Positions 1-64,000 of a DNA stretch of 64,000 nucleotides are shown here, in pieces. The notes under the pieces are model-generated. The model made no database searches. It was given only the letters and a program-made list of their open reading frames with translations, and had not been told where the DNA came from. Every line of letters starts with the position of its first letter. The first letter of the stretch is position 1. Origin of the DNA: SAR116 cluster bacterium AG-355-O21 (lineage in GTDB: Bacteria > Pseudomonadota > Alphaproteobacteria > Thalassobaculales > Thalassobaculaceae); contig QCEM01000006.1 of the NCBI GenBank assembly GCA_003280605.1, forward strand, positions 1 through 64,000, given 5' to 3'. A program made the position numbers and the translations under genes.

Positions 1-670
1 TCGCGCCACCGGCACCATTGACCACAGGAACCAGGGGCAAAAAGTCATGAATACCCATGGTCGCATCGACCGCAATATCAATATAACCACTGGCCAACAG
101 CCCATAGTTATGGCAATCGCCACCATATATCGGCAGTTTTACAGCCTGTCGCAACCGCTCGAAAGCAGGTTTCCGATCAGCTATGAACATTTCAGGTGCG
201 GTATTGGCAAGGATCGCATCAGCAATGCCGGCGCAGCTGCGGGTTTGCACCACGGCACCTTGAAACCGGGTTGGCAAACCTGTGCCGCCAAGCCAGCGCT
301 CATGTAACGCAGGGTGGTCAATCACGCCGAGGATTGGCGTCCCGCGATGTAACAACCCAATCAAGGTTCCAAAGGTCGGCCGGCCGGTAATGAATGCTTT
401 GGTGCCGTCGATGGGATCCAGGATCCAAACAAATTCACGATCTATCCCGACACTGCCAAATTCTTCACCGATGATTCCATGGTCAGGAAATTCGGCGGCA
501 ATCATCTCACGCAGACAAGCCTCCGCCTCGCGGTCGGCCCGGGTAACCGGGCTATCATCAGCTTTAATGTCAACACTGACGCCGGACCGATAGTAGCGCC
601 GGGCAATCTGCCCGCTGGCATCCGCTAAGCGGCCAGCGAACATGGCAAAAGCGTCGATTGACCAGGGCAT
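1..670 (-). CDS. hisN: Histidinol-phosphatase, inositol monophosphatase family (3' end outside window)
   Basis: The minus-strand frame is open from an ATG at 670 to the left edge, giving about 223 residues. This ORF is missing from the supplied track because it has no stop in the window. It belongs to the Mg-dependent inositol monophosphatase superfamily: GEE at residues 68-70 and WILDPIDGT at 82-90 are the metal-binding motifs, and GIHDFLPLVPVVNGAGG near the end is the second acidic motif in the form typical of alphaproteobacterial HisN. The likely reaction is removal of phosphate from L-histidinol phosphate in histidine synthesis. Family members are about 260 residues, so roughly 35 are missing. 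A generic inositol or CysQ-like phosphatase is the alternative; the FITGRPTFGTLIG stretch after the acidic motif favours HisN. Confidence 0.85.
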   Translation of the reverse strand, partial: MPWSIDAFAMFAGRLADASGQIARRYYRSGVSVDIKADDSPVTRADREAEACLREMIAAEFPDHGIIGEEFGSVGIDREFVWILDPIDGTKAFITGRPTFGTLIGLLHRGTPILGVIDHPALHERWLGGTGLPTRFQGAVVQTRSCAGIADAILANTAPEMFIADRKPAFERLRQAVKLPIYGGDCHNYGLLASGYIDIAVDATMGIHDFLPLVPVVNGAGGA

Positions 671-739
671 TATCAGCTCCCTACAAGAAGCAACCGTGAC
701 CAAGGCGCAAGCGCGCTTGCCGCAACGGTCGGCTGAAGG

Positions 740-1273
740 TCAATTCGGCAGCGCTACGGGACTATCACTTAAGCTGCGCAGGTAGACCAAAATTGCCGCT
801 CGGTCGGTGTCTTTTTTCAGACCGGCGTAGACCATTTTTGTGCCCTTCATGTAGCCTTTTGGATTGGCCAAGAAGCCGTTCAAAGCTTCCCAATCCCAGT
901 CACCACCAAAGCCGGCGAGGACTTTTGAGTACGAGAAACCCTCATGGCTACCTTTGGCACGGTCGACGATTTCCCACAAGTTCGGACCGACTTTGTTTTT
1001 ACCGCCCTTCTCGAAGCTATGACAGGCAGCGCATTTCTTGGCGATTTTCACGCCCTTACCCATATCGGCCGAAGCCATCAAGGTGAGCGCCCCGGAAATA
1101 TCGACCGCCGATTTTTTCGCCGGTGCCGCAGCCTCTGCTGCCGGTGCCTCGGCGACTTCAATCGCGGCGGACGCTAATTCTGTTGGTTGGATCAAAACGT
1201 CCGCAACTTTGCCTGATAACATTGCCAGCAACGCTGCTGCCAAGATGACACCCGAAACCTTGTACCATTCCAT
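740..1273 (-). CDS. cycM: Membrane-anchored class I cytochrome c (CycM-type)
   Basis: This is a 177-residue protein starting at the ATG of MEWYKV; the upstream extension in the ORF track has no family resemblance. Residues 6-24 form one hydrophobic segment that anchors it in the inner membrane. An Ala/Pro/Glu-rich linker (about 35-60) leads to the periplasmic haem domain. Haem attachment is CAACH at 81-85 and the likely axial methionine is M147 in GTKMVYAG. The order anchor, flexible linker, haem domain matches CycM/cytochrome c552 of alphaproteobacteria, which carries electrons from the bc1 complex to terminal oxidase. It is divergent from kdsB with about 150 bp between starts. Haem insertion needs the Ccm system, which is not in this window. 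Confidence 0.88.
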   Translation of the reverse strand: MEWYKVSGVILAAALLAMLSGKVADVLIQPTELASAAIEVAEAPAAEAAAPAKKSAVDISGALTLMASADMGKGVKIAKKCAACHSFEKGGKNKVGPNLWEIVDRAKGSHEGFSYSKVLAGFGGDWDWEALNGFLANPKGYMKGTKMVYAGLKKDTDRAAILVYLRSLSDSPVALPN

Positions 1274-1425
1274 TATTAACTTCCCGTTGTAGACACAAGT
1301 TGTCAGGCGCCAAAGGCACCTTTGATCGTAACGATTCTTCACATACTCAGGCCCCTGGCGCAAGGCCGTTGTGTGCGTCAGATTGCCCTCGTATCATAGG
1401 ATAAATTGAGAAGGACCTGAGGCAA

Positions 1426-2187
1426 ATGAGTTTTCCCGGCGCCGCCCCCAAAAACCCCGTGACCCTGATTCCGGCGCGAATGGCGTCGCAGCGGCTGCCC
1501 AATAAGCCGCTTGCGGATATTCATGGTGCGCCAATGATCGAGCATGTTTGGCGGCGTGCTGTCGAAGCTGAGGTTGGCCGTGTCGTCGTCGCTGCAGGTG
1601 AGCCTGAGATCGTGGCCGCGATTCACAACGCCGGCGGTGAAGCGGTGCTGACCCGCGCCGATCATCCGTCCGGCTCTGATCGTATTTTTGAGGCCCTGCA
1701 ACACATTGATCCGGATCAAAACCATGATGCCATCATCAATGTCCAAGGCGATTTACCGGTGCTTGAAGCAAAGGTCATTCATGCCGCCCTGGCGTTGCTG
1801 AACGATGCAGCGGTGGATATCGGCACGGTTGCCGCCGAAATTACCGATGCTGAAGAACTGGCCAGCAACAGTGTTAACAAGCCTGTGGTTGCTTGGAACA
1901 GTGACGGGCAAACCGGACGGGCGCTGTATTTTACGAAATTTCCGGCCCCTTGGGGTGACGCCCCGGTGTTTCACCACATCGGCCTGTATGTTTTTCGGCG
2001 GGCGGCACTGACGCGGTTTGTAAGCCTGCCGCCGTCACCCTTGGAGCTGAGTGAACGCCTTGAGCAGTTACGCGCCCTTGAAGCCGGCATGCGAATTGAC
2101 GTGGCGCGCGTTGACACCGTGCCTTTGGGTGTCGATACTGCCGCCGATCTAAACCGCGCCCGCGACTTGCTTGCAGCAATGGATTGA
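1426..2187 (+). CDS. kdsB: 3-deoxy-manno-octulosonate cytidylyltransferase
   Basis: A 253-residue protein that activates Kdo with CTP to give CMP-Kdo for lipopolysaccharide core synthesis in the cytoplasm. The N-terminal nucleotide-binding motif LIPARMASQRLPNKPL (residues 14-29) and NVQGDLP around residue 106 are characteristic. Length agrees with KdsB (about 245-255). The start at 1426 has a CTGAGG ribosome-binding site a few bases upstream. It is followed by pheA, 55 bp after its stop and on the same strand, so the two may be co-transcribed. Its product feeds WaaA, encoded at 32 kb in the same window. Confidence 0.95.
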   Translation: MSFPGAAPKNPVTLIPARMASQRLPNKPLADIHGAPMIEHVWRRAVEAEVGRVVVAAGEPEIVAAIHNAGGEAVLTRADHPSGSDRIFEALQHIDPDQNHDAIINVQGDLPVLEAKVIHAALALLNDAAVDIGTVAAEITDAEELASNSVNKPVVAWNSDGQTGRALYFTKFPAPWGDAPVFHHIGLYVFRRAALTRFVSLPPSPLELSERLEQLRALEAGMRIDVARVDTVPLGVDTAADLNRARDLLAAMD

Positions 2188-2242
2188 ACCAGGCAGCGCT
2201 TTGGATAGACCAAAAATGGCATCGCTCAAGGGAGAAAACAGC

Positions 2243-3091
2243 GTGACCGACCCGCAACGAACGATTGCCTTCCAAGGGATGCCTGGCGCCTATTCACATG
2301 CCGCATGCAAAGCCGCACGGCCGGATTTTGAGCCGCTCGCCTGTAACAGTTTTGAGGATATGCTGCTCAGCGTTCAAGAGGGCCGGGCCGCGCTGGCCAT
2401 GGTGCCGGTTGAAAACTCCGTTGCTGGCCGGGTCGCCGATATCCATCATCTCCTGCCCGAGTCCGGTTTGCACATCATCGGCGAGCATTTTCAGCGCGTA
2501 AACCATATGTTGCTTGGCCTGAAAGGCGCCAAAATAAGCGACATCCGCAGTGTGAAAAGCCACACCCATGCGCTTGCACAATGCCGAAAACTGATCCGTG
2601 ATTTAGATATCTTGCCCGTCATCAGTGCCGATACGGCGGGATCGGCGGCTGAAATCGCGGCCGCCGGCGATCCCTCGGTCGGTGCCATCGCCTCCGCCTT
2701 AGCGGCAGAGCTAAATGATTTGCAAATCCTGCGCACCGACGTGGAAGATGCGGTCCATAACACCACGCGCTTTTTGATTATGGCCCGTGAAAGCGTTATC
2801 CCACCTTTGGATGACACTTTATATGTGACCACCATCGTGTTTCGGGTGCGCAGTGTGCCGGCAGCGCTGTATAAAGCCTTAGGGGGGTTTGCGACCAACG
2901 GCATCAACCTGACGAAGCTGGAATCATATCTGGTTGAAGGGTCTTTTTCAGCCGCTCAATTCTATGTTGACGCTGAAGGCCATCCTGAAACGTCGGCCAT
3001 GAAAATGGCCCTCGAGGAACTGCGTTTTTTCTGTCCCGAAGATGCGGTCCAAATTCTCGGGACATATCCTGCAGCTGATTTCAGACGGTAA
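2243..3091 (+). CDS. pheA: Prephenate dehydratase
   Basis: A monofunctional prephenate dehydratase of 282 residues that converts prephenate to phenylpyruvate in phenylalanine synthesis. The catalytic domain starts with AFQGMPGAYSH and contains HNTTRFLIM with the conserved Thr-Arg-Phe. A C-terminal ACT domain follows (about residue 190 on, with LTKLESYLVEG) and normally mediates feedback inhibition by phenylalanine. No chorismate mutase domain is present. The ORF track begins at a TTG inside kdsB. I prefer the GTG at 2243 because GGGAG lies about 8 bases before it; an ATG at 2216 is the alternative. It converges on the heparinase-like gene. Confidence 0.93.
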   Translation: MTDPQRTIAFQGMPGAYSHAACKAARPDFEPLACNSFEDMLLSVQEGRAALAMVPVENSVAGRVADIHHLLPESGLHIIGEHFQRVNHMLLGLKGAKISDIRSVKSHTHALAQCRKLIRDLDILPVISADTAGSAAEIAAAGDPSVGAIASALAAELNDLQILRTDVEDAVHNTTRFLIMARESVIPPLDDTLYVTTIVFRVRSVPAALYKALGGFATNGINLTKLESYLVEGSFSAAQFYVDAEGHPETSAMKMALEELRFFCPEDAVQILGTYPAADFRR

Positions 3092-3107
3092 TCATCGCCG
3101 CCCGGAT

Positions 3108-3140
3108 CGGCCCCCTGGACCGGCCCCCTGGATCGGCCGC
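3108..3140. repeat. 13-bp tandem repeat between convergent genes
   Basis: The unit CGGCCCCCTGGAY occurs at 3108 and 3121, and a partial third copy CGGCCGC begins at 3134. It fills the gap between the stop of pheA and the stop of the heparinase-like gene. CGGCC and GGCCG can pair across the last copy, so a weak terminator-like hairpin is possible, but no T-run follows. Confidence 0.6.
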
Positions 3141-4759
3141 TAACCTTCGCGTTGGAAAGCCCATTTCAGCTGTATTTCAGCATTTTCAATAGCTGAATCA
3201 AGGGATCCCATGACCACGATCTGCTGGCTACGGACGTGCCGACCATCGCCGAAATAGACACTTTCATGCAAGGCGATGTCACCGCTTGAAGCGCGGAACC
3301 GCCAACCACTGCCACTGCTTAAGCGCAGCAATACTTCGGTGCGATTTTGTACCAAAGAGGCACTGACACGTGGATGCAAATGAAAGCGGATGGCAAAATC
3401 GCGGCCGCGGCGGGTTGGCCCGCCGTTGTAAATCAAAGTGTCTTCGCCGCGCAAATCAGCGCCTGACGCATCTAAGAATAAACGCCGCCGATGAACCATT
3501 CCATAGCGCGGCACATAGCCATCATGTTCACCTTCGAACAGCTGATTGCGATCTTCAACGTCACGGCCGGCAACCACCTGGCAGGTTTCTAGGGCCTGCG
3601 TGTGTGACACACCAACAGCATTACTCTCATCGATGACCAAGGTTGAATGCGCCGCCGTGGCCCGCAGCGGCTGTTGCCATTTCCGCTCCCATGGTGCGGC
3701 CCCGCAATTAACCACCAGCCGTTGCCGGCCATCGGACATTTCAAAAGCCAGCGGCGCGGTATGCCCACCCTCAAGCGCCGTAAACCCGCCATCCACAAGA
3801 ACCAAGCTGCGGCCATTGAGCAGTCGGAAATAGCCTGTTTCCGGCAAGCTCACCGGGGTCCGTGATTTCGCTTCGCTAATGGTCAGCATATTGTCGATAT
3901 CAGCATCTAAATGCAGCAAAGCACCGTTAAACAACGCCAAGCCACCATCGCCGTGACGCAGTAACCGCAGCCCTCCGGCGCAGGCTTCGATCAAGCGCTC
4001 AACATCACCGCCAACCTGGATGCCCGCCGCCCGCATGGCCTGGCGGATATCAATTAAGTCGATCAAATGCCGCGCCGCTGAATCCGCTCGCCGGTCTTTA
4101 GCCCCGCCATCGGGGTGCAAACTGGCACCGTATGCGGTTGCCAGCCGGCGGCTAAAATCCTGCGGGTTATCCAGTGTGCCGGCCAGAAACAGCGATGACC
4201 AAAGCGCCCCTTTACAAACCACCAACGGCCGCGCCGACACCTCACCGCGGGCCAACGCCCGCCGCACCAGCAAGCCGTCACGGGCAATTTGGGCAAAAAA
4301 TTCCTGCTGAAAATCAGCGTCGGCTGAATCACAAAAAAAGCTGTAGTGGCCAATCCAATGCGCCAGCCGTTCCGCCACAACGATACTGTCCTCATCATCG
4401 GTTGTACGCGGGTTATCGAGCCATTGTTGAAGCCATTGGCGGGCTTTTAAACGCGCTGCTTCGCCGCCCAATTCACGCAGATCACGCAACCAGCTAAAGC
4501 TGTTAAGATAGTCCAAGGTTGATTGATCGCAGTTGGCAAGCGACCACGGACAAGCCGGCAAATCAATTTCCTGACCGCCGCACGTTACCTTACCGTCAAG
4601 CCAGCGGCGACCTGCATCAGCATCCCCTGGCCAGCCATCGTCCAAGCGTAAAAAGGGTTCTTTTGGGACCGGTAATTGGCGCGTCCACGACCATGTGCAG
4701 AGGCTATTTAAAATCCGCCTCAAGGCCTGTAAAGACACATCAAACACGGTATCAGCCAA
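3140..4759 (-). CDS. Heparinase II/III-like family protein
   Basis: A 539-residue protein with an N-terminal alpha-helical part and a C-terminal beta-rich part typical of the heparinase II/III-like polysaccharide lyase superfamily (for example [11 protein letters not shown] and [17 protein letters not shown] in the C-terminal half). Many alphaproteobacteria carry such a gene among housekeeping genes. No signal peptide is evident, so its substrate and location are unclear. It overlaps the 3' end of rpe by 8 bp on the same strand, so translation is probably coupled. Assignment to the fold family is fairly safe; lyase activity on a glycosaminoglycan is not supported by anything visible here. Confidence 0.78.
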
Positions 4760-5417
4760 GGTTTTTCAAGGCTGCAATATTTGCCGCGTACTCTGCCGGA
4801 CCGCCTCGAAAACAAGCCGTTCCTGCAACCATCACATCAGCCCCTGCAGCGATGACCTGCGGTGCCGTTTCAACATTCACACCACCGTCTACTTGCAAGT
4901 GAATATGCCGGCCCGATTTGTCGATCATTCGCCGGACGGCAGCAATTTTGCCAAGCTGGCCGTCGATGAAAGATTGGCCACCAAACCCCGGGTTAACCGT
5001 CATTACCAAAATCAGATCAACCTGGTCGATTAAATATTCAATCATTTTTGCAGGCGTGCCCGGGTTTAGCGCAATCCCGGCTTTTTTGCCCAGCGATCGG
5101 ATCAGCTGTAAACTGCGATGCACATGCTGGCCTGCTTCGGCATGAATGGTGATGATGTCGGCGCCGGCATCCGCATAGGCAGCGATGAACGGATCAACCG
5201 GGTCAATCATCAAATGCACATCAAACGGCTTGCTGCTGTGGCCGCGCAGGGCTTTGATAATGGGCGGTCCAAGGGTCAGATTGGGGACGAAATGGCCGTC
5301 CATCACATCCACATGGATCCAATCGGCACCGGCAACATCAATGGCAGCGATTTCTGCCCCGAGTTGGGCAAAATCCGCTGACAAAATACTTGGTGAAATT
5401 AGAGGTTTTGGTGTCAT
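4752..5417 (-). CDS. rpe: Ribulose-phosphate 3-epimerase
   Basis: A 221-residue TIM-barrel epimerase that interconverts ribulose 5-phosphate and xylulose 5-phosphate in the pentose phosphate pathway. Visible motifs are SPSILSADF near the N-terminus, [12 protein letters not shown] with the metal-binding His and Asp, [13 protein letters not shown], and VDGGVN near the C-terminus with the second catalytic Asp. The start chosen is the ATG of [12 protein letters not shown]; the 16 residues further upstream in the ORF track do not resemble the family. The 3' end overlaps the following heparinase-like gene by 8 bp. Confidence 0.95.
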
Positions 5418-5490
5418 GCAGTAGTCGTTAGCAGACTGGCTCGCCGGCTTCAAGAAAAGCTGCACCGAGGCCAGAAATCCGGGCTAAAAA

Positions 5491-5546
5491 TAAATAAAAA
5501 AACAACGGCAAAACGGCAGTTGCGTCGAAAACGGCGCAAGCTGCCG
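5491..5546 (-). terminator. Rho-independent terminator after cysK
   Basis: Read on the minus strand, CGGCAG-C-TTGCG pairs with CGCAA-CTGCCG: 11 base pairs, one bulged C and a 10-base loop. A TTTT follows immediately and a longer T-rich run lies a few bases on. It sits 22 bp after the cysK stop and before rpe, which separates the two transcription units. Confidence 0.65.
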
Positions 5547-5567
5547 CGCTGCCGGTGTAACGGCAAC

Positions 5568-6662
5568 CTAGGTGCTTGGCATGTGATAGCCGGGCGTCGA
5601 TTGCGAGAGCGCGATCTCTGCATCGGACATATCTTCGACGATGCCGTCAAACAGCGGCGATGAAAGATATCGTTCACCGGTATCAGGAAGCATGCATAAA
5701 ATCACCGAACCTGGCGCTGCCGTTGCTGCCACTTCCATCGCAATTGCAAAACTGGAGCCACCGGAAACGCCGGTAAAAATGCCTTCTTCCTGCGCCAGCT
5801 TTTTCGACCAAGCAATGCCGTCCGGCCCTGCCACCGGCCGCAATTCATCATAAAATTTGTGATCAATCGCTTCTTGCAGCACCCGCGGGATGAAATCAGG
5901 TGTCCAGCCTTGGATTGGATGCGGCTCAAAGGCCGGATGGCTTGCCGTCGGTTCACCATCGGCGTTGCGTTCCTGGCCATGCCCGCTGCCAAGTAATTGC
6001 GCGTTCACAGGCTCACTTAAGATAATTTTCGTCTCTGGTCGCTCTGCCCGCAATACTCGCGCGACACCTGTGACAGTGCCGCCGGTGCCATAACCGGTAA
6101 CCCAATAATCCAGACGCTGGCCGGCAAAATCGGCGATAATTTCCTGGCCTGTGGTGCTTTCATGAATATCGGCATTATCGGCGGTTTCAAATTGATGGGC
6201 CAAGAACCACCCGTTCGCGTCAGCAAGCTCTTTGGCTTTTTGATACATCCCAAAGCCTTTTGCCGCCCGCGGCGTCAGAACCACTTTGGCCCCCAGGAAG
6301 CGCATCAGCTTGCGACGTTCGATCGAAAAGCTGTCGGCCATTGTGACCACCAACGGATAGCCTTTTGCGGCACAGACCATGGCCAGGCCAATGCCTGTAT
6401 TACCACTGGTCGCCTCGACAATAGTTTGTCCTGGTTGTAAATCCCCCCGCCGCTCGGCGGCTTCGATAATGTTAATCGCCAACCGGTCTTTGACCGATGC
6501 TGCAGGGTTAAAAAATTCCGCTTTGACATAAACGGTCACGCCGTCAGGGGCGAGCCGATTGATTTTAATGCATGGTGTATCGCCAACTGTTTCCAGAACG
6601 CTGTCAAACAACCGACCACGGCCTGCGGTGGTCCGGATATTCTGATTGTTTCTGTTCGTCAT
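5568..6662 (-). CDS. cysK: Cysteine synthase A family PLP enzyme
   Basis: A 364-residue fold-type II PLP enzyme. NPAASVKDR (around residue 52) holds the PLP lysine, TSGNTGIG binds the substrate carboxylate, GTGGTVTG binds the PLP phosphate, and SGGSS and DTGERYLS lie in the C-terminal part. The reaction is O-acetylserine plus sulfide to cysteine. An insert between the phosphate loop and the C-terminal part (around GSGHGQERNADGEPTASHP) and about 20 extra C-terminal residues make it longer than classic CysK (310-320). The start is the ATG preceded by AAGGGGA; the GTG one codon upstream is less likely. Cystathionine beta-synthase activity cannot be excluded from sequence. Confidence 0.88.
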   Translation of the reverse strand: MTNRNNQNIRTTAGRGRLFDSVLETVGDTPCIKINRLAPDGVTVYVKAEFFNPAASVKDRLAINIIEAAERRGDLQPGQTIVEATSGNTGIGLAMVCAAKGYPLVVTMADSFSIERRKLMRFLGAKVVLTPRAAKGFGMYQKAKELADANGWFLAHQFETADNADIHESTTGQEIIADFAGQRLDYWVTGYGTGGTVTGVARVLRAERPETKIILSEPVNAQLLGSGHGQERNADGEPTASHPAFEPHPIQGWTPDFIPRVLQEAIDHKFYDELRPVAGPDGIAWSKKLAQEEGIFTGVSGGSSFAIAMEVAATAAPGSVILCMLPDTGERYLSSPLFDGIVEDMSDAEIALSQSTPGYHMPST

Positions 6663-6723
6663 CACATTCCCCTTTCACGCTGAAGACTTCAAAAAATTTA
6701 TAATATACTGTGACCGCTCACGA

Positions 6724-8055
6724 TTAAATTCGGCCGAGACGGGCGGCAAAAAAACCGTCAAGACCGCCGCTGTCCGGCCAGTCAGCCGGCGTTGTTCGAA
6801 GCTCACCGGCGGCATTAATTAAGGCTTGATCACCACCGACTTCAGCGGCGCTGATCGGCAGTCGATAGAAGTCACTGAATTTTTCAAGAAATTGCGCAAT
6901 CCGCTGTTCGCCCTCTTCGGGTTGCAGCGAGCACGTACAGTACACCATTTGCCCACCTGGTTTGATCATCGTCGCAGCACTTGCCAAAAGCCGATCCTGT
7001 AAGTCGGTCAGGCGCTGGATATCGCCTATGGTTTTTAGGTGCAAGATGTCCGGATGCCGGCGGATCGTGCCGGTGGCACTACACGGTGCATCCAGCAACA
7101 CCGCATCGACCGCCTCGCGTGGCTGCCAATCGGTTGCATCGGCGACCAGGGTATCGGCATTCAGCTGCAACCGTTTCAGATTCTCATGCACCGTTCGTAA
7201 CCGTTTTTCAGCCCGGTCGACAGCCAAAACCTTGGCCCCGGCGACACATAGCTGGGCTGTTTTACCGCCCGGGGCGGCGCAAAGATCAATCACCCGCTTG
7301 CCGTGCAGATTGCCTAGCAGCCTGGCCGGCATGGCGGCGGCGGCATCCTGCACCCACCACGCCCCTTGGTCATAGCCATCCAACGCCGTGACATTGCCGG
7401 ATAGGGGTAGCCGCAAACTGCCTGTCGAAAGAACCTCGCCACCAAGCCGGGCGGCCCAGTCGGCAGGATCAGAAGCAACCGTGATATCAAGCGTCGGCTC
7501 AACCATCAGCGCCTCAGCGATCGCTGCGGTGGCCTCAGCACCATAGGCCGCCTGCCAAGACGCCTGTAACCAATCCGGCAAATTCGCACCTGCAGGGCCT
7601 CCTGCTTGCTGGCGTTCAGGTTCTCGGCCGATCCGCCGCAGCACCGCGTTGGTTAATCCGGCATAGGCCGCATGGCCGCGGCTGCGGACCAATTCAACCG
7701 TGGTATCAACCGCCGCATGTGGCTTGGTTTCAATGAAGCATAATTGTGCCACACCCAGCCGCAGTGCATCACGCACCGCCGACGCACGGTCGGGCAAAGG
7801 TTTCTCCAGCAGGGCATCTAAGATGCCATCGATTTGACCTAAGCGGCGCAACGTGGCCGCTGTTATCAGCCGCGCAAAACCGCGGTCTGCGGTCGGCAAT
7901 AGGCCCAAGCCACGATGCGCTTTTAACGCTTCATCAAGCGGCGTTGATTTGCGTAAAACCGCACGCAGAAGATCAAAGGCAACACTGCGCGCCGGTGACA
8001 CCCGGGCGGCGGCAGACGATGGTGTATCGGAGACATTTTTTTCAGACTTACTCAT
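6724..8055 (-). CDS. rsmB: 16S rRNA (cytosine-C5)-methyltransferase RsmB/Sun
   Basis: A 443-residue protein with an N-terminal NusB-like RNA-binding domain (about 20-150, RSVAFDLLRAVL to TNAVLRRIGRE) and a C-terminal SAM-dependent methyltransferase domain. LCAAPGGKTAQL is the SAM loop, DAPCSATGTIRRHPD contains the first cysteine and YCTCSLQPEEGE the catalytic cysteine of the two-cysteine m5C mechanism. It methylates cytosine 967 of 16S rRNA (E. coli numbering). Its stop codon lies 58 bp before the cysK start and its start about 75 bp after the htpX stop, so the minus-strand genes may form one transcript. Confidence 0.93.
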   Translation of the reverse strand: MSKSEKNVSDTPSSAAARVSPARSVAFDLLRAVLRKSTPLDEALKAHRGLGLLPTADRGFARLITAATLRRLGQIDGILDALLEKPLPDRASAVRDALRLGVAQLCFIETKPHAAVDTTVELVRSRGHAAYAGLTNAVLRRIGREPERQQAGGPAGANLPDWLQASWQAAYGAEATAAIAEALMVEPTLDITVASDPADWAARLGGEVLSTGSLRLPLSGNVTALDGYDQGAWWVQDAAAAMPARLLGNLHGKRVIDLCAAPGGKTAQLCVAGAKVLAVDRAEKRLRTVHENLKRLQLNADTLVADATDWQPREAVDAVLLDAPCSATGTIRRHPDILHLKTIGDIQRLTDLQDRLLASAATMIKPGGQMVYCTCSLQPEEGEQRIAQFLEKFSDFYRLPISAAEVGGDQALINAAGELRTTPADWPDSGGLDGFFAARLGRI

Positions 8056-8131
8056 AGCTCGCTATTGAGCATGGATCCGGGCGATGACCAAGCCTAAATC
8101 ATACCCTGGCCGGCACGGTCCGACCAAACGG

Positions 8132-8995
8132 CTATCCCCAAGGGCCGGCCGGCACATTACCTGAGGACGCCATTTCACGCAGCCGTGCCACCCGGTTTGC
8201 GGTCGCCGGATGGGTTGAAAACAAGCCATCAACGGCATGGGCGTGAAGCGGATTAACAATGAACATATGGGCCGTGGCAGGATTTGCTTCGGCGGCATGA
8301 TTGTCACGCTGATGACTTGCCACCTCAAGGCGCTCGAGAGCTGAGGCGAGCCAAAGTGGCCGACCGCAAATCTCGGCACCAATCCGGTCAGCTTGATATT
8401 CGCGGGTTCGGCTAATCGCCATCTGCACCAGGGCTGCGGCCAGTGGCGCTAAAATCATCAGCGCCAAAGTGCCGACCAAGCCAAGCGGGTTATTGCGGCT
8501 ATTGCCAAAGAAAAGTGCGAAGTTCGCCAACATCGAAATCGCCCCTGCAATGGTCGCCGTAATGGTCATAATCAGTGTGTCGCGGTTCCGCACATGCGCC
8601 AATTCATGGGCCATGACGCCGGTAATCTCTTCTCGGCTGAGGGATTTCAACAGGCCCGTTGTGGCGGCGACGGCGGCATTTTCCGGGTTCCGGCCAGTTG
8701 CAAAAGCATTCGGCTGGTCACTTTCAATTAGATAGACACGTGGCATCGGCAGGCCGGCCCGATGGGCCATATGTTCGACAATATCGAAAAACCATGGCAG
8801 GTCACGGCGCGCCAGCTCACGAGCGCCATACATTGACAAGATCAACTTGTCCGACCGCCAATAGGCAAAGATGTTCATCGCCCCGGCGATCACCAAGGCG
8901 ATAATAATCCCGCCCTCACCACCCAGCATAAAGCCGATACCAAGAAATAGACTGGTCATGACCGACAACAGCACTGCGGTGCGCAGATAGCTCAT
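8132..8995 (-). CDS. htpX: Membrane zinc metalloprotease HtpX
   Basis: A 287-residue M48-family protease of the inner membrane that degrades misfolded membrane proteins with FtsH. Two N-terminal membrane segments (about 5-25 and 28-46) are followed by the zinc motif [12 protein letters not shown] and two further hydrophobic segments. The downstream acidic zinc ligand lies in [15 protein letters not shown]. Length is standard for HtpX. In other bacteria it is induced by envelope stress; no operator is visible here. Its neighbours are rsmB downstream and the DUF1178 gene upstream, all on the minus strand. Confidence 0.94.
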
Positions 8996-9098
8996 TCCAA
9001 CGATAACCCTAATCCGGTTTTTGCGACCATTATGATGTGGTTATGACGGCGCCTTAGATCAAGGAAGGCGGCCTAACATTCAACCTGGATGGTGGCGA

Positions 9099-9515
9099 TC
9101 AGGCATCTGTCTTTGGATCTGCCGGCAACGGCAGAATGTCAACGCCGTCGTCAACAAGGCTTTTGATGTCGGTCAGGCTGGCTTCCCCATAAATGGCCCG
9201 TGCATCAACTTCGCCAAAGTGAATTTTCCGCGCCTCTTCCGGAAATTCATCGCCGACATAATCAAAATTGTTTTCCACATGGCTCCGCAACTCAACCATT
9301 TTGGCACGCATTTTTGACAATGCGGCAGCACGCTTACTTTCCTTCTTTGGACCGCCGCCAATGGCCGGTGCCATTAAGGATTTGCGGACGTCAGAACTGC
9401 CGCATTCCGGGCAAGCGAGAAGGTTTTCTGACCGCTGTTGGTCAAAACCGGCGCTATTAGGGAACCAGCCTTCAAAATCATGGCCTTGTTCACAAATTAA
9501 GTCGTAACGTATCAC
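9099..9515 (-). CDS. DUF1178 family zinc-ribbon-like protein
   Basis: A 138-residue protein of the DUF1178 family. The N-terminus MIRYDLICEQGHDFEGWFPNS, with a first cysteine, and CPECGSSDVRKSLMAPAIG at about 35-53 look like a degenerate zinc ribbon. The start codon is GTG. The middle is charged and probably helical. The family is widespread in proteobacteria and its function is unknown. It is divergent from the methyltransferase gene at 9627, with about 110 bp between them that must hold both promoters. Confidence 0.85.
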   Translation of the reverse strand: MIRYDLICEQGHDFEGWFPNSAGFDQQRSENLLACPECGSSDVRKSLMAPAIGGGPKKESKRAAALSKMRAKMVELRSHVENNFDYVGDEFPEEARKIHFGEVDARAIYGEASLTDIKSLVDDGVDILPLPADPKTDA

Positions 9516-9626
9516 AACGTGCCATCAATCTGCCTTCGACCCTCAAAACATAGGTACCTTAGGGCGAAATTCCAAATAACATTTATCGCGGCAAACAGAT
9601 GTTGCCGCCTGTCGGAGGATTTTTAT

Positions 9627-10139
9627 ATGCCGTCATCTTGGGTCACGCGCTTCGCCGCCGAATTGGCTGCCGGCAGCCGCGCGCTTGATCTGGCCTGCGG
9701 TCATGGTCGCCATACGCGCTGGCTGCACGCTCGCGGCATGGACGTCACCTGCGTCGACCGTGATCTTTCCGGAATTGACGATTTAACGGCGGTAGCAGGC
9801 ATCGAGGCGATTCAGGCCGACCTTGAAAATGGCCCCGCATGGCCCCTTGGCGGGCGGCAATTCGATCTGGTTGTGGTCACCAATTATCTGCATCGACCGC
9901 TGTTTCCGGATATCTTAAATGCGGTCGATAAAAACGGTCTTTTGATTTACGAAACCTTTGCCGCCGGCAATGCCCAATTTGGCCGCCCTAAAAACCCTGA
10001 TTTCCTGCTACAATCAGGTGAATTAATGGCGCTTATGGATGCCCGGTTTGACGTTCTGGGATTTGCTGACCAAATGGTCCAAGAACCACGCCCGGCCGTG
10101 ATCCAGCACATCGCGGCCCGGCGGCGTGAAGCCCCTTAA
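9627..10139 (+). CDS. Small SAM-dependent methyltransferase
   Basis: A 170-residue class I methyltransferase. ALDLACGHGRHTRWLHARG is motif I, VTCVDRD is the acidic residue after strand 2, and DLVVVTNYLHRPLFPDIL is motif IV. A consensus GGAGGA ribosome-binding site 8 bases before the ATG of MPSSWVTRF fixes the start; the 36 residues added in the ORF track are unlikely. It resembles TehB/UbiE-like small methyltransferases, but the substrate cannot be read from sequence. It converges on secA, with about 90 bp between stop codons. Confidence 0.82.
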   Translation: MPSSWVTRFAAELAAGSRALDLACGHGRHTRWLHARGMDVTCVDRDLSGIDDLTAVAGIEAIQADLENGPAWPLGGRQFDLVVVTNYLHRPLFPDILNAVDKNGLLIYETFAAGNAQFGRPKNPDFLLQSGELMALMDARFDVLGFADQMVQEPRPAVIQHIAARRREAP

Positions 10140-10229
10140 CCAGCTATTTTTTATCGCTGAATGCGGCGCATACCCGGGGCCGTCGGCTTGGTGTCGTTTG
10201 ACCCGCGAAATGCTAAGCGCAAAGTCGCC

Positions 10230-12932
<2,703 letters not shown>

Positions 12933-13034
12933 GAAGACCCCATTGACTACAGTGATAAAAGCCCGCCGTGGATGCGGACCCTGACAGATAGGGGCAAGCG
13001 GCGAAGCTGTCAACGGCGCTGGCACGCATTCTCG

Positions 13035-14216
13035 CTAGTTACCGCCCTTCAGCACATTTTCTCGCAAGCGTTTCGCCACTTCCGGCATCTGCTCTGTCGG
13101 GGCGTTCGCATAGGCCAATCGCAGGCAATCTTCCTGACCGGCCCCAAAAAACGACCCCGGCAAACAAAGCAGATTGTGGTTCCGGGCAAGATTTTCGGCA
13201 ACTGTGCGAGCCGCCACGCCTGCAAACGGGTGGCGAACATAGGCAAAATAGGCGCCGGCCGAGATTAATTCATAACCAAGCTCATCGGCGGCAAAAATAG
13301 CTGTTAACGCCGCCCGCCGGCGATCCAACATCTGGCGTTTTTCCGCAACCCAGTCCCAAGCGACCGATAACCCCTCAAACGCCGCTTCTTGACCGATATG
13401 CCGCGCACAAATTGAAATCGTGTCCATCACTTTGGTCACAGCGGCAATCACGGCGGGACCGGCGATCAACGATCCAACCCGATAACCTGTCAGGCTGAAC
13501 ACCTTCGAGAAACTATACAGCTGCACAACTGTATCGCGCCAATTGGGATCACTGAACAAGCGATGGCGCGCGCCGTCCGGGGCAACAAAATCTTTATAGG
13601 TTTCATCAACGACCAGAGCCAGCCCATGGCGCCGACAAAGATCGGCAAAGCCGGCGATGACCGCCGGCGGATAAATCGCGCCGGTCGGATTATTCGGGGT
13701 GACGAGAACGATGGCACGGGTTCGCGGCGTGATCAGCGTCGCCGCTTGTTCCGGGTCCGGAACCCCGCCGCGATCGGCACGAAACGGCAAATCAACCGCA
13801 CAAACGCCTGTCATATCTAACCACATTTTGTGATTAAAATAATGCGGCACAGGCAAAATCACCTCGTCACCTTTGCCGGCCAGCGCCATCATTGCCAAAC
13901 AAAACGCCTGATTGCAGCCGGCCGAAATGAGGACATCCTCTGCGCTGATCGAACCGCCGTAAAACCCTGCCATGTGCGCGGCCAGGGCTTGGCGCAAATG
14001 CGGTAAGCCTCGAATTGCGGTGTACTGGGCGGTTGCAAACAGCTCGGCCTTGGCGGCCAAATGCGCCCGCAATGCCGGTGCCGGTGGATAGCTCGGGACC
14101 GCTTGGCAAAGGTCAAGCAGCGGCAGGTCAGGCGCAAAACTGCGGCCTGCAACCCAGCTCTGCGCTTCAGCAATCGGCGGTTCGACCGCCTGCTCCAATT
14201 GCGCATTTAAGTGCAT
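13035..14216 (-). CDS. Class I/II pyridoxal-phosphate aminotransferase
   Basis: A 393-residue fold-type I aminotransferase. AGCNQAFCLA forms the phosphate-binding start, VTPNNPTGAIYPP contains the conserved Asn, VVDETYKDF the Asp that contacts the pyridine nitrogen, and YSFSKVFSLTGYRVG the Schiff-base lysine. The C-terminal LRLAYAN contains the substrate carboxylate arginine. The substrate cannot be assigned; aspartate/aromatic or branched-chain types are both possible. I use the ATG at 14216, which has a GGGG ribosome-binding site 6-7 bases upstream; ATG ATG at 14234 is the alternative. The gap to the upstream EI gene is only about 45 bp, so it may belong to that operon. Confidence 0.85.
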   Translation of the reverse strand: MHLNAQLEQAVEPPIAEAQSWVAGRSFAPDLPLLDLCQAVPSYPPAPALRAHLAAKAELFATAQYTAIRGLPHLRQALAAHMAGFYGGSISAEDVLISAGCNQAFCLAMMALAGKGDEVILPVPHYFNHKMWLDMTGVCAVDLPFRADRGGVPDPEQAATLITPRTRAIVLVTPNNPTGAIYPPAVIAGFADLCRRHGLALVVDETYKDFVAPDGARHRLFSDPNWRDTVVQLYSFSKVFSLTGYRVGSLIAGPAVIAAVTKVMDTISICARHIGQEAAFEGLSVAWDWVAEKRQMLDRRRAALTAIFAADELGYELISAGAYFAYVRHPFAGVAARTVAENLARNHNLLCLPGSFFGAGQEDCLRLAYANAPTEQMPEVAKRLRENVLKGGN

Positions 14217-14260
14217 TTTAATCCCCGTCATCAAAATCGCTGAGCCGCGTAGGCGTGGTG

Positions 14261-16033
14261 TTATAGGGCGTCGATAAATTCATCCAGCAAGGTCGCAATC
14301 TGGGTTTCCTCAGATTGATCAAGAATTCCTTGGGCGCGGCGTGCGGCAATCGCGGCATCTAATTGCCGGATCCGTTGTTTGACACGCGGCAAACTATTTG
14401 GCGTCATCGACAATTGCCGTAAGCCCATGCCGATAAGCAGCGGCACAATGCGGGCGTTGCCTGCGACCTCACCGCAAACTGACACTGGAATACCACTGCG
14501 ATGGGCGGCATCAACAGTGTGTTGGATCAACCGTAAAACCGCAGGATGCAGCGGATCATATAGATCGGCAACCTGATCGTCACCGCGGTCGATGGCCAAG
14601 CAATACATCGTCAAATCATTGGTGCCGATGGCGAAAAAATCAACCTCACGGGCAAGGGAATCAGCGTTAATCGCCGCTGCCGGCACCTCAATCATGACGC
14701 CCAAAGGCGATAACGGATGTGCCATCTTTACTTTGCGACGACGCAACCGGCGCACGACTTTGGCCAGAATCTGACGCACCTGGCGAATTTGCCTAATCGA
14801 TGAAATCATCGGCAAGAGGATGCGCACCGGGCCATGCGCACTGGCCCGCATGATGGCCGCCAACTGCGTCTCCATCAATGCCGGTTCTTGCAAGGCCAAG
14901 CGGATCGCCCGCAACCCCAGCGCCGGATTTGGTCCGGCCGCAATCCGGTCACCCAGCGATGTGGCAAGCTTCTCGCCACCAACATCCAAGGTTCGGATCG
15001 TCACCGGCCGACCGTCGAGCGCATCAATAATATCGGCTAGGGCGCGATATTGTTCATCCTCGCTTGGCAGGTCCGGACGGTTCATAAATAAGAACTCAGT
15101 GCGCAGCAATCCAACCCCTTCGGCACCGGCTTGGCGCGCCGCCACAGCATCCCGGGGAAGTTCTAAATTCGCCTCCAACGTCACTTGCACCTGATCACGG
15201 GTTACCGCCGGCAGGTCACGCAGCCGCTTAAGTTGCCGGTTTAAGCGCCGGCGGGCCTCGATCCGGCGACGGTATTCGGCCAGGGTTTGCGCATCAGGAT
15301 GAATAATGACGGTGCCAGCATCACCATCAACAATGATTGGATCACTGGCACGCACCACCGGGATAATGCCCTGCACCCCGAGGGCGGCAGGCAACGCTAA
15401 CGAGCGGGCCATGATGGCGGTGTGACTATCGGTTCCGCCGAGGGTGGTCACTAAGCCGGCAATCATCGCCGGATCCATCAATGCTGTATCCGCAGGGCTC
15501 AGCTCCTCGGCGACAACCACACAGCCGCGCGGCAGGGATGTAAAGGCGGTATATTGACGATCCGTCAGCTGCAGCAATAACCGCAGACCAACATCGCGAA
15601 TATCCTCGGCACGGGCGGCCAAATAGGGATCTTCCATGGCCGAAAACGCCGCCGCTAACGCATGCACCCAGTCTTGAACCGCTGCTTCGGCATTGATTCC
15701 ACGTTCGTGAATACGGGTTTCGACGCCGCTGGTTAACCGTGCCGAGCTAACCATCCCGGCATGCGCCTCAAGCAACAGCAACAGATCATCGCCGGCATTA
15801 CGCGGCAATTCTTGGGCACGCTTGCGCAGCTTAGCGATTTGCGCCCGGGCTGCTTTTGCCGCTGCCCGAAAGCGCTCAATTTCGCGCCCGATACCGCTGC
15901 GGGCGATGCTATATTCCGGCACACTGCCGAGCGCCGGTTCAACCACATAGGCCGGACCAATCGCGATGCCGGTTGACACGCCGATACCGTTTATCACCTG
16001 CGTCGCTGTGCCGCTTGGCTCCTTAGTCTTCAT
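14261..16033 (-). CDS. ptsI: PTS enzyme I (phosphoenolpyruvate-protein phosphotransferase)
   Basis: A 590-residue enzyme I that takes phosphate from PEP and passes it to HPr. It begins directly with the EI N-domain (INGIGVSTGIAIGPA), so the GAF domain of PtsP/EI-Ntr is absent. The phosphohistidine site is GGTDSHTAIMARSLALPA (about 190-207). The PEP-binding C-domain has LLRTEFLFMNR, MIEVPAAAI and the active cysteine in VSVCGEVAGN. Its start overlaps the 3' end of the HPr gene by 11 bp. No EIIB or EIIC component is visible here, so the chain probably ends at EIIA and has a regulatory role, as described in other alphaproteobacteria. Confidence 0.93.
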   Translation of the reverse strand: MKTKEPSGTATQVINGIGVSTGIAIGPAYVVEPALGSVPEYSIARSGIGREIERFRAAAKAARAQIAKLRKRAQELPRNAGDDLLLLLEAHAGMVSSARLTSGVETRIHERGINAEAAVQDWVHALAAAFSAMEDPYLAARAEDIRDVGLRLLLQLTDRQYTAFTSLPRGCVVVAEELSPADTALMDPAMIAGLVTTLGGTDSHTAIMARSLALPAALGVQGIIPVVRASDPIIVDGDAGTVIIHPDAQTLAEYRRRIEARRRLNRQLKRLRDLPAVTRDQVQVTLEANLELPRDAVAARQAGAEGVGLLRTEFLFMNRPDLPSEDEQYRALADIIDALDGRPVTIRTLDVGGEKLATSLGDRIAAGPNPALGLRAIRLALQEPALMETQLAAIMRASAHGPVRILLPMISSIRQIRQVRQILAKVVRRLRRRKVKMAHPLSPLGVMIEVPAAAINADSLAREVDFFAIGTNDLTMYCLAIDRGDDQVADLYDPLHPAVLRLIQHTVDAAHRSGIPVSVCGEVAGNARIVPLLIGMGLRQLSMTPNSLPRVKQRIRQLDAAIAARRAQGILDQSEETQIATLLDEFIDAL

Positions 16034-16304
16034 AAAACTTACTCTCGACCAGGCCCTGGACGGCAGTCAAGGCAGCGGCGGCATCAACGCCTTCGGCACG
16101 CACATTGATGGTCGAACCTGGTGCCGCCGCAAGCAACATTAATCCCATGATCGAACAGGCCGAGACCGAGATATCATTGCGCGAAACCGTTAATTGCGAT
16201 TGGAAGCCTTCGGCAAGTTTACAAAGCTTTGCTGCGGCGCGCGCATGCAGGCCGCGCTGATTGGTGATGGTCAGCTCACTTTCAACAACCAAACTGCCAA
16301 CCAT
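16023..16304 (-). CDS. ptsH: HPr phosphocarrier protein
   Basis: A 93-residue HPr. The EI-phosphorylated histidine is in NQRGLHARAAAKL (residues 15-27). The serine target of HPr kinase is in SVSACSIMGLMLL (about residues 47-59), and a kinase gene lies 1.4 kb upstream on the same strand. The last 11 bp overlap ptsI and the start abuts the EIIA gene. Its phosphorylation state on His versus Ser would integrate PEP supply with HprK activity. Confidence 0.95.
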   Translation of the reverse strand: MVGSLVVESELTITNQRGLHARAAAKLCKLAEGFQSQLTVSRNDISVSACSIMGLMLLAAAPGSTINVRAEGVDAAAALTAVQGLVESKFYED

Positions 16305-16732
16305 TAGTGATCGCCTTCCATCAGTTTTGAGGCGATGCGGATATATTTCCGGCCTGCTTGCTCGGCGGCCGCCGCCGCTTCCGCCAAAGTCTCCGCGTCG
16401 CGCATGCTGACCAGCTTGATCAGCATCGGCAAATTAACACCGGCAATAATTTCAACCACCGCTCGGTCCATGATGGAAATGGCCAGGTTAGAGGGCGTGC
16501 CGCCGAACATATCGGTCAACACAATCACACCACGGCCGCAGTCAACCGCTTGCACGGCGGCAAAAATATCGCGGCGGCGGTCCTCCATGTCGTCATCAGC
16601 TTCGATACACACCGTGGCCACCCCCGACAATGGCCCCACCACATGTTCTAAAGCGGCCTGCAAGGCGGCAGCAAGTTGTCCGTGGGTGACGAGAACCAGT
16701 CCAATTGGCTGCGTGATGTCATCATCTGCCAT
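16304..16732 (-). CDS. PTS EIIA component, mannose/fructose type
   Basis: A 142-residue EIIA of the Man family. The phosphohistidine is in LVLVTHGQLAAAL (about residues 12-24). VIVLTDMFGGTPSNLAI is the other characteristic motif, with the catalytic-site Asp. In alphaproteobacteria this stand-alone EIIA receives phosphate from HPr and acts on regulatory partners instead of a sugar permease. The stop codon overlaps the HPr start region, so it is translated with ptsH. It lies about 35 bp downstream of rapZ. Confidence 0.93.
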   Translation of the reverse strand: MADDDITQPIGLVLVTHGQLAAALQAALEHVVGPLSGVATVCIEADDDMEDRRRDIFAAVQAVDCGRGVIVLTDMFGGTPSNLAISIMDRAVVEIIAGVNLPMLIKLVSMRDAETLAEAAAAAEQAGRKYIRIASKLMEGDH

Positions 16733-16768
16733 GCAAATACCCTAATCATGATCTGACCGCCAAAAGCT

Positions 16769-17671
16769 TCACATCGGCAATGGCGACGCTGTTGTCATTA
16801 CCCCAAGCTCTCGGTGGTGCACGGTGACAGGCAATCCTTGTGCTATCAACCATTTTGCAAGCGATTCAGCAACGTGAACGGAACGATGCTGGCCGCCGGT
16901 ACAGCCGATTGCGAACGTCAGATAGCTTTTACCTTCAGCCCGAAAGCGCGGCAATAAAGGTGATAAAAACCCCGTAAGGCGATCATAGAAGGCCTCGAAA
17001 TCCGGGTCCTCTCGAATATACGCGGCAACTGCCGGATCGCGGCCATCAAGCGGTTTCAGCACTGGATCGTAATGTGGATTACGCAAAAACCGCATGTCAA
17101 AAACCAAGTCCGCTTCCCGCGGCAAGCCGCCGCGATAGGCGAAGGACACGACTCGGACACGCATATGCTGTGCGCCGTCAAGGGCCATCCGGCCGACAAC
17201 GTCAGCACGCAAATCAACGACCGACATCTGCGTGGTATCAATGATGTCATCGGCACACAGCCGCAGCGGTGCAAGGGCCAAGCGCTCAATCTGGATGCCG
17301 TCACCAACCGGCCGTTCCAACGCCAACGGGTGCACCCGGCGGGTTTCGGTGAAACGCTGCATCAGCACGTCGTCATCGCATTCCAAGAACACCACATGCA
17401 GGCTCATCTCGGCCGATTGTCGGTAGCGGTCGATCAGTTCTGCCATTTTGCCCGCATTAAAACCGCGGGCGCGCACATCGACGCCCACCGCCAACGAGAC
17501 CGACTGCGTTGCCGTCGCCGATTGTAACAAGGCCGGCATCATCGCTTGCGGCAAGTTGTCGACGGATTCATAGCCATGATCTTCAAGCATCTTTAACACC
17601 GTTGTCCGGCCCGCACCGGACAGGCCGGTCACCAAAACAACCCGCGACTTTTGCGCCTCCCGCTGGCTCAT
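16769..17671 (-). CDS. rapZ: RNase adapter protein RapZ
   Basis: A 300-residue RapZ/YvcJ-family protein. A P-loop VLVTGLSGAGRTTVLKMLEDHGYESVDNLP is at residues 12-41, and the C-terminal domain has FAIGCTGGQHRSVHVAESLA, the conserved Cys and His region involved in binding glucosamine-6-phosphate and RNA in E. coli RapZ. The start overlaps the hprK stop by 4 bp (ATGA). Its position between HPr kinase and PTS components is conserved in alphaproteobacteria. Whether it controls an RNase or small RNA here is inferred only from the family. Confidence 0.94.
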   Translation of the reverse strand: MSQREAQKSRVVLVTGLSGAGRTTVLKMLEDHGYESVDNLPQAMMPALLQSATATQSVSLAVGVDVRARGFNAGKMAELIDRYRQSAEMSLHVVFLECDDDVLMQRFTETRRVHPLALERPVGDGIQIERLALAPLRLCADDIIDTTQMSVVDLRADVVGRMALDGAQHMRVRVVSFAYRGGLPREADLVFDMRFLRNPHYDPVLKPLDGRDPAVAAYIREDPDFEAFYDRLTGFLSPLLPRFRAEGKSYLTFAIGCTGGQHRSVHVAESLAKWLIAQGLPVTVHHRELGVMTTASPLPM

Positions 17672-18090
17672 TGATTGCCTCGCACGAAGGCCAGACCTCG
17701 GCGCACCTTGGCCGGCGCCGAGGCCTCAAAAGCAGCCAGGGCAAGCAGCGGCACATCAATGTCCAGGTAACGACAGCTGCCGATCTCGGGAAACCTGATG
17801 ACTTGTTCTGCGGGGATCAAATCAATGACCAAAAATAGCGGGGCCTGAGCAACCGCGGTAACCGGCACAATCCCAATCCCGCGAATTTCGAGTTGCCCGC
17901 TTAACAGATCCGGGGGCCGGACAATCAGCTGATCGCCCATGCGCGACAGCTGCAACTGATCATCGCCAACCAACATCGCCCCACTGTCGATGAGACGTAA
18001 CGCAAGATCAGATTTACCACTGCCGGATGGTCCCCGCAGCAGCACCCCGTCACCGTCGATCGCAATGCAGGTTCCGTGAACCCGTTCCAT
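17668..18090 (-). CDS. hprK: Short HPr kinase/phosphorylase (C-terminal domain only)
   Basis: A 140-residue protein equal to the catalytic domain of HprK, without the N-terminal domain found in Firmicutes. Walker A is LLRGPSGSGKSDLALRLI, followed by LVGDDQ with the catalytic Asp pair, and ELRGIGIVPV-like IEIRGIGI. The short form is normal in alphaproteobacteria. The ORF track starts at a TTG at 18141; I choose the ATG of MERVHGTCIAIDGDG, which fits family N-termini and has GAAGG upstream. It would phosphorylate HPr on Ser. It lies about 105 bp after chvG and overlaps rapZ by 4 bp. Confidence 0.9.
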   Translation of the reverse strand: MERVHGTCIAIDGDGVLLRGPSGSGKSDLALRLIDSGAMLVGDDQLQLSRMGDQLIVRPPDLLSGQLEIRGIGIVPVTAVAQAPLFLVIDLIPAEQVIRFPEIGSCRYLDIDVPLLALAAFEASAPAKVRRGLAFVRGNQ

Positions 18091-18195
18091 CAACCACGTA
18101 CCTTCGTTTACCACGGCACATCCGCGCACCAAGACGTGCAAGCATAGCGCAATTCGACCTCTGATTTAACTGCAGATTTTTGTCGTCTTGGCCGG

Positions 18196-19854
18196 TCACA
18201 TTTTGTTTGCCGGGAGCCGCGGCAATTGAATAACAAAACGCGCACCGCGAACCGTCCCCATTGAGTCAAGCCGGTTCTCGGCCCAAATCCGGCCGCCGTG
18301 GGCAGCAATAATCTGGGCCGAAATGCTTAGTCCAAGGCCGGAGTGTATGCCAAACTTCTCATCGGTCGGCCGCTCACTGTAAAACCGCTCAAAAATCGCT
18401 TGTAGTTTGGCTGCCGGAATCCCCGGTCCTTCATCATCGACGGTGATTCTGACGCTTTCAGCATCACCGCCCAGCGTTACGGTAATGATCGCATCAACCG
18501 GTGAAAAGCTGATGGCGTTGGTGATAAGGTTGCGTAGGATTTGCATCAAGCGATTCTCATTGCCGCCGACCAGCGCCTGCGTATCGGCATCAATCTGACA
18601 GACAAGCTGCGGCCGGGTCATGTCATGGGTGGCCTGATAAACATCGGCTAGCGTGGTCGCCATGGCCACCAGATCGACCGTTTGGAAGTCTTCACGGCCC
18701 ATCTCCGCATCGATGCGCGAGGCATCTGAAATATCGCTGATCAAGCGATCAAGGCGTTGCACGTCATCAAGGATAATGGTCATCAATTTATGCCGCTGCG
18801 CCGGGTCCTCGACGCGGGCGACCGTTTCAACGGCGCTGCGCAGCGAGGTTAACGGGTTTTTAATCTCATGCGCGACATCGGCGGCAAATCGTTCAATGGC
18901 GTCAATCCGCTCACTCAGGGCCTGTGTCATTGCCCGCAGGGCCGTCGATAAATCACCAATTTCATCATGGCGACTGCCAAGATCGGGGATTTCGGCGCCA
19001 AGCTGGCGGCCGGCGCGGACCACTTCTGCCGCCCGCGCCAATCGTTGCACCGGCCGGATAATGCTGCTCGCAAGATATAAGGAGAGGAGCACGGTAATCC
19101 CAAAAACAACTGCGAAGACACCAAGGATTTCAATCCGAACCGCCCGCACGGCCTGATCAATGTCACGGCCTTCCATGGACAGCATAAGCGCACCCATAAC
19201 CGCCTTATACGACTGCACCGGCACTGCCACACTGAGCAGCAATTCACCGCTTTCCGTCAGCCGCACACGCGCCCCGCCCTCGCCGCCCAGGGCACGGCGC
19301 ACTTCCTGGTAATCATTGGCAATCTGGTCCACCCGTTCACGATAGCGCGGAATCTCCGAGCGGCGTGGTAACCAATTAACCAGGCCGGAGAAGAAATCGA
19401 CCGCGAAGCGTTCAAAATCACTTCGGTCAATGGGCGCTTGAAGTGGCCGAACCCGGACCGCACCGCCAGGGCCACGCAACAGCGAACTATCGGCCAATAA
19501 GCGGCCATCGGGGGCGAAAATACGCACCCGCGTGCCCACCGTCGGGGCCAGCCGGCGCACCAAGCGGCGCACTGTTATGGCCGAAAGCCGCTGTTCGTCT
19601 TGCAGCTGGCGATCAATGGCCAATTCCGCCAAAGCCTGGGCAAACACCTTGCCTTGACGGCTGATTGCCCCAAGCTCGGCTTTGATTAAGCTATTTTGAT
19701 AACGATCAAGATACAACACCCCGACGAACAGGATCGCCACCGCGAATAAATTTATCGCCAGAATCCGCAGGGTTAGGCGCGACAACACGCCACGGCGTGC
19801 AGATTGATTGCCGGCCCGGGTCAACTGCGGCGGTGCATTTTGGCTGGCCGTCAC
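18196..19854 (-). CDS. chvG: Sensor histidine kinase ChvG/ExoS type
   Basis: A 552-residue inner-membrane kinase. One membrane segment lies at about 27-50 (LRILAINLFAVAILFVGVLYL), a periplasmic sensor domain at about 50-245, and a second segment at about 250-272, followed by a HAMP region. The phospho-acceptor H-box is ADVAHEIKNPLTSLRSAVE, and the ATPase domain has NRLMQILRNLITNAI, DDEGPGIP and HSGLGLSISAQIIAAHGG. In rhizobia and Agrobacterium ChvG senses acid and envelope conditions and is held by periplasmic ExoR; no exoR gene is in this window. It is 25 bp downstream of chvI and followed by hprK. Confidence 0.93.
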   Translation of the reverse strand: MTASQNAPPQLTRAGNQSARRGVLSRLTLRILAINLFAVAILFVGVLYLDRYQNSLIKAELGAISRQGKVFAQALAELAIDRQLQDEQRLSAITVRRLVRRLAPTVGTRVRIFAPDGRLLADSSLLRGPGGAVRVRPLQAPIDRSDFERFAVDFFSGLVNWLPRRSEIPRYRERVDQIANDYQEVRRALGGEGGARVRLTESGELLLSVAVPVQSYKAVMGALMLSMEGRDIDQAVRAVRIEILGVFAVVFGITVLLSLYLASSIIRPVQRLARAAEVVRAGRQLGAEIPDLGSRHDEIGDLSTALRAMTQALSERIDAIERFAADVAHEIKNPLTSLRSAVETVARVEDPAQRHKLMTIILDDVQRLDRLISDISDASRIDAEMGREDFQTVDLVAMATTLADVYQATHDMTRPQLVCQIDADTQALVGGNENRLMQILRNLITNAISFSPVDAIITVTLGGDAESVRITVDDEGPGIPAAKLQAIFERFYSERPTDEKFGIHSGLGLSISAQIIAAHGGRIWAENRLDSMGTVRGARFVIQLPRLPANKM

Positions 19855-19879
19855 CAGCTGGCTCCTTTTACTGCCTTAT

Positions 19880-20581
19880 TCAATCGCTCTCTCGGTAGCG
19901 ATATCCGACCCCGTATAGTGTCTCGATTTCATTGAAGGCGGAATCGACGGCCCGAAGCTTGCGGCGGATCCGTTTGATATGGCTATCGATTGTGCGGTCA
20001 TCAACATAGATCGAGTCGCCATAGGCAGCATCCATCAACTGATCGCGATTCTTAACATGGCCGGGACGCATCGCAAGGCTTTTTAGAATCAAAAACTCCG
20101 TCACCGTGAGCGCCACCGGCCGCCGGTTCCAGGTGCAAAGATGTCGGGCACCATCCAGCAGTAAAGCACCACGATTTAAGACCGTCTCGGCATTTGGGTC
20201 AGCGTCGTCTAAGGCCATATCTTGGCGCCGCAGCAGCGCCCGAATGCGTTCGATCAGCAAGCGTTGGGAAAAAGGTTTTTTGATGTAATCATCGGCCCCC
20301 ATACGCAGTCCGAGAACCTCATCAACTTCATCATCTTTCGAGGTTAAGAAAATCACCGGCAAGCTGGAGTCGCGGCGAATCCGTTGCAGCAATTCCATGC
20401 CGTCCAAGCGCGGCATTTTGATATCAAGAATGGCCAGATCAACAGGCTGCTGATCAAGGCCACGGAGCGCGTCCTCGCCATCTTTGTATGTTTGAACGCT
20501 AAACCCTTCAGCCTCTAATGCGATTGCTACAGAAGCTAGAATATTTTGGTCATCATCAACCAAGGCGATGCGATTCGTCAT
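19880..20581 (-). CDS. chvI: Response regulator ChvI
   Basis: A 233-residue OmpR/PhoB-type regulator. The receiver domain has [10 protein letters not shown], the phospho-acceptor Asp in [17 protein letters not shown], and the lysine in [10 protein letters not shown]. The winged-helix DNA-binding domain carries [29 protein letters not shown] and [21 protein letters not shown]. It is the partner of ChvG, encoded 25 bp downstream, and heads the minus-strand operon that continues through hprK and the PTS genes. About 180 bp separate it from the divergent HugZ-like gene. Confidence 0.95.
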
Positions 20582-20762
20582 GGCCCCTTGTTCTCCCTTT
20601 CGCGCGGCAGGTCGTGCTGTCGCAGTATTGCCATCATAGCCGTGATTAGGGCAATGCTAAGGCAGGATCATGGCGGTTTTGGCCGCAGGCAATGCTGGTT
20701 TATTGCCAATCCGCTAACCATATCATGTCCGGTCCCCGACCGATGGCCAAAAATAGAAAGCT

Positions 20763-21578
20763 ATGGCGATGCCGAAAACACCTTCCGAAAACCCAGCAAG
20801 TGAGCGCGACAATGTTGCGATTGCCCGCCACCTGCTGCGGGCCGCAGAAACAGCGGTTCTGTCGACCCGGTTGGCGGAGCATCCCGCCGACGAACACCGC
20901 GCGACGGTTGCAAACTTTCCCTATGGCTCGCTGGTTCTGACAGCCTGTACCCAGGCAGGGGCGCCGCTGATGCTGCTTTCCGATCTTGCCGAGCATTGCC
21001 AAAATCTGGCGGCCGATGACCGGGCCTGCCTTTTGTTTGACGGCACACTTGATCATGATGATCGGCTTGCGGGGCCGCGCCTCAGCGTGCTTGGCCGACT
21101 GACAAAAACGACGGATCCCGCTGCTACCAATCGTTTCCTGCGGCGGCATCCAAACGCGTCGATATACGCCGATTTCAAGGATTTTAACTTCTACACATTG
21201 CACATCGAGCAAGCACATTTAGTCGCCGGGTTTGGACGCATCCAATGGCTCAGCGCGGCAGAGCTTGCGATCCCGCCCATCGCCGCCCTGGCGACCACAG
21301 AAGGCGAGGCCGAGGTGATCGCTCACATGAACGACGATCATCCGGCGGCAATCTTAGCCTATGCGGAAGACCTGTTGGGCCAACAACCCAACGACTGCCG
21401 GATGATCGGCTGCGACAGCGGCGGCTTTGATCTGCGCTGCGACAAAAAGTTATTGCGCCAGAGTTTTGCCACACCGGCGGCTGATTTGACCGGCTTGCGA
21501 GAGAATTTTATGGCGCTTTCACAGCACTTAAGCAGGCGTCAAGAAACCCGCAACGGCAATCATGACCAGGTGGAATGA
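20763..21578 (+). CDS. HugZ-like pyridoxamine 5'-phosphate oxidase-related protein
   Basis: A 271-residue protein with an N-terminal split-barrel flavin/haem-binding domain (about 15-165: RHLLRAAETAVLSTRL, GSLVLTACTQAGAPLMLLSDLAEH, NLAADDRACLLFDG) and a C-terminal DUF2470 domain (EVIAHMNDDHPAAILAYAEDLLG). This layout is that of HugZ/HutZ-like haem utilisation proteins and of many uncharacterised PPOX-type proteins. No haem uptake genes are nearby, so haem breakdown is uncertain. It lies between divergent chvI and downstream pckA, an arrangement seen in several alphaproteobacteria. Confidence 0.83.
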   Translation: MAMPKTPSENPASERDNVAIARHLLRAAETAVLSTRLAEHPADEHRATVANFPYGSLVLTACTQAGAPLMLLSDLAEHCQNLAADDRACLLFDGTLDHDDRLAGPRLSVLGRLTKTTDPAATNRFLRRHPNASIYADFKDFNFYTLHIEQAHLVAGFGRIQWLSAAELAIPPIAALATTEGEAEVIAHMNDDHPAAILAYAEDLLGQQPNDCRMIGCDSGGFDLRCDKKLLRQSFATPAADLTGLRENFMALSQHLSRRQETRNGNHDQVE

Positions 21579-21665
21579 CAGCCAGCATGACAGTTTGATT
21601 GCATTTTACTCTCAAGCCTCCTATTCAACTTTGGTATGGGTAGGGTTGGGAATTAGGAGATCAAG

Positions 21666-23267
21666 GTGACATCGGTGGAAGCACAATCATTAGCAGCGTC
21701 GGGCTTGACGAATTTACGCGTGGCACACTGGAATTTGAATGCAACCGCATTGTACGAAGAAGCCATTCGACGCGGGGAAGGGACCATTGCCCATGGGGGG
21801 GCATTGGCCGTCAATACCGGGGTCCATACCGGCCGGTCACCGAACGATAAATTCATCGTCGATCATGCCAGCTATCGGGATAAAGTTGATTGGGGCAAGG
21901 TCAATAAACCGATTTCGGCCGCTGCCTTTGACGCCCTGCATCAACGCGCCGCCGCTTTCCTGCAAGGCCGTGACGTGTTTGTGCAGGATTGCTATGCCGG
22001 TGCCGATCCCGCCTTTCGATTACCCATCCGGGTGATCACCCAGACGGCGTGGCATAACCTGTTCGCGCGCAACATGTTCATCCAGCCTGCCGCCGCCGAG
22101 TTGGAAAATTTTGAGCCAGGGTTTACCATCATCCAAGTGCCCGGCTTGCAAGCACGCGGCGCCGCCGATGAAGTTAATTCAGAAACCTTTGTGCTGGTGG
22201 ATTTTGAACGCCGCTTGGTTTTGATCGGCGGGACCTGGTACGCAGGCGAAATTAAAAAATCGGTTTTCGGTATTCTGAACTTTTTGCTGCCCGGCCAAGG
22301 TGTGTTGCCGATGCATTGCTCAGCCAATGTCGGCAGCAATGGCGATGCGGCGATTTTCTTTGGCCTATCGGGAACCGGCAAAACCACCTTGTCGGCCGAT
22401 GCCTCACGGATGCTGATCGGTGATGATGAGCATGGCTGGGGTGAAAACGGCGTCTTCAATTTCGAAGGTGGCTGCTATGCCAAAGTGATCAATTTGTCGG
22501 CCCAGGCGGAACCTGAAATCTATGCCACCACAGGGCGCTTCGGAACGGTTTTAGAAAATGTGGTTGTTGACCCCGTCAGCCGCCTGCTCGACTTGAATGA
22601 CGGCCGTTATACGGAAAACACCCGGGCAAGCTATCCGATTGATTTCATTCCTAATATCAGTACGGACGGCATTTGCGGCCACCCCACCAACGTGATCATG
22701 CTGACCGCCGATGCATTTGGTGTTTTGCCACCGATTTCAAAGCTTTCGGCTGAACAGGCGATGTATCATTTTCTCTCCGGCTACACAGCCCGGGTCGCAG
22801 GCACGGAAAAAGGCCTTGGTAGCGAGCCGCAGGCAACATTTTCGACCTGCTTCGGGGCCCCGTTCATGCCCCGCCACCCAAGCGTTTACGGCGAAATGCT
22901 GCGGGATAAAATTGCCCGCCATGAGGTCACCTGTTGGCTGGTCAATACCGGCTGGTCCGGTGGCCGCGCCGGCGGTGATGGTGCGCGGATGCAAATCGCC
23001 CATACCCGCGCCATGGTGCGGGCCGCCCTTGATGGCCGCCTAACAGGTGCGCCGTTGCGGCAAGACAGTAACTTCGGATTGCTGGTCCCTGAAGGTTGCC
23101 CGGAAGTACCGTCCGAGGTGCTGGATGCGCGCCAAGTTTGGCAAAATAAAGCTGAATATGACAGCACCGCAGGCGAGTTGCGGGGCCGCTTTGAAGATAA
23201 TTTCAAGCAGTTTGAAAGCTTCGTTGATGACGGTGTCAAAGCCGCCGGCATTCGCGCCGCCGGTTAA
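21666..23267 (+). CDS. pckA: Phosphoenolpyruvate carboxykinase (ATP)
   Basis: A 533-residue ATP-dependent PEPCK that makes PEP from oxaloacetate, the entry step of gluconeogenesis. Visible motifs are GVHTGRSPNDKFIV near residue 52, GLSGTGKTTLSAD (the kinase-1a P-loop, about 238-250), GDDEHGW, and NFEGGCYAKVINLS. The start is GTG with TAGGAGA about 5-6 bases upstream. It sits next to chvI/chvG and the HPr kinase operon. ChvI-linked control of pckA is known in rhizobia and is plausible here, but I see no operator that I can name. A strong terminator follows. Confidence 0.96.
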   Translation: MTSVEAQSLAASGLTNLRVAHWNLNATALYEEAIRRGEGTIAHGGALAVNTGVHTGRSPNDKFIVDHASYRDKVDWGKVNKPISAAAFDALHQRAAAFLQGRDVFVQDCYAGADPAFRLPIRVITQTAWHNLFARNMFIQPAAAELENFEPGFTIIQVPGLQARGAADEVNSETFVLVDFERRLVLIGGTWYAGEIKKSVFGILNFLLPGQGVLPMHCSANVGSNGDAAIFFGLSGTGKTTLSADASRMLIGDDEHGWGENGVFNFEGGCYAKVINLSAQAEPEIYATTGRFGTVLENVVVDPVSRLLDLNDGRYTENTRASYPIDFIPNISTDGICGHPTNVIMLTADAFGVLPPISKLSAEQAMYHFLSGYTARVAGTEKGLGSEPQATFSTCFGAPFMPRHPSVYGEMLRDKIARHEVTCWLVNTGWSGGRAGGDGARMQIAHTRAMVRAALDGRLTGAPLRQDSNFGLLVPEGCPEVPSEVLDARQVWQNKAEYDSTAGELRGRFEDNFKQFESFVDDGVKAAGIRAAG

Positions 23268-23280
23268 GCTGACGGATTTC

Positions 23281-23320
23281 CGGTTAAGCGCCCGTCCCGG
23301 TACCGGCGCTTAACCGCTTT
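23281..23320 (+). terminator. Rho-independent terminator of pckA
   Basis: A perfect 12-bp stem, CGGTTAAGCGCC pairing with GGCGCTTAACCG, with a 12-base loop and followed by CTTTTCG. It lies 14 bp after the pckA stop. The right arm covers the stop codon of the convergent DUF4340 gene, so the two genes share this DNA. Confidence 0.75.
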
Positions 23321-24386
23321 TCGCCGGCATCGCAACACTGGCCGGGGTTTGGCGCAGACGTTCCATGCGCACGGCAGGCAGCAGATACGCCCAACCGTCC
23401 GTCCGTTTGGTGAGGTTTTCCGCCTGGGTTTTGGCGGCCGGGCTAGCATCTTCCAGCGACCTGAAACGGAATCGCGCCCATTCAACCGGTGCCCCCTCGG
23501 CCGTGCGGCGTTGATCATCACGGGCAAAGTCGACCGTCACCTGCAAGCCTTCCTTGGTTTTGTAAATCGCGCTGCCAAGCGCCGGCTGGAAACGCAGTCC
23601 TGTTGCCGATCGCACATCATTGAAAACGTTAAATTCCAGTACCGCCGCCGAATTTTTGGGCAAAAATTCACTGGTCAGGGTGACATCATCGGCGATTTCC
23701 TGGAACCGAAATTTAGTGACCAGATTTTCATCGCGGACAACTGTCAGTCGGTCCCCTTGGCCGTCGATCAAGGCCGCCTCGACAATCTCATCGACGGCAA
23801 TATTGGTAATTTCGCGATTTAACCAATCCGCTGGTCCGGCCCGCAAATCAAGGTCACCCTCGGCCAACCAGCTTTGATTTTCCGCAGCTTTCCGCAAATA
23901 CACACGCGCTGGACCGCCGGCAGGATTGGCCCGCCGCTTACCAATCAAAGCGTCGAACACAGGCTCGCCCATCGGTCCAAGCACCGTCACCTGGCCGGCG
24001 CGCGACCCGGCAATGCTCAGATCGCGCAGGTCAATGCGTTTGAACCGAGCCGGATCTCGGGTTTTGGCCTCGATCACGGTGAGCTGATCAAGGCTCACCA
24101 ACAACCGCCGCAGCAGGTTTTGATCGACCGGGTAGCCATCGCGTTCACGAACGATCCAGGTTTCTGCTTGCCGGCTCAAAGTCGCTGTCTTGAAGGCACT
24201 GCCGGCAGCCCATGAAATGCGCACTTCGCTGATGGCCGCAAATTGGCTACCAAGGTCAGGGAACATTCGGGCGCTTGGCACCTCATCAACAATCATTGCC
24301 CGTCGATCAATTGCCGCCCAGCCGGCGACAAAGACCACGGCCCAGGTCACGGCGAACAGAATGGCCAGATGGCGATTTCCAGTCAT
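23310..24386 (-). CDS. DUF4340 protein of Gld-type ABC cassette, copy 1
   Basis: A 358-residue DUF4340-family protein with one N-terminal membrane segment (HLAILFAVTWAVVFVAGWAAI) and a mostly beta-rich periplasmic remainder. The family accompanies GldG-like proteins in ABC export systems and its role is unknown. ATG at 24386 is preferred to 24392 because AGGGG sits 6 bases before it; either way it follows the GldG-like stop within 12 bp. A paralogue of the same length class lies at 45907 in the second cassette; both start the conserved part with a short cytoplasmic end, one membrane helix and a redox-unrelated ELR/EIR-type beta strand. Confidence 0.82.
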   Translation of the reverse strand: MTGNRHLAILFAVTWAVVFVAGWAAIDRRAMIVDEVPSARMFPDLGSQFAAISEVRISWAAGSAFKTATLSRQAETWIVRERDGYPVDQNLLRRLLVSLDQLTVIEAKTRDPARFKRIDLRDLSIAGSRAGQVTVLGPMGEPVFDALIGKRRANPAGGPARVYLRKAAENQSWLAEGDLDLRAGPADWLNREITNIAVDEIVEAALIDGQGDRLTVVRDENLVTKFRFQEIADDVTLTSEFLPKNSAAVLEFNVFNDVRSATGLRFQPALGSAIYKTKEGLQVTVDFARDDQRRTAEGAPVEWARFRFRSLEDASPAAKTQAENLTKRTDGWAYLLPAVRMERLRQTPASVAMPAKSG

Positions 24387-24395
24387 GATCATCCC

Positions 24396-26327
24396 CTACT
24401 GGTGCACGGCATGGCGGGCCCGGTTTCGCCGCCGCCAAACAGACAATAACACCGCCAAAGCAGCCAATAACAAAGGCACCGCAGCGATATTTACAAACAA
24501 AAGCTTCTCGCGCAGGTCATCAAGATCTTCGCGCAGCGAACGTTGCACGGCCCGCAGATCGGCCCGCAACGACAACAGATCCCGCTGATAGCGATCAATC
24601 TGTTGGCGGTCTTGATCGCTGATCAGGGCGTTTGCCGTTGACGCCCCCTTGGCGGTTAACTCAGCAAGTTTTTTCTCGGTTTCCGACAACTTATCGCGCA
24701 GCTCTTGCTCTTTGGCGCGATATTTACCCTCGGCGGCACGTTTCAAATTTTCGACCACCGTGAAGGGGCGCTGGGAAAATCCCTGGCCGCGCAAATCCAA
24801 CAACGCGCTGTCACCGGCCAAAGCATCAAGCGCATTGACGATGAAAATGCCATTGCCGGCAACAGGCGTGACAACCTCACGACCAAAGAAGCTGCGGGTA
24901 TTGACCCAGAAACGATCAACCAACAGGTCAACATCCGCAAACACAATCAGGTCGATCTCGCCATTGGCCCGGTGGCCAACATCAACGGCCTGTCCTGCAT
25001 CATTCATGATCGCCGGCAGGCCATCTGGGCGGCCGTCCGGATAGGCGGAGCTCGCCGGCCCGGTTAAGCGTGCCGCAAGCGTTAAATTGCCAACCCCAGG
25101 TTTGAAATCACGCAACAGCCGGCGCGGGTCAACCCGTCCCATGATTTGTCCTGTCGACAATGTTGTCGAACCGGGGCTGGTGCGCACCAAAGGCTCAAAA
25201 ACCGTTGTCGCCGCAGGCAGCGATTCAATCACCGCGGCACTGCCAAGGGCCAAGGTTGAGACCCCCGAAGTAATTGGCGAGCCAGCATTAAAATTCGTCT
25301 CCCGCAAAATCAACCAGGGCAAATACGGCACCGGCGGCGCCCCTTGCGACATTGAAACACGGCGTGCCGTCAAGCGGTCGGCGGCAACTTCCAGCTCATT
25401 GATCTTGATCCCCCAGGCGGCCAAAAGATCGGCCGGGATGCTGTTGGCTTCCACCCCTGCCATGGTTGGGTTGCGACTGTTTTGGACTTCGATCTCAGCA
25501 TAGCTGTCGACAAGTGCGAAAACTTTACCGCCACCAAGCGCGAATTGATCGATTGCATAAAGCGTTTGTGGCGGCAGGTTTTTCGGATGCACCACCATCA
25601 ACACGGTCACATCTTCGGGGATCCGAGTCAGGTCAAGTTCCAACATCTTGGTATCGAAGAAATCTTCGATCTGCGCCATGATCGCAAAAGGCTTCACAGT
25701 TTCCTGTTGCCCTGTCTGCTGGTTGTAGGACGCCCGACCATTGATCGGCAGCGTGCTGATAATGCCGACAACGGTCCGCTCAACATGGCTCAAGCCGTAG
25801 ACGATTTTCGAAATATCATATTCTAAAAACGGCTCACGGTTGGGCTGCAGAAACGCAATCGCTTCCACATCATCGGTCGTGTTGGTCCCGACCAGGCCCA
25901 GAAATACGCCGTCCTCATCGCCACCTAACGGCACCTTTTGCAAGCCGTACGATACGGCCCTGTCCTCGGCTTCGGAAAATGGCGCGGGATCAATGATTTC
26001 AAGACGAATGCGGCCATTGGATAAGCTTGCATATTCTTGCAACAAATCTTTCACCCGCTGGGCATAGCTGCCAATTGCCGGGGCCGCCGCGGCGATGCTG
26101 CTGGAATAGAACAGACGCAGGGTGATCGGCTCGTCAATTTTGTTGATCACGTTTTGGCTGGCCGGTGACAGCGTGTACAAGCGTTGTGCCGTCAAATCCA
26201 AGCGCCAGCTGGTGGACACCGAGGTCGCCAGAAGATTGAGCGCTAAAAACAGCACCAAAACGAGACTCAGCGCGACAGCTGTCCGGCGGCCCAAAGTGGA
26301 CAATAAAGGCGATTGCGGCGTTGTCAT
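24396..26327 (-). CDS. GldG-like ABC transporter auxiliary protein, copy 1
   Basis: A 643-residue protein of the GldG / ABC-type uncharacterised transport family. There is one N-terminal membrane helix (AVALSLVLVLFLALNLLATSV), then a periplasmic domain with SWRLDLTAQRLYTLSPASQNVINKIDEPITLRLFYSSSI typical of the family. A charged coiled coil (about 540-605, EQELRDKLSETEKKLAELTAK) precedes a C-terminal membrane helix and a basic tail. ATG at 26327 immediately follows the permease stop; the ORF-track start is a TTG. It would form part of the export complex with the permease and ATPase encoded upstream. Substrate unknown. Confidence 0.85.
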   Translation of the reverse strand: MTTPQSPLLSTLGRRTAVALSLVLVLFLALNLLATSVSTSWRLDLTAQRLYTLSPASQNVINKIDEPITLRLFYSSSIAAAAPAIGSYAQRVKDLLQEYASLSNGRIRLEIIDPAPFSEAEDRAVSYGLQKVPLGGDEDGVFLGLVGTNTTDDVEAIAFLQPNREPFLEYDISKIVYGLSHVERTVVGIISTLPINGRASYNQQTGQQETVKPFAIMAQIEDFFDTKMLELDLTRIPEDVTVLMVVHPKNLPPQTLYAIDQFALGGGKVFALVDSYAEIEVQNSRNPTMAGVEANSIPADLLAAWGIKINELEVAADRLTARRVSMSQGAPPVPYLPWLILRETNFNAGSPITSGVSTLALGSAAVIESLPAATTVFEPLVRTSPGSTTLSTGQIMGRVDPRRLLRDFKPGVGNLTLAARLTGPASSAYPDGRPDGLPAIMNDAGQAVDVGHRANGEIDLIVFADVDLLVDRFWVNTRSFFGREVVTPVAGNGIFIVNALDALAGDSALLDLRGQGFSQRPFTVVENLKRAAEGKYRAKEQELRDKLSETEKKLAELTAKGASTANALISDQDRQQIDRYQRDLLSLRADLRAVQRSLREDLDDLREKLLFVNIAAVPLLLAALAVLLSVWRRRNRARHAVHQ

Positions 26328-26328
26328 C

Positions 26329-27063
26329 TCAGGCAGCCTTCTCAAGATCAAGGATCAACGCATTGGCATACAGCGCCAAGCCGATGATTGAGGCGAAATA
26401 GATGAAGTCGCGGAAATCAATGACGCCGCGTTGAATGGCTTGAAAATGGCTCAGAAAACCGAGCCCGTTGACCAGCTCAATCAGCATCGGTGGTGCCCAA
26501 TTGGCAAAAAACTCAATCACAATTGGGCTGCCCGCCAAGGTCAGAACGAAACAGATGGTGGTGGTCAACACAAAGGCGATCACTTGATTTTTGGTGCTCG
26601 CCGAAATCATCGAGCCGATGGCCATGAACGCCCCGGCCATCAAGAAACTGGCCACATAGGAGGCAACGATCACGCCATTGTCGGGATCACCAAGGTAATT
26701 GACGGTTAGCCAGATCGGCGCCGTCAGGGCCAAAGCAATGCCTGTGAACACCCAGGCCGCGAGATATTTACCAAGCACGGCTTGGGTCATGGTGATCGGC
26801 ATGGTCAGCAGTAATTCAATGGATCCCGTGCGCCGCTCCTCTGCCCAAAGTCGCATCGATAATGCCGGCACCAAAAACAGATATAGCCAGGGGTGAAAAC
26901 TGAAAAACGCCTGTAGGTCGGCTTGATCGCGTTCCATAAAGCTGCCGACAAAAAATGTCAGTGTTCCCGCCAGCACCAGAAAGATGATGATGAAAATATA
27001 CGCCAAGGGGGTGGCGAAATAGGCTGCCAACTCGCGCCTAAAAATCAGTCCGATGTTACGCAT
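26329..27063 (-). CDS. ABC-2 type permease (GldF-like), copy 1
   Basis: A 244-residue integral membrane protein with about six hydrophobic segments. FFSFHPWLYLFLVPALSMRLWAEERRTGSIELLLTMPITMTQAVLGKYLAAW is the conserved region of GldF-type ABC-2 permeases. Its start overlaps the ATPase gene by 8 bp and its stop is followed at once by the GldG-like start, so the four genes are one operon. It is clearly paralogous to the permease at 43248 (shared FHPWLYL, MRLWAEE, IELLLT and NQVIAF blocks). Confidence 0.88.
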   Translation of the reverse strand: MRNIGLIFRRELAAYFATPLAYIFIIIFLVLAGTLTFFVGSFMERDQADLQAFFSFHPWLYLFLVPALSMRLWAEERRTGSIELLLTMPITMTQAVLGKYLAAWVFTGIALALTAPIWLTVNYLGDPDNGVIVASYVASFLMAGAFMAIGSMISASTKNQVIAFVLTTTICFVLTLAGSPIVIEFFANWAPPMLIELVNGLGFLSHFQAIQRGVIDFRDFIYFASIIGLALYANALILDLEKAA

Positions 27064-27781
27064 TACCGGTCACCTCGCGAAAGACTTCATCAAGACTGCC
27101 CTTGCAGGAGCGTGCGGCTAATTCCGTCGGCGTGCCGTCGACCAATATTTTACCACCGGCGATGATCATCGCTCGCGAGCAGACGGCGTCAACTTCTTCC
27201 AAAATATGCGTCGAGATAATGATCGATTTTTCGGCCGCCATTTCAGTGATCAATTTTCGGACACCGAATTTTTGGTTTGGGTCGAGGCCATCGGTTGGCT
27301 CGTCAAGGATCAACACAGGTGGGTTATGCAGCAGCGCCTGCGCCAGGCCAACCCGCCGCTTAAAGCCTTTCGAAAGTGTATCGATAGGTTGTTCGGCAAC
27401 CTCGGCAAGCTCGGTCATGGCCATGGCGGCATCGACACGCTTGCGCCGTTCAGCACCGTCGAAGCCACGAATCCCGGCAACAAAGCCAAGAAACCCGCGG
27501 GCCGTCATATCAGGGTATGCAGGCGCCCCTTCGGGCAAATAACCGATCGCCGTTTTGACCGCGATTGGGTCGCGCGCCACATCAAACCCTTCGACAATCG
27601 CGGTTCCTGAACTGGGGGTCAAAAACCCGGTAATCATTTTCATGGTTGTCGACTTACCGGCACCGTTCGGGCCAAGAAAGCCAAGGACCTCTCCCCGACC
27701 CACCTGAAAACTCAAATTATCGACGACTGTCTTGGTGCCGAATGTCTTGGTTAATTCGACAGTTTCAATGACCGCGCTCAT
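27056..27781 (-). CDS. ABC transporter ATP-binding protein (GldA-like)
   Basis: A 241-residue ABC ATPase. Walker A is FLGPNGAGKSTTMKMI, the signature is TLSKGFKRRVGLAQALL, and Walker B is VLILDEPTDGLDPNQ, followed by the H-loop ISTHILEEV. The start is the ATG of MSAVIETVELTKTFG; the 68-residue extension in the ORF track runs back into rsmD and is not real. It pairs with the permease and GldG-like protein downstream. It is the only ATPase for the two Gld-type cassettes visible in the window. Confidence 0.93.
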   Translation of the reverse strand: MSAVIETVELTKTFGTKTVVDNLSFQVGRGEVLGFLGPNGAGKSTTMKMITGFLTPSSGTAIVEGFDVARDPIAVKTAIGYLPEGAPAYPDMTARGFLGFVAGIRGFDGAERRKRVDAAMAMTELAEVAEQPIDTLSKGFKRRVGLAQALLHNPPVLILDEPTDGLDPNQKFGVRKLITEMAAEKSIIISTHILEEVDAVCSRAMIIAGGKILVDGTPTELAARSCKGSLDEVFREVTGNA

Positions 27782-27863
27782 TTTGGTCTCTCCGCAACAT
27801 CGGGCCGCTGCACCAGCGCCGAGCCCTGTTCGATCAGTGGATTTAAACAATCGCCCACAAAAT

Positions 27864-28418
27864 TCAAGTACGAGCCATAAAAACCAACCGCGCCGCACCA
27901 TAGCGGCGTTCGTCAATAACCGCAAAACCAGCCACCGCGGCAAGCGCCTCTTTGGCTGCGAGTTCCAGCACAACCATGCAGTCATCTGCCAACCAGCCGG
28001 CCTGGTCTAAGGCGGTGATGGCAATCGGCCCAAGCCCCTGATGATAGGGCGGGTCAAGCAGCAGCAGGTTGCCCTGTGTTGGCGGTCGCGGCGGCGGCCG
28101 GGTGACATCGGCCATGATCACGGTGACAGTATCATCGACGCCAAGCCGCCGGCAGTTGCCTCGCAAACTGGCCAAAGCATCGCCGGCTTTTTCGATGAAA
28201 ACCACATGCGCCGCACCGCGTGATAAGGCCTCCAAGCCAAGCGCCCCGGTACCGGCGCAGCCGTCAATCACACAGGTGCCGTGCAAGGACCGCTTATGCC
28301 GGCCATTCTCAAGCAAGTTGAACAGCGCCTCACGGGCCCGGTCCGAGGTTGGCCGGACAGTGTTACCAGGTGGTGCCTGCAGGGCCGCACCCCTATGCCG
28401 GCCGGCGACGATTCGCAT
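27864..28418 (-). CDS. rsmD: 16S rRNA (guanine-N2)-methyltransferase RsmD
   Basis: A 184-residue methyltransferase that modifies G966 of 16S rRNA (E. coli numbering). MRIVAGRHRGAALQAPPG and TVRPTSDRAREALFNLL form the N-terminal signature, VIDGCAGTGALGLEALSRGA the SAM motif, and LLLDPPYHQG the catalytic DPPY. Length is normal. The gene overlaps the 3' end of rluB by 26 bp on the same strand, a linkage common in alphaproteobacteria. Confidence 0.95.
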   Translation of the reverse strand: MRIVAGRHRGAALQAPPGNTVRPTSDRAREALFNLLENGRHKRSLHGTCVIDGCAGTGALGLEALSRGAAHVVFIEKAGDALASLRGNCRRLGVDDTVTVIMADVTRPPPRPPTQGNLLLLDPPYHQGLGPIAITALDQAGWLADDCMVVLELAAKEALAAVAGFAVIDERRYGAARLVFMART

Positions 28419-29304
28419 GGCCAGGTCGCGGTTTACGCACAGATTTTGCTTTTGCCGGTGCCGATTTTTGGCCGCCTGCCGGGCCTGACGGTTTCGCCTT
28501 GGCGGTCAATACAGGGCGTCTTTTTTTCGCGCTGGCGGTGCCGGTTGCAGCAGCACTGCTCAGTCCCAATTGATCTTTCAGCACCCGCCGTTTGACTTCA
28601 TCAACATCGCCGGCGGCCAACTGCCCGAGCGCAAAAGGCCCGTAGGAGATCCGAATCAAACGGTTCACCGGATAGCCGAGATGCTCCATCAGTTTTCGGA
28701 TTTCGCGGTTTTTACCTTCACGCAGCCCGATCGTTAGCCACGCGTTGGTTGCCGCCTGACTTTCAAGGCTGGCCTGCACCGGTCCATAGCGCTGACCATC
28801 GATTTCAATGCCGCCGGCCAGCGCATTCAACCGCGCCTGATCGACGCGGCCATAGACGCGAACGCGGTATTTGCGCAACCAGCCAGTGGCCGGCAGCTCT
28901 AAATAACGGGCCAAGGCGCCGTCATTGGTAAGCAATAACAAACCTTCGGAGTCCACATCCAAGCGGCCCACGGAAACCACCCGCGGTAAGCTTTCCGGCA
29001 AGCTCGAGAAGACTGTTGGCCGATCGTCATGATCGCGGGTTGAGGTCACCAAACCGCGCTTCTTGTGGAAACGCCACAGCCGCGGCGGTTCAATCACCGG
29101 CAGCGGTGCCCCATCAACTTCGATCTGACTGCTATCGGTCACGATCACCGCCGGGCCGGTGAGCACATTGCCGTCAACCGCGACACGGCCGGCGATGATC
29201 AAGCGCTCCGCATCACGGCGCGAGCATACCCCGGCACGCGCCAAACGTTTGGCGATCCGTTCCGGCCCGCGGGCCTCATCAAAAAGCGACTTGAGCTCTA
29301 CCAT
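28393..29304 (-). CDS. rluB: 23S rRNA pseudouridine synthase RluB-type
   Basis: A 303-residue pseudouridine synthase of the RsuA/RluB group. An S4 RNA-binding domain is at about 15-70 (ERIAKRLARAGVCSRRDAERLI), the catalytic Asp lies in VGRLDVDSEGLLLLTNDG, and EGKNREIRKLMEHLGYPVNRLIRISYGPF is the family motif. A Lys/Ala/Pro-rich disordered tail of about 45 residues ends the protein. The start is the ATG of MVELKSLFDEA; the ORF-track extension overlaps tadA. It is divergent from tadA with 22 bp between start codons, so the promoters must overlap the genes. Confidence 0.9.
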   Translation of the reverse strand: MVELKSLFDEARGPERIAKRLARAGVCSRRDAERLIIAGRVAVDGNVLTGPAVIVTDSSQIEVDGAPLPVIEPPRLWRFHKKRGLVTSTRDHDDRPTVFSSLPESLPRVVSVGRLDVDSEGLLLLTNDGALARYLELPATGWLRKYRVRVYGRVDQARLNALAGGIEIDGQRYGPVQASLESQAATNAWLTIGLREGKNREIRKLMEHLGYPVNRLIRISYGPFALGQLAAGDVDEVKRRVLKDQLGLSSAAATGTASAKKRRPVLTAKAKPSGPAGGQKSAPAKAKSVRKPRPGHANRRRPA

Positions 29305-29326
29305 GGTTCGCTGTTTATCTTGTTCT

Positions 29327-29800
29327 ATGAACCAAAGCAACGACACCCGTTTAAACGCGCCACCGATGGCGCTCGCCCTTGACGCCGCAGAACACGCGGC
29401 AGCACACGGCGACGTGCCTGTTGGTGCGGTCATTATCGACCGTCAACAATCTGCCATTTTGGCCATCACAGGTAACCGGGTTGAGATTGACAACGATCCA
29501 TGCGGCCATGCTGAAATCCTGGCGTTGCGCGCCGCGGCGGCGATTTTAGGCACAGCACGACTGGTCAATTGTGATCTTTACGTCACCCTAGAGCCCTGTG
29601 CGATGTGCGCACAAGCAATCGCGTTGGCGCGGATACGGCGGCTGTATTTCGGAGCTTATGATCCGAAAGGCGGCGGTGTTGAGCATGGCGCCCGTATTTT
29701 TCAGCAAGCGACCTGCCATCACCGTCCGGAAGTTTATGGCGGCATCAAGGAAGCACAGGCAGCGGCATTGCTGAAAAAATTTTTTGCGAGCCTGCGCTGA
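29327..29800 (+). CDS. tadA: tRNA-specific adenosine deaminase
   Basis: A 157-residue cytidine-deaminase-fold protein that converts A34 to inosine in tRNA-Arg(ACG). The zinc site is HAE at residues 61-63 and EPCAMC at 89-94. LNRVEIDNDPCGHAEILALR-like sequence and the C-terminal ...VYGGIKEAQAAALLKKFF match TadA. The start is the ATG of MNQSNDTRLN; the longer ORF-track form is antisense to rluB. A general nucleoside deaminase is possible but less likely given the length and EPCAMCAQAIALARI. Confidence 0.92.
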   Translation: MNQSNDTRLNAPPMALALDAAEHAAAHGDVPVGAVIIDRQQSAILAITGNRVEIDNDPCGHAEILALRAAAAILGTARLVNCDLYVTLEPCAMCAQAIALARIRRLYFGAYDPKGGGVEHGARIFQQATCHHRPEVYGGIKEAQAAALLKKFFASLR

Positions 29801-29904
29801 CCCTAGATGGCGGGCAATATGCGATGTGAAAACGCCGGCAATGCTTGCCTTCCATGAGCGCCCGTCTTATGTCCAGGGGACGGATGAAACAACGGAGCCT
29901 CCCG

Positions 29905-31248
29905 ATGGCCGATGATCGCGATACTGAACTTCTCACTGACTTGATTTCGGCGGCCCGCAAAGCCGGGGCCGACGGCGCTGATGCCGTTTATGCGCGCGGT
30001 CAGTCACAGTCCGTTAGTCAGCGGCTGGGCACCCCTGAAGCAATCGAACGTTCCGAGGAGAATGATATCGGCCTGCGGGTTTTCATTGGCCGTCAGCAAG
30101 CCTGTGTCTCCAGCTCCGACGTCAGTCCGGCAGCGCTCACAGGCCTTGCCGAGCGAGCCGTCGCCATGGCCAAGGTGGCGCCTGAGGACCCTTACGCACG
30201 ACTGGCGACCGCCGCCGAGGTGACAGGCGCGCCGCCGGAGTTGGAAATGTATGATCCGACCGAACCGCATGCCGATGACCTGCGCGATCGGGCGTCAGCG
30301 GCCGAGGACGCGGCCCGCGCCGTCGATGGGGTGACCAATTCTGAAGGGGCGGAGGCCGGTTGGGGCTTAACCGATGTCACCATCGCCGCCAGCAATGGTT
30401 TCCTCGGGCGTTATCGGCGTTCCAGCCATTACGTCAGCGCCTCGGTCTTGGCAGGCAGCGGGCAAGCCATGGAACGCGATTATGATTATGACGCCAAAGT
30501 ATTTTTAAGCGACCTTGGCGATGCCGCCAGCATTGGCCGCAATGCCGGCCAACGGGCGGTCCGGCGCTTAGGTGCAAAAAGCCCAAAAACCGGCAGCTTG
30601 CCTGTGGTTTTTGATAAGCGCGCCAGTGCCAGCCTGTTGCGGCATTTTGCATCGGCCGTGAACGGTGCGGCAGTCGCACGTGGAACCAGCTTTTTAAAGG
30701 ACGCGCTTGGCACCCAGGTGTTTGCCCAAGGGATCGATGTGGTCGATGACCCACACCGCGCCCGTGGCTTTAAATCACGGCCCTTTGATGCCGAAGGCGT
30801 GGCCACAAACCACAGTGCCATCGTCACCAATGGGACGCTTCAAAGCTGGTTTTTAGATTTGGCAACCGCGACGCAATTAGCGACAACCACCACAGGTCAC
30901 GCCAGCCGCGGTGTCGGCGGCCCGCCAAGTCCGTCGCCCAGTAACCTTTACATCGCCGCCGGCGCACAAAGCCTGGCGGCAATGATCGCCGACATCAAGG
31001 AAGGTATCTTGGTCAACGAATTGATGGGCATGAGCATTAGCATCGTTACCGGCGATTACAGCCGCGGGGCCGCAGGATTTTGGATCGAAAATGGTCAGAT
31101 TACCCATCCCATCAGCGAAGCGACCATCGCCGGCAATTTAAAAGAAATGTTTGCCAATTTAACCGCCGCCGACGATCTTGAGTTTAAATACGGCGTCGAT
31201 GCTCCAAGCCTGCGGGTTGATGGCATGACAGTGGCCGGATCAAACTAA
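29905..31248 (+). CDS. pmbA: TldD/PmbA family metalloprotease
   Basis: A 447-residue protein of the PmbA (TldE) subfamily. LLTDLISAARKAGADGADAVYARG, then DVTIAASNGFLGRYRRSSHYVSASVLAG, and a C-terminal SIVTGDYSRGAAGFWIENGQITHPI are typical. PmbA normally works with TldD, which carries the zinc site; tldD is not in the window. The pair matures small peptides and cleaves unstructured proteins. The chosen ATG has CGGAG about 7 bases upstream; ATG at 29884 is the alternative. Confidence 0.9.
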   Translation: MADDRDTELLTDLISAARKAGADGADAVYARGQSQSVSQRLGTPEAIERSEENDIGLRVFIGRQQACVSSSDVSPAALTGLAERAVAMAKVAPEDPYARLATAAEVTGAPPELEMYDPTEPHADDLRDRASAAEDAARAVDGVTNSEGAEAGWGLTDVTIAASNGFLGRYRRSSHYVSASVLAGSGQAMERDYDYDAKVFLSDLGDAASIGRNAGQRAVRRLGAKSPKTGSLPVVFDKRASASLLRHFASAVNGAAVARGTSFLKDALGTQVFAQGIDVVDDPHRARGFKSRPFDAEGVATNHSAIVTNGTLQSWFLDLATATQLATTTTGHASRGVGGPPSPSPSNLYIAAGAQSLAAMIADIKEGILVNELMGMSISIVTGDYSRGAAGFWIENGQITHPISEATIAGNLKEMFANLTAADDLEFKYGVDAPSLRVDGMTVAGSN

Positions 31249-31316
31249 CCTGGACCAGGCTATCGGCGCTGCCGAAAAACAGCGCTGAGGAATGCGGAAA
31301 CCTGGGAGAAAATGGC

Positions 31317-32024
31317 GTGTTGAAGACCTTCACCGGATCGCCGATTGGGCGCGCCATCTGCGGCGCACTCATCGCTTTGATTATCCGTGCGGTCAAAGTC
31401 AGCACCCGCTGGCAGGTGTTACACGAAAATCGCCGGGACGCGCTGTTTGCTTCCGGCCAGCCGTTCATCGTCGCCTTTTGGCATAACCGCATCATGATGA
31501 TGGTGGCGATCTGGCCACCCCAGCAACCTGCCGCCTTGCTGCAATCACCGCACCGCGACGGCCAGCTGATGAGCAACGCCATCAACCGCTTTGGCATTCG
31601 GACCATCTGGGGATCATCTTCGAAAGGCGGCAGTGCAGGCTTGCGTGGTATGATCAAGGCCCTGAAAAAAGGAGAGCATGTGGCCATCACGCCCGATGGC
31701 CCGCGAGGACCAAGAATGCGCTGTCACCCAGGCGTCATTGCCCTTGCACGCCTAAGCGGCGCGCCAATCGTGCCAGTGACGTATAGCTGTTCACGGCAGT
31801 GGATTTTGAACACCTGGGATCAGTTTATCTTTGCCAAGCCCTTTGGCCGGGCGGCATTGGCTTGGGGCGAGGCCATCAGCGTACCCGACGACCTTGATGC
31901 CGACGATTTTGAAACCTATCGCCTGAAGGTCGAGCAGGCCATGAACGCGCTGGTCAAGGAAGCCGATGATGCGGTCGGGGCCGCCGCCATTGACCCGGCA
32001 CCGATTACCGAGAAGACAGCGTAA
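31317..32024 (+). CDS. DUF374 lysophospholipid acyltransferase-like protein
   Basis: A 235-residue acyltransferase-fold protein. FWHNRIMMMV (about 55-64) holds the HxxxR-like motif, SPHRDGQLMSNAI follows, and ITPDGPRGPRMRCHPGVIALAR is the DUF374 signature. There is a hydrophobic N-terminal segment. The start is GTG with GGGAG 8 bases before it. It heads a cluster with waaA, lpxK and lpxL, whose starts overlap or abut, so a role in lipid A or phospholipid acylation at the inner membrane is inferred. Confidence 0.85.
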   Translation: MLKTFTGSPIGRAICGALIALIIRAVKVSTRWQVLHENRRDALFASGQPFIVAFWHNRIMMMVAIWPPQQPAALLQSPHRDGQLMSNAINRFGIRTIWGSSSKGGSAGLRGMIKALKKGEHVAITPDGPRGPRMRCHPGVIALARLSGAPIVPVTYSCSRQWILNTWDQFIFAKPFGRAALAWGEAISVPDDLDADDFETYRLKVEQAMNALVKEADDAVGAAAIDPAPITEKTA

Positions 32025-33313
32025 TGTGGATGCCTGTTTATCGTGGCTTAAGCATCCTTGCCGGCCCCCTGATCAAAGCCATCTTGGAGCGCCGGGTGGC
32101 GGCCGGCAAGGAAGACCCACACCGCCTAGGGGAGCGCCGCGGCCTGGCCACGCAACAACGACCTGCGCATAAGACGGTGGTCTGGATCCATGCTGCCAGT
32201 GTCGGTGAAAGCGTTTCAGCGCTGCCGCTCATCGATCATATCTTGATCAATGATGCAGATGCTTTCGTGGTTTTAACCAGCGGCACGTTGAGTTCCGCCC
32301 GCCTGATGGCCAATCGCCTGCCGGAGCGTGCCGTCCATCAATTCGCACCGCTGGACCGACCTCGTTGGGTGCGCCGTTTTTTGTCCCATTGGCAGCCGAC
32401 GGTCGTCACCTTCATCGAGAGTGAGATCTGGCCAAACATGATCGTCGAGGCGAAAGCGGCCGGCTTGCCGGTGATTTTGGTCAATGGCCGAATGTCCGTG
32501 AAATCGTTCAAACAATGGCACCGCTGGCGGCGGCTATCACAAGCTTTATTCCCTAAAATTGATTTGGTTCTGGCGGTGGATGACAGCGCCGCAACGCATT
32601 TTTCAGCGCTTGGTGCGCGCCAAGTCGCGGTGAGCGGCAATCTGAAATTAGCCTCACCGCCGTTGCCGCTGATCAGCGCCGATCACCACGCTTTTATCGC
32701 CGCGCTTGGGGATCGGCCAATCTGGCTTGCGGCCAGCACCCACCCGGGCGAAGATGACATCGTTTTGGCCGCCCATGCGCACTTGGTCCAGGCGCATCCG
32801 GATTTGCTGACCGTCATTGTGCCGCGCCACCCCAACCGCGGCGGTGAAATTCGTGACATGGCGACGGCATCAGGTTTCAGCGCGGTACAACGCAGTGAAG
32901 GCCGCTTACCAACGCCGCAAACAGCCATTTATGTGGCCGACACCCTTGGCGAGATTGCGGTCTTTTTTGCCGCCGCGCCGATTGTCTTCGTGGCCGGCTC
33001 ACTGGTCCCCGTTGGTGGCCATAATCCGTTGGAGCCATGCCATTTTGACTGCGCCGTTCTGTTCGGCCCGTTAATGCATAAAAACGCCGCCATAGCCCGC
33101 CGCCTTCTTGCCTGCGGCGGCGCCATTGAAGTCAGTGATGCAGCAGACCTTGCCAGACAGGTCGGAAGGCTGCTGACAGACCCCGAACTGGGCCATATTC
33201 AGGCGGCGGCAGCGGCCACCGAAGCACGCCGGAATATTGATTTGATCGGCACCATTTATAACCAAGTGGCCGCTTTCCTGAAGCCATCGGGACAACACCA
33301 TGAAGGCCCCTGA
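32024..33313 (+). CDS. waaA: 3-deoxy-D-manno-octulosonic acid transferase
   Basis: A 429-residue GT30 glycosyltransferase that adds Kdo from CMP-Kdo to lipid IVA. VWIHAASVGESVSALPLID contains the conserved catalytic Glu, FIESEIWPNMI and VAGSLVPVGGHNPLEP are further family motifs, and an N-terminal hydrophobic segment anchors it to the inner membrane. It overlaps the DUF374 stop by 1 bp and the lpxK start by 14 bp, so these genes are translationally coupled. Whether one or two Kdo residues are added cannot be seen from sequence. Confidence 0.95.
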   Translation: MWMPVYRGLSILAGPLIKAILERRVAAGKEDPHRLGERRGLATQQRPAHKTVVWIHAASVGESVSALPLIDHILINDADAFVVLTSGTLSSARLMANRLPERAVHQFAPLDRPRWVRRFLSHWQPTVVTFIESEIWPNMIVEAKAAGLPVILVNGRMSVKSFKQWHRWRRLSQALFPKIDLVLAVDDSAATHFSALGARQVAVSGNLKLASPPLPLISADHHAFIAALGDRPIWLAASTHPGEDDIVLAAHAHLVQAHPDLLTVIVPRHPNRGGEIRDMATASGFSAVQRSEGRLPTPQTAIYVADTLGEIAVFFAAAPIVFVAGSLVPVGGHNPLEPCHFDCAVLFGPLMHKNAAIARRLLACGGAIEVSDAADLARQVGRLLTDPELGHIQAAAAATEARRNIDLIGTIYNQVAAFLKPSGQHHEGP

Positions 33314-34283
33314 TTTTTGGCGCCGTAATGGCCTGGCCGCGCAGGTGTTAGCGCCCTGCTCCTGGTTGTTTTCAGCCGCCGGCCAGATACGGTCTGCGAT
33401 TGTCCAACCCTATACCTCGCAGCTACCGGTGATTTGTGTCGGTAACGCCGTTGCCGGCGGCGCCGGGAAAACCCCGGTGGCGATGCAGCTGGCACGGCAA
33501 CTGGCCGCCGCCGGCTGGCGACCGGCGCTGCTGAGCCGCGGCTATGGCGGCAGCGAACCTGGCCCCCATTTGGTGAATATGCACGATGACGCTGCTGCGC
33601 TAGTCGGTGATGAAGCCTTGCTGTTGGCCGGCGTCGCCGACACCTGGGTCGCCCGCGACCGGGCCGCCGGCGCGCGCGCCATCGAGGCCGGCAACTACAA
33701 TTTGATCATCATGGATGACGGCTTACAAAATCCCCAGCTGCAAAAAACCATCGCCCTGCTGGTTGTCGATACCGACCAGGGTTTTGGTAATCAGCGGGTT
33801 TTACCTGCTGGACCGCTGCGCGAGCCGATCGGTGCGGCGCTTGCCCGGGCCGATGCCGTGATCACGTTCGGAGCCGATAACACCGCTTTGGCCGGCACGG
33901 CTTTCGCAACCACTAACCTGCCGTCGTTTTCGGCAAGTCTTGGCAGTCTTAACAGCGCGCAATTCAACCGCCGCCGCTGTCTGGCGTTTGCCGGCATCGG
34001 GCGACCAGAGAAGTTTCGCCAAAGCCTGGCCGCCGCAGGCGCTGAAATTATTGACTTCATCAGCTTCCCTGATCATCACCGCTTTACCGATAACGACACC
34101 CAGCGGTTGCTTGCGCACGCCGCCGATGCCGAGGCGGTTTTGGTGACCACCGCCAAAGACCACGTCCGCTGCCCGGCTGCATTTCGGCAAAAGGTGGAGG
34201 TTCTGCAGGTCGCGCCGGTTTGGAGCGATCCCGAAGCGCTGCTATCCTGGCTACAGTCACGCCTACAAAAATCATCGCCATGA
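33300..34283 (+). CDS. lpxK: Tetraacyldisaccharide 4'-kinase
   Basis: A 327-residue membrane-associated kinase that phosphorylates the 4' position of the lipid A disaccharide. The Walker A motif is VICVGNAVAGGAGKTPVAMQLA, LLSRGYGGSEPGP follows, and IIMDDGLQNPQLQK contains the catalytic Asp pair. FPDHHRFTDND is the C-terminal motif. The end overlaps the lpxL start by 4 bp (ATGA). Confidence 0.95.
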   Translation: MKAPDFWRRNGLAAQVLAPCSWLFSAAGQIRSAIVQPYTSQLPVICVGNAVAGGAGKTPVAMQLARQLAAAGWRPALLSRGYGGSEPGPHLVNMHDDAAALVGDEALLLAGVADTWVARDRAAGARAIEAGNYNLIIMDDGLQNPQLQKTIALLVVDTDQGFGNQRVLPAGPLREPIGAALARADAVITFGADNTALAGTAFATTNLPSFSASLGSLNSAQFNRRRCLAFAGIGRPEKFRQSLAAAGAEIIDFISFPDHHRFTDNDTQRLLAHAADAEAVLVTTAKDHVRCPAAFRQKVEVLQVAPVWSDPEALLSWLQSRLQKSSP

Positions 34284-35188
34284 CCAAAAATGCCTCACAT
34301 ACGTCCGTTAGCCGCTGGTTCAGTAATCTGGGTCAGGGGCTGGCCGTGTGGTTGCTGTATTATGGATTTCGGCTGCTGCCGATTGACCTCGCCTCAGCCG
34401 TGGCCGGCGGGATTGCCCGTAATATCGGCCCACTGCTGCCTGTCAGTCGGCGTGCCCGGCGTAATCTGCAGCTGTGCTTTCCGGACTGGTCAAGCGCCCA
34501 GATCAACACCACCGTGCGCGAGGTTTGGGACAATCTTGGCCGCACCGCGGGGGAATTTCCACACCTCGGTAGCTTAGACGCCAGCGGCGGCGACCGGCGT
34601 ATTGAGATCATTGGTCTAGAGCATCTGCAAGCACTGCGGGATGATAATCAGGCCGGTATCGTGGTCTCTGCCCATGTTGGTAATTGGGAGGTTTTGCCGC
34701 GCGTCGCCACCGCAATTGGCTTGCCCATCACCCAGGTTTATCGCGCTTTCAACACGCCCCTTGGCGAGCAGGTCTTGCACCGCGCCCGCGCCAGCGTCCT
34801 GGGTGAAGCCGTGCCGAAAGGCCCACGCGGCGGCCAGCGCTTGCTCGCGGCATTGAAAGCCGGCGGCCATCTTGCGGTGATGATTGATCAAAAACTCAAC
34901 GAAGGTCTTGCGGTGCCGTTTTTTGGCCGCCCGGCAATGACAACACCGATTGTCGCCCGTTTTGCGCTGCGATACCGCTGCCCGGTCATCACCGCCCGCA
35001 GTGAACGCTTGGCGGGGGCGCGTTTCCGAATTACATTTTCAGCACCCATCGACTTACCGGCAAGCGGTGACAATACAGCCGACACTTTAGCTTTGATGAC
35101 GGCAATGAATGACAGCATCGAAGCATGGGTACGGGACCGTCCCGGCCAATGGCTGTGGCTTCATCGCCGCTGGATTGACAAAAACTAA
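34280..35188 (+). CDS. lpxL: Lipid A biosynthesis lauroyl acyltransferase-type protein
   Basis: A 302-residue HtrB/MsbB-family acyltransferase. A hydrophobic N-terminal segment (LGQGLAVWLLYYGFRLLPI) is followed by the active-site motif VSAHVGNWEVLPR (HX4E) and later KGPRGGQRLL and MIDQKLNEGLAVPFFGR. It adds a secondary acyl chain to Kdo-lipid A. ATG at 34280 overlaps the lpxK stop and is preferred to the upstream ORF-track start. It closes the DUF374-waaA-lpxK-lpxL group. Confidence 0.91.
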   Translation: MTKNASHTSVSRWFSNLGQGLAVWLLYYGFRLLPIDLASAVAGGIARNIGPLLPVSRRARRNLQLCFPDWSSAQINTTVREVWDNLGRTAGEFPHLGSLDASGGDRRIEIIGLEHLQALRDDNQAGIVVSAHVGNWEVLPRVATAIGLPITQVYRAFNTPLGEQVLHRARASVLGEAVPKGPRGGQRLLAALKAGGHLAVMIDQKLNEGLAVPFFGRPAMTTPIVARFALRYRCPVITARSERLAGARFRITFSAPIDLPASGDNTADTLALMTAMNDSIEAWVRDRPGQWLWLHRRWIDKN

Positions 35189-35216
35189 CCTCGGCGTCTC
35201 GACGGAGGGCGCAGCC

Positions 35217-36056
35217 ATGACCGAATATGCCTTTAAAAGTGAAAAGTTAAGCCCCAGCATTGGGTTACAAATCTGGGGTGTCGATCCTTCCAAGCCACTG
35301 CCTGATGCAGTGATCGCGGATTTGCGCCGTGCGTGGTTAGACCACTTGGTTATTTTCCTTCGTGACATCGACATCACACCGGCCCAGCAATTGGCCCTTG
35401 CAAAGCAGTTCGGGGAGCCGGCCGAATACCCCTTCGTCAAAGGTATCGACGGTTTTCCAAGCATTACCCCAGTATTAAAACTGCCCGATGAAACGGTGAA
35501 TTTCGGCGGCATCTGGCACACCGACACAGCTTATTTGCCCGAGCCGCCGATGGGCACAATGCTGTATGCACAAGAACTTCCCGAAATTGGCGGCGATACA
35601 CTTTTCGCCAACCAATATCGTGCCTTTGAAGACCTGTCGGAGGGCATGAAGGCGCTGTTGCGGGGCCGCCGCGGCGTCAATGCCTCGGCAAAAGCCGATG
35701 TCACCCGGACTCGCGAAGATCGCATTGCCGACGGCGGCACCAAAAGCGCCGACAAAAGTCTGCAAGCGATCCACCCCGTGGTGCGCACCCACCCGGAAAC
35801 AGGCCGCCAATCGCTATATGTGAATTTCGGCCACACAATTTGCTTTGAGGGCTTAACGGAAGCGGAAAGCCAACCGCTGCTGGACTATCTGTTCAGCCAG
35901 CAAAATCGCCCCGAGATCAGTTGCCGTTTCGCCTGGCAGCCAGGGTCTTTGGCCTTCTGGGATAACCGTGCTTGCCAACATTACCCTGTCAATGATTACC
36001 ACGGCCATAAACGCCTATTGCACCGCATCACCTTAAAGGGCGACACACCGGTTTAA
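35217..36056 (+). CDS. TauD/TfdA family Fe(II)/2-oxoglutarate dioxygenase
   Basis: A 279-residue dioxygenase. The iron ligands are in IWHTDTAYLPEPPMG (His and Asp) and FWDNRACQHYPVNDY (distal His), with the 2-oxoglutarate-binding Arg in LLHRITLKG. The start ATG has ACGGAGGG upstream. The substrate could be taurine or another sulfonate, an aryloxy acid or another carboxylate; the neighbouring lipid A and purine genes do not help. A sulfonate-type ABC importer lies 15 kb away in the window but is not linked by operon. Confidence 0.87.
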   Translation: MTEYAFKSEKLSPSIGLQIWGVDPSKPLPDAVIADLRRAWLDHLVIFLRDIDITPAQQLALAKQFGEPAEYPFVKGIDGFPSITPVLKLPDETVNFGGIWHTDTAYLPEPPMGTMLYAQELPEIGGDTLFANQYRAFEDLSEGMKALLRGRRGVNASAKADVTRTREDRIADGGTKSADKSLQAIHPVVRTHPETGRQSLYVNFGHTICFEGLTEAESQPLLDYLFSQQNRPEISCRFAWQPGSLAFWDNRACQHYPVNDYHGHKRLLHRITLKGDTPV

Positions 36057-36107
36057 CGGTGTCGGATCGGGGTCGGCGAAGCAATGTCTTGGGGCCGGCA
36101 CCGGCAC

Positions 36108-36734
36108 CTAATACAGCCCGCGTTTGGCCATGATGTCGCCCTGGCGTGCAGACTCTTCAGCGGTTAATCCGGCAACCTGATCGGTCAACATATCGCCATA
36201 GCTGGGCAATTGTTGGCGATCAATATGCTTTTGTGGATCCCATAGGCCTGATCGAACAAACGCTTTTGGACAATGCAGAAAAGCTTCTTGAACGGTGATC
36301 AACAGGCCGATTTTCGGAACTTTTCCGCGCATTTCAGAAGCTGCTAACAGGCGTCGATCATCGGTAATTTGGGCGGTGCCATTGATCCGCAATGTTTCAT
36401 CCATGCCAGGCACCAGCACCAATAATCCGATCATTGGATTGCTCAGCAGATTGGCAAAATTATCAAGCCGGTTGTTGCCGACGCGGTCAGGCAGCAACAG
36501 CTGGCGGTCATTAAGCACACGCAAGAAACCGGGCGGGTCGCCGCGCGGCGAAACATCAGCGCCTGTCGGTCCTTGGCTTGACAGGACACAAAACGGTGAC
36601 AGGGCTAAAATCGCCTGACAATGCTGATCAAGATGATCTAAGACCTTGTCGCTGGCCCGGCTCATCGGCGCACGATGCAGCGCTTTCAGCGCCTCAATAT
36701 CGGTAATTACACTCAGATCTGTCGGGACTGACAT
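36108..36734 (-). CDS. PPOX-class flavoprotein (MSMEG_1061-like)
   Basis: A 208-residue pyridoxamine-5'-phosphate-oxidase-like split-barrel protein. FCVLSSQGPTGADVSPRGDPPGFLRVLNDRQLLLPDRVGNNRLDNFANLLSNPMIGLLVLVPGMDETLRINGTA is the characteristic flavin-binding region of this FMN-dependent subfamily. The C-terminal YGDMLTDQ...GLY tail also fits. The ATG at 36734 has an AAGGAAGGTGAGG leader; the ORF track begins two codons earlier at GTG. Substrate unknown. It converges on the dioxygenase gene. Confidence 0.87.
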   Translation of the reverse strand: MSVPTDLSVITDIEALKALHRAPMSRASDKVLDHLDQHCQAILALSPFCVLSSQGPTGADVSPRGDPPGFLRVLNDRQLLLPDRVGNNRLDNFANLLSNPMIGLLVLVPGMDETLRINGTAQITDDRRLLAASEMRGKVPKIGLLITVQEAFLHCPKAFVRSGLWDPQKHIDRQQLPSYGDMLTDQVAGLTAEESARQGDIMAKRGLY

Positions 36735-36759
36735 CCTCACCTTCCTTCATCACACATGC

Positions 36760-37587
36760 TTAGCCCTCGGGCATTGGCGGCACCAATGGTGCCGGATCAA
36801 TACGCCGATCAAACCAATTAATCCGCCAATCAAGATGTGGCCCCGTCGAGCGACCGGTTGAGCCGACGGTGCCAATCTTTTGACCGCGCCGCACGCTCTC
36901 GCCAACCCGCACATCAACTGTCGCCAGATGCAAGAATGCTGACGATAGACCGTGGCCGTGGTCAAGAATAAGGGTCCCGCCGGTATAGTATAAATCGCTT
37001 TCGGCCAACCGCACGACGGCATCCGCCGGGGCGACCACAGGCGTGCCTTTGGGAGCAGCGATATCAATCCCATAATGCGGCTGACGCGGCTTACCGTTTA
37101 AAATCCGCTGGCTGCCGTAAACACCGGAAATGCGGCCGATGGCGGGCCATTGCCAACCGGATAAGAATAACGGCTCGGGGCTGTCGATCTGGCGGGCCGC
37201 TTTGATCCATTTATTCTCCCGCATAATCCGCTCGATGACGGCTGCCGGCGGTGTCACCATTTTGGCCGGCAAGCCGTCAATCCGCTGGACCTGATAACGC
37301 CGCTGCTGAATCGCAAGGCGGCGCTGTTCGAGCCGCCCATCAGCCCAGCGCAGTTGCAAATCTGCCGATGGTTTAGCATCCCGGCTAAAGCCGATAATGA
37401 AGCGCCCGGCAGGGCTGACCCGCAGCAAGCGGCCATCCAGGGTGACCGTGGCACCCGCCGCACCACTGCCAATCAGCAGTCCGCCTTGGCGCAAATCACC
37501 GCGCAGATCAAATGCTGCGGCCCACCCCGGCAGGATGCTTGCGACGGCGGCGATTAAACCCAGCGCGATCCAGGCCGGCCGCATCAA
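36760..37587 (-). CDS. M23-family peptidase-like protein with altered HxH motif
   Basis: A 275-residue exported protein with an N-terminal signal segment (WIALGLIAAVASILPGWAAA). The C-terminal LytM/M23 domain shows PHYGIDIAAPKGTPVVAPADAVV (His and Asp zinc ligands) and AFLHLATVDVRVGESVRRGQKIGTVGSTGRSTGPHLDWRI. The canonical HxH pair reads HLD here, so one zinc or catalytic position is changed. It may be a cell-wall endopeptidase or a degenerate activator like EnvC/NlpD. The start overlaps the xseA stop by 4 bp (ATGA), so the two are co-translated. Confidence 0.87.
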   Translation of the reverse strand: MMRPAWIALGLIAAVASILPGWAAAFDLRGDLRQGGLLIGSGAAGATVTLDGRLLRVSPAGRFIIGFSRDAKPSADLQLRWADGRLEQRRLAIQQRRYQVQRIDGLPAKMVTPPAAVIERIMRENKWIKAARQIDSPEPLFLSGWQWPAIGRISGVYGSQRILNGKPRQPHYGIDIAAPKGTPVVAPADAVVRLAESDLYYTGGTLILDHGHGLSSAFLHLATVDVRVGESVRRGQKIGTVGSTGRSTGPHLDWRINWFDRRIDPAPLVPPMPEG

Positions 37588-39152
37588 AAAAGACTTTCCT
37601 GATCATCACCGACCGGTCGCCGCCGGCGTGGCCGGGCGATTGCCGTCGAGGCCGCCGCTTGCCGGCGGCCGGCGCCCTCCATCACAGCGACCCGGATGCC
37701 GTCACGGAACTGTAAGCTGACCTGATCACCTGCCGCCGCCCTATCGGCGCTTAAAACCGGCTTGCCGGCGGCATCACTGACCAGCACAAAGCCTTTATCT
37801 AAAACCCGCTCGAAAGAATGGCTGTCAAGCAGCCGGGCCGTTTGTGCCAAGGTTCGGTCATGGTCCTGAAGGCGGCGATCAAAGGCCTGTTCCAGGCGAT
37901 TTGCCCGATCTGCCAAAGTGGCGGCGAAATCGCGGCATCGGCGGGCGGTGCTATCAATCCGCAGCCGCTCGGCGGAATTCTGAAAACGGACATCGGCAGT
38001 CTGCAGGACTTGCCCGGCGACCGCCTCTAAGCTGCGGCCGGCGGCAGCCAAGCGCGTGCCATCCATTTTAACCCGTTGTAGCGGGCTGATCAGCCGCGCC
38101 GCCAAGTCGCCAAGTTGATAGCGGCGCTGCTCAAACACCCTGTTAATCGCCCGCTCAATGCCGCCGCTGGCATAGTCCAATCGCTGGGCTTTTTGCTCGA
38201 TCATCTGCGCCGGATCGCCAAGGCCGCGCGCCATCCCCTGCAGACGGGTTAGCGCATCTTGTAAGCGGCGATGAACGGCATTAACCAGGCGATTGCCGTC
38301 ATCGTTCACCTGGGCGATTAGATCCAGCCGCACCGGCACCGCCATTTCGGCAGCGGCGGTCGGTGTTGGTGCCCGCCGGTCACTGGCAAAATCAATTAAG
38401 GTGGTATCGGTTTCATGGCCGACGGCGGAAATCATCGGGATCTCACTGGCCGCTGTCGCACGAACCACTTCTTCTTCATTGAAAGCCCACAAATCCTCTA
38501 AGCTGCCGCCGCCACGGGCAACAATTAACAGCTCCGGTCGTGGCACCGCCGCGTCTGTTGCCATGGCGTTAAAGCCGGCAATCGCGGCCGCAATTTGTGT
38601 TTTCGCATGATCCCCTTGAACCAGCACCGGGGCAACCAGAACATGCACTGGGAAGCGATCTTGTAAGCGATGCAAAATATCCCGGATCACAGCCCCTGTG
38701 GGCGAGGTGACAACGCCGATCACCTGCGGCAAAAACGGCAAGGCTTTTTTTCGGGCATCATCGAAAAGGCCTTCGGCAGCAAGCTTGCGGCGGCGGTCTT
38801 CCAGCAGTTTAAGTAACGCCCCCTCGCCGGCGATTTCCATTGTGTCGATGATGATTTGATATTTTGAGCGGCCCGGATAGGTGGTCAGCTTACCGGTGAC
38901 GATCACCTCTAAGCCTTCTTCCGGGGTCACCGCTAAGCGCAATGCTTGACCGCGCCAACAAATGCCGTCTAAGACCGCATTGTCATCCTTCAGGGTCAGA
39001 TAGACATGCCCTGAGGCAGCCCGCGTCGGGCGTGAAATTTCACCCCGCACCCGAACCCGCTCGAACGCTTGCTCAACCGTCCGCTTCAGGGACTGGGCAA
39101 TTTCCGAAACCGTAAATTCCGGCAGATTATTCGGTTCATCCTGCATGCCCAT
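37584..39152 (-). CDS. xseA: Exodeoxyribonuclease VII large subunit
   Basis: A 522-residue nuclease subunit. An N-terminal OB fold (FTVSEIAQSLKRTVEQAFERVRVRGEISRPTRAASGHVYLTLKDD) is followed by the catalytic region with VVTSPTGAVIRDILHRLQDRFP, ARGGGSLEDLWAFNEEEVVRA and SAVGHETDTTLIDFASDRRAPTPTAAAEMAVP, and a long C-terminal coiled coil. It degrades single-stranded DNA together with XseB, which is not in the window. ATG at 39146 is an alternative start. It is divergent from purD. Confidence 0.95.
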   Translation of the reverse strand: MGMQDEPNNLPEFTVSEIAQSLKRTVEQAFERVRVRGEISRPTRAASGHVYLTLKDDNAVLDGICWRGQALRLAVTPEEGLEVIVTGKLTTYPGRSKYQIIIDTMEIAGEGALLKLLEDRRRKLAAEGLFDDARKKALPFLPQVIGVVTSPTGAVIRDILHRLQDRFPVHVLVAPVLVQGDHAKTQIAAAIAGFNAMATDAAVPRPELLIVARGGGSLEDLWAFNEEEVVRATAASEIPMISAVGHETDTTLIDFASDRRAPTPTAAAEMAVPVRLDLIAQVNDDGNRLVNAVHRRLQDALTRLQGMARGLGDPAQMIEQKAQRLDYASGGIERAINRVFEQRRYQLGDLAARLISPLQRVKMDGTRLAAAGRSLEAVAGQVLQTADVRFQNSAERLRIDSTARRCRDFAATLADRANRLEQAFDRRLQDHDRTLAQTARLLDSHSFERVLDKGFVLVSDAAGKPVLSADRAAAGDQVSLQFRDGIRVAVMEGAGRRQAAASTAIARPRRRRPVGDDQESLF

Positions 39153-39217
39153 AACGTTATGCTACAAGCAGGCTCGGTGGAAGGGCTTTAAAGCAGACTG
39201 CAAGGAGCAAACGCTAG

Positions 39218-40495
39218 ATGAAGGTTTTAATCATTGGTGCCGGCGGGCGGGAACATGCGCTGGCCTGGAAGCTGGCGCAGTCGCCAAACGTGACGCAGCT
39301 GCTTGTGGCTCCCGGAAATGCCGGCATGGCTGAGCTTGCGCAGTGCCATGCGGTCGCCGGTGATGATCTTGACGGCTTACTGGCGCTGGCCCAAGCCGAG
39401 GCTGTTGATTTTGTTGTCATCGGCCCCGAACAAGCGCTGGTCGATGGTCTTGTGGATCGCTTAAACGCTGCCGGGATCGCCAGTTTTGGGCCAACGGCCA
39501 GTGCCGCGCAACTGGAAGGCTCGAAAGCCTTCACCAAGGGTTTTTGTGGCCGCCACAACATTCCCACCGCCGCCTACGCCAGCTTCACCGATGGCGATGC
39601 CGCCCGCGACTATGTTCGCCGGCACGGCGCGCCATTGGTCATCAAGGCCGATGGCTTGGCGGCCGGTAAGGGCGTTATCATGGCGGCCACCGACGCCGAA
39701 GCGCTGGCGGCAATTGACAACATCATGGATGCCGGAGCGTTTGGCGCCGCCGGCACTGCCGTCGTGATCGAAGAATGGATGCATGGCGAAGAGGCAAGCT
39801 ATTTCGCCCTCAGTGATGGGCAGAATTTCGTCACCCTCGCATCGGCGCAAGATCACAAACGTGTCGGCGACGGTGATAGCGGCCCGAATACCGGCGGCAT
39901 GGGCGCCTATTCCCCTGCCCCTGTTGTTGACAAAGACATCGAACAGCACATTATCGACCGCATCATTGCCCCGACCGTCGCCGGCATGGCCGCCGAAGGC
40001 AGGCCCTTCAAAGGTGTGCTGTATGCAGGCTTGATGATCACGGCGGACGGCCCAAAACTGATCGAATATAACTGCCGCTTTGGCGACCCGGAATGCCAAG
40101 TGTTGATGGCCCGGCTCAGCAGCGACTTGCTGCCAAGCCTGCTGGCCTGTCATCACGGCAACCTTGACCAGCAACAGCTGCACTGGCGCAGCGACGCTGC
40201 CCTGTTGGTGGTGCTGGCGGCGAAAGGCTATCCCGGGAGCTATCGTAAGCTAACTGAAATGACCGTGCCGGATGATGTGGAGGATGCTCAAACCTTAATT
40301 TTTCACGCCGGCACCCTGCGCCGCGCCGATGGTCAATTGCTGGCCAATGGCGGCCGTGTCTTGGGGGTTACCGGCCTTGGCCCCTCCATCGCCGAGGCGC
40401 AGCAAAAAGCCTATCAAGCGGTTGATAAAATCACCTGGCCCGATGGCTTTTGTCGGCGTGACATCGGTTGGCAGGCGATTGATCGATCCGGCTGA
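39218..40495 (+). CDS. purD: Phosphoribosylamine-glycine ligase
   Basis: A 425-residue ATP-grasp enzyme that makes GAR in purine synthesis. The N-terminus MKVLIIGAGGREHALAWKLAQSPNV, VIGPEQALVDGLVD, IKADGLAAGKGV, EEWMHGEEASYFALSDG, and GDSGPNTGGMGAYSPAP are standard PurD motifs. The C-terminal FGDPECQVLMARL holds the metal-binding Glu. Length is normal. About 65 bp separate it from divergent xseA, so a promoter must lie there. Confidence 0.97.
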   Translation: MKVLIIGAGGREHALAWKLAQSPNVTQLLVAPGNAGMAELAQCHAVAGDDLDGLLALAQAEAVDFVVIGPEQALVDGLVDRLNAAGIASFGPTASAAQLEGSKAFTKGFCGRHNIPTAAYASFTDGDAARDYVRRHGAPLVIKADGLAAGKGVIMAATDAEALAAIDNIMDAGAFGAAGTAVVIEEWMHGEEASYFALSDGQNFVTLASAQDHKRVGDGDSGPNTGGMGAYSPAPVVDKDIEQHIIDRIIAPTVAGMAAEGRPFKGVLYAGLMITADGPKLIEYNCRFGDPECQVLMARLSSDLLPSLLACHHGNLDQQQLHWRSDAALLVVLAAKGYPGSYRKLTEMTVPDDVEDAQTLIFHAGTLRRADGQLLANGGRVLGVTGLGPSIAEAQQKAYQAVDKITWPDGFCRRDIGWQAIDRSG

Positions 40496-40564
40496 AAAAA
40501 TCCCTATAAAAAATTCTCTCTATGGTAGTTTTTTGGCGCATCATAACCCGCCATGGAGGATGAC

Positions 40565-40951
40565 ATGTGGAAGCATGGGCGTTTTTTCTGGAATGAACTG
40601 ATGACACGCGATGCCACCGCCGCCTGCCGGTTTTACGCCGAAATGCTGGGCTGGCAATATCAAAAAATGATAACCCCCGACGGCCATCATTATTGGCTGG
40701 CGCTGGTCGATGAACAGCCGGCCGCCGGCATCATGGACATGACCGCGTCAGAGCATTTGGCCGAGCTGCCGCCGCATTGGTTCAGCTATATCTCGGTCAA
40801 CGATATCGACGACCGACTGACCAACCTGAGCGACCATGGCGGGATTTTACTGCGGCCACCATTCGATGTTGATGACGTTGGCCGTTTTGCCGTGATCCAA
40901 GATCCAAGCGGCGATGTGGTCGGCTGGATCACCCCCAGCAATAACGCTTAG
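40565..40951 (+). CDS. VOC/glyoxalase superfamily protein
   Basis: A 128-residue protein with two beta-alpha-beta-beta-beta units of the vicinal oxygen chelate fold. FFWNELMTRDATAACRFYAEMLGWQYQKM starts the first unit and HWFSYISVNDIDDRLTNLSDHGG with FAVIQDPSGDVVGWI the second. GGAGG at 40555-40559 precedes the ATG of MWKHG, which is therefore preferred to the ATG at 40553. Substrate unknown; family members include bleomycin-resistance, dioxygenase and glyoxalase types. Confidence 0.83.
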   Translation: MWKHGRFFWNELMTRDATAACRFYAEMLGWQYQKMITPDGHHYWLALVDEQPAAGIMDMTASEHLAELPPHWFSYISVNDIDDRLTNLSDHGGILLRPPFDVDDVGRFAVIQDPSGDVVGWITPSNNA

Positions 40952-40987
40952 ACGGCACCTCGTTGACACTGAATAATCGGCCAGGAC

Positions 40988-41016
40988 TTGTTCCCGGGCA
41001 GTGAGCTTGCTATATC
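40988..41016 (+). promoter_or_regulatory. Possible sigma-70 promoter of ahcY
   Basis: TTGTTC at 40988-40993, a 17-bp spacer and TATATC at 41011-41016, about 80 bp before the ahcY start. The match is moderate and based on eye alone. Confidence 0.35.
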
Positions 41017-41094
41017 CCCCGCAGGAAGATTGATGCGTGATTTGCATTCCCGCTAAGCACGCCTGCATCGTCTTGGTTTTTCCCGGAGCACGCC

Positions 41095-42390
41095 ATGACC
41101 AGTACAACTGACTACAAAGTTGCTGATATTTCACTTGCCGAATGGGGCCGTCGCGAAATCGCGATTGCCGAGACGGAGATGCCCGGCCTGATGGCTTTAC
41201 GCGAAGAATATGGCGATGAAAAGCCGCTTGCGGGGGCGCGCATCGTCGGTTGCTTGCATATGACCATCCAGACAGCTGTGCTGATTGATACCTTGGTTGC
41301 CCTTGGCGCCGAAATTCGCTGGTCGTCCTGCAACATCTATTCCACCCAAGATCATGCGGCGGCGGCGATGGCGGCGGCCGGCATTCCCGTCTTTGCCTGG
41401 AAAGGCGAGACCGAGGAAGAATATGAATGGTGCATTCATCAAACCATCAAAGGCCCCGGCGGCTGGACACCCAATCTGTTGCTTGACGATGGCGGCGACC
41501 TGACCAAAATCATGCATGATGACTACCCTGAGCTGATGGCCGATGTGCGCGGTGTTTCTGAAGAAACCACGACCGGCGTGCATAGGCTTTATGAGATGGC
41601 GACGGCCGGTAGCCTGATGGTGCCTGCCATCAACGTGAACGACAGTGTCACCAAATCAAAATTCGATAATTTATACGGCTGCCGGGAAAGCTTGGTTGAC
41701 GGCATTCGCCGGGCTACCGATGTGATGTTATCCGGCAAGGTTGCCGTTGTTTGCGGTTACGGTGATGTCGGCAAAGGCTCGGCTGCCTCTTTGCGCAATG
41801 GCGGCGCACGCGTGATGGTCACGGAGATCGACCCAATCTGCGCCCTGCAAGCGGCGATGGAAGGGTTTGAAGTTGTCACCATGGAAGATGCCGCCAAAGT
41901 CGCTGACATTTTTGTCACCGCGACCGGTAACCAAGACATTATCACCATCGACCATATGCGGGAAATGAAAGACCGCGCCATCGTCTGTAACATTGGCCAT
42001 TTCGATACCGAGATTCAAATTGAAGCTTTGTCGAACTACCAGTGGGAAGAAGTGAAACCGCAGGTCGATGAAGTTGTTTTCCCGGACGGCAAGCGGCTGT
42101 TGGTGCTGGCCAAAGGACGTTTGGTCAACCTTGGTTGCGCCACCGGCCATCCCAGTTTCGTGATGTCTGCCAGTTTTACCAACCAAACCTTAGCGCAAAT
42201 CGAATTGTGGTTGAATCATGCCGACTATGACAAACAAGTCTATGTCCTACCGAAACGCCTTGATGAAAAAGTCGCCGCCCTGCACCTTGCCAAAATCGGT
42301 GCCAAGCTGACCACGCTCAGCAAAGATCAAGCCGACTATATCGGGGTGCCGACCGCCGGCCCGTTCAAAGGCGAGCAATACCGCTACTAA
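41095..42390 (+). CDS. ahcY: Adenosylhomocysteinase
   Basis: A 431-residue NAD-dependent hydrolase that splits S-adenosylhomocysteine to adenosine and homocysteine, relieving product inhibition of methyltransferases. Motifs are [59 protein letters not shown] (catalytic Lys and Asp), [13 protein letters not shown] (NAD site) and the C-terminal [28 protein letters not shown], which reaches into the neighbouring subunit. The 143 bp upstream show a modest promoter but no SAH riboswitch that I recognise. Confidence 0.97.
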
Positions 42391-42412
42391 TCCACACATG
42401 AAGGGGCAGCCG

Positions 42413-43225
42413 ATGGGCAACAATGATAGCTTTGGCGAGGGCAAGGTTCTGTACGCGGTCACGGACGGCATCGCCACCGTGACGCTCAACCGACCGGAAA
42501 AGCTTAATGCGCTTGATAAAGCGATGTGGATCGGCCTTGCCGAGGCCATTCAGCAGGCGGACCTGGACCATGATCTGCGCTGCATTATTCTGCGTGGCGC
42601 AGGCGAAAAAGCAATGGGCCCCGGGGCCGATATCGGCGAGTTTGAAACCGCCCGTGCCAATGCCGAACAAGCCACCGAGTATGGCCAAATCATGCATCAC
42701 ACCATGGCCGCTATTCGCGATTGCCGGCACCCTGTTGTGGCCCAGATACATGGCTTATGTGTTGGCGGCGCCTTGGAACTAGCAATCATGTGTGACATCC
42801 GCATCTGCGGTGAAAGTTCCCGCTTTGGGGTGCCCATCAACCGCCTTGGCCTGACCATGGCCTACCCGGAGATTGAGGCCCTGATCAACCTTGTGGGTCG
42901 GTCGACAGCGCTTGAAATCCTTTTTGAAGCACGGGTTTTTGGGGCTGCCGAAGCAAAGGATAAGGGGCTTGTGAACCGCGTTGTCGCCGATGATCAAGTT
43001 GCCGGCGAAGCTGCTGCAACAGCCGCCCGGATCGCTGCCGGCGCACCTTTGGTAAACCGCTGGCACAAGGCCTTTGCCAACCGCGTGATGACTGGCCTGC
43101 ACACACCGCAACCTGTCGGTGAGGCCGATGTGGTTGATAGCTATGCGGCGTTTGACACCGAAGACTTTAATACCGGTTTCCGTGCCTTTTTGGCAAAGTC
43201 GACACCGGTTTTCAAAGGCCGCTGA
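42413..43225 (+). CDS. Enoyl-CoA hydratase/isomerase family protein
   Basis: A 270-residue crotonase-fold protein. VTLNRPEKLNALD, CIILRGAGEKAMGPGADIGEF (first half of the oxyanion hole) and IHGLCVGGALELAIMCDIRICGESSRFGVPINRLGL show the fold. The first catalytic Glu (GGALELA) is present. The second Glu of classic hydratases (in QPEI) is replaced: the aligned stretch is VPIN. Hydration of crotonyl-CoA may therefore not be its reaction. The ATG at 42413 has AAGGGG upstream. It lies 23 bp after ahcY and 22 bp before the second Gld-type cassette. Confidence 0.85.
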   Translation: MGNNDSFGEGKVLYAVTDGIATVTLNRPEKLNALDKAMWIGLAEAIQQADLDHDLRCIILRGAGEKAMGPGADIGEFETARANAEQATEYGQIMHHTMAAIRDCRHPVVAQIHGLCVGGALELAIMCDIRICGESSRFGVPINRLGLTMAYPEIEALINLVGRSTALEILFEARVFGAAEAKDKGLVNRVVADDQVAGEAAATAARIAAGAPLVNRWHKAFANRVMTGLHTPQPVGEADVVDSYAAFDTEDFNTGFRAFLAKSTPVFKGR

Positions 43226-43247
43226 AGGCGCATCCCGGAGTGTGCAG

Positions 43248-43985
43248 ATGATACGCAATATCGCGATCATCACATGGCGTGAACTGGTCGCCTATCTCAC
43301 CCAGCCTGTTGCTTATGTGTTCATCATGGCATTCACGGTATTGGCCGCCGGTTTAACCTTTTACGCCGGCGGTTTTCTAGACCGGGGCAGTGCCGAGTTG
43401 TCGGTATTTTTTCAGTTTCATCCCTGGCTTTATCTGGTGCTGATGCCGGCCATTGGCATGCGTCTTTGGGCGGAAGAATATCGCGGCGGGACAATTGAAC
43501 TGCTGCTGACCTTGCCGCTTAGTACCAGCCATGCCGTGGTCGGCAAGTTTTTGGCCGCCTGGATTTTTGCCGCCCTGGCCCTCAGCTTGACCTTTCCGAT
43601 TTGGTTAACCGTCAGCCTGCTGGGACAGCCTGATCATGGTGTCATTGCCAGCGGTTATCTCGGCAGTTGGTTGCTGGCCGGTGGCTTTTTAGCCGTCAGT
43701 GCGGCGGCATCGGCGGCAACCCACAACCAAGTGATCGCCTTTATTTTTGGCATCACACTGTGCTTTTTGCTGCTCGCCGGCGGCGCTGAGATGACGCAAT
43801 CATTGCTTAGAAACTGGGTTGACCCGGCGATTGCCGAAGGGCTTGCAAATATCAATGCCGTGGCACGCTTTCGCAGCTTTGTTGACGGTCTGATTGACCT
43901 GCGTGCAATTATTTTCTTTGTCACTTTGATCGCCAGTGGGCTTTTCGCAAGCGCGGCCTTGGTGCGCGTCAGAACGGGCTCATGA
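43248..43985 (+). CDS. ABC-2 type permease (GldF-like), copy 2
   Basis: A 245-residue integral membrane protein with about six hydrophobic segments, paralogous to the permease at 26329. Shared blocks include FQFHPWLYLVLMPAIGMRLWAEEYRGGTIELLLTLPLSTSHAVVGKFLAAW and NQVIAFIF. The ATG at 43248 has CCCGGAG upstream; the ORF-track form reads back into the enoyl-CoA hydratase gene. Its stop overlaps the GldG-like start. No ATPase gene precedes it, unlike copy 1. Confidence 0.88.
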   Translation: MIRNIAIITWRELVAYLTQPVAYVFIMAFTVLAAGLTFYAGGFLDRGSAELSVFFQFHPWLYLVLMPAIGMRLWAEEYRGGTIELLLTLPLSTSHAVVGKFLAAWIFAALALSLTFPIWLTVSLLGQPDHGVIASGYLGSWLLAGGFLAVSAAASAATHNQVIAFIFGITLCFLLLAGGAEMTQSLLRNWVDPAIAEGLANINAVARFRSFVDGLIDLRAIIFFVTLIASGLFASAALVRVRTGS

Positions 43986-45910
43986 TGACCACGGCAGATC
44001 CCAACCCAGCATCGCTCATGACCCGACTTGGCCGCCGCGGGCGGGCCGCTATCGGGGTTTTATTGGCGGCGATCTTTTTCCTGGCGATCAATATCTGGGC
44101 TGAAATCAGCTTGCCAAATCAGCGCTTGGATACCACTGCCGAGCAGCTCTACACACTGACCACCGGCACCAAAGATGTTTTGGCCTCCATCGATGAGCCA
44201 GTGACCCTTCGGCTGGTGCGCAGTCGCAGTCTTGACGGCCTTGGCCCGCAAACCGTTAAACACGCCCAACGGGTGGCGGAGATGTTGGATCTTTATCGCC
44301 GCCTGGCAAACGGTAAGCTGCGCATTGAAACCGTCAATGTGGATCCATTTTCTGCCGCCGAAGACCTGGCCGAGGCCGCTAGAATCAGCAGTCAGACCAA
44401 CACTGCCGGGGCGCGGTTTTATCTTGGCCTCATCGGCACCAATTCGACCGACGGATTTGAGACCATTGACCGTTTATCGCCAACCCGGGCACGCTTCCTA
44501 GAATATGATTTAAGCCGCCTCATCCATGACCTTGCAACCCCGCGCAAGCCGGTGGTTGGGGTTTTAGGTGAGCTGCCGATTTTTGGTGACCGAACGCGCG
44601 GCCTTAAGGCTTTCACGGTTCTGGAAGGGATTCGCGGCTTCTTTGAGATTCGGCCGATCATGGGCAAGGTCAGCGCCATTGACGACGACATCGACATCAT
44701 CATGCTGGCGCAGGCGGTAACGCTCGACCCACAGACACTCTATGCGATCGATCAATTTGTGATGCGCGGTGGCGCTATTTTGGCATTTGTCGATCCCTTA
44801 AGCGAAGCCTTGCCGCGACCGCCGGACGGGGCCGCCATCAATCGTAACGCGGTGCCGACCATCTCGCCTCTCCTGTGGCATTGGGGGGCGGCTGTCAGCG
44901 CCACCCATGTGGCCGCAGATCGGCAGGCTGCGATTAAGGTCAGCGTCACCCAAAATGGTCGCCAAGTTGTCACCGATTATGTGGCCTGGGGAGAATATTC
45001 AGACCGCCGGCTTGCCGCCACCGAGACCATTACCGGCAATTTACGCCGCCTGCAGTTGCGCAGCAGTGGGATCATTTCAGCGACCGGCAATCCGGCCTTG
45101 ACCATCCATCCGCTGATCAGCACCTCGGCAGATTCGATGCGCTTGGCAATTTCCGCGATCGAGCCGGTGCCAAACCCGATTCAATTATTGGCCGACTTTA
45201 AAGCCACAGGCGCGCCATTGGTATTGGCGGCCCGCTTGAGCGGGATTGTGACATCGGCCTATCCCGACGGTCCGCCGGCGGAAATTGCCGATCCGCAAAT
45301 TCGCGGCCGCCATCGCGCAACGGCCAGCAGCCCGCTGGCCATGGTGCTGGTCGCCGACAGTGATTTATTAAGTGATCAAACCTGGTTAGAGACGCGTGCC
45401 GACGGCGGCAAAGTGCCTTTTGCGAATAACGCCGATTTCGTGATCAACGCCTTAGATCAGCTCAGCGGCGGTGCCAAGATGATGGACCTGCGCGGTCGCG
45501 GGGTCGGTGAGCGACGGCTGACCGTGCTTGACGATAGGAACCGCCAAGCTGAGACCGCAAGCCGCGCCCGGGAAGCTGAATTTAGCCAGGCCATCGACCA
45601 GCTCCGCAGCAAGATTGAAAGCCGCACCAGTAGCCGCCGTGGCGGCGCGATGAGTGTCGAGGATGCCTTAGAGATTGAGACCTTGCGGAGTGAAATCCTG
45701 ACCCTTCGCCAGCAATTACGGGCCCGTCAATTCGACGTCCAAAAACAAGTCCGTGATTTGACTAAGCAGATTCAAGCCGCCAATATCTGGGCGGTGCCCC
45801 TCAGCTTAGGCGTTATTTTGCTGGTCCTGACAACCTGGCGGTGGCTTGGCCGGCGGCGGGCGCTGAAGCTCACCGGCACAGCGGTGCAAACAGACGGGCG
45901 GCCAGTATGA
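43982..45910 (+). CDS. GldG-like ABC transporter auxiliary protein, copy 2
   Basis: A 642-residue paralogue of the GldG-like protein at 24396 (643 residues). One N-terminal membrane helix (AAIGVLLAAIFFLAINIWAEI) is followed by LPNQRLDTTAEQLYTLTTGTKDVLASIDEPVTLRLVRSRS, a periplasmic domain, a charged coiled coil (about 525-605) and a C-terminal membrane helix with a basic tail. The start overlaps the permease stop and the end overlaps the DUF4340 start, so the three genes form one operon. Confidence 0.85.
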   Translation: MMTTADPNPASLMTRLGRRGRAAIGVLLAAIFFLAINIWAEISLPNQRLDTTAEQLYTLTTGTKDVLASIDEPVTLRLVRSRSLDGLGPQTVKHAQRVAEMLDLYRRLANGKLRIETVNVDPFSAAEDLAEAARISSQTNTAGARFYLGLIGTNSTDGFETIDRLSPTRARFLEYDLSRLIHDLATPRKPVVGVLGELPIFGDRTRGLKAFTVLEGIRGFFEIRPIMGKVSAIDDDIDIIMLAQAVTLDPQTLYAIDQFVMRGGAILAFVDPLSEALPRPPDGAAINRNAVPTISPLLWHWGAAVSATHVAADRQAAIKVSVTQNGRQVVTDYVAWGEYSDRRLAATETITGNLRRLQLRSSGIISATGNPALTIHPLISTSADSMRLAISAIEPVPNPIQLLADFKATGAPLVLAARLSGIVTSAYPDGPPAEIADPQIRGRHRATASSPLAMVLVADSDLLSDQTWLETRADGGKVPFANNADFVINALDQLSGGAKMMDLRGRGVGERRLTVLDDRNRQAETASRAREAEFSQAIDQLRSKIESRTSSRRGGAMSVEDALEIETLRSEILTLRQQLRARQFDVQKQVRDLTKQIQAANIWAVPLSLGVILLVLTTWRWLGRRRALKLTGTAVQTDGRPV

Positions 45911-46941
45911 GTGTGCGCAGCTTTGCCATTTGCCTGATGATTACATTGCTGGCCGTCCTCGGCGCCCTGATGGCGATTTTCGGTCATGATAATAATCCCC
46001 TTGATCAGGAGATTGGCCGCCCTGTCTTCACGCAGTTGGCGGCAAACCCACAAGCCGTCAAACGCATTGAGTTGCGCCACCACAAAGGCGGGTTTTCATT
46101 TATTCGTGACCAGCAGTCATGGCGAAGTGAGGATAAATTCAGTTTCCCGGCCTCCGCCCGGCGGGTTGACGGCCTGCTGAACGACCTGGCCGGTTTGCGG
46201 TTAGCCGAGCCAAAAACCCGCAAGCCGAAACGCTATGCCCGCATTGGTGTCGAGCCGATTGGCCAAGCTGGCGCCCGTGGCGGCCATCTGCGCCTGTATG
46301 ATACGAACGGCGATCTCATTGCCGACGCCATTATCGGCGATCGGATTAGCCGGCCAACCGGCGACGCAAAGGCCGGAACCTTTGTGCGCTTAACCGGCCA
46401 AGCGCAAGCGTGGCTGGCCAGCGGCGCAATTACCTTGCCGTTGACGCTTCGGCCTTGGCTGAACGCCGCCGTGATTGATATGACCCCGGCAACGGTGGCA
46501 GCGGTCGATATTATCGATCTCGATGGCCGGCGCATGGTCAGTCGCAAAACACCGATGCATAGCTTCACCGTAGCGGCCGGCGGCGGTCGTGAAACCGCAT
46601 TCCCCGCCGCCCCGCAAGTGGTCGAGCAACTTCTGACCGCCCTTCAGCCATTGCGCTTCGATGATGTGCGGCCGCGCCAAGCGGGGCCGGCGTTTGTGGC
46701 CACGGCAGGCGTCAAAGTTCGGCGCTTCGATGGTGTGGTGATCGAGATTGAGATCGCCGATGAAAAGGATATCGCCTGGATACGGCTGAACGCTGTGCCG
46801 CCTGCCGGCAATGTGTCAGCGGCGATATCGGCAGAAGTCGCGGCGCTGAACAACCGTCTCAAGCCATGGACATATCAGATTGCCGATTGGATTAACGATC
46901 GCTTGACGGAACCGCTTGACCGCCTTCGCCAGCAGCCGTAG
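45907..46941 (+). CDS. DUF4340 protein of Gld-type ABC cassette, copy 2
   Basis: A 344-residue DUF4340-like protein with one N-terminal membrane helix (SFAICLMITLLAVLGALMAIFG) and a periplasmic remainder. FTQLAANPQAVKRIELRHHKGGFSFIRDQQSW begins the conserved region and LAGLRLAEPKTRKPKRYARIGVEPI matches the equivalent KTRDPARFKRIDL segment of copy 1. ATG at 45907 overlaps the GldG-like stop by 4 bp. The last 50 bp overlap the convergent cation transporter gene. Confidence 0.8.
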   Translation: MSVRSFAICLMITLLAVLGALMAIFGHDNNPLDQEIGRPVFTQLAANPQAVKRIELRHHKGGFSFIRDQQSWRSEDKFSFPASARRVDGLLNDLAGLRLAEPKTRKPKRYARIGVEPIGQAGARGGHLRLYDTNGDLIADAIIGDRISRPTGDAKAGTFVRLTGQAQAWLASGAITLPLTLRPWLNAAVIDMTPATVAAVDIIDLDGRRMVSRKTPMHSFTVAAGGGRETAFPAAPQVVEQLLTALQPLRFDDVRPRQAGPAFVATAGVKVRRFDGVVIEIEIADEKDIAWIRLNAVPPAGNVSAAISAEVAALNNRLKPWTYQIADWINDRLTEPLDRLRQQP

Positions 46942-47560
46942 GGACCGGCGGCTTTGCCAGTTCCCGCCAACTCTGTACCGAAATTTCGGTTGCCCCACGC
47001 AAGAAAAGCGCTGCCATCATGACCGCCACAACCAAATCCGGCCAGGAACTGCCACTGAGCCAGACCGCGCCGGCCGCAGCAATCACGGCAAGGTTCCCGA
47101 TGGCATCATTCCGGCTACAAATCCAAACCGAGCGGACATTCGCATCGCCGGCGCGAAAGCGAAACAACAACAGGGCGCAGACAATATTTGCCAGCAACGC
47201 CATGGCCCCGACCCAGGTCATGACCAAGGCCACCGGCTGGCCCATGTAGATCATATTATAGATCGCCCATGCCAAAACCCACAGCCCGACAAGCCCCAAG
47301 CTCAGGGCTTTCAATAACGCCGCCCAAGAGCGCCAAGCCGGCGGCTTGGAAATGACATATAAACTAATCGCGTAGGTCACTGAATCCGCCAGAAAATCAA
47401 GCGCATCGGCCTGCAAAGCGACCGATTGACCATGAACACCAGCGACCATCTCGACCAAAAACATTGCTGCATTAATGGTGATAACGATCCACAAAACACG
47501 TTTGTAAGATACTGACATGCCGGCGAAAACGGCCGCCCTACAACCACAATCTTTATCCAT
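46892..47560 (-). CDS. Cation transporter, CDF-like family
   Basis: A 222-residue membrane protein with about six hydrophobic segments. The likely metal residues are in LQADALDFLADSVTYAISL (DxxxD in TM2) and in SRNDAIGNLAVI (TM5), as in alphaproteobacterial short cation diffusion facilitators. There is almost no C-terminal cytoplasmic domain, so it is shorter than most CDF exporters (about 300). The N-terminus MDKDCGCRAAV contains Cys residues that could bind metal. The start ATG has a GGTGGGGTGG leader; the stop lies within the convergent DUF4340 gene. Confidence 0.82.
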   Translation of the reverse strand: MDKDCGCRAAVFAGMSVSYKRVLWIVITINAAMFLVEMVAGVHGQSVALQADALDFLADSVTYAISLYVISKPPAWRSWAALLKALSLGLVGLWVLAWAIYNMIYMGQPVALVMTWVGAMALLANIVCALLLFRFRAGDANVRSVWICSRNDAIGNLAVIAAAGAVWLSGSSWPDLVVAVMMAALFLRGATEISVQSWRELAKPPVPTAAGEGGQAVPSSDR

Positions 47561-47682
47561 ACCACCCCACCATCGTAACGTGTATTTTAGCACATAAAGT
47601 AGCCCTGATACAACGCCTGGCGGGTGGCTGTTAACTGACCTATACTGGTGCCATATGTATCACGCTGGAGTATCTTTTTGCC

Positions 47683-48564
47683 GTGTCACCTATGCGCTTA
47701 AAACAAGATCAAATTGACCGCTTTTGGCGCGATGGCTGCTTGGTCGTCGAGAATGCCGTCAGCGCCCAGCAACTTGCCGCCATTAACGCCGAGCTGCAGA
47801 GCTGGGTCGAGGAAAGCCGGCAGCACACATCGCCCTTTGGTCCCCTGACAATTGATGAGCGGCCACGGTTTGACATGGGCGCCGAGCATAGCGCCGATCG
47901 CCCGGCATTGCGGCGGGTGAATAATCCTGCCGAAATCTCTCCTGCATATATGGAGGTGATGCGCGATTCCGCAATGGTCGACATGGTTGCCGATCTGATT
48001 GGCCCAGATGTGAAATATCATCACTGTAAGCTCAATATCAAACTGCCAGGCGCGCAAACGCGGGTGCATTTTCATCAAGACTTTATGTACACACCACACA
48101 CCAATGATGACATCGTCACAGCATTGCTGATGCTTGAGGATGTTGATGAGACCAATGGCTGCTTGATGATTGTTCCCGGCAGCCATCGTGGTCCACTGGA
48201 CAGTCTTTTTGCCGATGGTGTCTTTACCGGCATGGTGGCCGACGCGCGGGCCAGTGAGTTGACCGCCGCGCAAGTTCCGGCGATGGGCAAAGCTGGCTCG
48301 GTCTGTCTGATGCACACGCGGCTACAACATGCCTCGGAGCCAAACGCAGGCAGCCGTGCACGGCCCCTTTACATTTGTGTTTACAGCGCGGCCGATGCGG
48401 TGCCGATTGCACGCAATCCCATGCCTAGCCCGCATGAAGGCATGATTGTCCGGGGTCGGCCGAGCGCCTCCGCGCGCATGGTTGACCTTCAAGTTGAGCT
48501 GCCCAAACAGCCGAAATCAGCCTCCTTTTTCACCGTCCAAGGGCAAGCCTCGGTGGAAGCTTAA
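47683..48564 (+). CDS. Phytanoyl-CoA dioxygenase (PhyH) family protein
   Basis: A 293-residue Fe(II)/2-oxoglutarate oxygenase. The iron-binding HFHQDFMYTPHTNDDI supplies His and Asp, CLMIVPGSHRGPL is the family motif, and HASEPNAGSRARPLYICVYSAAD contains the distal His and the 2-oxoglutarate Arg. The first residues LKQDQIDRFWRDGCLVVENAVS are typical of PhyH. The start is GTG at 47683 or ATG at 47692. Substrate unknown. Its stop overlaps that of the convergent ABC ATPase by 4 bp. Confidence 0.87.
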   Translation: MSPMRLKQDQIDRFWRDGCLVVENAVSAQQLAAINAELQSWVEESRQHTSPFGPLTIDERPRFDMGAEHSADRPALRRVNNPAEISPAYMEVMRDSAMVDMVADLIGPDVKYHHCKLNIKLPGAQTRVHFHQDFMYTPHTNDDIVTALLMLEDVDETNGCLMIVPGSHRGPLDSLFADGVFTGMVADARASELTAAQVPAMGKAGSVCLMHTRLQHASEPNAGSRARPLYICVYSAADAVPIARNPMPSPHEGMIVRGRPSASARMVDLQVELPKQPKSASFFTVQGQASVEA

Positions 48565-49334
48565 CGGCGATCTTCTGCCGTCGCGACTTTCGGACTTGCC
48601 GTCAGATCAAGACCGTCAATGATGGTTTCTTTCAGCGCCTGTACCTGCGAGTCGGCGCGCCGCCGTGGCCGCCGCATGGTGACCTCAGAAATGCTATGGA
48701 TCCTGCCTGGTTGACCCTGCATCGACACCACACGATCGGATAACACCACACCTTCTTCAACATCATGTGTCACCAGAACCATGGTAATATTGAGCGCCGA
48801 CCAAAGACCGAGGAGGTGATCCTGCAAGCTTTGCCGGGTGAAGCTATCAAGTGCGCTGAATGGCTCATCAAGCAGCAAAACAGACGGTTTTCGTGCAAGC
48901 GCCCGGGCAATCGCAACCCGCTGCGCCATGCCACCCGATAATTCTTTCGGCAGCGCAGCTGCGAATTTGGATAAACCGACTTTGGCCAAAGCATCGTCTA
49001 TTAGTCTTTCCTGCTGCCGCCAGGGCTGGTGCAACAGCGCCAAACGGATATTCTCGCGGGCCGATAGCCAGGGCATCAAGCGCGGCTCTTGAAAAACCAT
49101 TGCTGCCGGCGGCTTTGGTCCCGTTACCGTTTGACCGGCGAGGCGAACCGCGCCGGCCGATGGTTGTGTGAGACCGGAAATGATCCGTAACAACGTTGAC
49201 TTGCCGCAACCTGAGGTGCCAACGAGTGAGACGATTTCAGATGTATCAATGGTCAAGTTAATGTTTTCAAGCGCGTTATTTTGCTGCCCCTGACGACGGC
49301 CAAAGGTTTTTGATACGTTTCTGACTTCAAGCAT
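48561..49334 (-). CDS. ABC transporter ATPase, nitrate/sulfonate/taurine type
   Basis: A 257-residue ATPase. Walker A is LVGTSGCGKSTLLRIISG, the signature ELSGGMAQRVAIARALA, Walker B VLLLDEPFSALD, and the H-loop VTHDVEEGVVLSDRV, as in SsuB/TauB. The start is the ATG of MLEVRNVSKTFG; the ORF-track extension lies in the permease gene. It overlaps the permease 3' end by 8 bp. With the permease and binding protein upstream it forms a three-gene importer. Confidence 0.92.
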   Translation of the reverse strand: MLEVRNVSKTFGRRQGQQNNALENINLTIDTSEIVSLVGTSGCGKSTLLRIISGLTQPSAGAVRLAGQTVTGPKPPAAMVFQEPRLMPWLSARENIRLALLHQPWRQQERLIDDALAKVGLSKFAAALPKELSGGMAQRVAIARALARKPSVLLLDEPFSALDSFTRQSLQDHLLGLWSALNITMVLVTHDVEEGVVLSDRVVSMQGQPGRIHSISEVTMRRPRRRADSQVQALKETIIDGLDLTASPKVATAEDRR

Positions 49335-50184
49335 GTTCACGCTCCTGAAGGCTAAAGTTATCGTCACGCCAATGCAGTAAGCGCTCGCTAACTGCGGTGA
49401 TCGCGGTATCGGACAGCTTTCCGACAATGGCGAACAACACCAGTGCCGCGATTATGATCGACGGCCGGCCGGTCATCTGACCATCAAGCATTAGGAAACC
49501 AAGCCCTTCGCTCGCACCCATGAGTTCAGCGGCAATCACAAACATCCAGCCAAGCGCCAAGCCCGCCCGCAGGCCGGTGAAATAAGCAGGCAAGGTCGCC
49601 GGTAAAAGGATCCGCCGCACCATATCGACACGGCCAAGACCATTGATGCGGCCAACTTCAACCAGTTTACGATCCGTGCCGTCGATGCCAGACAACAGGT
49701 TAAGATAAACGGGAAAGAACACACCAACGGCAATCAGGGTCACCTTTGAGGTTTCAAAAATGCCAAACCAGAGAATGAAAATGGGCACCCAAGCAAGCGA
49801 AGGCACTGCCTTCAAAGCTTGTAAACTCGGATCGAGATAGTCACGTGCGTGGCGGGAGTAACCAGCGATTGCGGCAAGCAAAGTGGCACAGCCGGCACCC
49901 AGTGCAAAACCGATAACAACCCGCCACCCGGTGACCGCAATATGCGTAAACAGCGCCCCATCGGCGGCCAGTTCAAGAATGTCGGTCAGGATCAAAAGCG
50001 GCGGCGGCACCAAATGCGCTGGAAACAGCTGAACCAATGTTAAGATATGCCAGATGATGACCCCGGCGACCGGCAGCAACAGCCCCCGTAACCAACGCTG
50101 GGTATGGCGCAACAGGGCCGGGCGACGACGACGTCGCCCAGCCTGTCCCCAACCGCTTGGTGTTGCGGTGAGATTGATGCTCAT
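49327..50184 (-). CDS. ABC transporter permease, sulfonate/taurine type
   Basis: A 285-residue membrane protein with about six hydrophobic segments. VFFPVYLNLLSGIDGTDRKLVEVGRINGLGRVDMVRRILLPATLPAYFTGLRAGLALGWMFVIAAELMGASEGLGFLM is the EAA-loop region of SsuC/TauC-like permeases. The N-terminus is unusually basic (AGRRRRRPALLRHTQRWLRG) before the first helix. It lies 3 bp after the binding-protein stop and overlaps the ATPase gene. Confidence 0.92.
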   Translation of the reverse strand: MSINLTATPSGWGQAGRRRRRPALLRHTQRWLRGLLLPVAGVIIWHILTLVQLFPAHLVPPPLLILTDILELAADGALFTHIAVTGWRVVIGFALGAGCATLLAAIAGYSRHARDYLDPSLQALKAVPSLAWVPIFILWFGIFETSKVTLIAVGVFFPVYLNLLSGIDGTDRKLVEVGRINGLGRVDMVRRILLPATLPAYFTGLRAGLALGWMFVIAAELMGASEGLGFLMLDGQMTGRPSIIIAALVLFAIVGKLSDTAITAVSERLLHWRDDNFSLQEREHA

Positions 50185-50187
50185 CGC

Positions 50188-51180
50188 TTAAAATGCCCGC
50201 ACGGCATTAATGAAGCGGATATCAATCAGCTCATCGACGGTTTGGGCGATATCCACATCCGCTTTAATTATCCCGATTTTTTGCAGAATATCACCCGCGG
50301 CCAAAAAGGTTTGGCGATGCGCCTTGCCGATGGTGGGGTTGGAAATATCTGTCCGCTCTCCCAACTGCAGCGCCGCTACTTTTGGCTCAACCCGTGCCGC
50401 CTTGACCAAGGCTGCTTCTAGTTCGGCTGGGTGTGTGAGGGCATATCGACGCGCCCGCTCATACACCAGCAGCACCCGCTCAACCAGTTTTGGGTTGCGC
50501 GATGCAAAAGCTTCCCGAACATTCAAAATCCCATAGGTATTCAAATCGGGATTGCGAAAAAATAGCTCGGTATCGCCGGCAAGCTGGCCTTTCGCCATAT
50601 GCAGATCAAGCCCGGCCCAGGCATCCACCTGATCCTTGATCAAAGCGGTATAACCATCAGGATGTTGCAGCAGGACGGGGGTTATATCGCGCTCGCTCAG
50701 ACCAACGGAATCTAACGCCCGCAGCAGGAAAATATGCGGGTCAGTTCCTCGCGTCACCGCCACACGCTTGCCTTTCAGGTCTGCAATCCGCTTGATCCCA
50801 GAACCACGGCGGGTAACCAACGCCGTCCATTCTGGTTTCGAGTAAACATAGACCGCCTTGATCGGCAAACCGCCGGCACGGCCAATCACCGATGCCGCCC
50901 CTGCGGTCGACCCAAAGTCGACAGATCCGCCGCGCAAAAATTCCAGCGCCTTATTCGATCCGAACGATAGGACCCAGCGAACTTTAATGCCTTCCGCAGC
51001 CAAATCTTCTTCAAGCCAGCCTTTTTGCTTGAGCAAAATGCTGACCGGGTCGTAATAAGCCCAATCGACGGTGATCGTGCTTGGCTTATCGGCAGCGGTG
51101 GCAGGCGTGTAGAAGGCCAGGGCCGCCCAGGCAAAAATCGCCGACACCCAAACCGTTGGTTTGATTTTCATCGTAAACAT
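50188..51180 (-). CDS. ABC transporter substrate-binding protein, aliphatic sulfonate-like
   Basis: A 330-residue periplasmic protein with a signal peptide (VWVSAIFAWAALAFYTPATAADK). ITVDWAYYDPVSILLKQKGWLEEDLAAEGIKVRWVLSFGSNKALEFLRGGSVDFGSTAGAASVIGRAGG is typical of SsuA-type type-II binding proteins. The true ligand could be a sulfonate, nitrate, thiamine precursor or other small anion. The ATG at 51180 has AGAGGAG upstream, and this ribosome-binding site lies inside a predicted hairpin. The gene heads the operon behind an unusually structured leader. Confidence 0.88.
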   Translation of the reverse strand: MFTMKIKPTVWVSAIFAWAALAFYTPATAADKPSTITVDWAYYDPVSILLKQKGWLEEDLAAEGIKVRWVLSFGSNKALEFLRGGSVDFGSTAGAASVIGRAGGLPIKAVYVYSKPEWTALVTRRGSGIKRIADLKGKRVAVTRGTDPHIFLLRALDSVGLSERDITPVLLQHPDGYTALIKDQVDAWAGLDLHMAKGQLAGDTELFFRNPDLNTYGILNVREAFASRNPKLVERVLLVYERARRYALTHPAELEAALVKAARVEPKVAALQLGERTDISNPTIGKAHRQTFLAAGDILQKIGIIKADVDIAQTVDELIDIRFINAVRAF

Positions 51181-51189
51181 TTGTCATCT

Positions 51190-51226
51190 CCTCTTGCGGG
51201 CGCTCAAAAAAGCGCCCCATAAGAGG
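51190..51226 (-). promoter_or_regulatory. Hairpin that covers the Shine-Dalgarno of the binding-protein gene
   Basis: On the minus strand CCTCTT pairs with AAGAGG and, inside that, GGGCGCT pairs with AGCGCCC around a TTTTTG loop. The two stems (6 and 7 bp) are separated by a 3/2-base internal loop. AAGAGG is part of the AGAGGAG ribosome-binding site of the gene starting at 51180, so the folded form should block translation. Confidence 0.6.
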
Positions 51227-51322
51227 CTCGATTTTCAGTGAACAGGAGAAGCTACGATGATGACTGGGATCGCGTGCCCCGAGCGCCAAAAAAGCCGCTG
51301 AGACGATTGTCCTCGGGATAAT

Positions 51323-51398
51323 AAGCCCCGTGGTCCTTGGGACAAAAAGCCCCGTGGTCCTTGGGACAAAAAGCCCCACAATCCTGGAGACGAAAAAG
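51323..51398 (-). repeat. Tandem 24-nt hairpin repeats in ABC-importer leader
   Basis: Period-24 repeats begin at 51323, 51347 and 51371, with the next boundary 25 bp on at 51396. On the minus strand each unit has GGGGC-TTTTT-GTCCC, able to form a 5-bp stem with a U-rich loop, joined by AAGGACCAC linkers. The copy nearest the gene reads CGGGG-CTTATTA-TCCCG-like and still pairs despite a changed loop. Confidence 0.7.
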
Positions 51399-51431
51399 CC
51401 CCACGTCACTCACCGTGGGACTCGCTCCCAC
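51399..51431 (-). terminator. Attenuator-like alternative hairpins in ABC-importer leader
   Basis: On the minus strand three segments occur in order: GTGGGA, TCCCACG and CGTGGGG followed by CTTTTT. Segments 1 and 2 pair (6 bp, loop GCGAG); segments 2 and 3 pair (6-7 bp, 8-base loop) to give a terminator with a T-run. The pairings exclude each other, as in transcription attenuators. Confidence 0.6.
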
Positions 51432-51448
51432 TCGCTTTAGCTGGATTT

Positions 51449-51477
51449 TATATAGCGCCCCGCAAGCTGAGCCTCAA
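51449..51477 (-). promoter_or_regulatory. Likely promoter of the ABC importer operon
   Basis: On the minus strand TTGAGG (51477-51472), a 17-bp spacer and TATATA (51454-51449). The start of transcription would be near 51441, giving a leader of about 260 nt before the ATG at 51180. Confidence 0.5.
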
Positions 51478-51489
51478 ATTAGCGCTGAT

Positions 51490-51510
51490 AAAAAATTATT
51501 CTAATTTTTT
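51490..51510. promoter_or_regulatory. AT-rich dyad, possible operator
   Basis: AAAAAATTA-TTC-TAATTTTTT is a perfect 9-bp inverted repeat in the shared upstream region of the importer and acyl-CoA dehydrogenase genes. AGCGCT hexamers lie at 51481 and 51521 on both sides. It could bind a regulator of either gene. Confidence 0.4.
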
Positions 51511-51616
51511 GATCAACACAAGCGCTGTTTTTACATCTATGGCCATGAGGGGCCTTTATCGGCTATTGTGCCGACCTAGTAATATTCTTTCGTTATGATC
51601 TTTGGAGTTAAGACCG

Positions 51617-52795
51617 ATGCCTGACAATTTATCCACGCGCCCGCCCACGGACCCGGCCCAGCAAGAATTAATCCTTGCGGCAGTTGATAAATTTCTTGAA
51701 CGCGATGTGGTCCCCCATGCCCATGATCTGGAGGCGCGGGACGAATATCCGTTCGAGATTGTCGAGCAGATGAAAAAACTCGGCCTTTTCGGAGCGACGA
51801 TTGGCGAGGAATGGGGTGGCCTTGGCCTTGATGTCAGCACCTACTCAAAAATTGTTGAGCGGGTGTCTGCGGTATGGATGTCGGTTTCCGGCATCTTTAA
51901 CTCGCACCTGATCATGGCGGCGGCCGTGGAGCGATTTGGCACCGAAGATCAAAAACGCCGTTATTTACCGCGCTTCGCAACCGGCGAGCTGCGCGGCGGT
52001 ATTGCCTTGACCGAGCCTGACGCCGGCACCGATTTACAAGGCATCCGAACCCGCGCCGAAAAAACCGCCGACGGTGACTATATTTTAAACGGCTCGAAAA
52101 CCTGGATTTCCAATTCAATCCAAGGTCAAATTCTCGCCGTTTTGACCAAGACCGATCCAAGTGCCGAGCCTGCGCATCGCGGTATGAGCTTGTTCCTGGT
52201 CGAGAAAAATGAACAATTCCGAGTCACCCGTAAACTCGAGAAATTAGGTTACAAGGGCATCGATTCCGGTGAGCTGCTGCTGGAAGATTGCCATGTCTCG
52301 GCTGATAATTTAATCGGCGGTGAAGAGGGCCGTGGCCTGCAACACATCCTTGGTGGTTTGGAGCTTGGCCGGATTAATGTTGCTGCCCGTGGTGTCGGTG
52401 TGGCGCGCGCCTGCTTGGATGAATCTGTGCGCTATGCTCAAATTCGGAAAACCTTCGGCAAACCAATTGCCGAACATCAGGCGATCCAGTTGAAGTTGGC
52501 CGATATGGCGACACAAGTTGAAGCCGCCCGCTTGCTGGTTGAATCTGCAGCCCTTGCTTATGACAAAGGCGAACGCTGCGACATGGAAGCCGGCATGGCG
52601 AAACTCTTTGCCTCCGAAGCCGCCGTTAACAACAGTCTGGAAGCGATGCGCTTACATGGTGCCTATGGCTATGCCAAAGAATTTAACATCGAGCGGTATT
52701 ATCGTGATGCGCCGTTGTTGGCGATCGGTGAAGGCACCAATGAGTTGCAGAAATTGATCATCGCCCGACAGTTGGTTAAGCGTAATCCCGTTTAG
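51617..52795 (+). CDS. Acyl-CoA dehydrogenase
   Basis: A 392-residue FAD-dependent acyl-CoA dehydrogenase. GGIALTEPDAGTDLQGIRT and GSKTWISNSIQG bind FAD, VARACLDESVRYAQIRKTFGKPIAEHQAIQ is the signature, and AIGEGTNELQKLIIAR contains the catalytic Glu in the usual C-terminal position. ATG at 51617 begins MPDNLSTRP; the ORF-track start is an upstream TTG. It is 37 bp upstream of a class III CoA-transferase on the same strand, suggesting activation and oxidation of one carboxylic acid. Confidence 0.92.
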   Translation: MPDNLSTRPPTDPAQQELILAAVDKFLERDVVPHAHDLEARDEYPFEIVEQMKKLGLFGATIGEEWGGLGLDVSTYSKIVERVSAVWMSVSGIFNSHLIMAAAVERFGTEDQKRRYLPRFATGELRGGIALTEPDAGTDLQGIRTRAEKTADGDYILNGSKTWISNSIQGQILAVLTKTDPSAEPAHRGMSLFLVEKNEQFRVTRKLEKLGYKGIDSGELLLEDCHVSADNLIGGEEGRGLQHILGGLELGRINVAARGVGVARACLDESVRYAQIRKTFGKPIAEHQAIQLKLADMATQVEAARLLVESAALAYDKGERCDMEAGMAKLFASEAAVNNSLEAMRLHGAYGYAKEFNIERYYRDAPLLAIGEGTNELQKLIIARQLVKRNPV

Positions 52796-52832
52796 ACCCA
52801 AGACCGCTGATCAACGAAAACGGAACCCAGCC

Positions 52833-54026
52833 ATGTTACCTTTAGCCGGCGTTCGCATTCTTGCCGTTGAACAATATGGTGCCGGCCCGTTCGGCACCAT
52901 GTATTTGGCCAATCAAGGCGCGGAGGTTATTAAGATTGAAAACCCGCGCGATGGCGGTGACATGGCGCGGGCTGTCGGGCCGCATTTTTTTGGCCCCGAA
53001 GACAGTCAATTTTTCCATAGTTTCAATCTCAATAAAAAAAGCCTGACCCTGGATCTAAGAAGCCCCGAGGGACAGGCTATTTTCCACGATTTGGTGCGCG
53101 GTGCCGATGCCGTCGCCAATAATTTACGCGGCGATGTACCGGAGAAACTCGGTCTCGATTACGCGGCCTTAAAGGCCGTCAATCCAGCCATTGTCTGCGC
53201 CCATTTATCCGCCTATGGGCGCACCGGAAGCCGCCGCGATTGGCCGGGATACGACTATTTAATGCAGGCTGAAGCCGGCTGGTTCTCGGTCACCGGCGAG
53301 CCCGATACCCCGCCGACCCGGTTTGGCCTTTCGGTGGTCGATATGATGGCCGGCTTATCCATGGCCTATGCGTTGACAACTGCTTTGGTGTCGGCACGCA
53401 GCGATGGCCAAGGCCGGGATGTCGACACCAGCCTATTTGATTTAGCGATGCACACGACGACATATTTGTCGACCTGGTGCCTAAATGCAGATGTGGTCCA
53501 GGACCGGTTGCCACGCTCGGCGCACCCTGTGCTGACACCATGCCAGCTGTATAAAACCGCCGACGGCTGGATTTATATCATGTGCAACAAAGAAAAATTC
53601 TGGCCGATATTGGCGGAATTTCTGGGCCACCCAGAATGGGGCAGCGACCCACGTTTCGCCAGCTTTGCCGACCGCCATGGCAATCGCGCCCTGATCCAAG
53701 ATCTCCTTGACGAGGCCCTCTCAACCGCGACCACGGACACCTGGTTGAAACGCTTCGCCGGGCAGGTACCGGCGGCGCCGATCAATGATATCGGTCAGGC
53801 CATGGCCAATCCGTTTGTCGCCGAACGCGATGGTATCCACGACTTTCCCCATCCAACCAACCCGGGCGAAAGCTTTCAGATGGTGGCGCATCCAATTCGG
53901 GACGGAAATAGCCCCGCGCCGAAGGTCGCAGCACCTGCTTTGGGGCAAGACTCCGATGCCGTGCTGAGCGAACTTGGCCTTGATGAAACGGCGATTTCGG
54001 CACTGCGCAAAAAAGGTATTATCTGA
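52833..54026 (+). CDS. Class III CoA-transferase (CaiB/BaiF family)
   Basis: A 397-residue CoA-transferase. PLAGVRILAVEQYGAGPFGTMYLANQGAEVIKIENPRDGGDMAR is the N-terminal signature, FFHSFNLNKKSLTLDLRSPEGQAIFHDLV follows, and the catalytic Asp is probably that in GYDYLMQAEAGWFSVTG or the later LFDLAMHTT region. Substrate unknown; members use formyl-CoA, carnitine, succinyl or mesaconyl groups. It is co-oriented with the acyl-CoA dehydrogenase. Confidence 0.9.
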   Translation: MLPLAGVRILAVEQYGAGPFGTMYLANQGAEVIKIENPRDGGDMARAVGPHFFGPEDSQFFHSFNLNKKSLTLDLRSPEGQAIFHDLVRGADAVANNLRGDVPEKLGLDYAALKAVNPAIVCAHLSAYGRTGSRRDWPGYDYLMQAEAGWFSVTGEPDTPPTRFGLSVVDMMAGLSMAYALTTALVSARSDGQGRDVDTSLFDLAMHTTTYLSTWCLNADVVQDRLPRSAHPVLTPCQLYKTADGWIYIMCNKEKFWPILAEFLGHPEWGSDPRFASFADRHGNRALIQDLLDEALSTATTDTWLKRFAGQVPAAPINDIGQAMANPFVAERDGIHDFPHPTNPGESFQMVAHPIRDGNSPAPKVAAPALGQDSDAVLSELGLDETAISALRKKGII

Positions 54027-54173
54027 TAGATTTTGCGTAACGGTAGCGCTCGTAATAAGTTTCTTCAACTTTAGATTATTCTCCTCTGAACTATAGTATG
54101 ACTCGGCGAAGAACGGCATTTTTGCACCACTTTTGCATGATGCACACAAACCGAACATTAGTGAGGAATGCTT

Positions 54174-54776
54174 ATGACCGTTATTTTGACCAACCTTAAA
54201 TACACCGTCATTGGCGGTATCGTATTGACCGTCATTCTCATCGCCGTGATGAGTAACCTGCCCGGCGAACGTTTTGCCGTGGATCATGCCTGGTTGACGT
54301 TCATCTTCCGTTGGCTGCACGTGCTGAGTGGTGTGATGTGGATTGGGCTGTTGTGGTATTTGAACTTTGTTCAAATTCCGAACATGCCGAATATTCCTGA
54401 TGAACACAAACCAGCCATTGGCAAAGTTATCGCGCCGGCCGTTTTGTTCTGGTTTCGCTGGGCCGCAATGACAACCCTCATCACCGGCCTGATCGTCGCT
54501 TACATGAATGGCTATCTGCTCGAGGCAATCACCCTTGGCAGCGACGGTGCAAGCAAAAGTACCATAATCGGGATTGGCATGTGGCTTGCCGCCATTATGT
54601 GGTTCAACGTTTGGTTTGTCATTTGGCCCAATCAAAAGCGGGCTTTGGGGATTGTTGAGGCCGATGTCGACAGCAAGGCTGCCTCGGCAAGAACGGCAAT
54701 GCTGTTTTCACGCACCAATACATTGCTCTCCATCCCGATGCTTTATGCCATGGTTGCGGCTCAAAACATTTATTGA
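54174..54776 (+). CDS. PuuD-like urate hydroxylase-family membrane protein
   Basis: A 200-residue membrane protein with about four to five hydrophobic segments. FIFRWLHVLSGVMWIGLLWYLNFVQIPNMP, VLFWFRWAAMTTLITGLIV and MWFNVWFVIWPNQKRALG match the membrane part of PuuD-like urate hydroxylases (DUF989-related). The C-terminal cytochrome c domain of full PuuD is absent, and no purine catabolism gene is nearby, so urate oxidation is uncertain. ATG at 54174 has GAGG 7 bases upstream; ATG at 54168 is the alternative. Confidence 0.75.
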   Translation: MTVILTNLKYTVIGGIVLTVILIAVMSNLPGERFAVDHAWLTFIFRWLHVLSGVMWIGLLWYLNFVQIPNMPNIPDEHKPAIGKVIAPAVLFWFRWAAMTTLITGLIVAYMNGYLLEAITLGSDGASKSTIIGIGMWLAAIMWFNVWFVIWPNQKRALGIVEADVDSKAASARTAMLFSRTNTLLSIPMLYAMVAAQNIY

Positions 54777-54834
54777 GGGCCGACCGAAAGCTCTGCTGCG
54801 GCAATGAATAAGGCGATAAAGTGGCACGAAAAGC

Positions 54835-54866
54835 AACGGGCGTTACCACTTGTAACGCCCGTTTTA
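54835..54866. terminator. Bidirectional rho-independent terminator
   Basis: A perfect 12-bp stem, AACGGGCGTTAC pairing with GTAACGCCCGTT, loop CACTT, followed by TTTA on the plus strand. On the minus strand the arm is followed by GCTTTTC. It lies between the convergent PuuD-like gene and the universal stress protein gene and could end both transcripts. Confidence 0.75.
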
Positions 54867-54877
54867 CCATCATTTAG

Positions 54878-54913
54878 TTGCCTGCTAGGTTGCCTGCTAG
54901 GTTGCCTGCTGGG
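54878..54913. repeat. Three tandem copies of a 12-bp unit
   Basis: TTGCCTGCTAGG occurs at 54878 and 54890 and TTGCCTGCTGGG at 54902, directly after the terminator and just before the stop of the stress-protein gene. No function is evident; copy number may vary between strains. Confidence 0.75.
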
Positions 54914-54926
54914 CCGCTTCACCCCG

Positions 54927-55739
54927 TTAATGGGCAAATAATACCGGCATTGTCGCGTCGGCAATAATCTCGCTGGTCGCGCCGCCAAAAATCATTTGCC
55001 GCAAGCGGCTTTGGGTATAGGCACCCTTCAATAGCAGATCGACCTTCAGCTCACTTGCCGTCGCCAGGATTGACGCGCTTGGCCCGCCGTTATCAGCAAC
55101 GTCAGTGTTTACCGCATTGATCCCATGGCACCTGAGATAACTGGCCAACGCCTTGCCGTCCGGGCCCGGCACCATCCAATTTTCAACGCTGATCACATGG
55201 ACCGTCGCAGCGGCCCGCATCAGTTCTAAACTCTGGCCAATAAGACGTGCCGTCTCGGTACTACCATTCCAGCCAATAGCAATGGTGGCGCCGCTGTCAC
55301 CATGCCAATCTGCCGGCACTAAAAAGACTGGCCGGCCGCCTTCAAAAAGTGCTGTTTCAAACACCAGACGCCAATCTTGATAGCGCTCATCCTTGCTGAC
55401 GATGGTTGCGTCATGAACCCGCGCCCGCTCGCCAATCGCATATACCGTGCCGATGCTATCCGCATCAAAGCTCACATGCTCGGCATTTTCCGAGGCAAGG
55501 CGTGCAATCAACTCATTCAGGCCCTTTTCAGCCGCCCGGGCTGTTTCGGCACGACTTTCCGACTGCTCCGAGAGGACAATTGCGCCGCCACCCATGACGT
55601 CGACAACCGGCAGCGTCTCTAAGCGCGGATGAAAGCCGGCGATCACCCGGCCGCCGCTGCGGCGGGCCAACCCCAGGGCAAATTCAATTGGCGCCCAAGC
55701 GCCGCCTGTTTGGTCAATTGGCATCAATAGTTCGCGCAT
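54927..55739 (-). CDS. Universal stress protein, tandem-domain UspA family
   Basis: A 270-residue protein. RELLMPIDQTGGAWAPIEFALGLARRSGGRVIAGF starts the first Usp domain. The second begins at ATIAIGWNGSTETARLIGQSLELM and ends with LLLKGAYTQSRLRQMIFGGATSEIIADATMPVLFAH, which contains the G-x9-G-(S/T)-like nucleotide motif. The first domain lacks a clear copy of this motif. The start ATG has GGAGG upstream; the ORF track begins one codon earlier at TTG. Confidence 0.88.
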   Translation of the reverse strand: MRELLMPIDQTGGAWAPIEFALGLARRSGGRVIAGFHPRLETLPVVDVMGGGAIVLSEQSESRAETARAAEKGLNELIARLASENAEHVSFDADSIGTVYAIGERARVHDATIVSKDERYQDWRLVFETALFEGGRPVFLVPADWHGDSGATIAIGWNGSTETARLIGQSLELMRAAATVHVISVENWMVPGPDGKALASYLRCHGINAVNTDVADNGGPSASILATASELKVDLLLKGAYTQSRLRQMIFGGATSEIIADATMPVLFAH

Positions 55740-55836
55740 CAATACCTCCGTCTACACGATCCATTAAGGGTAGCGAAAACCCGCTATGAACGCAACCAAA
55801 CCGATTTATAACCGCTGCAACGGGACCTGAAAATCG

Positions 55837-56505
55837 CTAGTCCGGACTATCGGGCGGCAAGGTCGGGCCTGGGTTAAACAGACCAACACCATTAATTTCC
55901 GGGCCTTTTCGCGGTTTTTGATAAAGCAGGTCGCGTTGCTCCCCAAGCCAGTCCACCATCCGCCGCATATCGGCACGGGTCATTTCCATGTTCCGGCTCT
56001 GTAATTCGGTTTCTAAGTCATGCACCCGGCGAATGTCGGCAGCTGTACCGGTCATTTTCGCCACTTCCGTTTTGACGTCCGCAAACCACGCCAGACTGCT
56101 GTCGTGACTGGTGCGTGCATCTTCCACTAAGATTTGCAGCCGCTTGGCCTGATAATTGGCGACCTCGGCATCGATCTTTTTGCATTGCATCAATAGTTCC
56201 GGCAAAATCCTAAAATCATCGGCATTTAATTTATGCAAAGGCTTGCCAAGATAAGTCAAATTCAGATTGGTCACCGCCAAGCCGCCTTGCATGCGGGTTA
56301 ATCGGTTGAGGGGGGCGGTACCACCTTTAAGGATCAGGCAATCTGCATCCCTAAACACCTTTTTTTCGTACAAATCGGCGGCTTTCAGCTGCGCAGTTGC
56401 TTGCGCCATAACAGCCGTATGGCTGAGGGCAAGCATCCCTAAAGCGACGCCAAACCAACCAAACCAAGGCGATCTTTTCACGCATCCAAACAAATCGGCC
56501 ATCAT
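55837..56505 (-). CDS. Exported protein of unknown function
   Basis: I do not recognise this 222-residue protein. It has a basic N-terminus and a hydrophobic signal segment (WFGVALGMLALSHTAVMAQA), so it is probably periplasmic. The rest is mostly helical and charged, with two cysteines (DADC and LMQC) that could form a disulfide. The C-terminus ends in a Pro-rich tail. It lies 7 bp after mutY on the same strand, so it is probably co-transcribed with it. Confidence 0.75.
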   Translation of the reverse strand: MMADLFGCVKRSPWFGWFGVALGMLALSHTAVMAQATAQLKAADLYEKKVFRDADCLILKGGTAPLNRLTRMQGGLAVTNLNLTYLGKPLHKLNADDFRILPELLMQCKKIDAEVANYQAKRLQILVEDARTSHDSSLAWFADVKTEVAKMTGTAADIRRVHDLETELQSRNMEMTRADMRRMVDWLGEQRDLLYQKPRKGPEINGVGLFNPGPTLPPDSPD

Positions 56506-56512
56506 CGAATAC

Positions 56513-57619
56513 TCATCGCAATTGCCTCATACCATGCTGCAACACTTTCACCATCACCGTCGGTAAAGCAAGGCTCTCTAGGTCATCAAGGGGGTGCCAA
56601 AAACAATCTTCAACAGGCACTTGGCGTGCATCTGTTTGTGCCGCGAGCACGGTTAACGCAAGGCTAAAATGGGTAAAAACATGCTGAACCTGGCCGTCAA
56701 GTGTGGCCCAGTTTGCGGCAATCGGGGCCGCTTTCAACAAGTTGTCAAAATCAACTTCGGCGGCCTCACTTTGCGGCAGCCACGGGCTGCAGGGTACTTC
56801 CGTCATCCCGCCCAATAGCCCCTGCTCGGGACGGCGGCGAAACAGCACCTGACCGTCACCGCGATAATATAAAAACGCCAGCCCGGTGCGGTGCGGCTTG
56901 GCCGCTTTTGGCGTCCGCCGAGGCCATGTCATCGGCGCCCCATGGGCATATGCGGCGCAGTCTGCTTGCCAGGGACATAACGCGCACACAGGTTTTCGCG
57001 GCGTGCAAATGGTCGCGCCTAAATCCATTAAGGCTTGGGCATAATCGCCTGTCCGCCGCGGCGGCGTGTGGGTCTGTGCCAGCGTGCGAATTTCTGGTTT
57101 GGCCGCCGGCAAAGCCTTCTCAACCCGGTGAATCCGCGCCATCACCCGCTCAATATTGCCGTCAACAGGACTGGCCACTTGATCAAAAGCGATCGCGGCG
57201 ATGGCTGCTGCGGTGTAAGGACCAATCCCAGGCAGTGCCAGTAACGCCGCCTCATCGGCAGGGAACGCCCCGCCATGACGGGCAACCACCTCTTGGGCAC
57301 ATTTATGCAGATTACGGGCGCGGGCATAATAACCAAGCCCGGCCCACGCCGACAAAACCGTATCTAGCGGCGCTGCCGCCAAGTCGGCCACACTTGGCCA
57401 ACGCGCCAGAAAACCGTCAAAATACGGTTTCACCGTGACCACAGTGGTTTGCTGCAACATAATCTCGCTTAACCAAACCCGATAAGGGTCTGCGCGATCA
57501 CCCGGCGCGGCCCGCCACGGCAAATGCCGACGATGGCGGTCATACCAGGCGAGCAACCGCACCGCCATCGCCTGCCGCCGCTGATCAGACAGCGCTATCG
57601 GTGGTTCATCAACCGTCAC
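56513..57619 (-). CDS. mutY: A/G-specific adenine glycosylase
   Basis: A 368-residue base-excision enzyme that removes A opposite 8-oxoG. LPWRAAPGDRADPYRVWLSEIMLQQTTV begins the HhH-GPD domain, LPGIGPYTAAAIAAIAFDQVASPVDGNIERVMAR includes the hairpin and catalytic Asp, and CTPRKPVCALCPWQADC binds the 4Fe-4S cluster (C-x6-C-x2-C-x5-C). A C-terminal Nudix-like domain senses 8-oxoG. It is divergent from the DUF721 gene, in the mutY, DUF721, dsbA, smc order common in alphaproteobacteria. Confidence 0.96.
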   Translation of the reverse strand: MTVDEPPIALSDQRRQAMAVRLLAWYDRHRRHLPWRAAPGDRADPYRVWLSEIMLQQTTVVTVKPYFDGFLARWPSVADLAAAPLDTVLSAWAGLGYYARARNLHKCAQEVVARHGGAFPADEAALLALPGIGPYTAAAIAAIAFDQVASPVDGNIERVMARIHRVEKALPAAKPEIRTLAQTHTPPRRTGDYAQALMDLGATICTPRKPVCALCPWQADCAAYAHGAPMTWPRRTPKAAKPHRTGLAFLYYRGDGQVLFRRRPEQGLLGGMTEVPCSPWLPQSEAAEVDFDNLLKAAPIAANWATLDGQVQHVFTHFSLALTVLAAQTDARQVPVEDCFWHPLDDLESLALPTVMVKVLQHGMRQLR

Positions 57620-57669
57620 CTTAACCCCAGCCTTTCACTCCACACACAACCGGTTTAATCTTACCTGTG

Positions 57670-58197
57670 ATGAGCCAAATAAATGACAAAAAATCGCCGC
57701 GCCGAGGATATGGCTTAAAGCCGCTGGCTGTCATGTTAGATCAGGCCACCGGCAAGAGTTTGCGCAAACGAGGCTTCATTGAAATGAGCCTGTTGCAAAA
57801 TTGGCCCGAGATTGTCGGTGTCAGCATGGCCTCCTGGTGCCAACCTGAAGAAATTCGTTTTCCACGGCAGACAGGATCGGGCGGCCGCCGCGATGGAAAA
57901 TTAGTGCTGCGGGTGAGCAGTGGTCGGGCATTGGAAATTCAACACCAAACACCGCTCATCATCGCCAAGGTTAATCAGCTGTTTGGCTACCAAGCGATTA
58001 CCGGCATTGCCATCCGCCAAGGGGTTTTGCCGCCGCCGCCATCACCACGGCGGAAATTCATACCACCATCAAGCGCCGCCACAAAAGATGCCGAAAAATC
58101 CCTTCCGGACATCAGTGATACACGCTTACGACAGGCCTTGGCAGGCCTCGGCGCGGCGATTACAACAAATACGCCAGCGCCCAAAAAAAGCCGCTAA
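57670..58197 (+). CDS. DUF721 (DciA-like) protein
   Basis: A 175-residue protein. LQNWPEIVGVSMASWCQPEEIRFP and LVLRVSSGRALEIQHQTPLIIAKVNQLFGYQAITGIAIRQG form the DUF721 domain (about 45-125). A Pro-rich linker and a short basic tail follow. DciA proteins of this family load the replicative helicase DnaB in bacteria without DnaC, so a role in replication initiation is inferred. The ORF track starts one codon earlier at GTG; the ATG is used here. Confidence 0.82.
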   Translation: MSQINDKKSPRRGYGLKPLAVMLDQATGKSLRKRGFIEMSLLQNWPEIVGVSMASWCQPEEIRFPRQTGSGGRRDGKLVLRVSSGRALEIQHQTPLIIAKVNQLFGYQAITGIAIRQGVLPPPPSPRRKFIPPSSAATKDAEKSLPDISDTRLRQALAGLGAAITTNTPAPKKSR

Positions 58198-58286
58198 ACG
58201 ACCCGAACACCGAAACATAATTCGACCATATTCTGCTGGCAGTATATCGTTACATTGGACTATTGCCGATGATTTGCTAACTGATT

Positions 58287-58946
58287 ATGATCACTAAATC
58301 TTGTGGGAAGGAATTGAAATTGGATCGTAGAACGCTAAACCTTGTGCTCGCGAGCTTTTTGGCAGCCCCCACAGCATTGGCCGGCTTATCGCGACCGTTG
58401 CAGGCGCAAACCACCGTCGATGCTGCAGCTGCATTGGCACCGCGCTTTTTAGGGTCAGAAGATGCGCCATTGACCATGATCGAATATTTTTCTTTGACCT
58501 GCGGGGCCTGCGGAAAATTCCACCGCGACGTTTTACCGACGCTGAAGGAAAAATATATCGACACCGGCAAGCTACGGATGGAATACCGTGACTTTCCGCT
58601 GGATATTTGGGCATTACGTGCCGCCGCAATGGCCCGTAGCGCACCACAGAAACGTTACGATGCCCTGATCACCGTTTTATTTGATCAACAGGCCCGGTGG
58701 ACCCGCGCCGATGACGTTTTAGCGGCCTTAAAACAAATCGGCCGTCTGGCCGGCCTGAGTTCAAACTATGTGCAGGCTGCACTGATGAATACCGAATTGC
58801 TGGATGGCATCGCCAATTCACGGCTGGTTGCAAATCGCGATTTGGGTGTTCAATCAACCCCAACATTTTTGATCGGCGATCGCAAACTGAACGGCTTTTT
58901 GCCGCTCGATGAGTTTGACGCTTTGTTGGCCGAAATGACCAAATAG
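58287..58946 (+). CDS. DsbA-family thiol:disulfide oxidoreductase
   Basis: A 219-residue exported thioredoxin-fold protein. The active site is SLTCGACGKFH (CGAC) and the cis-proline loop is VQSTPTFLI. An N-terminal segment DRRTLNLVLASFLAAPTALAG has a twin-arginine-like start, so Tat or Sec export is possible. The annotated ATG at 58287 is used, but a TTG at 58320 (giving MDRRTLN) with GGAAGGA before it is a serious alternative. The DsbA gene beside smc is common in this group and may serve cell-envelope proteins. Confidence 0.87.
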   Translation: MITKSCGKELKLDRRTLNLVLASFLAAPTALAGLSRPLQAQTTVDAAAALAPRFLGSEDAPLTMIEYFSLTCGACGKFHRDVLPTLKEKYIDTGKLRMEYRDFPLDIWALRAAAMARSAPQKRYDALITVLFDQQARWTRADDVLAALKQIGRLAGLSSNYVQAALMNTELLDGIANSRLVANRDLGVQSTPTFLIGDRKLNGFLPLDEFDALLAEMTK

Positions 58947-58966
58947 CAGACAAGTAGGCCCCCTCG

Positions 58967-61900
58967 GTGCAATTTTCTAAACTCAGACTCAGCGGTTTTA
59001 AGTCGTTTGTCGATCCAACCGAGTTGCAGATTGACGCCGGCTTAACCGGTGTTGTTGGGCCGAACGGCTGTGGCAAATCTAACCTTGTTGAAGCGCTGCG
59101 CTGGGTTATGGGCGAAACCTCGGCCAAGCAAATGCGCGGCGGCGAGATGGATGACGTTATCTTCGGTGGCAGCAGCGACCGTCCGGCACGGAATATTGCC
59201 GAGGTTCAACTGGGCATCGACAATTCTGACCGGCGGGCACCGGTCAGCTTCAATGACCATGATGACTTGACCATTTCACGACGGATCGAGCGCGGCAAAG
59301 GCTCGGGTTATCGAGTCAATGGTAAGGATAGCCGCGCCCGCGACGTGCAGCTGTTATTTGCCGATTCCGCGACCGGCGCCCGCGCCACCGGCTTGGTCAG
59401 CCAAGGTCGAATCGGCGCCATTATTAATGCCAAACCACGCGACCGGCGGCATCTTTTGGAAGAAGCTGCAAATATTCGTGGCCTGCACGCCCGCCGCCAT
59501 GAGGCCGAGTTGCGCCTGCGGGCCGCCGAGACCAATCTTGAACGACTGGAAGATGTGCTGACAGCCTTGAGCAATCAAATGGAAGGATTGCGCAAACAGG
59601 CCCGCCAAGCAGCACGCTATCGCAGCGTCAGCGACCGCATCCGGCGGGCCGAATCACTGCTGTTTCACGTCCGCTGGCAGGCGGCGTTGACAGTCCGTGC
59701 AGACGCCGGCAGCCGGCTTGCTGCCTGTGAGCAAATTGTTCGCCAGTTAACCGCCGATGCAACCGCCGTCACAACGGCCCAGACAACGGCCGCAGCAACC
59801 CTGCCCAGTTTGCGCCAGGCCGAGGCCGAAGCTGCCGCCGGCCTGCATCGTATTACCATTGCCTTAGCGGATCTTGACGCCGAAGAACGCCGCGTCAGCA
59901 CGGCCAAAAGCGAAGCTGAGACACGCTTACGGCAAGTCGCGGACGACCTGGAGCGGGAACAGACCTTGGCTGCGGAAGCAGATGTTGCGACGGCAAAACT
60001 AACGGCCGAGGCCGCCACCTTAACAGCGGCGCAGGCCGATGAGGCGACGAGTTTGGCTGCGATTAACAGCCAGTTAGCCGAGACCAATCGCGCCGCCGAA
60101 GCCATTGAAGACGCTGTTGCCGCCGCGACCGAAATTGTCGCCACGACCGAGGCCAAAAGTGCCGCACTTGAGCGGCAATTGCGGCAAATCGGCGATCGCT
60201 TGGCACAAATGGATCGGCAAAGTGAGCAACTTCAGGAGCAACGCCGCAACCTTGAAGCCGAGGCGGTCGGCAGCGGTGAAGTTGACGCTGCAGCCGCCCG
60301 TTTGGCAGCTGCGGTCGCGCATGTTGACCGTGCCGAAGCGGCCCGCGATACCGCCGCACAGAGCCGCAAAATGGCCGAAGAAAGCCATGCCGAACTGCGT
60401 GAGGCTGAACGTCTGTCATCAATTGCGGCAGGTAAAATCAACGCTGAGATTGACTCCCTCTCAGCAGCTCTGGATCGTGACCAGGATGATGTTATTGCCC
60501 CCATCCTTGATCACGTGTCGGTCAAACCAGGCTATGAAAAAGCCCTCGCTGCAGCCTTTGGTGCAGAGCTGGACTTGCCGCAGTTAGACCCTGCCACGGC
60601 TGCCAACGGCTGGCGTAACTTGCCGCCGATCGGATCTTCGGCGGCCCTGCCGGCAACAGTGACCGCATTAACTGAGCTGGCAACCGCACCGGCAGCATTG
60701 CAGCGTGCGTTGAGCCAGATCGGGCTTGCTGCGGATGCTGCCGAAGCGGCCGGTTTGCAGGCCGAACTGCATATCGGGCAATGCTTGGTTACAGCCACAG
60801 GCGGGCTGTGGCGATGGGACGGTTTTATCCGCGATGACGTTGGCGCGACGCCGGCGGCCGTGCGGTTACAGCAACAAAACCAGCTGCTTGCCCTCAGCCG
60901 CACCGCCAAGGATGCCGACCAAGCATTGCAAACCGCGCGAAGCCAGCTAGACGCTGCAGCACAGCGGCTGCGCAACACCGAGGCCGATGAAGTTCAGCAG
61001 CGTGAAAGCCTGCGTAATGCCTATAGCGAACGCGATAACGCACAGTCACATCGAGCCGCGATCGATGCCCGTCTTACCAGCATTCAAACCAAACTCGCCG
61101 CCCTTTCCGATACCCTGGAGCGGATTGCAAGCGAACGCTTAGATGCCGACGAACAAATGCGCACGGCGCAACGTGAAGTCGCGGATCTGGCCGATGTGAG
61201 CACACTGCGGGCTGATACCGCAGCTAAGCGTGCCGAGCTTGCGGACCAGCGTGCCGCCTTGCTGGATGCGCGAACAGCTCATGATCAACTCACTCGGGAA
61301 ATTGACAATCGTCAACGACGGCTGAGCGCCATCGAGAGTGAGCTTGCGGCCTGGCGCGACCGCCTTGATCTTGCCGGCCAACGGCTTGCCGAGCTGCAAT
61401 CCCGCGATCAGGCCGGCCGCCAAGAGATTGCGCAATTGGCCGCCCGCCCCGGCGAAATACGCAACCAACGTGCCGGCTTAGCGGATGCCCAAGAAGTGGC
61501 CGAGAGCAAGCGGAAGGAAACTGCCGATGCCTTGGTCAGCCAAGAAACCGAGGTGGAAAATTTAGCCACCCAAAGTCGGCAAGCCGAGCGCGGTCTTGCC
61601 GAAGCACGCGAGACCATGGTCCGCGCCGAGGGTGAACTAGAAAGTGCCAATCAAGCCTTACTGCAACTGAAAGAACGCATCGCCGAGCGCCTTGATTGCC
61701 CACCGGCGGAAATTTTGTCGCAGGCCGGAATCGACCCGGATGAAGATTTCGCTGCAGAAAGCGATCTGGCACAACGGGTCGAGCGTTTGCTGCGTGAGCG
61801 CTACAATATCGGCCCCGTGAACTTGCGCGCGGAACAGGAAATTGAGGAATTAAGCGGGCAACTCACAACACTGGAACAAGAACGCGATGACTTAATTGCG

Positions 61901-62434
61901 GCCATTGCCAAACTGCGCAGCGCCATCACTGCCTTAAATCGCGAGGGCCGGCAACGTCTGGTGGTCGCTTTTGAGGCCGTCAACGAGCATTTCCAAAAAC
62001 TGTTCAGCAAACTGTTCGGCGGCGGTGATGCCCATCTATCGCTGACCGAAGAAGATGATCCGCTGGATGCCGGCTTGGAAATCTTCGCCAGCCCGCCTGG
62101 TAAGAAAATGCAGGTCATGTCGCTTTTGTCGGGTGGTGAGCAGGCTTTGACCGCGATTGCCCTTGTTTTTGCTGCCTTTTTAACGAACCCGGCCCCGATC
62201 TGCGTCTTAGATGAAGTTGACGCCCCCCTGGATGATACAAATGTCGATCGCTTCTGCAGCCTGTTGAGCGAAATTGCAAAGCTGACCGGAACGCGATTTT
62301 TGATCATTACCCACCACCGCATGACGATGGCGCGAATGGATCGGTTGTTCGGTGTCACCATGGCCGAACGCGGGGTCAGCCAGCTGGTCTCTGTCGATCT
62401 GCGCGGTGCAGAGCAACTACGCGACGCTGGTTAA
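58967..62434 (+). CDS. smc: Chromosome segregation ATPase SMC
   Basis: A 1155-residue SMC protein. Walker A is VVGPNGCGKSNLVEALRWVMGE (about 30-51), a long coiled coil flanks a hinge around residues 500-620, and the C-terminal head has MSLLSGGEQALTAIALVFA (signature) and PICVLDEVDAPLDDTNVDRF (Walker B). It compacts and segregates chromosomes with ScpA and ScpB, which are not in the window. The start codon is GTG. It follows the DsbA-like gene by 20 bp. Confidence 0.96.
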   Translation: MQFSKLRLSGFKSFVDPTELQIDAGLTGVVGPNGCGKSNLVEALRWVMGETSAKQMRGGEMDDVIFGGSSDRPARNIAEVQLGIDNSDRRAPVSFNDHDDLTISRRIERGKGSGYRVNGKDSRARDVQLLFADSATGARATGLVSQGRIGAIINAKPRDRRHLLEEAANIRGLHARRHEAELRLRAAETNLERLEDVLTALSNQMEGLRKQARQAARYRSVSDRIRRAESLLFHVRWQAALTVRADAGSRLAACEQIVRQLTADATAVTTAQTTAAATLPSLRQAEAEAAAGLHRITIALADLDAEERRVSTAKSEAETRLRQVADDLEREQTLAAEADVATAKLTAEAATLTAAQADEATSLAAINSQLAETNRAAEAIEDAVAAATEIVATTEAKSAALERQLRQIGDRLAQMDRQSEQLQEQRRNLEAEAVGSGEVDAAAARLAAAVAHVDRAEAARDTAAQSRKMAEESHAELREAERLSSIAAGKINAEIDSLSAALDRDQDDVIAPILDHVSVKPGYEKALAAAFGAELDLPQLDPATAANGWRNLPPIGSSAALPATVTALTELATAPAALQRALSQIGLAADAAEAAGLQAELHIGQCLVTATGGLWRWDGFIRDDVGATPAAVRLQQQNQLLALSRTAKDADQALQTARSQLDAAAQRLRNTEADEVQQRESLRNAYSERDNAQSHRAAIDARLTSIQTKLAALSDTLERIASERLDADEQMRTAQREVADLADVSTLRADTAAKRAELADQRAALLDARTAHDQLTREIDNRQRRLSAIESELAAWRDRLDLAGQRLAELQSRDQAGRQEIAQLAARPGEIRNQRAGLADAQEVAESKRKETADALVSQETEVENLATQSRQAERGLAEARETMVRAEGELESANQALLQLKERIAERLDCPPAEILSQAGIDPDEDFAAESDLAQRVERLLRERYNIGPVNLRAEQEIEELSGQLTTLEQERDDLIAAIAKLRSAITALNREGRQRLVVAFEAVNEHFQKLFSKLFGGGDAHLSLTEEDDPLDAGLEIFASPPGKKMQVMSLLSGGEQALTAIALVFAAFLTNPAPICVLDEVDAPLDDTNVDRFCSLLSEIAKLTGTRFLIITHHRMTMARMDRLFGVTMAERGVSQLVSVDLRGAEQLRDAG

Positions 62435-62490
62435 AAGTTATTAATCAAAAATTCATTGTTTTTCAGGTGGTTAGTTAAAATGCTTTGATC

Positions 62491-62519
62491 TTGACAGCTG
62501 CGCATGCTGTCCGTATCTT
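62491..62519 (+). promoter_or_regulatory. Promoter of the ATP synthase Fo operon
   Basis: TTGACA at 62491-62496, a 17-bp spacer and TATCTT at 62514-62519, about 120 bp before atpI. An inverted repeat GACAGC-N7-GCTGTC overlaps the -35 box and spacer and could be an operator. Confidence 0.6.
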
Positions 62520-62640
62520 TGCCGCGTTTCCGTAGTGTTCACTGTGGCGACGGGCGTGGCGATGACAGACCGTCAAAACTGCGTTTGAGGTTGATCGAGT
62601 TTCAGACCCAACCGGCGACGGCAGGGTCAGATTGCGGGCA

Positions 62641-62982
62641 ATGAACGAGCCTAATAAACTTCCCTCGGCAGAGGATCTGGATGCGCGACTAAAGCGGGCC
62701 CAGGAGCGCGAGGCGAAGTTACGTCAAGGGTCGGACACACCCCGGTCAAGCGCCTTGGGTCAGGCGATGCGGGTTGGCATTGAACTGGTCGCGGGGGTTG
62801 CGGTCGGGAGCTTAATCGGTTACCTCCTGGATCATTGGCTCGGCACACGGCCGTGGTTGATGATTTTGTTCTTTTTTCTCGGTTCGGGAGCCGGGATGAT
62901 GAATGTGTATCGTGTCGCCGGCGCAAGCGGCGGCAGTTTCGGGAAGCAGCGGTCGGGCGATGAGCACGATCGAGGAGCATGA
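62641..62982 (+). CDS. atpI: ATP synthase protein I
   Basis: A 113-residue protein with a charged N-terminal half (SAEDLDARLKRAQEREAKLRQG) and two hydrophobic segments (IELVAGVAVGSLIGYLLDHWLG and PWLMILFFFLGSGAGMMNVYRV). This is the usual form of alphaproteobacterial AtpI, an assembly factor for the c-ring. The ATG at 62641 is used instead of the ORF-track start 3 codons earlier. It heads the operon with atpB and atpE. Confidence 0.88.
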   Translation: MNEPNKLPSAEDLDARLKRAQEREAKLRQGSDTPRSSALGQAMRVGIELVAGVAVGSLIGYLLDHWLGTRPWLMILFFFLGSGAGMMNVYRVAGASGGSFGKQRSGDEHDRGA

Positions 62983-62997
62983 AAAAGGGAGCGTCCC

Positions 62998-63720
62998 GTG
63001 GCATCGCCAGTTGAACAGTTTCGGTTGACACCATTGGTTCCGATTGAAATCGGCGATGTGGATATTTCACTCACCAATTCGTCCGCCTTCATGATCGCCG
63101 CCGTTGCGGTCGTCACCTTGTTTTTGACCCTCAGCATGCGGTCCGGCAAGCTGGTCCCGGGGCGTTGGCAGTCAATGGCGGAACTGAGCTACGAGTTCAT
63201 TGCCAACATGGTGCGCGATAATGTCGGCCGCGACGGTCGGCAATATTTCCCGTTCATCTTCACCTTGTTCATGTTCATATTGGCCGGCAACCTTCTTGGA
63301 ATGCTGCCGTATGCGTATACGTTCACCAGCCAAATCGTCGTCACCTTCGGGCTGGCGTTTGTTGTCTTCATCGGCGTCACCATCATCGGCTTGGTGCGCC
63401 ATGGCACTCATTTCTTCACTTATTTCTTTCCCGACGGCGCCCCGCTTTGGATGGCGCCGCTGCTGGTCCCGATCGAGGTCATTTCCTATCTCTCGCGGCC
63501 GGTTAGCCTGTCGGTTCGGCTGTTTGCTAATATGATGGCAGGGCATACCATGATGAAGGTCTTTGGTGGCTTTACCGTCGCCCTTGCTTTCCTCGGCTTT
63601 GCGCCCTTGGCAATGATCATCGCGTTAACTGGTTTTGAAATATTGGTGGCGTTTTTGCAGGCCTATGTGTTCACGGTGCTAACCTGCATCTACCTGCATG
63701 ACGCAATCCATTTGCATTAA
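62998..63720 (+). CDS. atpB: ATP synthase Fo subunit a
   Basis: A 240-residue membrane subunit that forms the proton half-channels. FANMMAGHTMMKVFGGF contains the helix with the essential region, SVRLFANMMAGH holds the conserved Arg, and FEILVAFLQAYVFTVLTCIYLHDAIHLH closes the protein. The start codon is GTG with GGGAG about 7 bases upstream. It lies 15 bp after atpI and 64 bp before atpE. Confidence 0.95.
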   Translation: MASPVEQFRLTPLVPIEIGDVDISLTNSSAFMIAAVAVVTLFLTLSMRSGKLVPGRWQSMAELSYEFIANMVRDNVGRDGRQYFPFIFTLFMFILAGNLLGMLPYAYTFTSQIVVTFGLAFVVFIGVTIIGLVRHGTHFFTYFFPDGAPLWMAPLLVPIEVISYLSRPVSLSVRLFANMMAGHTMMKVFGGFTVALAFLGFAPLAMIIALTGFEILVAFLQAYVFTVLTCIYLHDAIHLH

Positions 63721-63784
63721 AGTTTAATTTTAACGGAAGCCATGCTGGCTTTCCCCTACGACCACTAAAAAGAGGATGTCTCTG

Positions 63785-64000
63785 ATGGAAGTTGAAGCCG
63801 CGAAAATGCTGGGTGCCGGCATCGCTGTTATTGCGCTGATGGGTGTTGGTGTTGGTATTGGCAACATCTTTTCGACCTTGGTTTCGTCGATTGCCCGTAA
63901 TCCTGCCGCCCGTGACCAAGTGTTCGGTATCGGCATGCTGGGCTTCGCGCTGACGGAAGCTGTCGCGCTGTTTGCCCTGCTGATCGCCTTTATTATCCTG
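63785..64000 (+). CDS. atpE: ATP synthase Fo subunit c (3' end outside window)
   Basis: 72 codons of subunit c are visible, and the window ends two or three codons before the expected stop (usual length 74-76). It forms a two-helix hairpin: the first helix is [23 protein letters not shown], the polar loop ARNPAARDQ, and the second helix carries the proton-binding Glu in [13 protein letters not shown]. The frame is absent from the supplied ORF track because it has no stop. The ribosome-binding site is AAGAGGA. Confidence 0.95.

Follow-up and report, generated by a model that had tools for sequence, protein, structure and literature searches.

A SAM-II-type leader before an SsuA-type importer that may act on transcription and translation from one aptamer

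The importer locus and its leader

In the 64,000-nt stretch of DNA analyzed here (the window), an importer operon is encoded on the minus strand, in which the gene for the binding protein is followed by those for the permease and the ATPase, and a leader of about 300 nt precedes the first gene (Table 1). The name "sulfonate" for this importer comes from family similarity; the substrate would be a sulfur source. The 298-nt leader folds better than its dinucleotide shuffles (z -2.48, 1/200). The same variant leader was found before orthologous importers in several alphaproteobacterial families. Elsewhere in the window, a protein encoded on the plus strand (54168-54776) matches Urate_ox_N (PF06181) at the end of the family only and has no NCBIfam match.

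Table 1. Features of the importer operon and its leader (window coordinates)
Feature	Position	Strand	Basis or remark
Substrate-binding protein	50188-51180	-	TIGR01728 SsuA_fam, 218 bits (cut-off 163.5)
Importer permease	49327-50184	-	PF00528
Importer ATPase	48561-49427	-	PF00005; ntrCD/SsuB-like
P1 stem and loop of the aptamer	51454-51486	-	cmscan RF00521; P1 covariation
P1 pairing, AGCGCU with GGCGCU; L1 UUU	51486-51481 with 51459-51454; 51478-51476	-	aptamer
GAGGCUC, P2 pseudoknot 5' strand, alternatively putative relay helix 5' strand	51469-51475	-	complement before AUG in 18/18 leaders
GCUAAA, ligand-pocket strand (G42 C43 U44 A45 A46 A47, 2QWY numbering)	51436-51441	-	sequence; PMC3764141
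GAGU, P2 3' strand, overlapping antiterminator segment 1	51430-51433	-	pair counts; sequence
Antiterminator 1:2, GUGGGA/UCCCAC (51431-51426 with 51420-51415)	51415-51431	-	sequence; -8.7 kcal/mol alone
Intrinsic terminator 2:3 (stem 51423-51396, T-run 51397-51393)	51393-51423	-	terminator scan; -17.2 kcal/mol
GGGGC-U5-GUCCC hairpins, 24-nt tandem repeats, closed by GAUUGU/ACAAUC	51305-51402	-	TRF
UCUCCU, alternative upstream anti-Shine-Dalgarno element	51244-51249	-	complementary to the Shine-Dalgarno AGGAGA
Putative relay GAGCCUC	51223-51229	-	reverse complement of 51475-51469; CCUC is the 5' arm of the hairpin sequestering the Shine-Dalgarno
Two-tier hairpin CCUCUU/AAGAGG, inner GGCGCU/AGCGCC, over the ribosome-binding site	51190-51226	-	-22.7 kcal/mol on its own
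Shine-Dalgarno AGGAGA	51187-51192	-	sequence; opening-cost models

The aptamer at the head of the leader

The first-pass annotation had taken the leader for an unrecognised element that it could not match to SAM or other known riboswitches, although it left a metabolite aptamer open. A search of the whole window with Rfam 15 at gathering cut-offs indeed gave no match (TPP, SAH, SAM-I, SAM-V and the rest), but a permissive cmscan of the leader recovered SAM_alpha (SAM-II, RF00521) over the full model at 51495-51416 (29.6 bits, E 8e-5), which overturned the description as unrecognised. The score lies under the RF00521 gathering cut-off of 36 bits, which is a database inclusion threshold and no physical feature. 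When the genome was searched with this one family, the leader site ranked second among four matches (E 9.8e-5). Many SAM-II sites of this bacterial family score just below the cut-off; of 61 genomes, 26 contain a site above it, and many more contain sites only below it.

The aptamer occupies the first 60 nt of the leader. Six orthologous leaders were aligned, and a covariance model (R1), a check suggested in the first-pass annotation, was built from these alone; its matches, found in 30 of 36 genomes from the order, mostly coincide with RF00521 SAM-II sites, and it thus recovers the SAM-II sites of the order. P1 comprises six pairs with 100% of cells paired in the six sequences, and two of these pairs are changed on both sides. 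In the P2 H-type pseudoknot, pairs 19-22/59-62 are 95.8% paired and pairs 28-29/51-52 are 100% paired, and the P2 pair C23-G42 covaries, being replaced by U-A in one leader (L061). Overall, 98.6% of the cells are paired, compared with 21-50% in slid versions of the alignment. Moreover, the SAM-II pocket has a set of fully conserved bases, namely U10-12, U20, U21, G22, C23, G42, C43, U44 and A45-47 (PMC3764141), and all 13 are present in the window (the L1 UUU, UUGC at 51465-51462 and GCUAAA).

On this sequence evidence, the aptamer is almost certainly of the SAM-II type, a variant of RF00521 that scores under the Rfam cut-off, and it would be expected to bind SAM. The variant set is marked by GAGGCUC; two members (L003 and L004) have an extra loop base and a position 10 other than U, which is also not U in L118, and P2 is weakened in L140, with GAC in place of GAG. 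The metabolite aptamer that the first-pass annotation had entertained is therefore the right answer, and the Rfam SAM-II cut-off passes over a coherent subgroup.

Terminator, repeat array and ribosome-binding site

A promoter, TTGAGG-N17-TATATA (51476-51471/51454-51449), had been proposed in the first-pass annotation. The two hexamers correspond to L1/P2 and to the P1/L3 border of the aptamer, where the sequence is conserved as RNA in the orthologs, and a consensus promoter scan gives the pair no support. Since TTGAGG/TATATA falls inside the aptamer, the true promoter must lie upstream of it. The window sequence ahead of P1 is A+T-rich, and a TTGAC(A/G)-type -35 element is found about 37 nt upstream of P1 in most orthologs.

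Downstream of the aptamer, the pair of mutually exclusive hairpins with a T-run lies where it had been described and corresponds to a SAM-II antiterminator and terminator. The terminator stem has 10 pairs, and the scan returned four terminator-like sites against 0.9 expected. The terminator is located about 37-47 nt past GCUAAA, in the same place in the orthologs (11 leaders scanned). The first antiterminator segment overlaps the P2 strand GAGU, and antiterminator and terminator compete. We infer that termination is SAM-dependent: in the SAM-bound state, the 5' end of the first antiterminator segment would be held by the P2 pseudoknot (CUC:GAG), terminator 2:3 would form and transcription would stop, whereas in the absence of SAM the 1:2 antiterminator would form and the polymerase would read through.

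Between the terminator and the putative relay (see below) lies the array of U-loop hairpins. As described before, 24-nt repeats are present (2.9 copies, 93% matches, 51377-51309 by TRF). No further copy of the unit occurs in the rest of the window (0 expected by chance), elsewhere in the genome or in the one congener genome sampled; none of 17 orthologous leaders has the array. Because the first arm of the array is the 3' arm of the terminator, this sequence would most simply have arisen when the terminator tail was duplicated in tandem, an event specific to this lineage. The first-pass annotation had instead suggested that Hfq or some other RNA-binding protein binds repeatedly here, for which four U-loop hairpins in a 24-nt register, at -2 to -7 kcal/mol each, could be cited; an array confined to this genome and accounted for by simple tandem duplication makes such a function most improbable. 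The units can also pair in the other register (GUCCC-N9-GGGGC-U5), and could then form a chain of extra terminators that sharpens the off state. One more unit was scored as terminator-like by the scan, but each unit is predicted to be more stable as a U-loop hairpin (-7.0 kcal/mol) than as a weak terminator (-5.7 kcal/mol), the stems have just five pairs and the array is not conserved, so that we consider this role rather unlikely. We also looked for U-loop hairpins as a conserved element and rejected this candidate; significant base pairing between the 3' arm of the terminator and the stretch following the T-run was seen in 6 of 18 leaders versus 8 of 41 other SAM-II elements, which is no clear excess.

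Each of the 18 variant importer leaders contains, once and 46-71 nt before the AUG, a perfect reverse complement of the 7-mer in its own aptamer (hereafter the relay), for which shuffling gives a chance of 2.8% per leader. Among other SAM-II elements a relay match was found in 4 of 79, one of them (L087) being a leader whose importer is lost; these figures count second aptamers elsewhere in three of the sequences (L116, L117 and L119, no relay) as controls, and the comparison is otherwise 18 of 21 against 4 of 76. Aptamer and relay are 122-161 nt apart; in the window, the inserted U-loop array widens this distance to 246 nt. The sequences around the relay have diverged (median identity 0.41). 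Seventeen leaders carry GAGGCUC/GAGCCUC, and the remaining one (L142) has GAGGUUC/GAACCUC, a compensatory change that alone is not significant by shuffling (74/500). The 18 leaders are related sequences, and the helix is supported by this single compensatory change; additional genomes screened for such changes yielded the same leaders again. In 13 of the 18 leaders, the Shine-Dalgarno hairpin leaves the GAG half of the relay unpaired, yet this half is invariant or covarying. The predicted minimum-energy fold lacks the relay helix in most leaders, that of the window among them (cost 0-14 kcal/mol versus the free ensemble), and the helix would therefore need kinetic help. From sequence comparison and folding models, we regard the aptamer-relay helix as likely; this would point to one sensor for the control of transcription as well as translation.

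Several loci beyond the variant importer leaders have related arrangements. L087 (1510-1665) retains aptamer and relay and looks like a decayed importer locus, the leader now being followed by a short ParD-like ORF (named by eye from sequence). In L118 (1510), a variant aptamer with GAGGCUC precedes a non-importer gene and has no relay. Besides, in L121 (1743) and L124 (1734) a start-proximal second SAM-II aptamer carries GAGGATC, whose exact complement GATCCTC occurs 83-87 nt downstream; this match is possibly an independent relay, or it may be chance.

The two-tier hairpin over the ribosome-binding site is also located as first described. When the 3' part of the leader was folded alone, 16 of 18 leaders had the relay CUC paired with the Shine-Dalgarno or right next to it, and the pair adjoining this contact varies (U-A, G-C, C-G and U-G). 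With the relay helix forced, the predicted cost of opening the Shine-Dalgarno drops from 7.2 to 1.9 kcal/mol (medians of the 18 leaders) and, in the window, from 7.2 to 1.0 kcal/mol, in a folding model that considers nested pairs only and so has no place for a pseudoknot of UCUCCU with the Shine-Dalgarno. The decrease exceeds 1 kcal/mol in 17 of the 18, and none shows the opposite direction. When the position of the block was varied as a control, the Shine-Dalgarno opened with the block at the relay and stayed closed with it 4-40 nt upstream (window, 7.1 kcal/mol at -4 and 0.7 kcal/mol at 0). A block of the relay only supports release of the Shine-Dalgarno in 11-14 of the 18 leaders. In the window, when 40 nt of upstream sequence are included, it stays closed under this block (7.2 to 6.4 kcal/mol) because of the second anti-Shine-Dalgarno element, UCUCCU; forcing the full helix resolves this failure, under nested folding only.

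In the proposed mechanism, GAGGCUC freed in the read-through mRNA would pair with the relay GAGCCUC, the relay would leave the Shine-Dalgarno and translation would start; if SAM recaptured the aptamer, the relay would return onto the Shine-Dalgarno and translation would be shut.

Two-level control and the sulfur/methionine regulon

We conclude that the leader is probably a riboswitch of the SAM-II type that shuts off the importer at high SAM levels, acting at two levels from one aptamer. That the same SAM-II aptamer governs both termination and translation through a conserved 7-bp helix, from its P2 strand to a distal anti-Shine-Dalgarno, is a reading that we favor with somewhat less confidence. 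The earlier picture of a structured two-level control region with a terminator and a ribosome-binding-site hairpin fits these results, and the leader is conserved upstream of the same importer.

A plain SAM-II transcription switch, in which aptamer and terminator do everything and the complementarity to the aptamer is incidental, would be the simplest competitor. Most SAM-II elements are predicted to be terminator-only (PMC2258182), CCUC pairs with a GAGG-like Shine-Dalgarno in most leaders, and there is one compensatory event only; GAGCCUC could then be kept solely as an anti-Shine-Dalgarno arm that holds basal translation low, GAGGCUC and the Shine-Dalgarno side both being GAGG-like. This would leave unexplained why the relay GAG, unused by the Shine-Dalgarno hairpin in most leaders, is invariant and why it changes together with the aptamer in L142. 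Other SAM-II aptamers vary at the 7-mer positions and have no complement, and the relay is missing where this importer has a canonical SAM-II leader. We therefore judge a plain switch to be improbable. It is even less likely that the variant aptamer has the SAM-II fold and senses a different sulfur metabolite. Its distinct sequence set (GAGGCUC, the extra loop base in L003 and L004, and the position 10 changes, including L118) might suggest so, but every listed SAM contact is retained in the window, and orthologous importers are preceded by SAM-I and canonical SAM-II riboswitches.

Compared with known systems, the leader shares with SAM-II (SAM_alpha, RF00521) the P1 stem, the H-type pseudoknot, the pocket bases, the downstream terminator, the occurrence in alphaproteobacteria and the methionine/sulfur regulon. 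It differs in its score below the gathering cut-off, its position before an SsuA-type ABC importer and a fixed GAGGCUC strand able to pair with a distal anti-Shine-Dalgarno relay. Tandem SAM-II/SAM-V and doublet SAM-II "bi-mechanism" riboswitches act on transcription first and translation second within one leader (PMC9481103); SAM control at both levels would be shared, but those leaders have two aptamers, and here one appears to serve both levels. In Rfam scans, the stretch 51415-51180 contained no further SAM aptamer. The SAM-II riboswitch of S. meliloti metA has a terminator and a distant translation start, with a Shine-Dalgarno in the riboswitch itself (PMC9373788), whereas the Shine-Dalgarno here is about 280 nt away and would be reached by the relay strand. 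Single-aptamer dual expression platforms with the ribosome-binding site inside the terminator hairpin are also known (PMC2258182); one aptamer and two levels would be common to both, but terminator and ribosome-binding-site hairpin are separate here, about 170 nt apart. In the open-access literature searched, we found no one-aptamer SAM-II leader with a separate distal anti-Shine-Dalgarno relay. If the proposal is true, an aptamer hands a strand to a distant anti-Shine-Dalgarno, which would be an alternative to two-aptamer bi-mechanism leaders.

It is worth mentioning that other genes (L091, L093, L094, L100, L108, L110, L111, L121, L124, L125 and L132-L134) are preceded by two SAM-II aptamers in tandem, which are separated by about 120-230 nt and the second of which lies close to the start codon (GGGATTTGAGGGGCAGCTTG...GCTAAAGC). 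These pairs resemble the published SAM-II doublets.

A close ortholog of the binding protein is present in 26 of 385 genomes of the class. Seven of the 26 have the variant leader, nine have a SAM-II of more canonical form (above the cut-off in four of these, L158, L162, L163 and L175), and a SAM-II match is absent in 10. Importer orthologs on rhizobial and Azospirillum plasmids have no SAM-II match, and several plasmid copies adjoin ssuD, sfnB or tauD. None of the viral contigs searched encodes the importer. The best SAM-II site of the genome itself (35.1 bits) lies upstream of a metY/metZ-type, O-acetylhomoserine-sulfhydrylase-like gene. Moreover, four Bacillota orthologs (L068, L071, L073 and L076; Alkalicoccus and Salipaludibacillus) are downstream of tandem SAM-I riboswitches (69-95 bits), and L068, the only one of these read from end to end, has a metY-like gene, with a fused CoA-binding domain, between SAM-I and the importer. 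The presence of two unrelated SAM riboswitch classes before orthologous importers is independent evidence that the importer serves sulfur/methionine supply, and therefore that it belongs to the SAM-controlled sulfur/methionine regulon. An SsuA-type importer that is usually annotated just as "aliphatic sulfonate" transport is thereby placed in a SAM-controlled regulon across distant bacteria.
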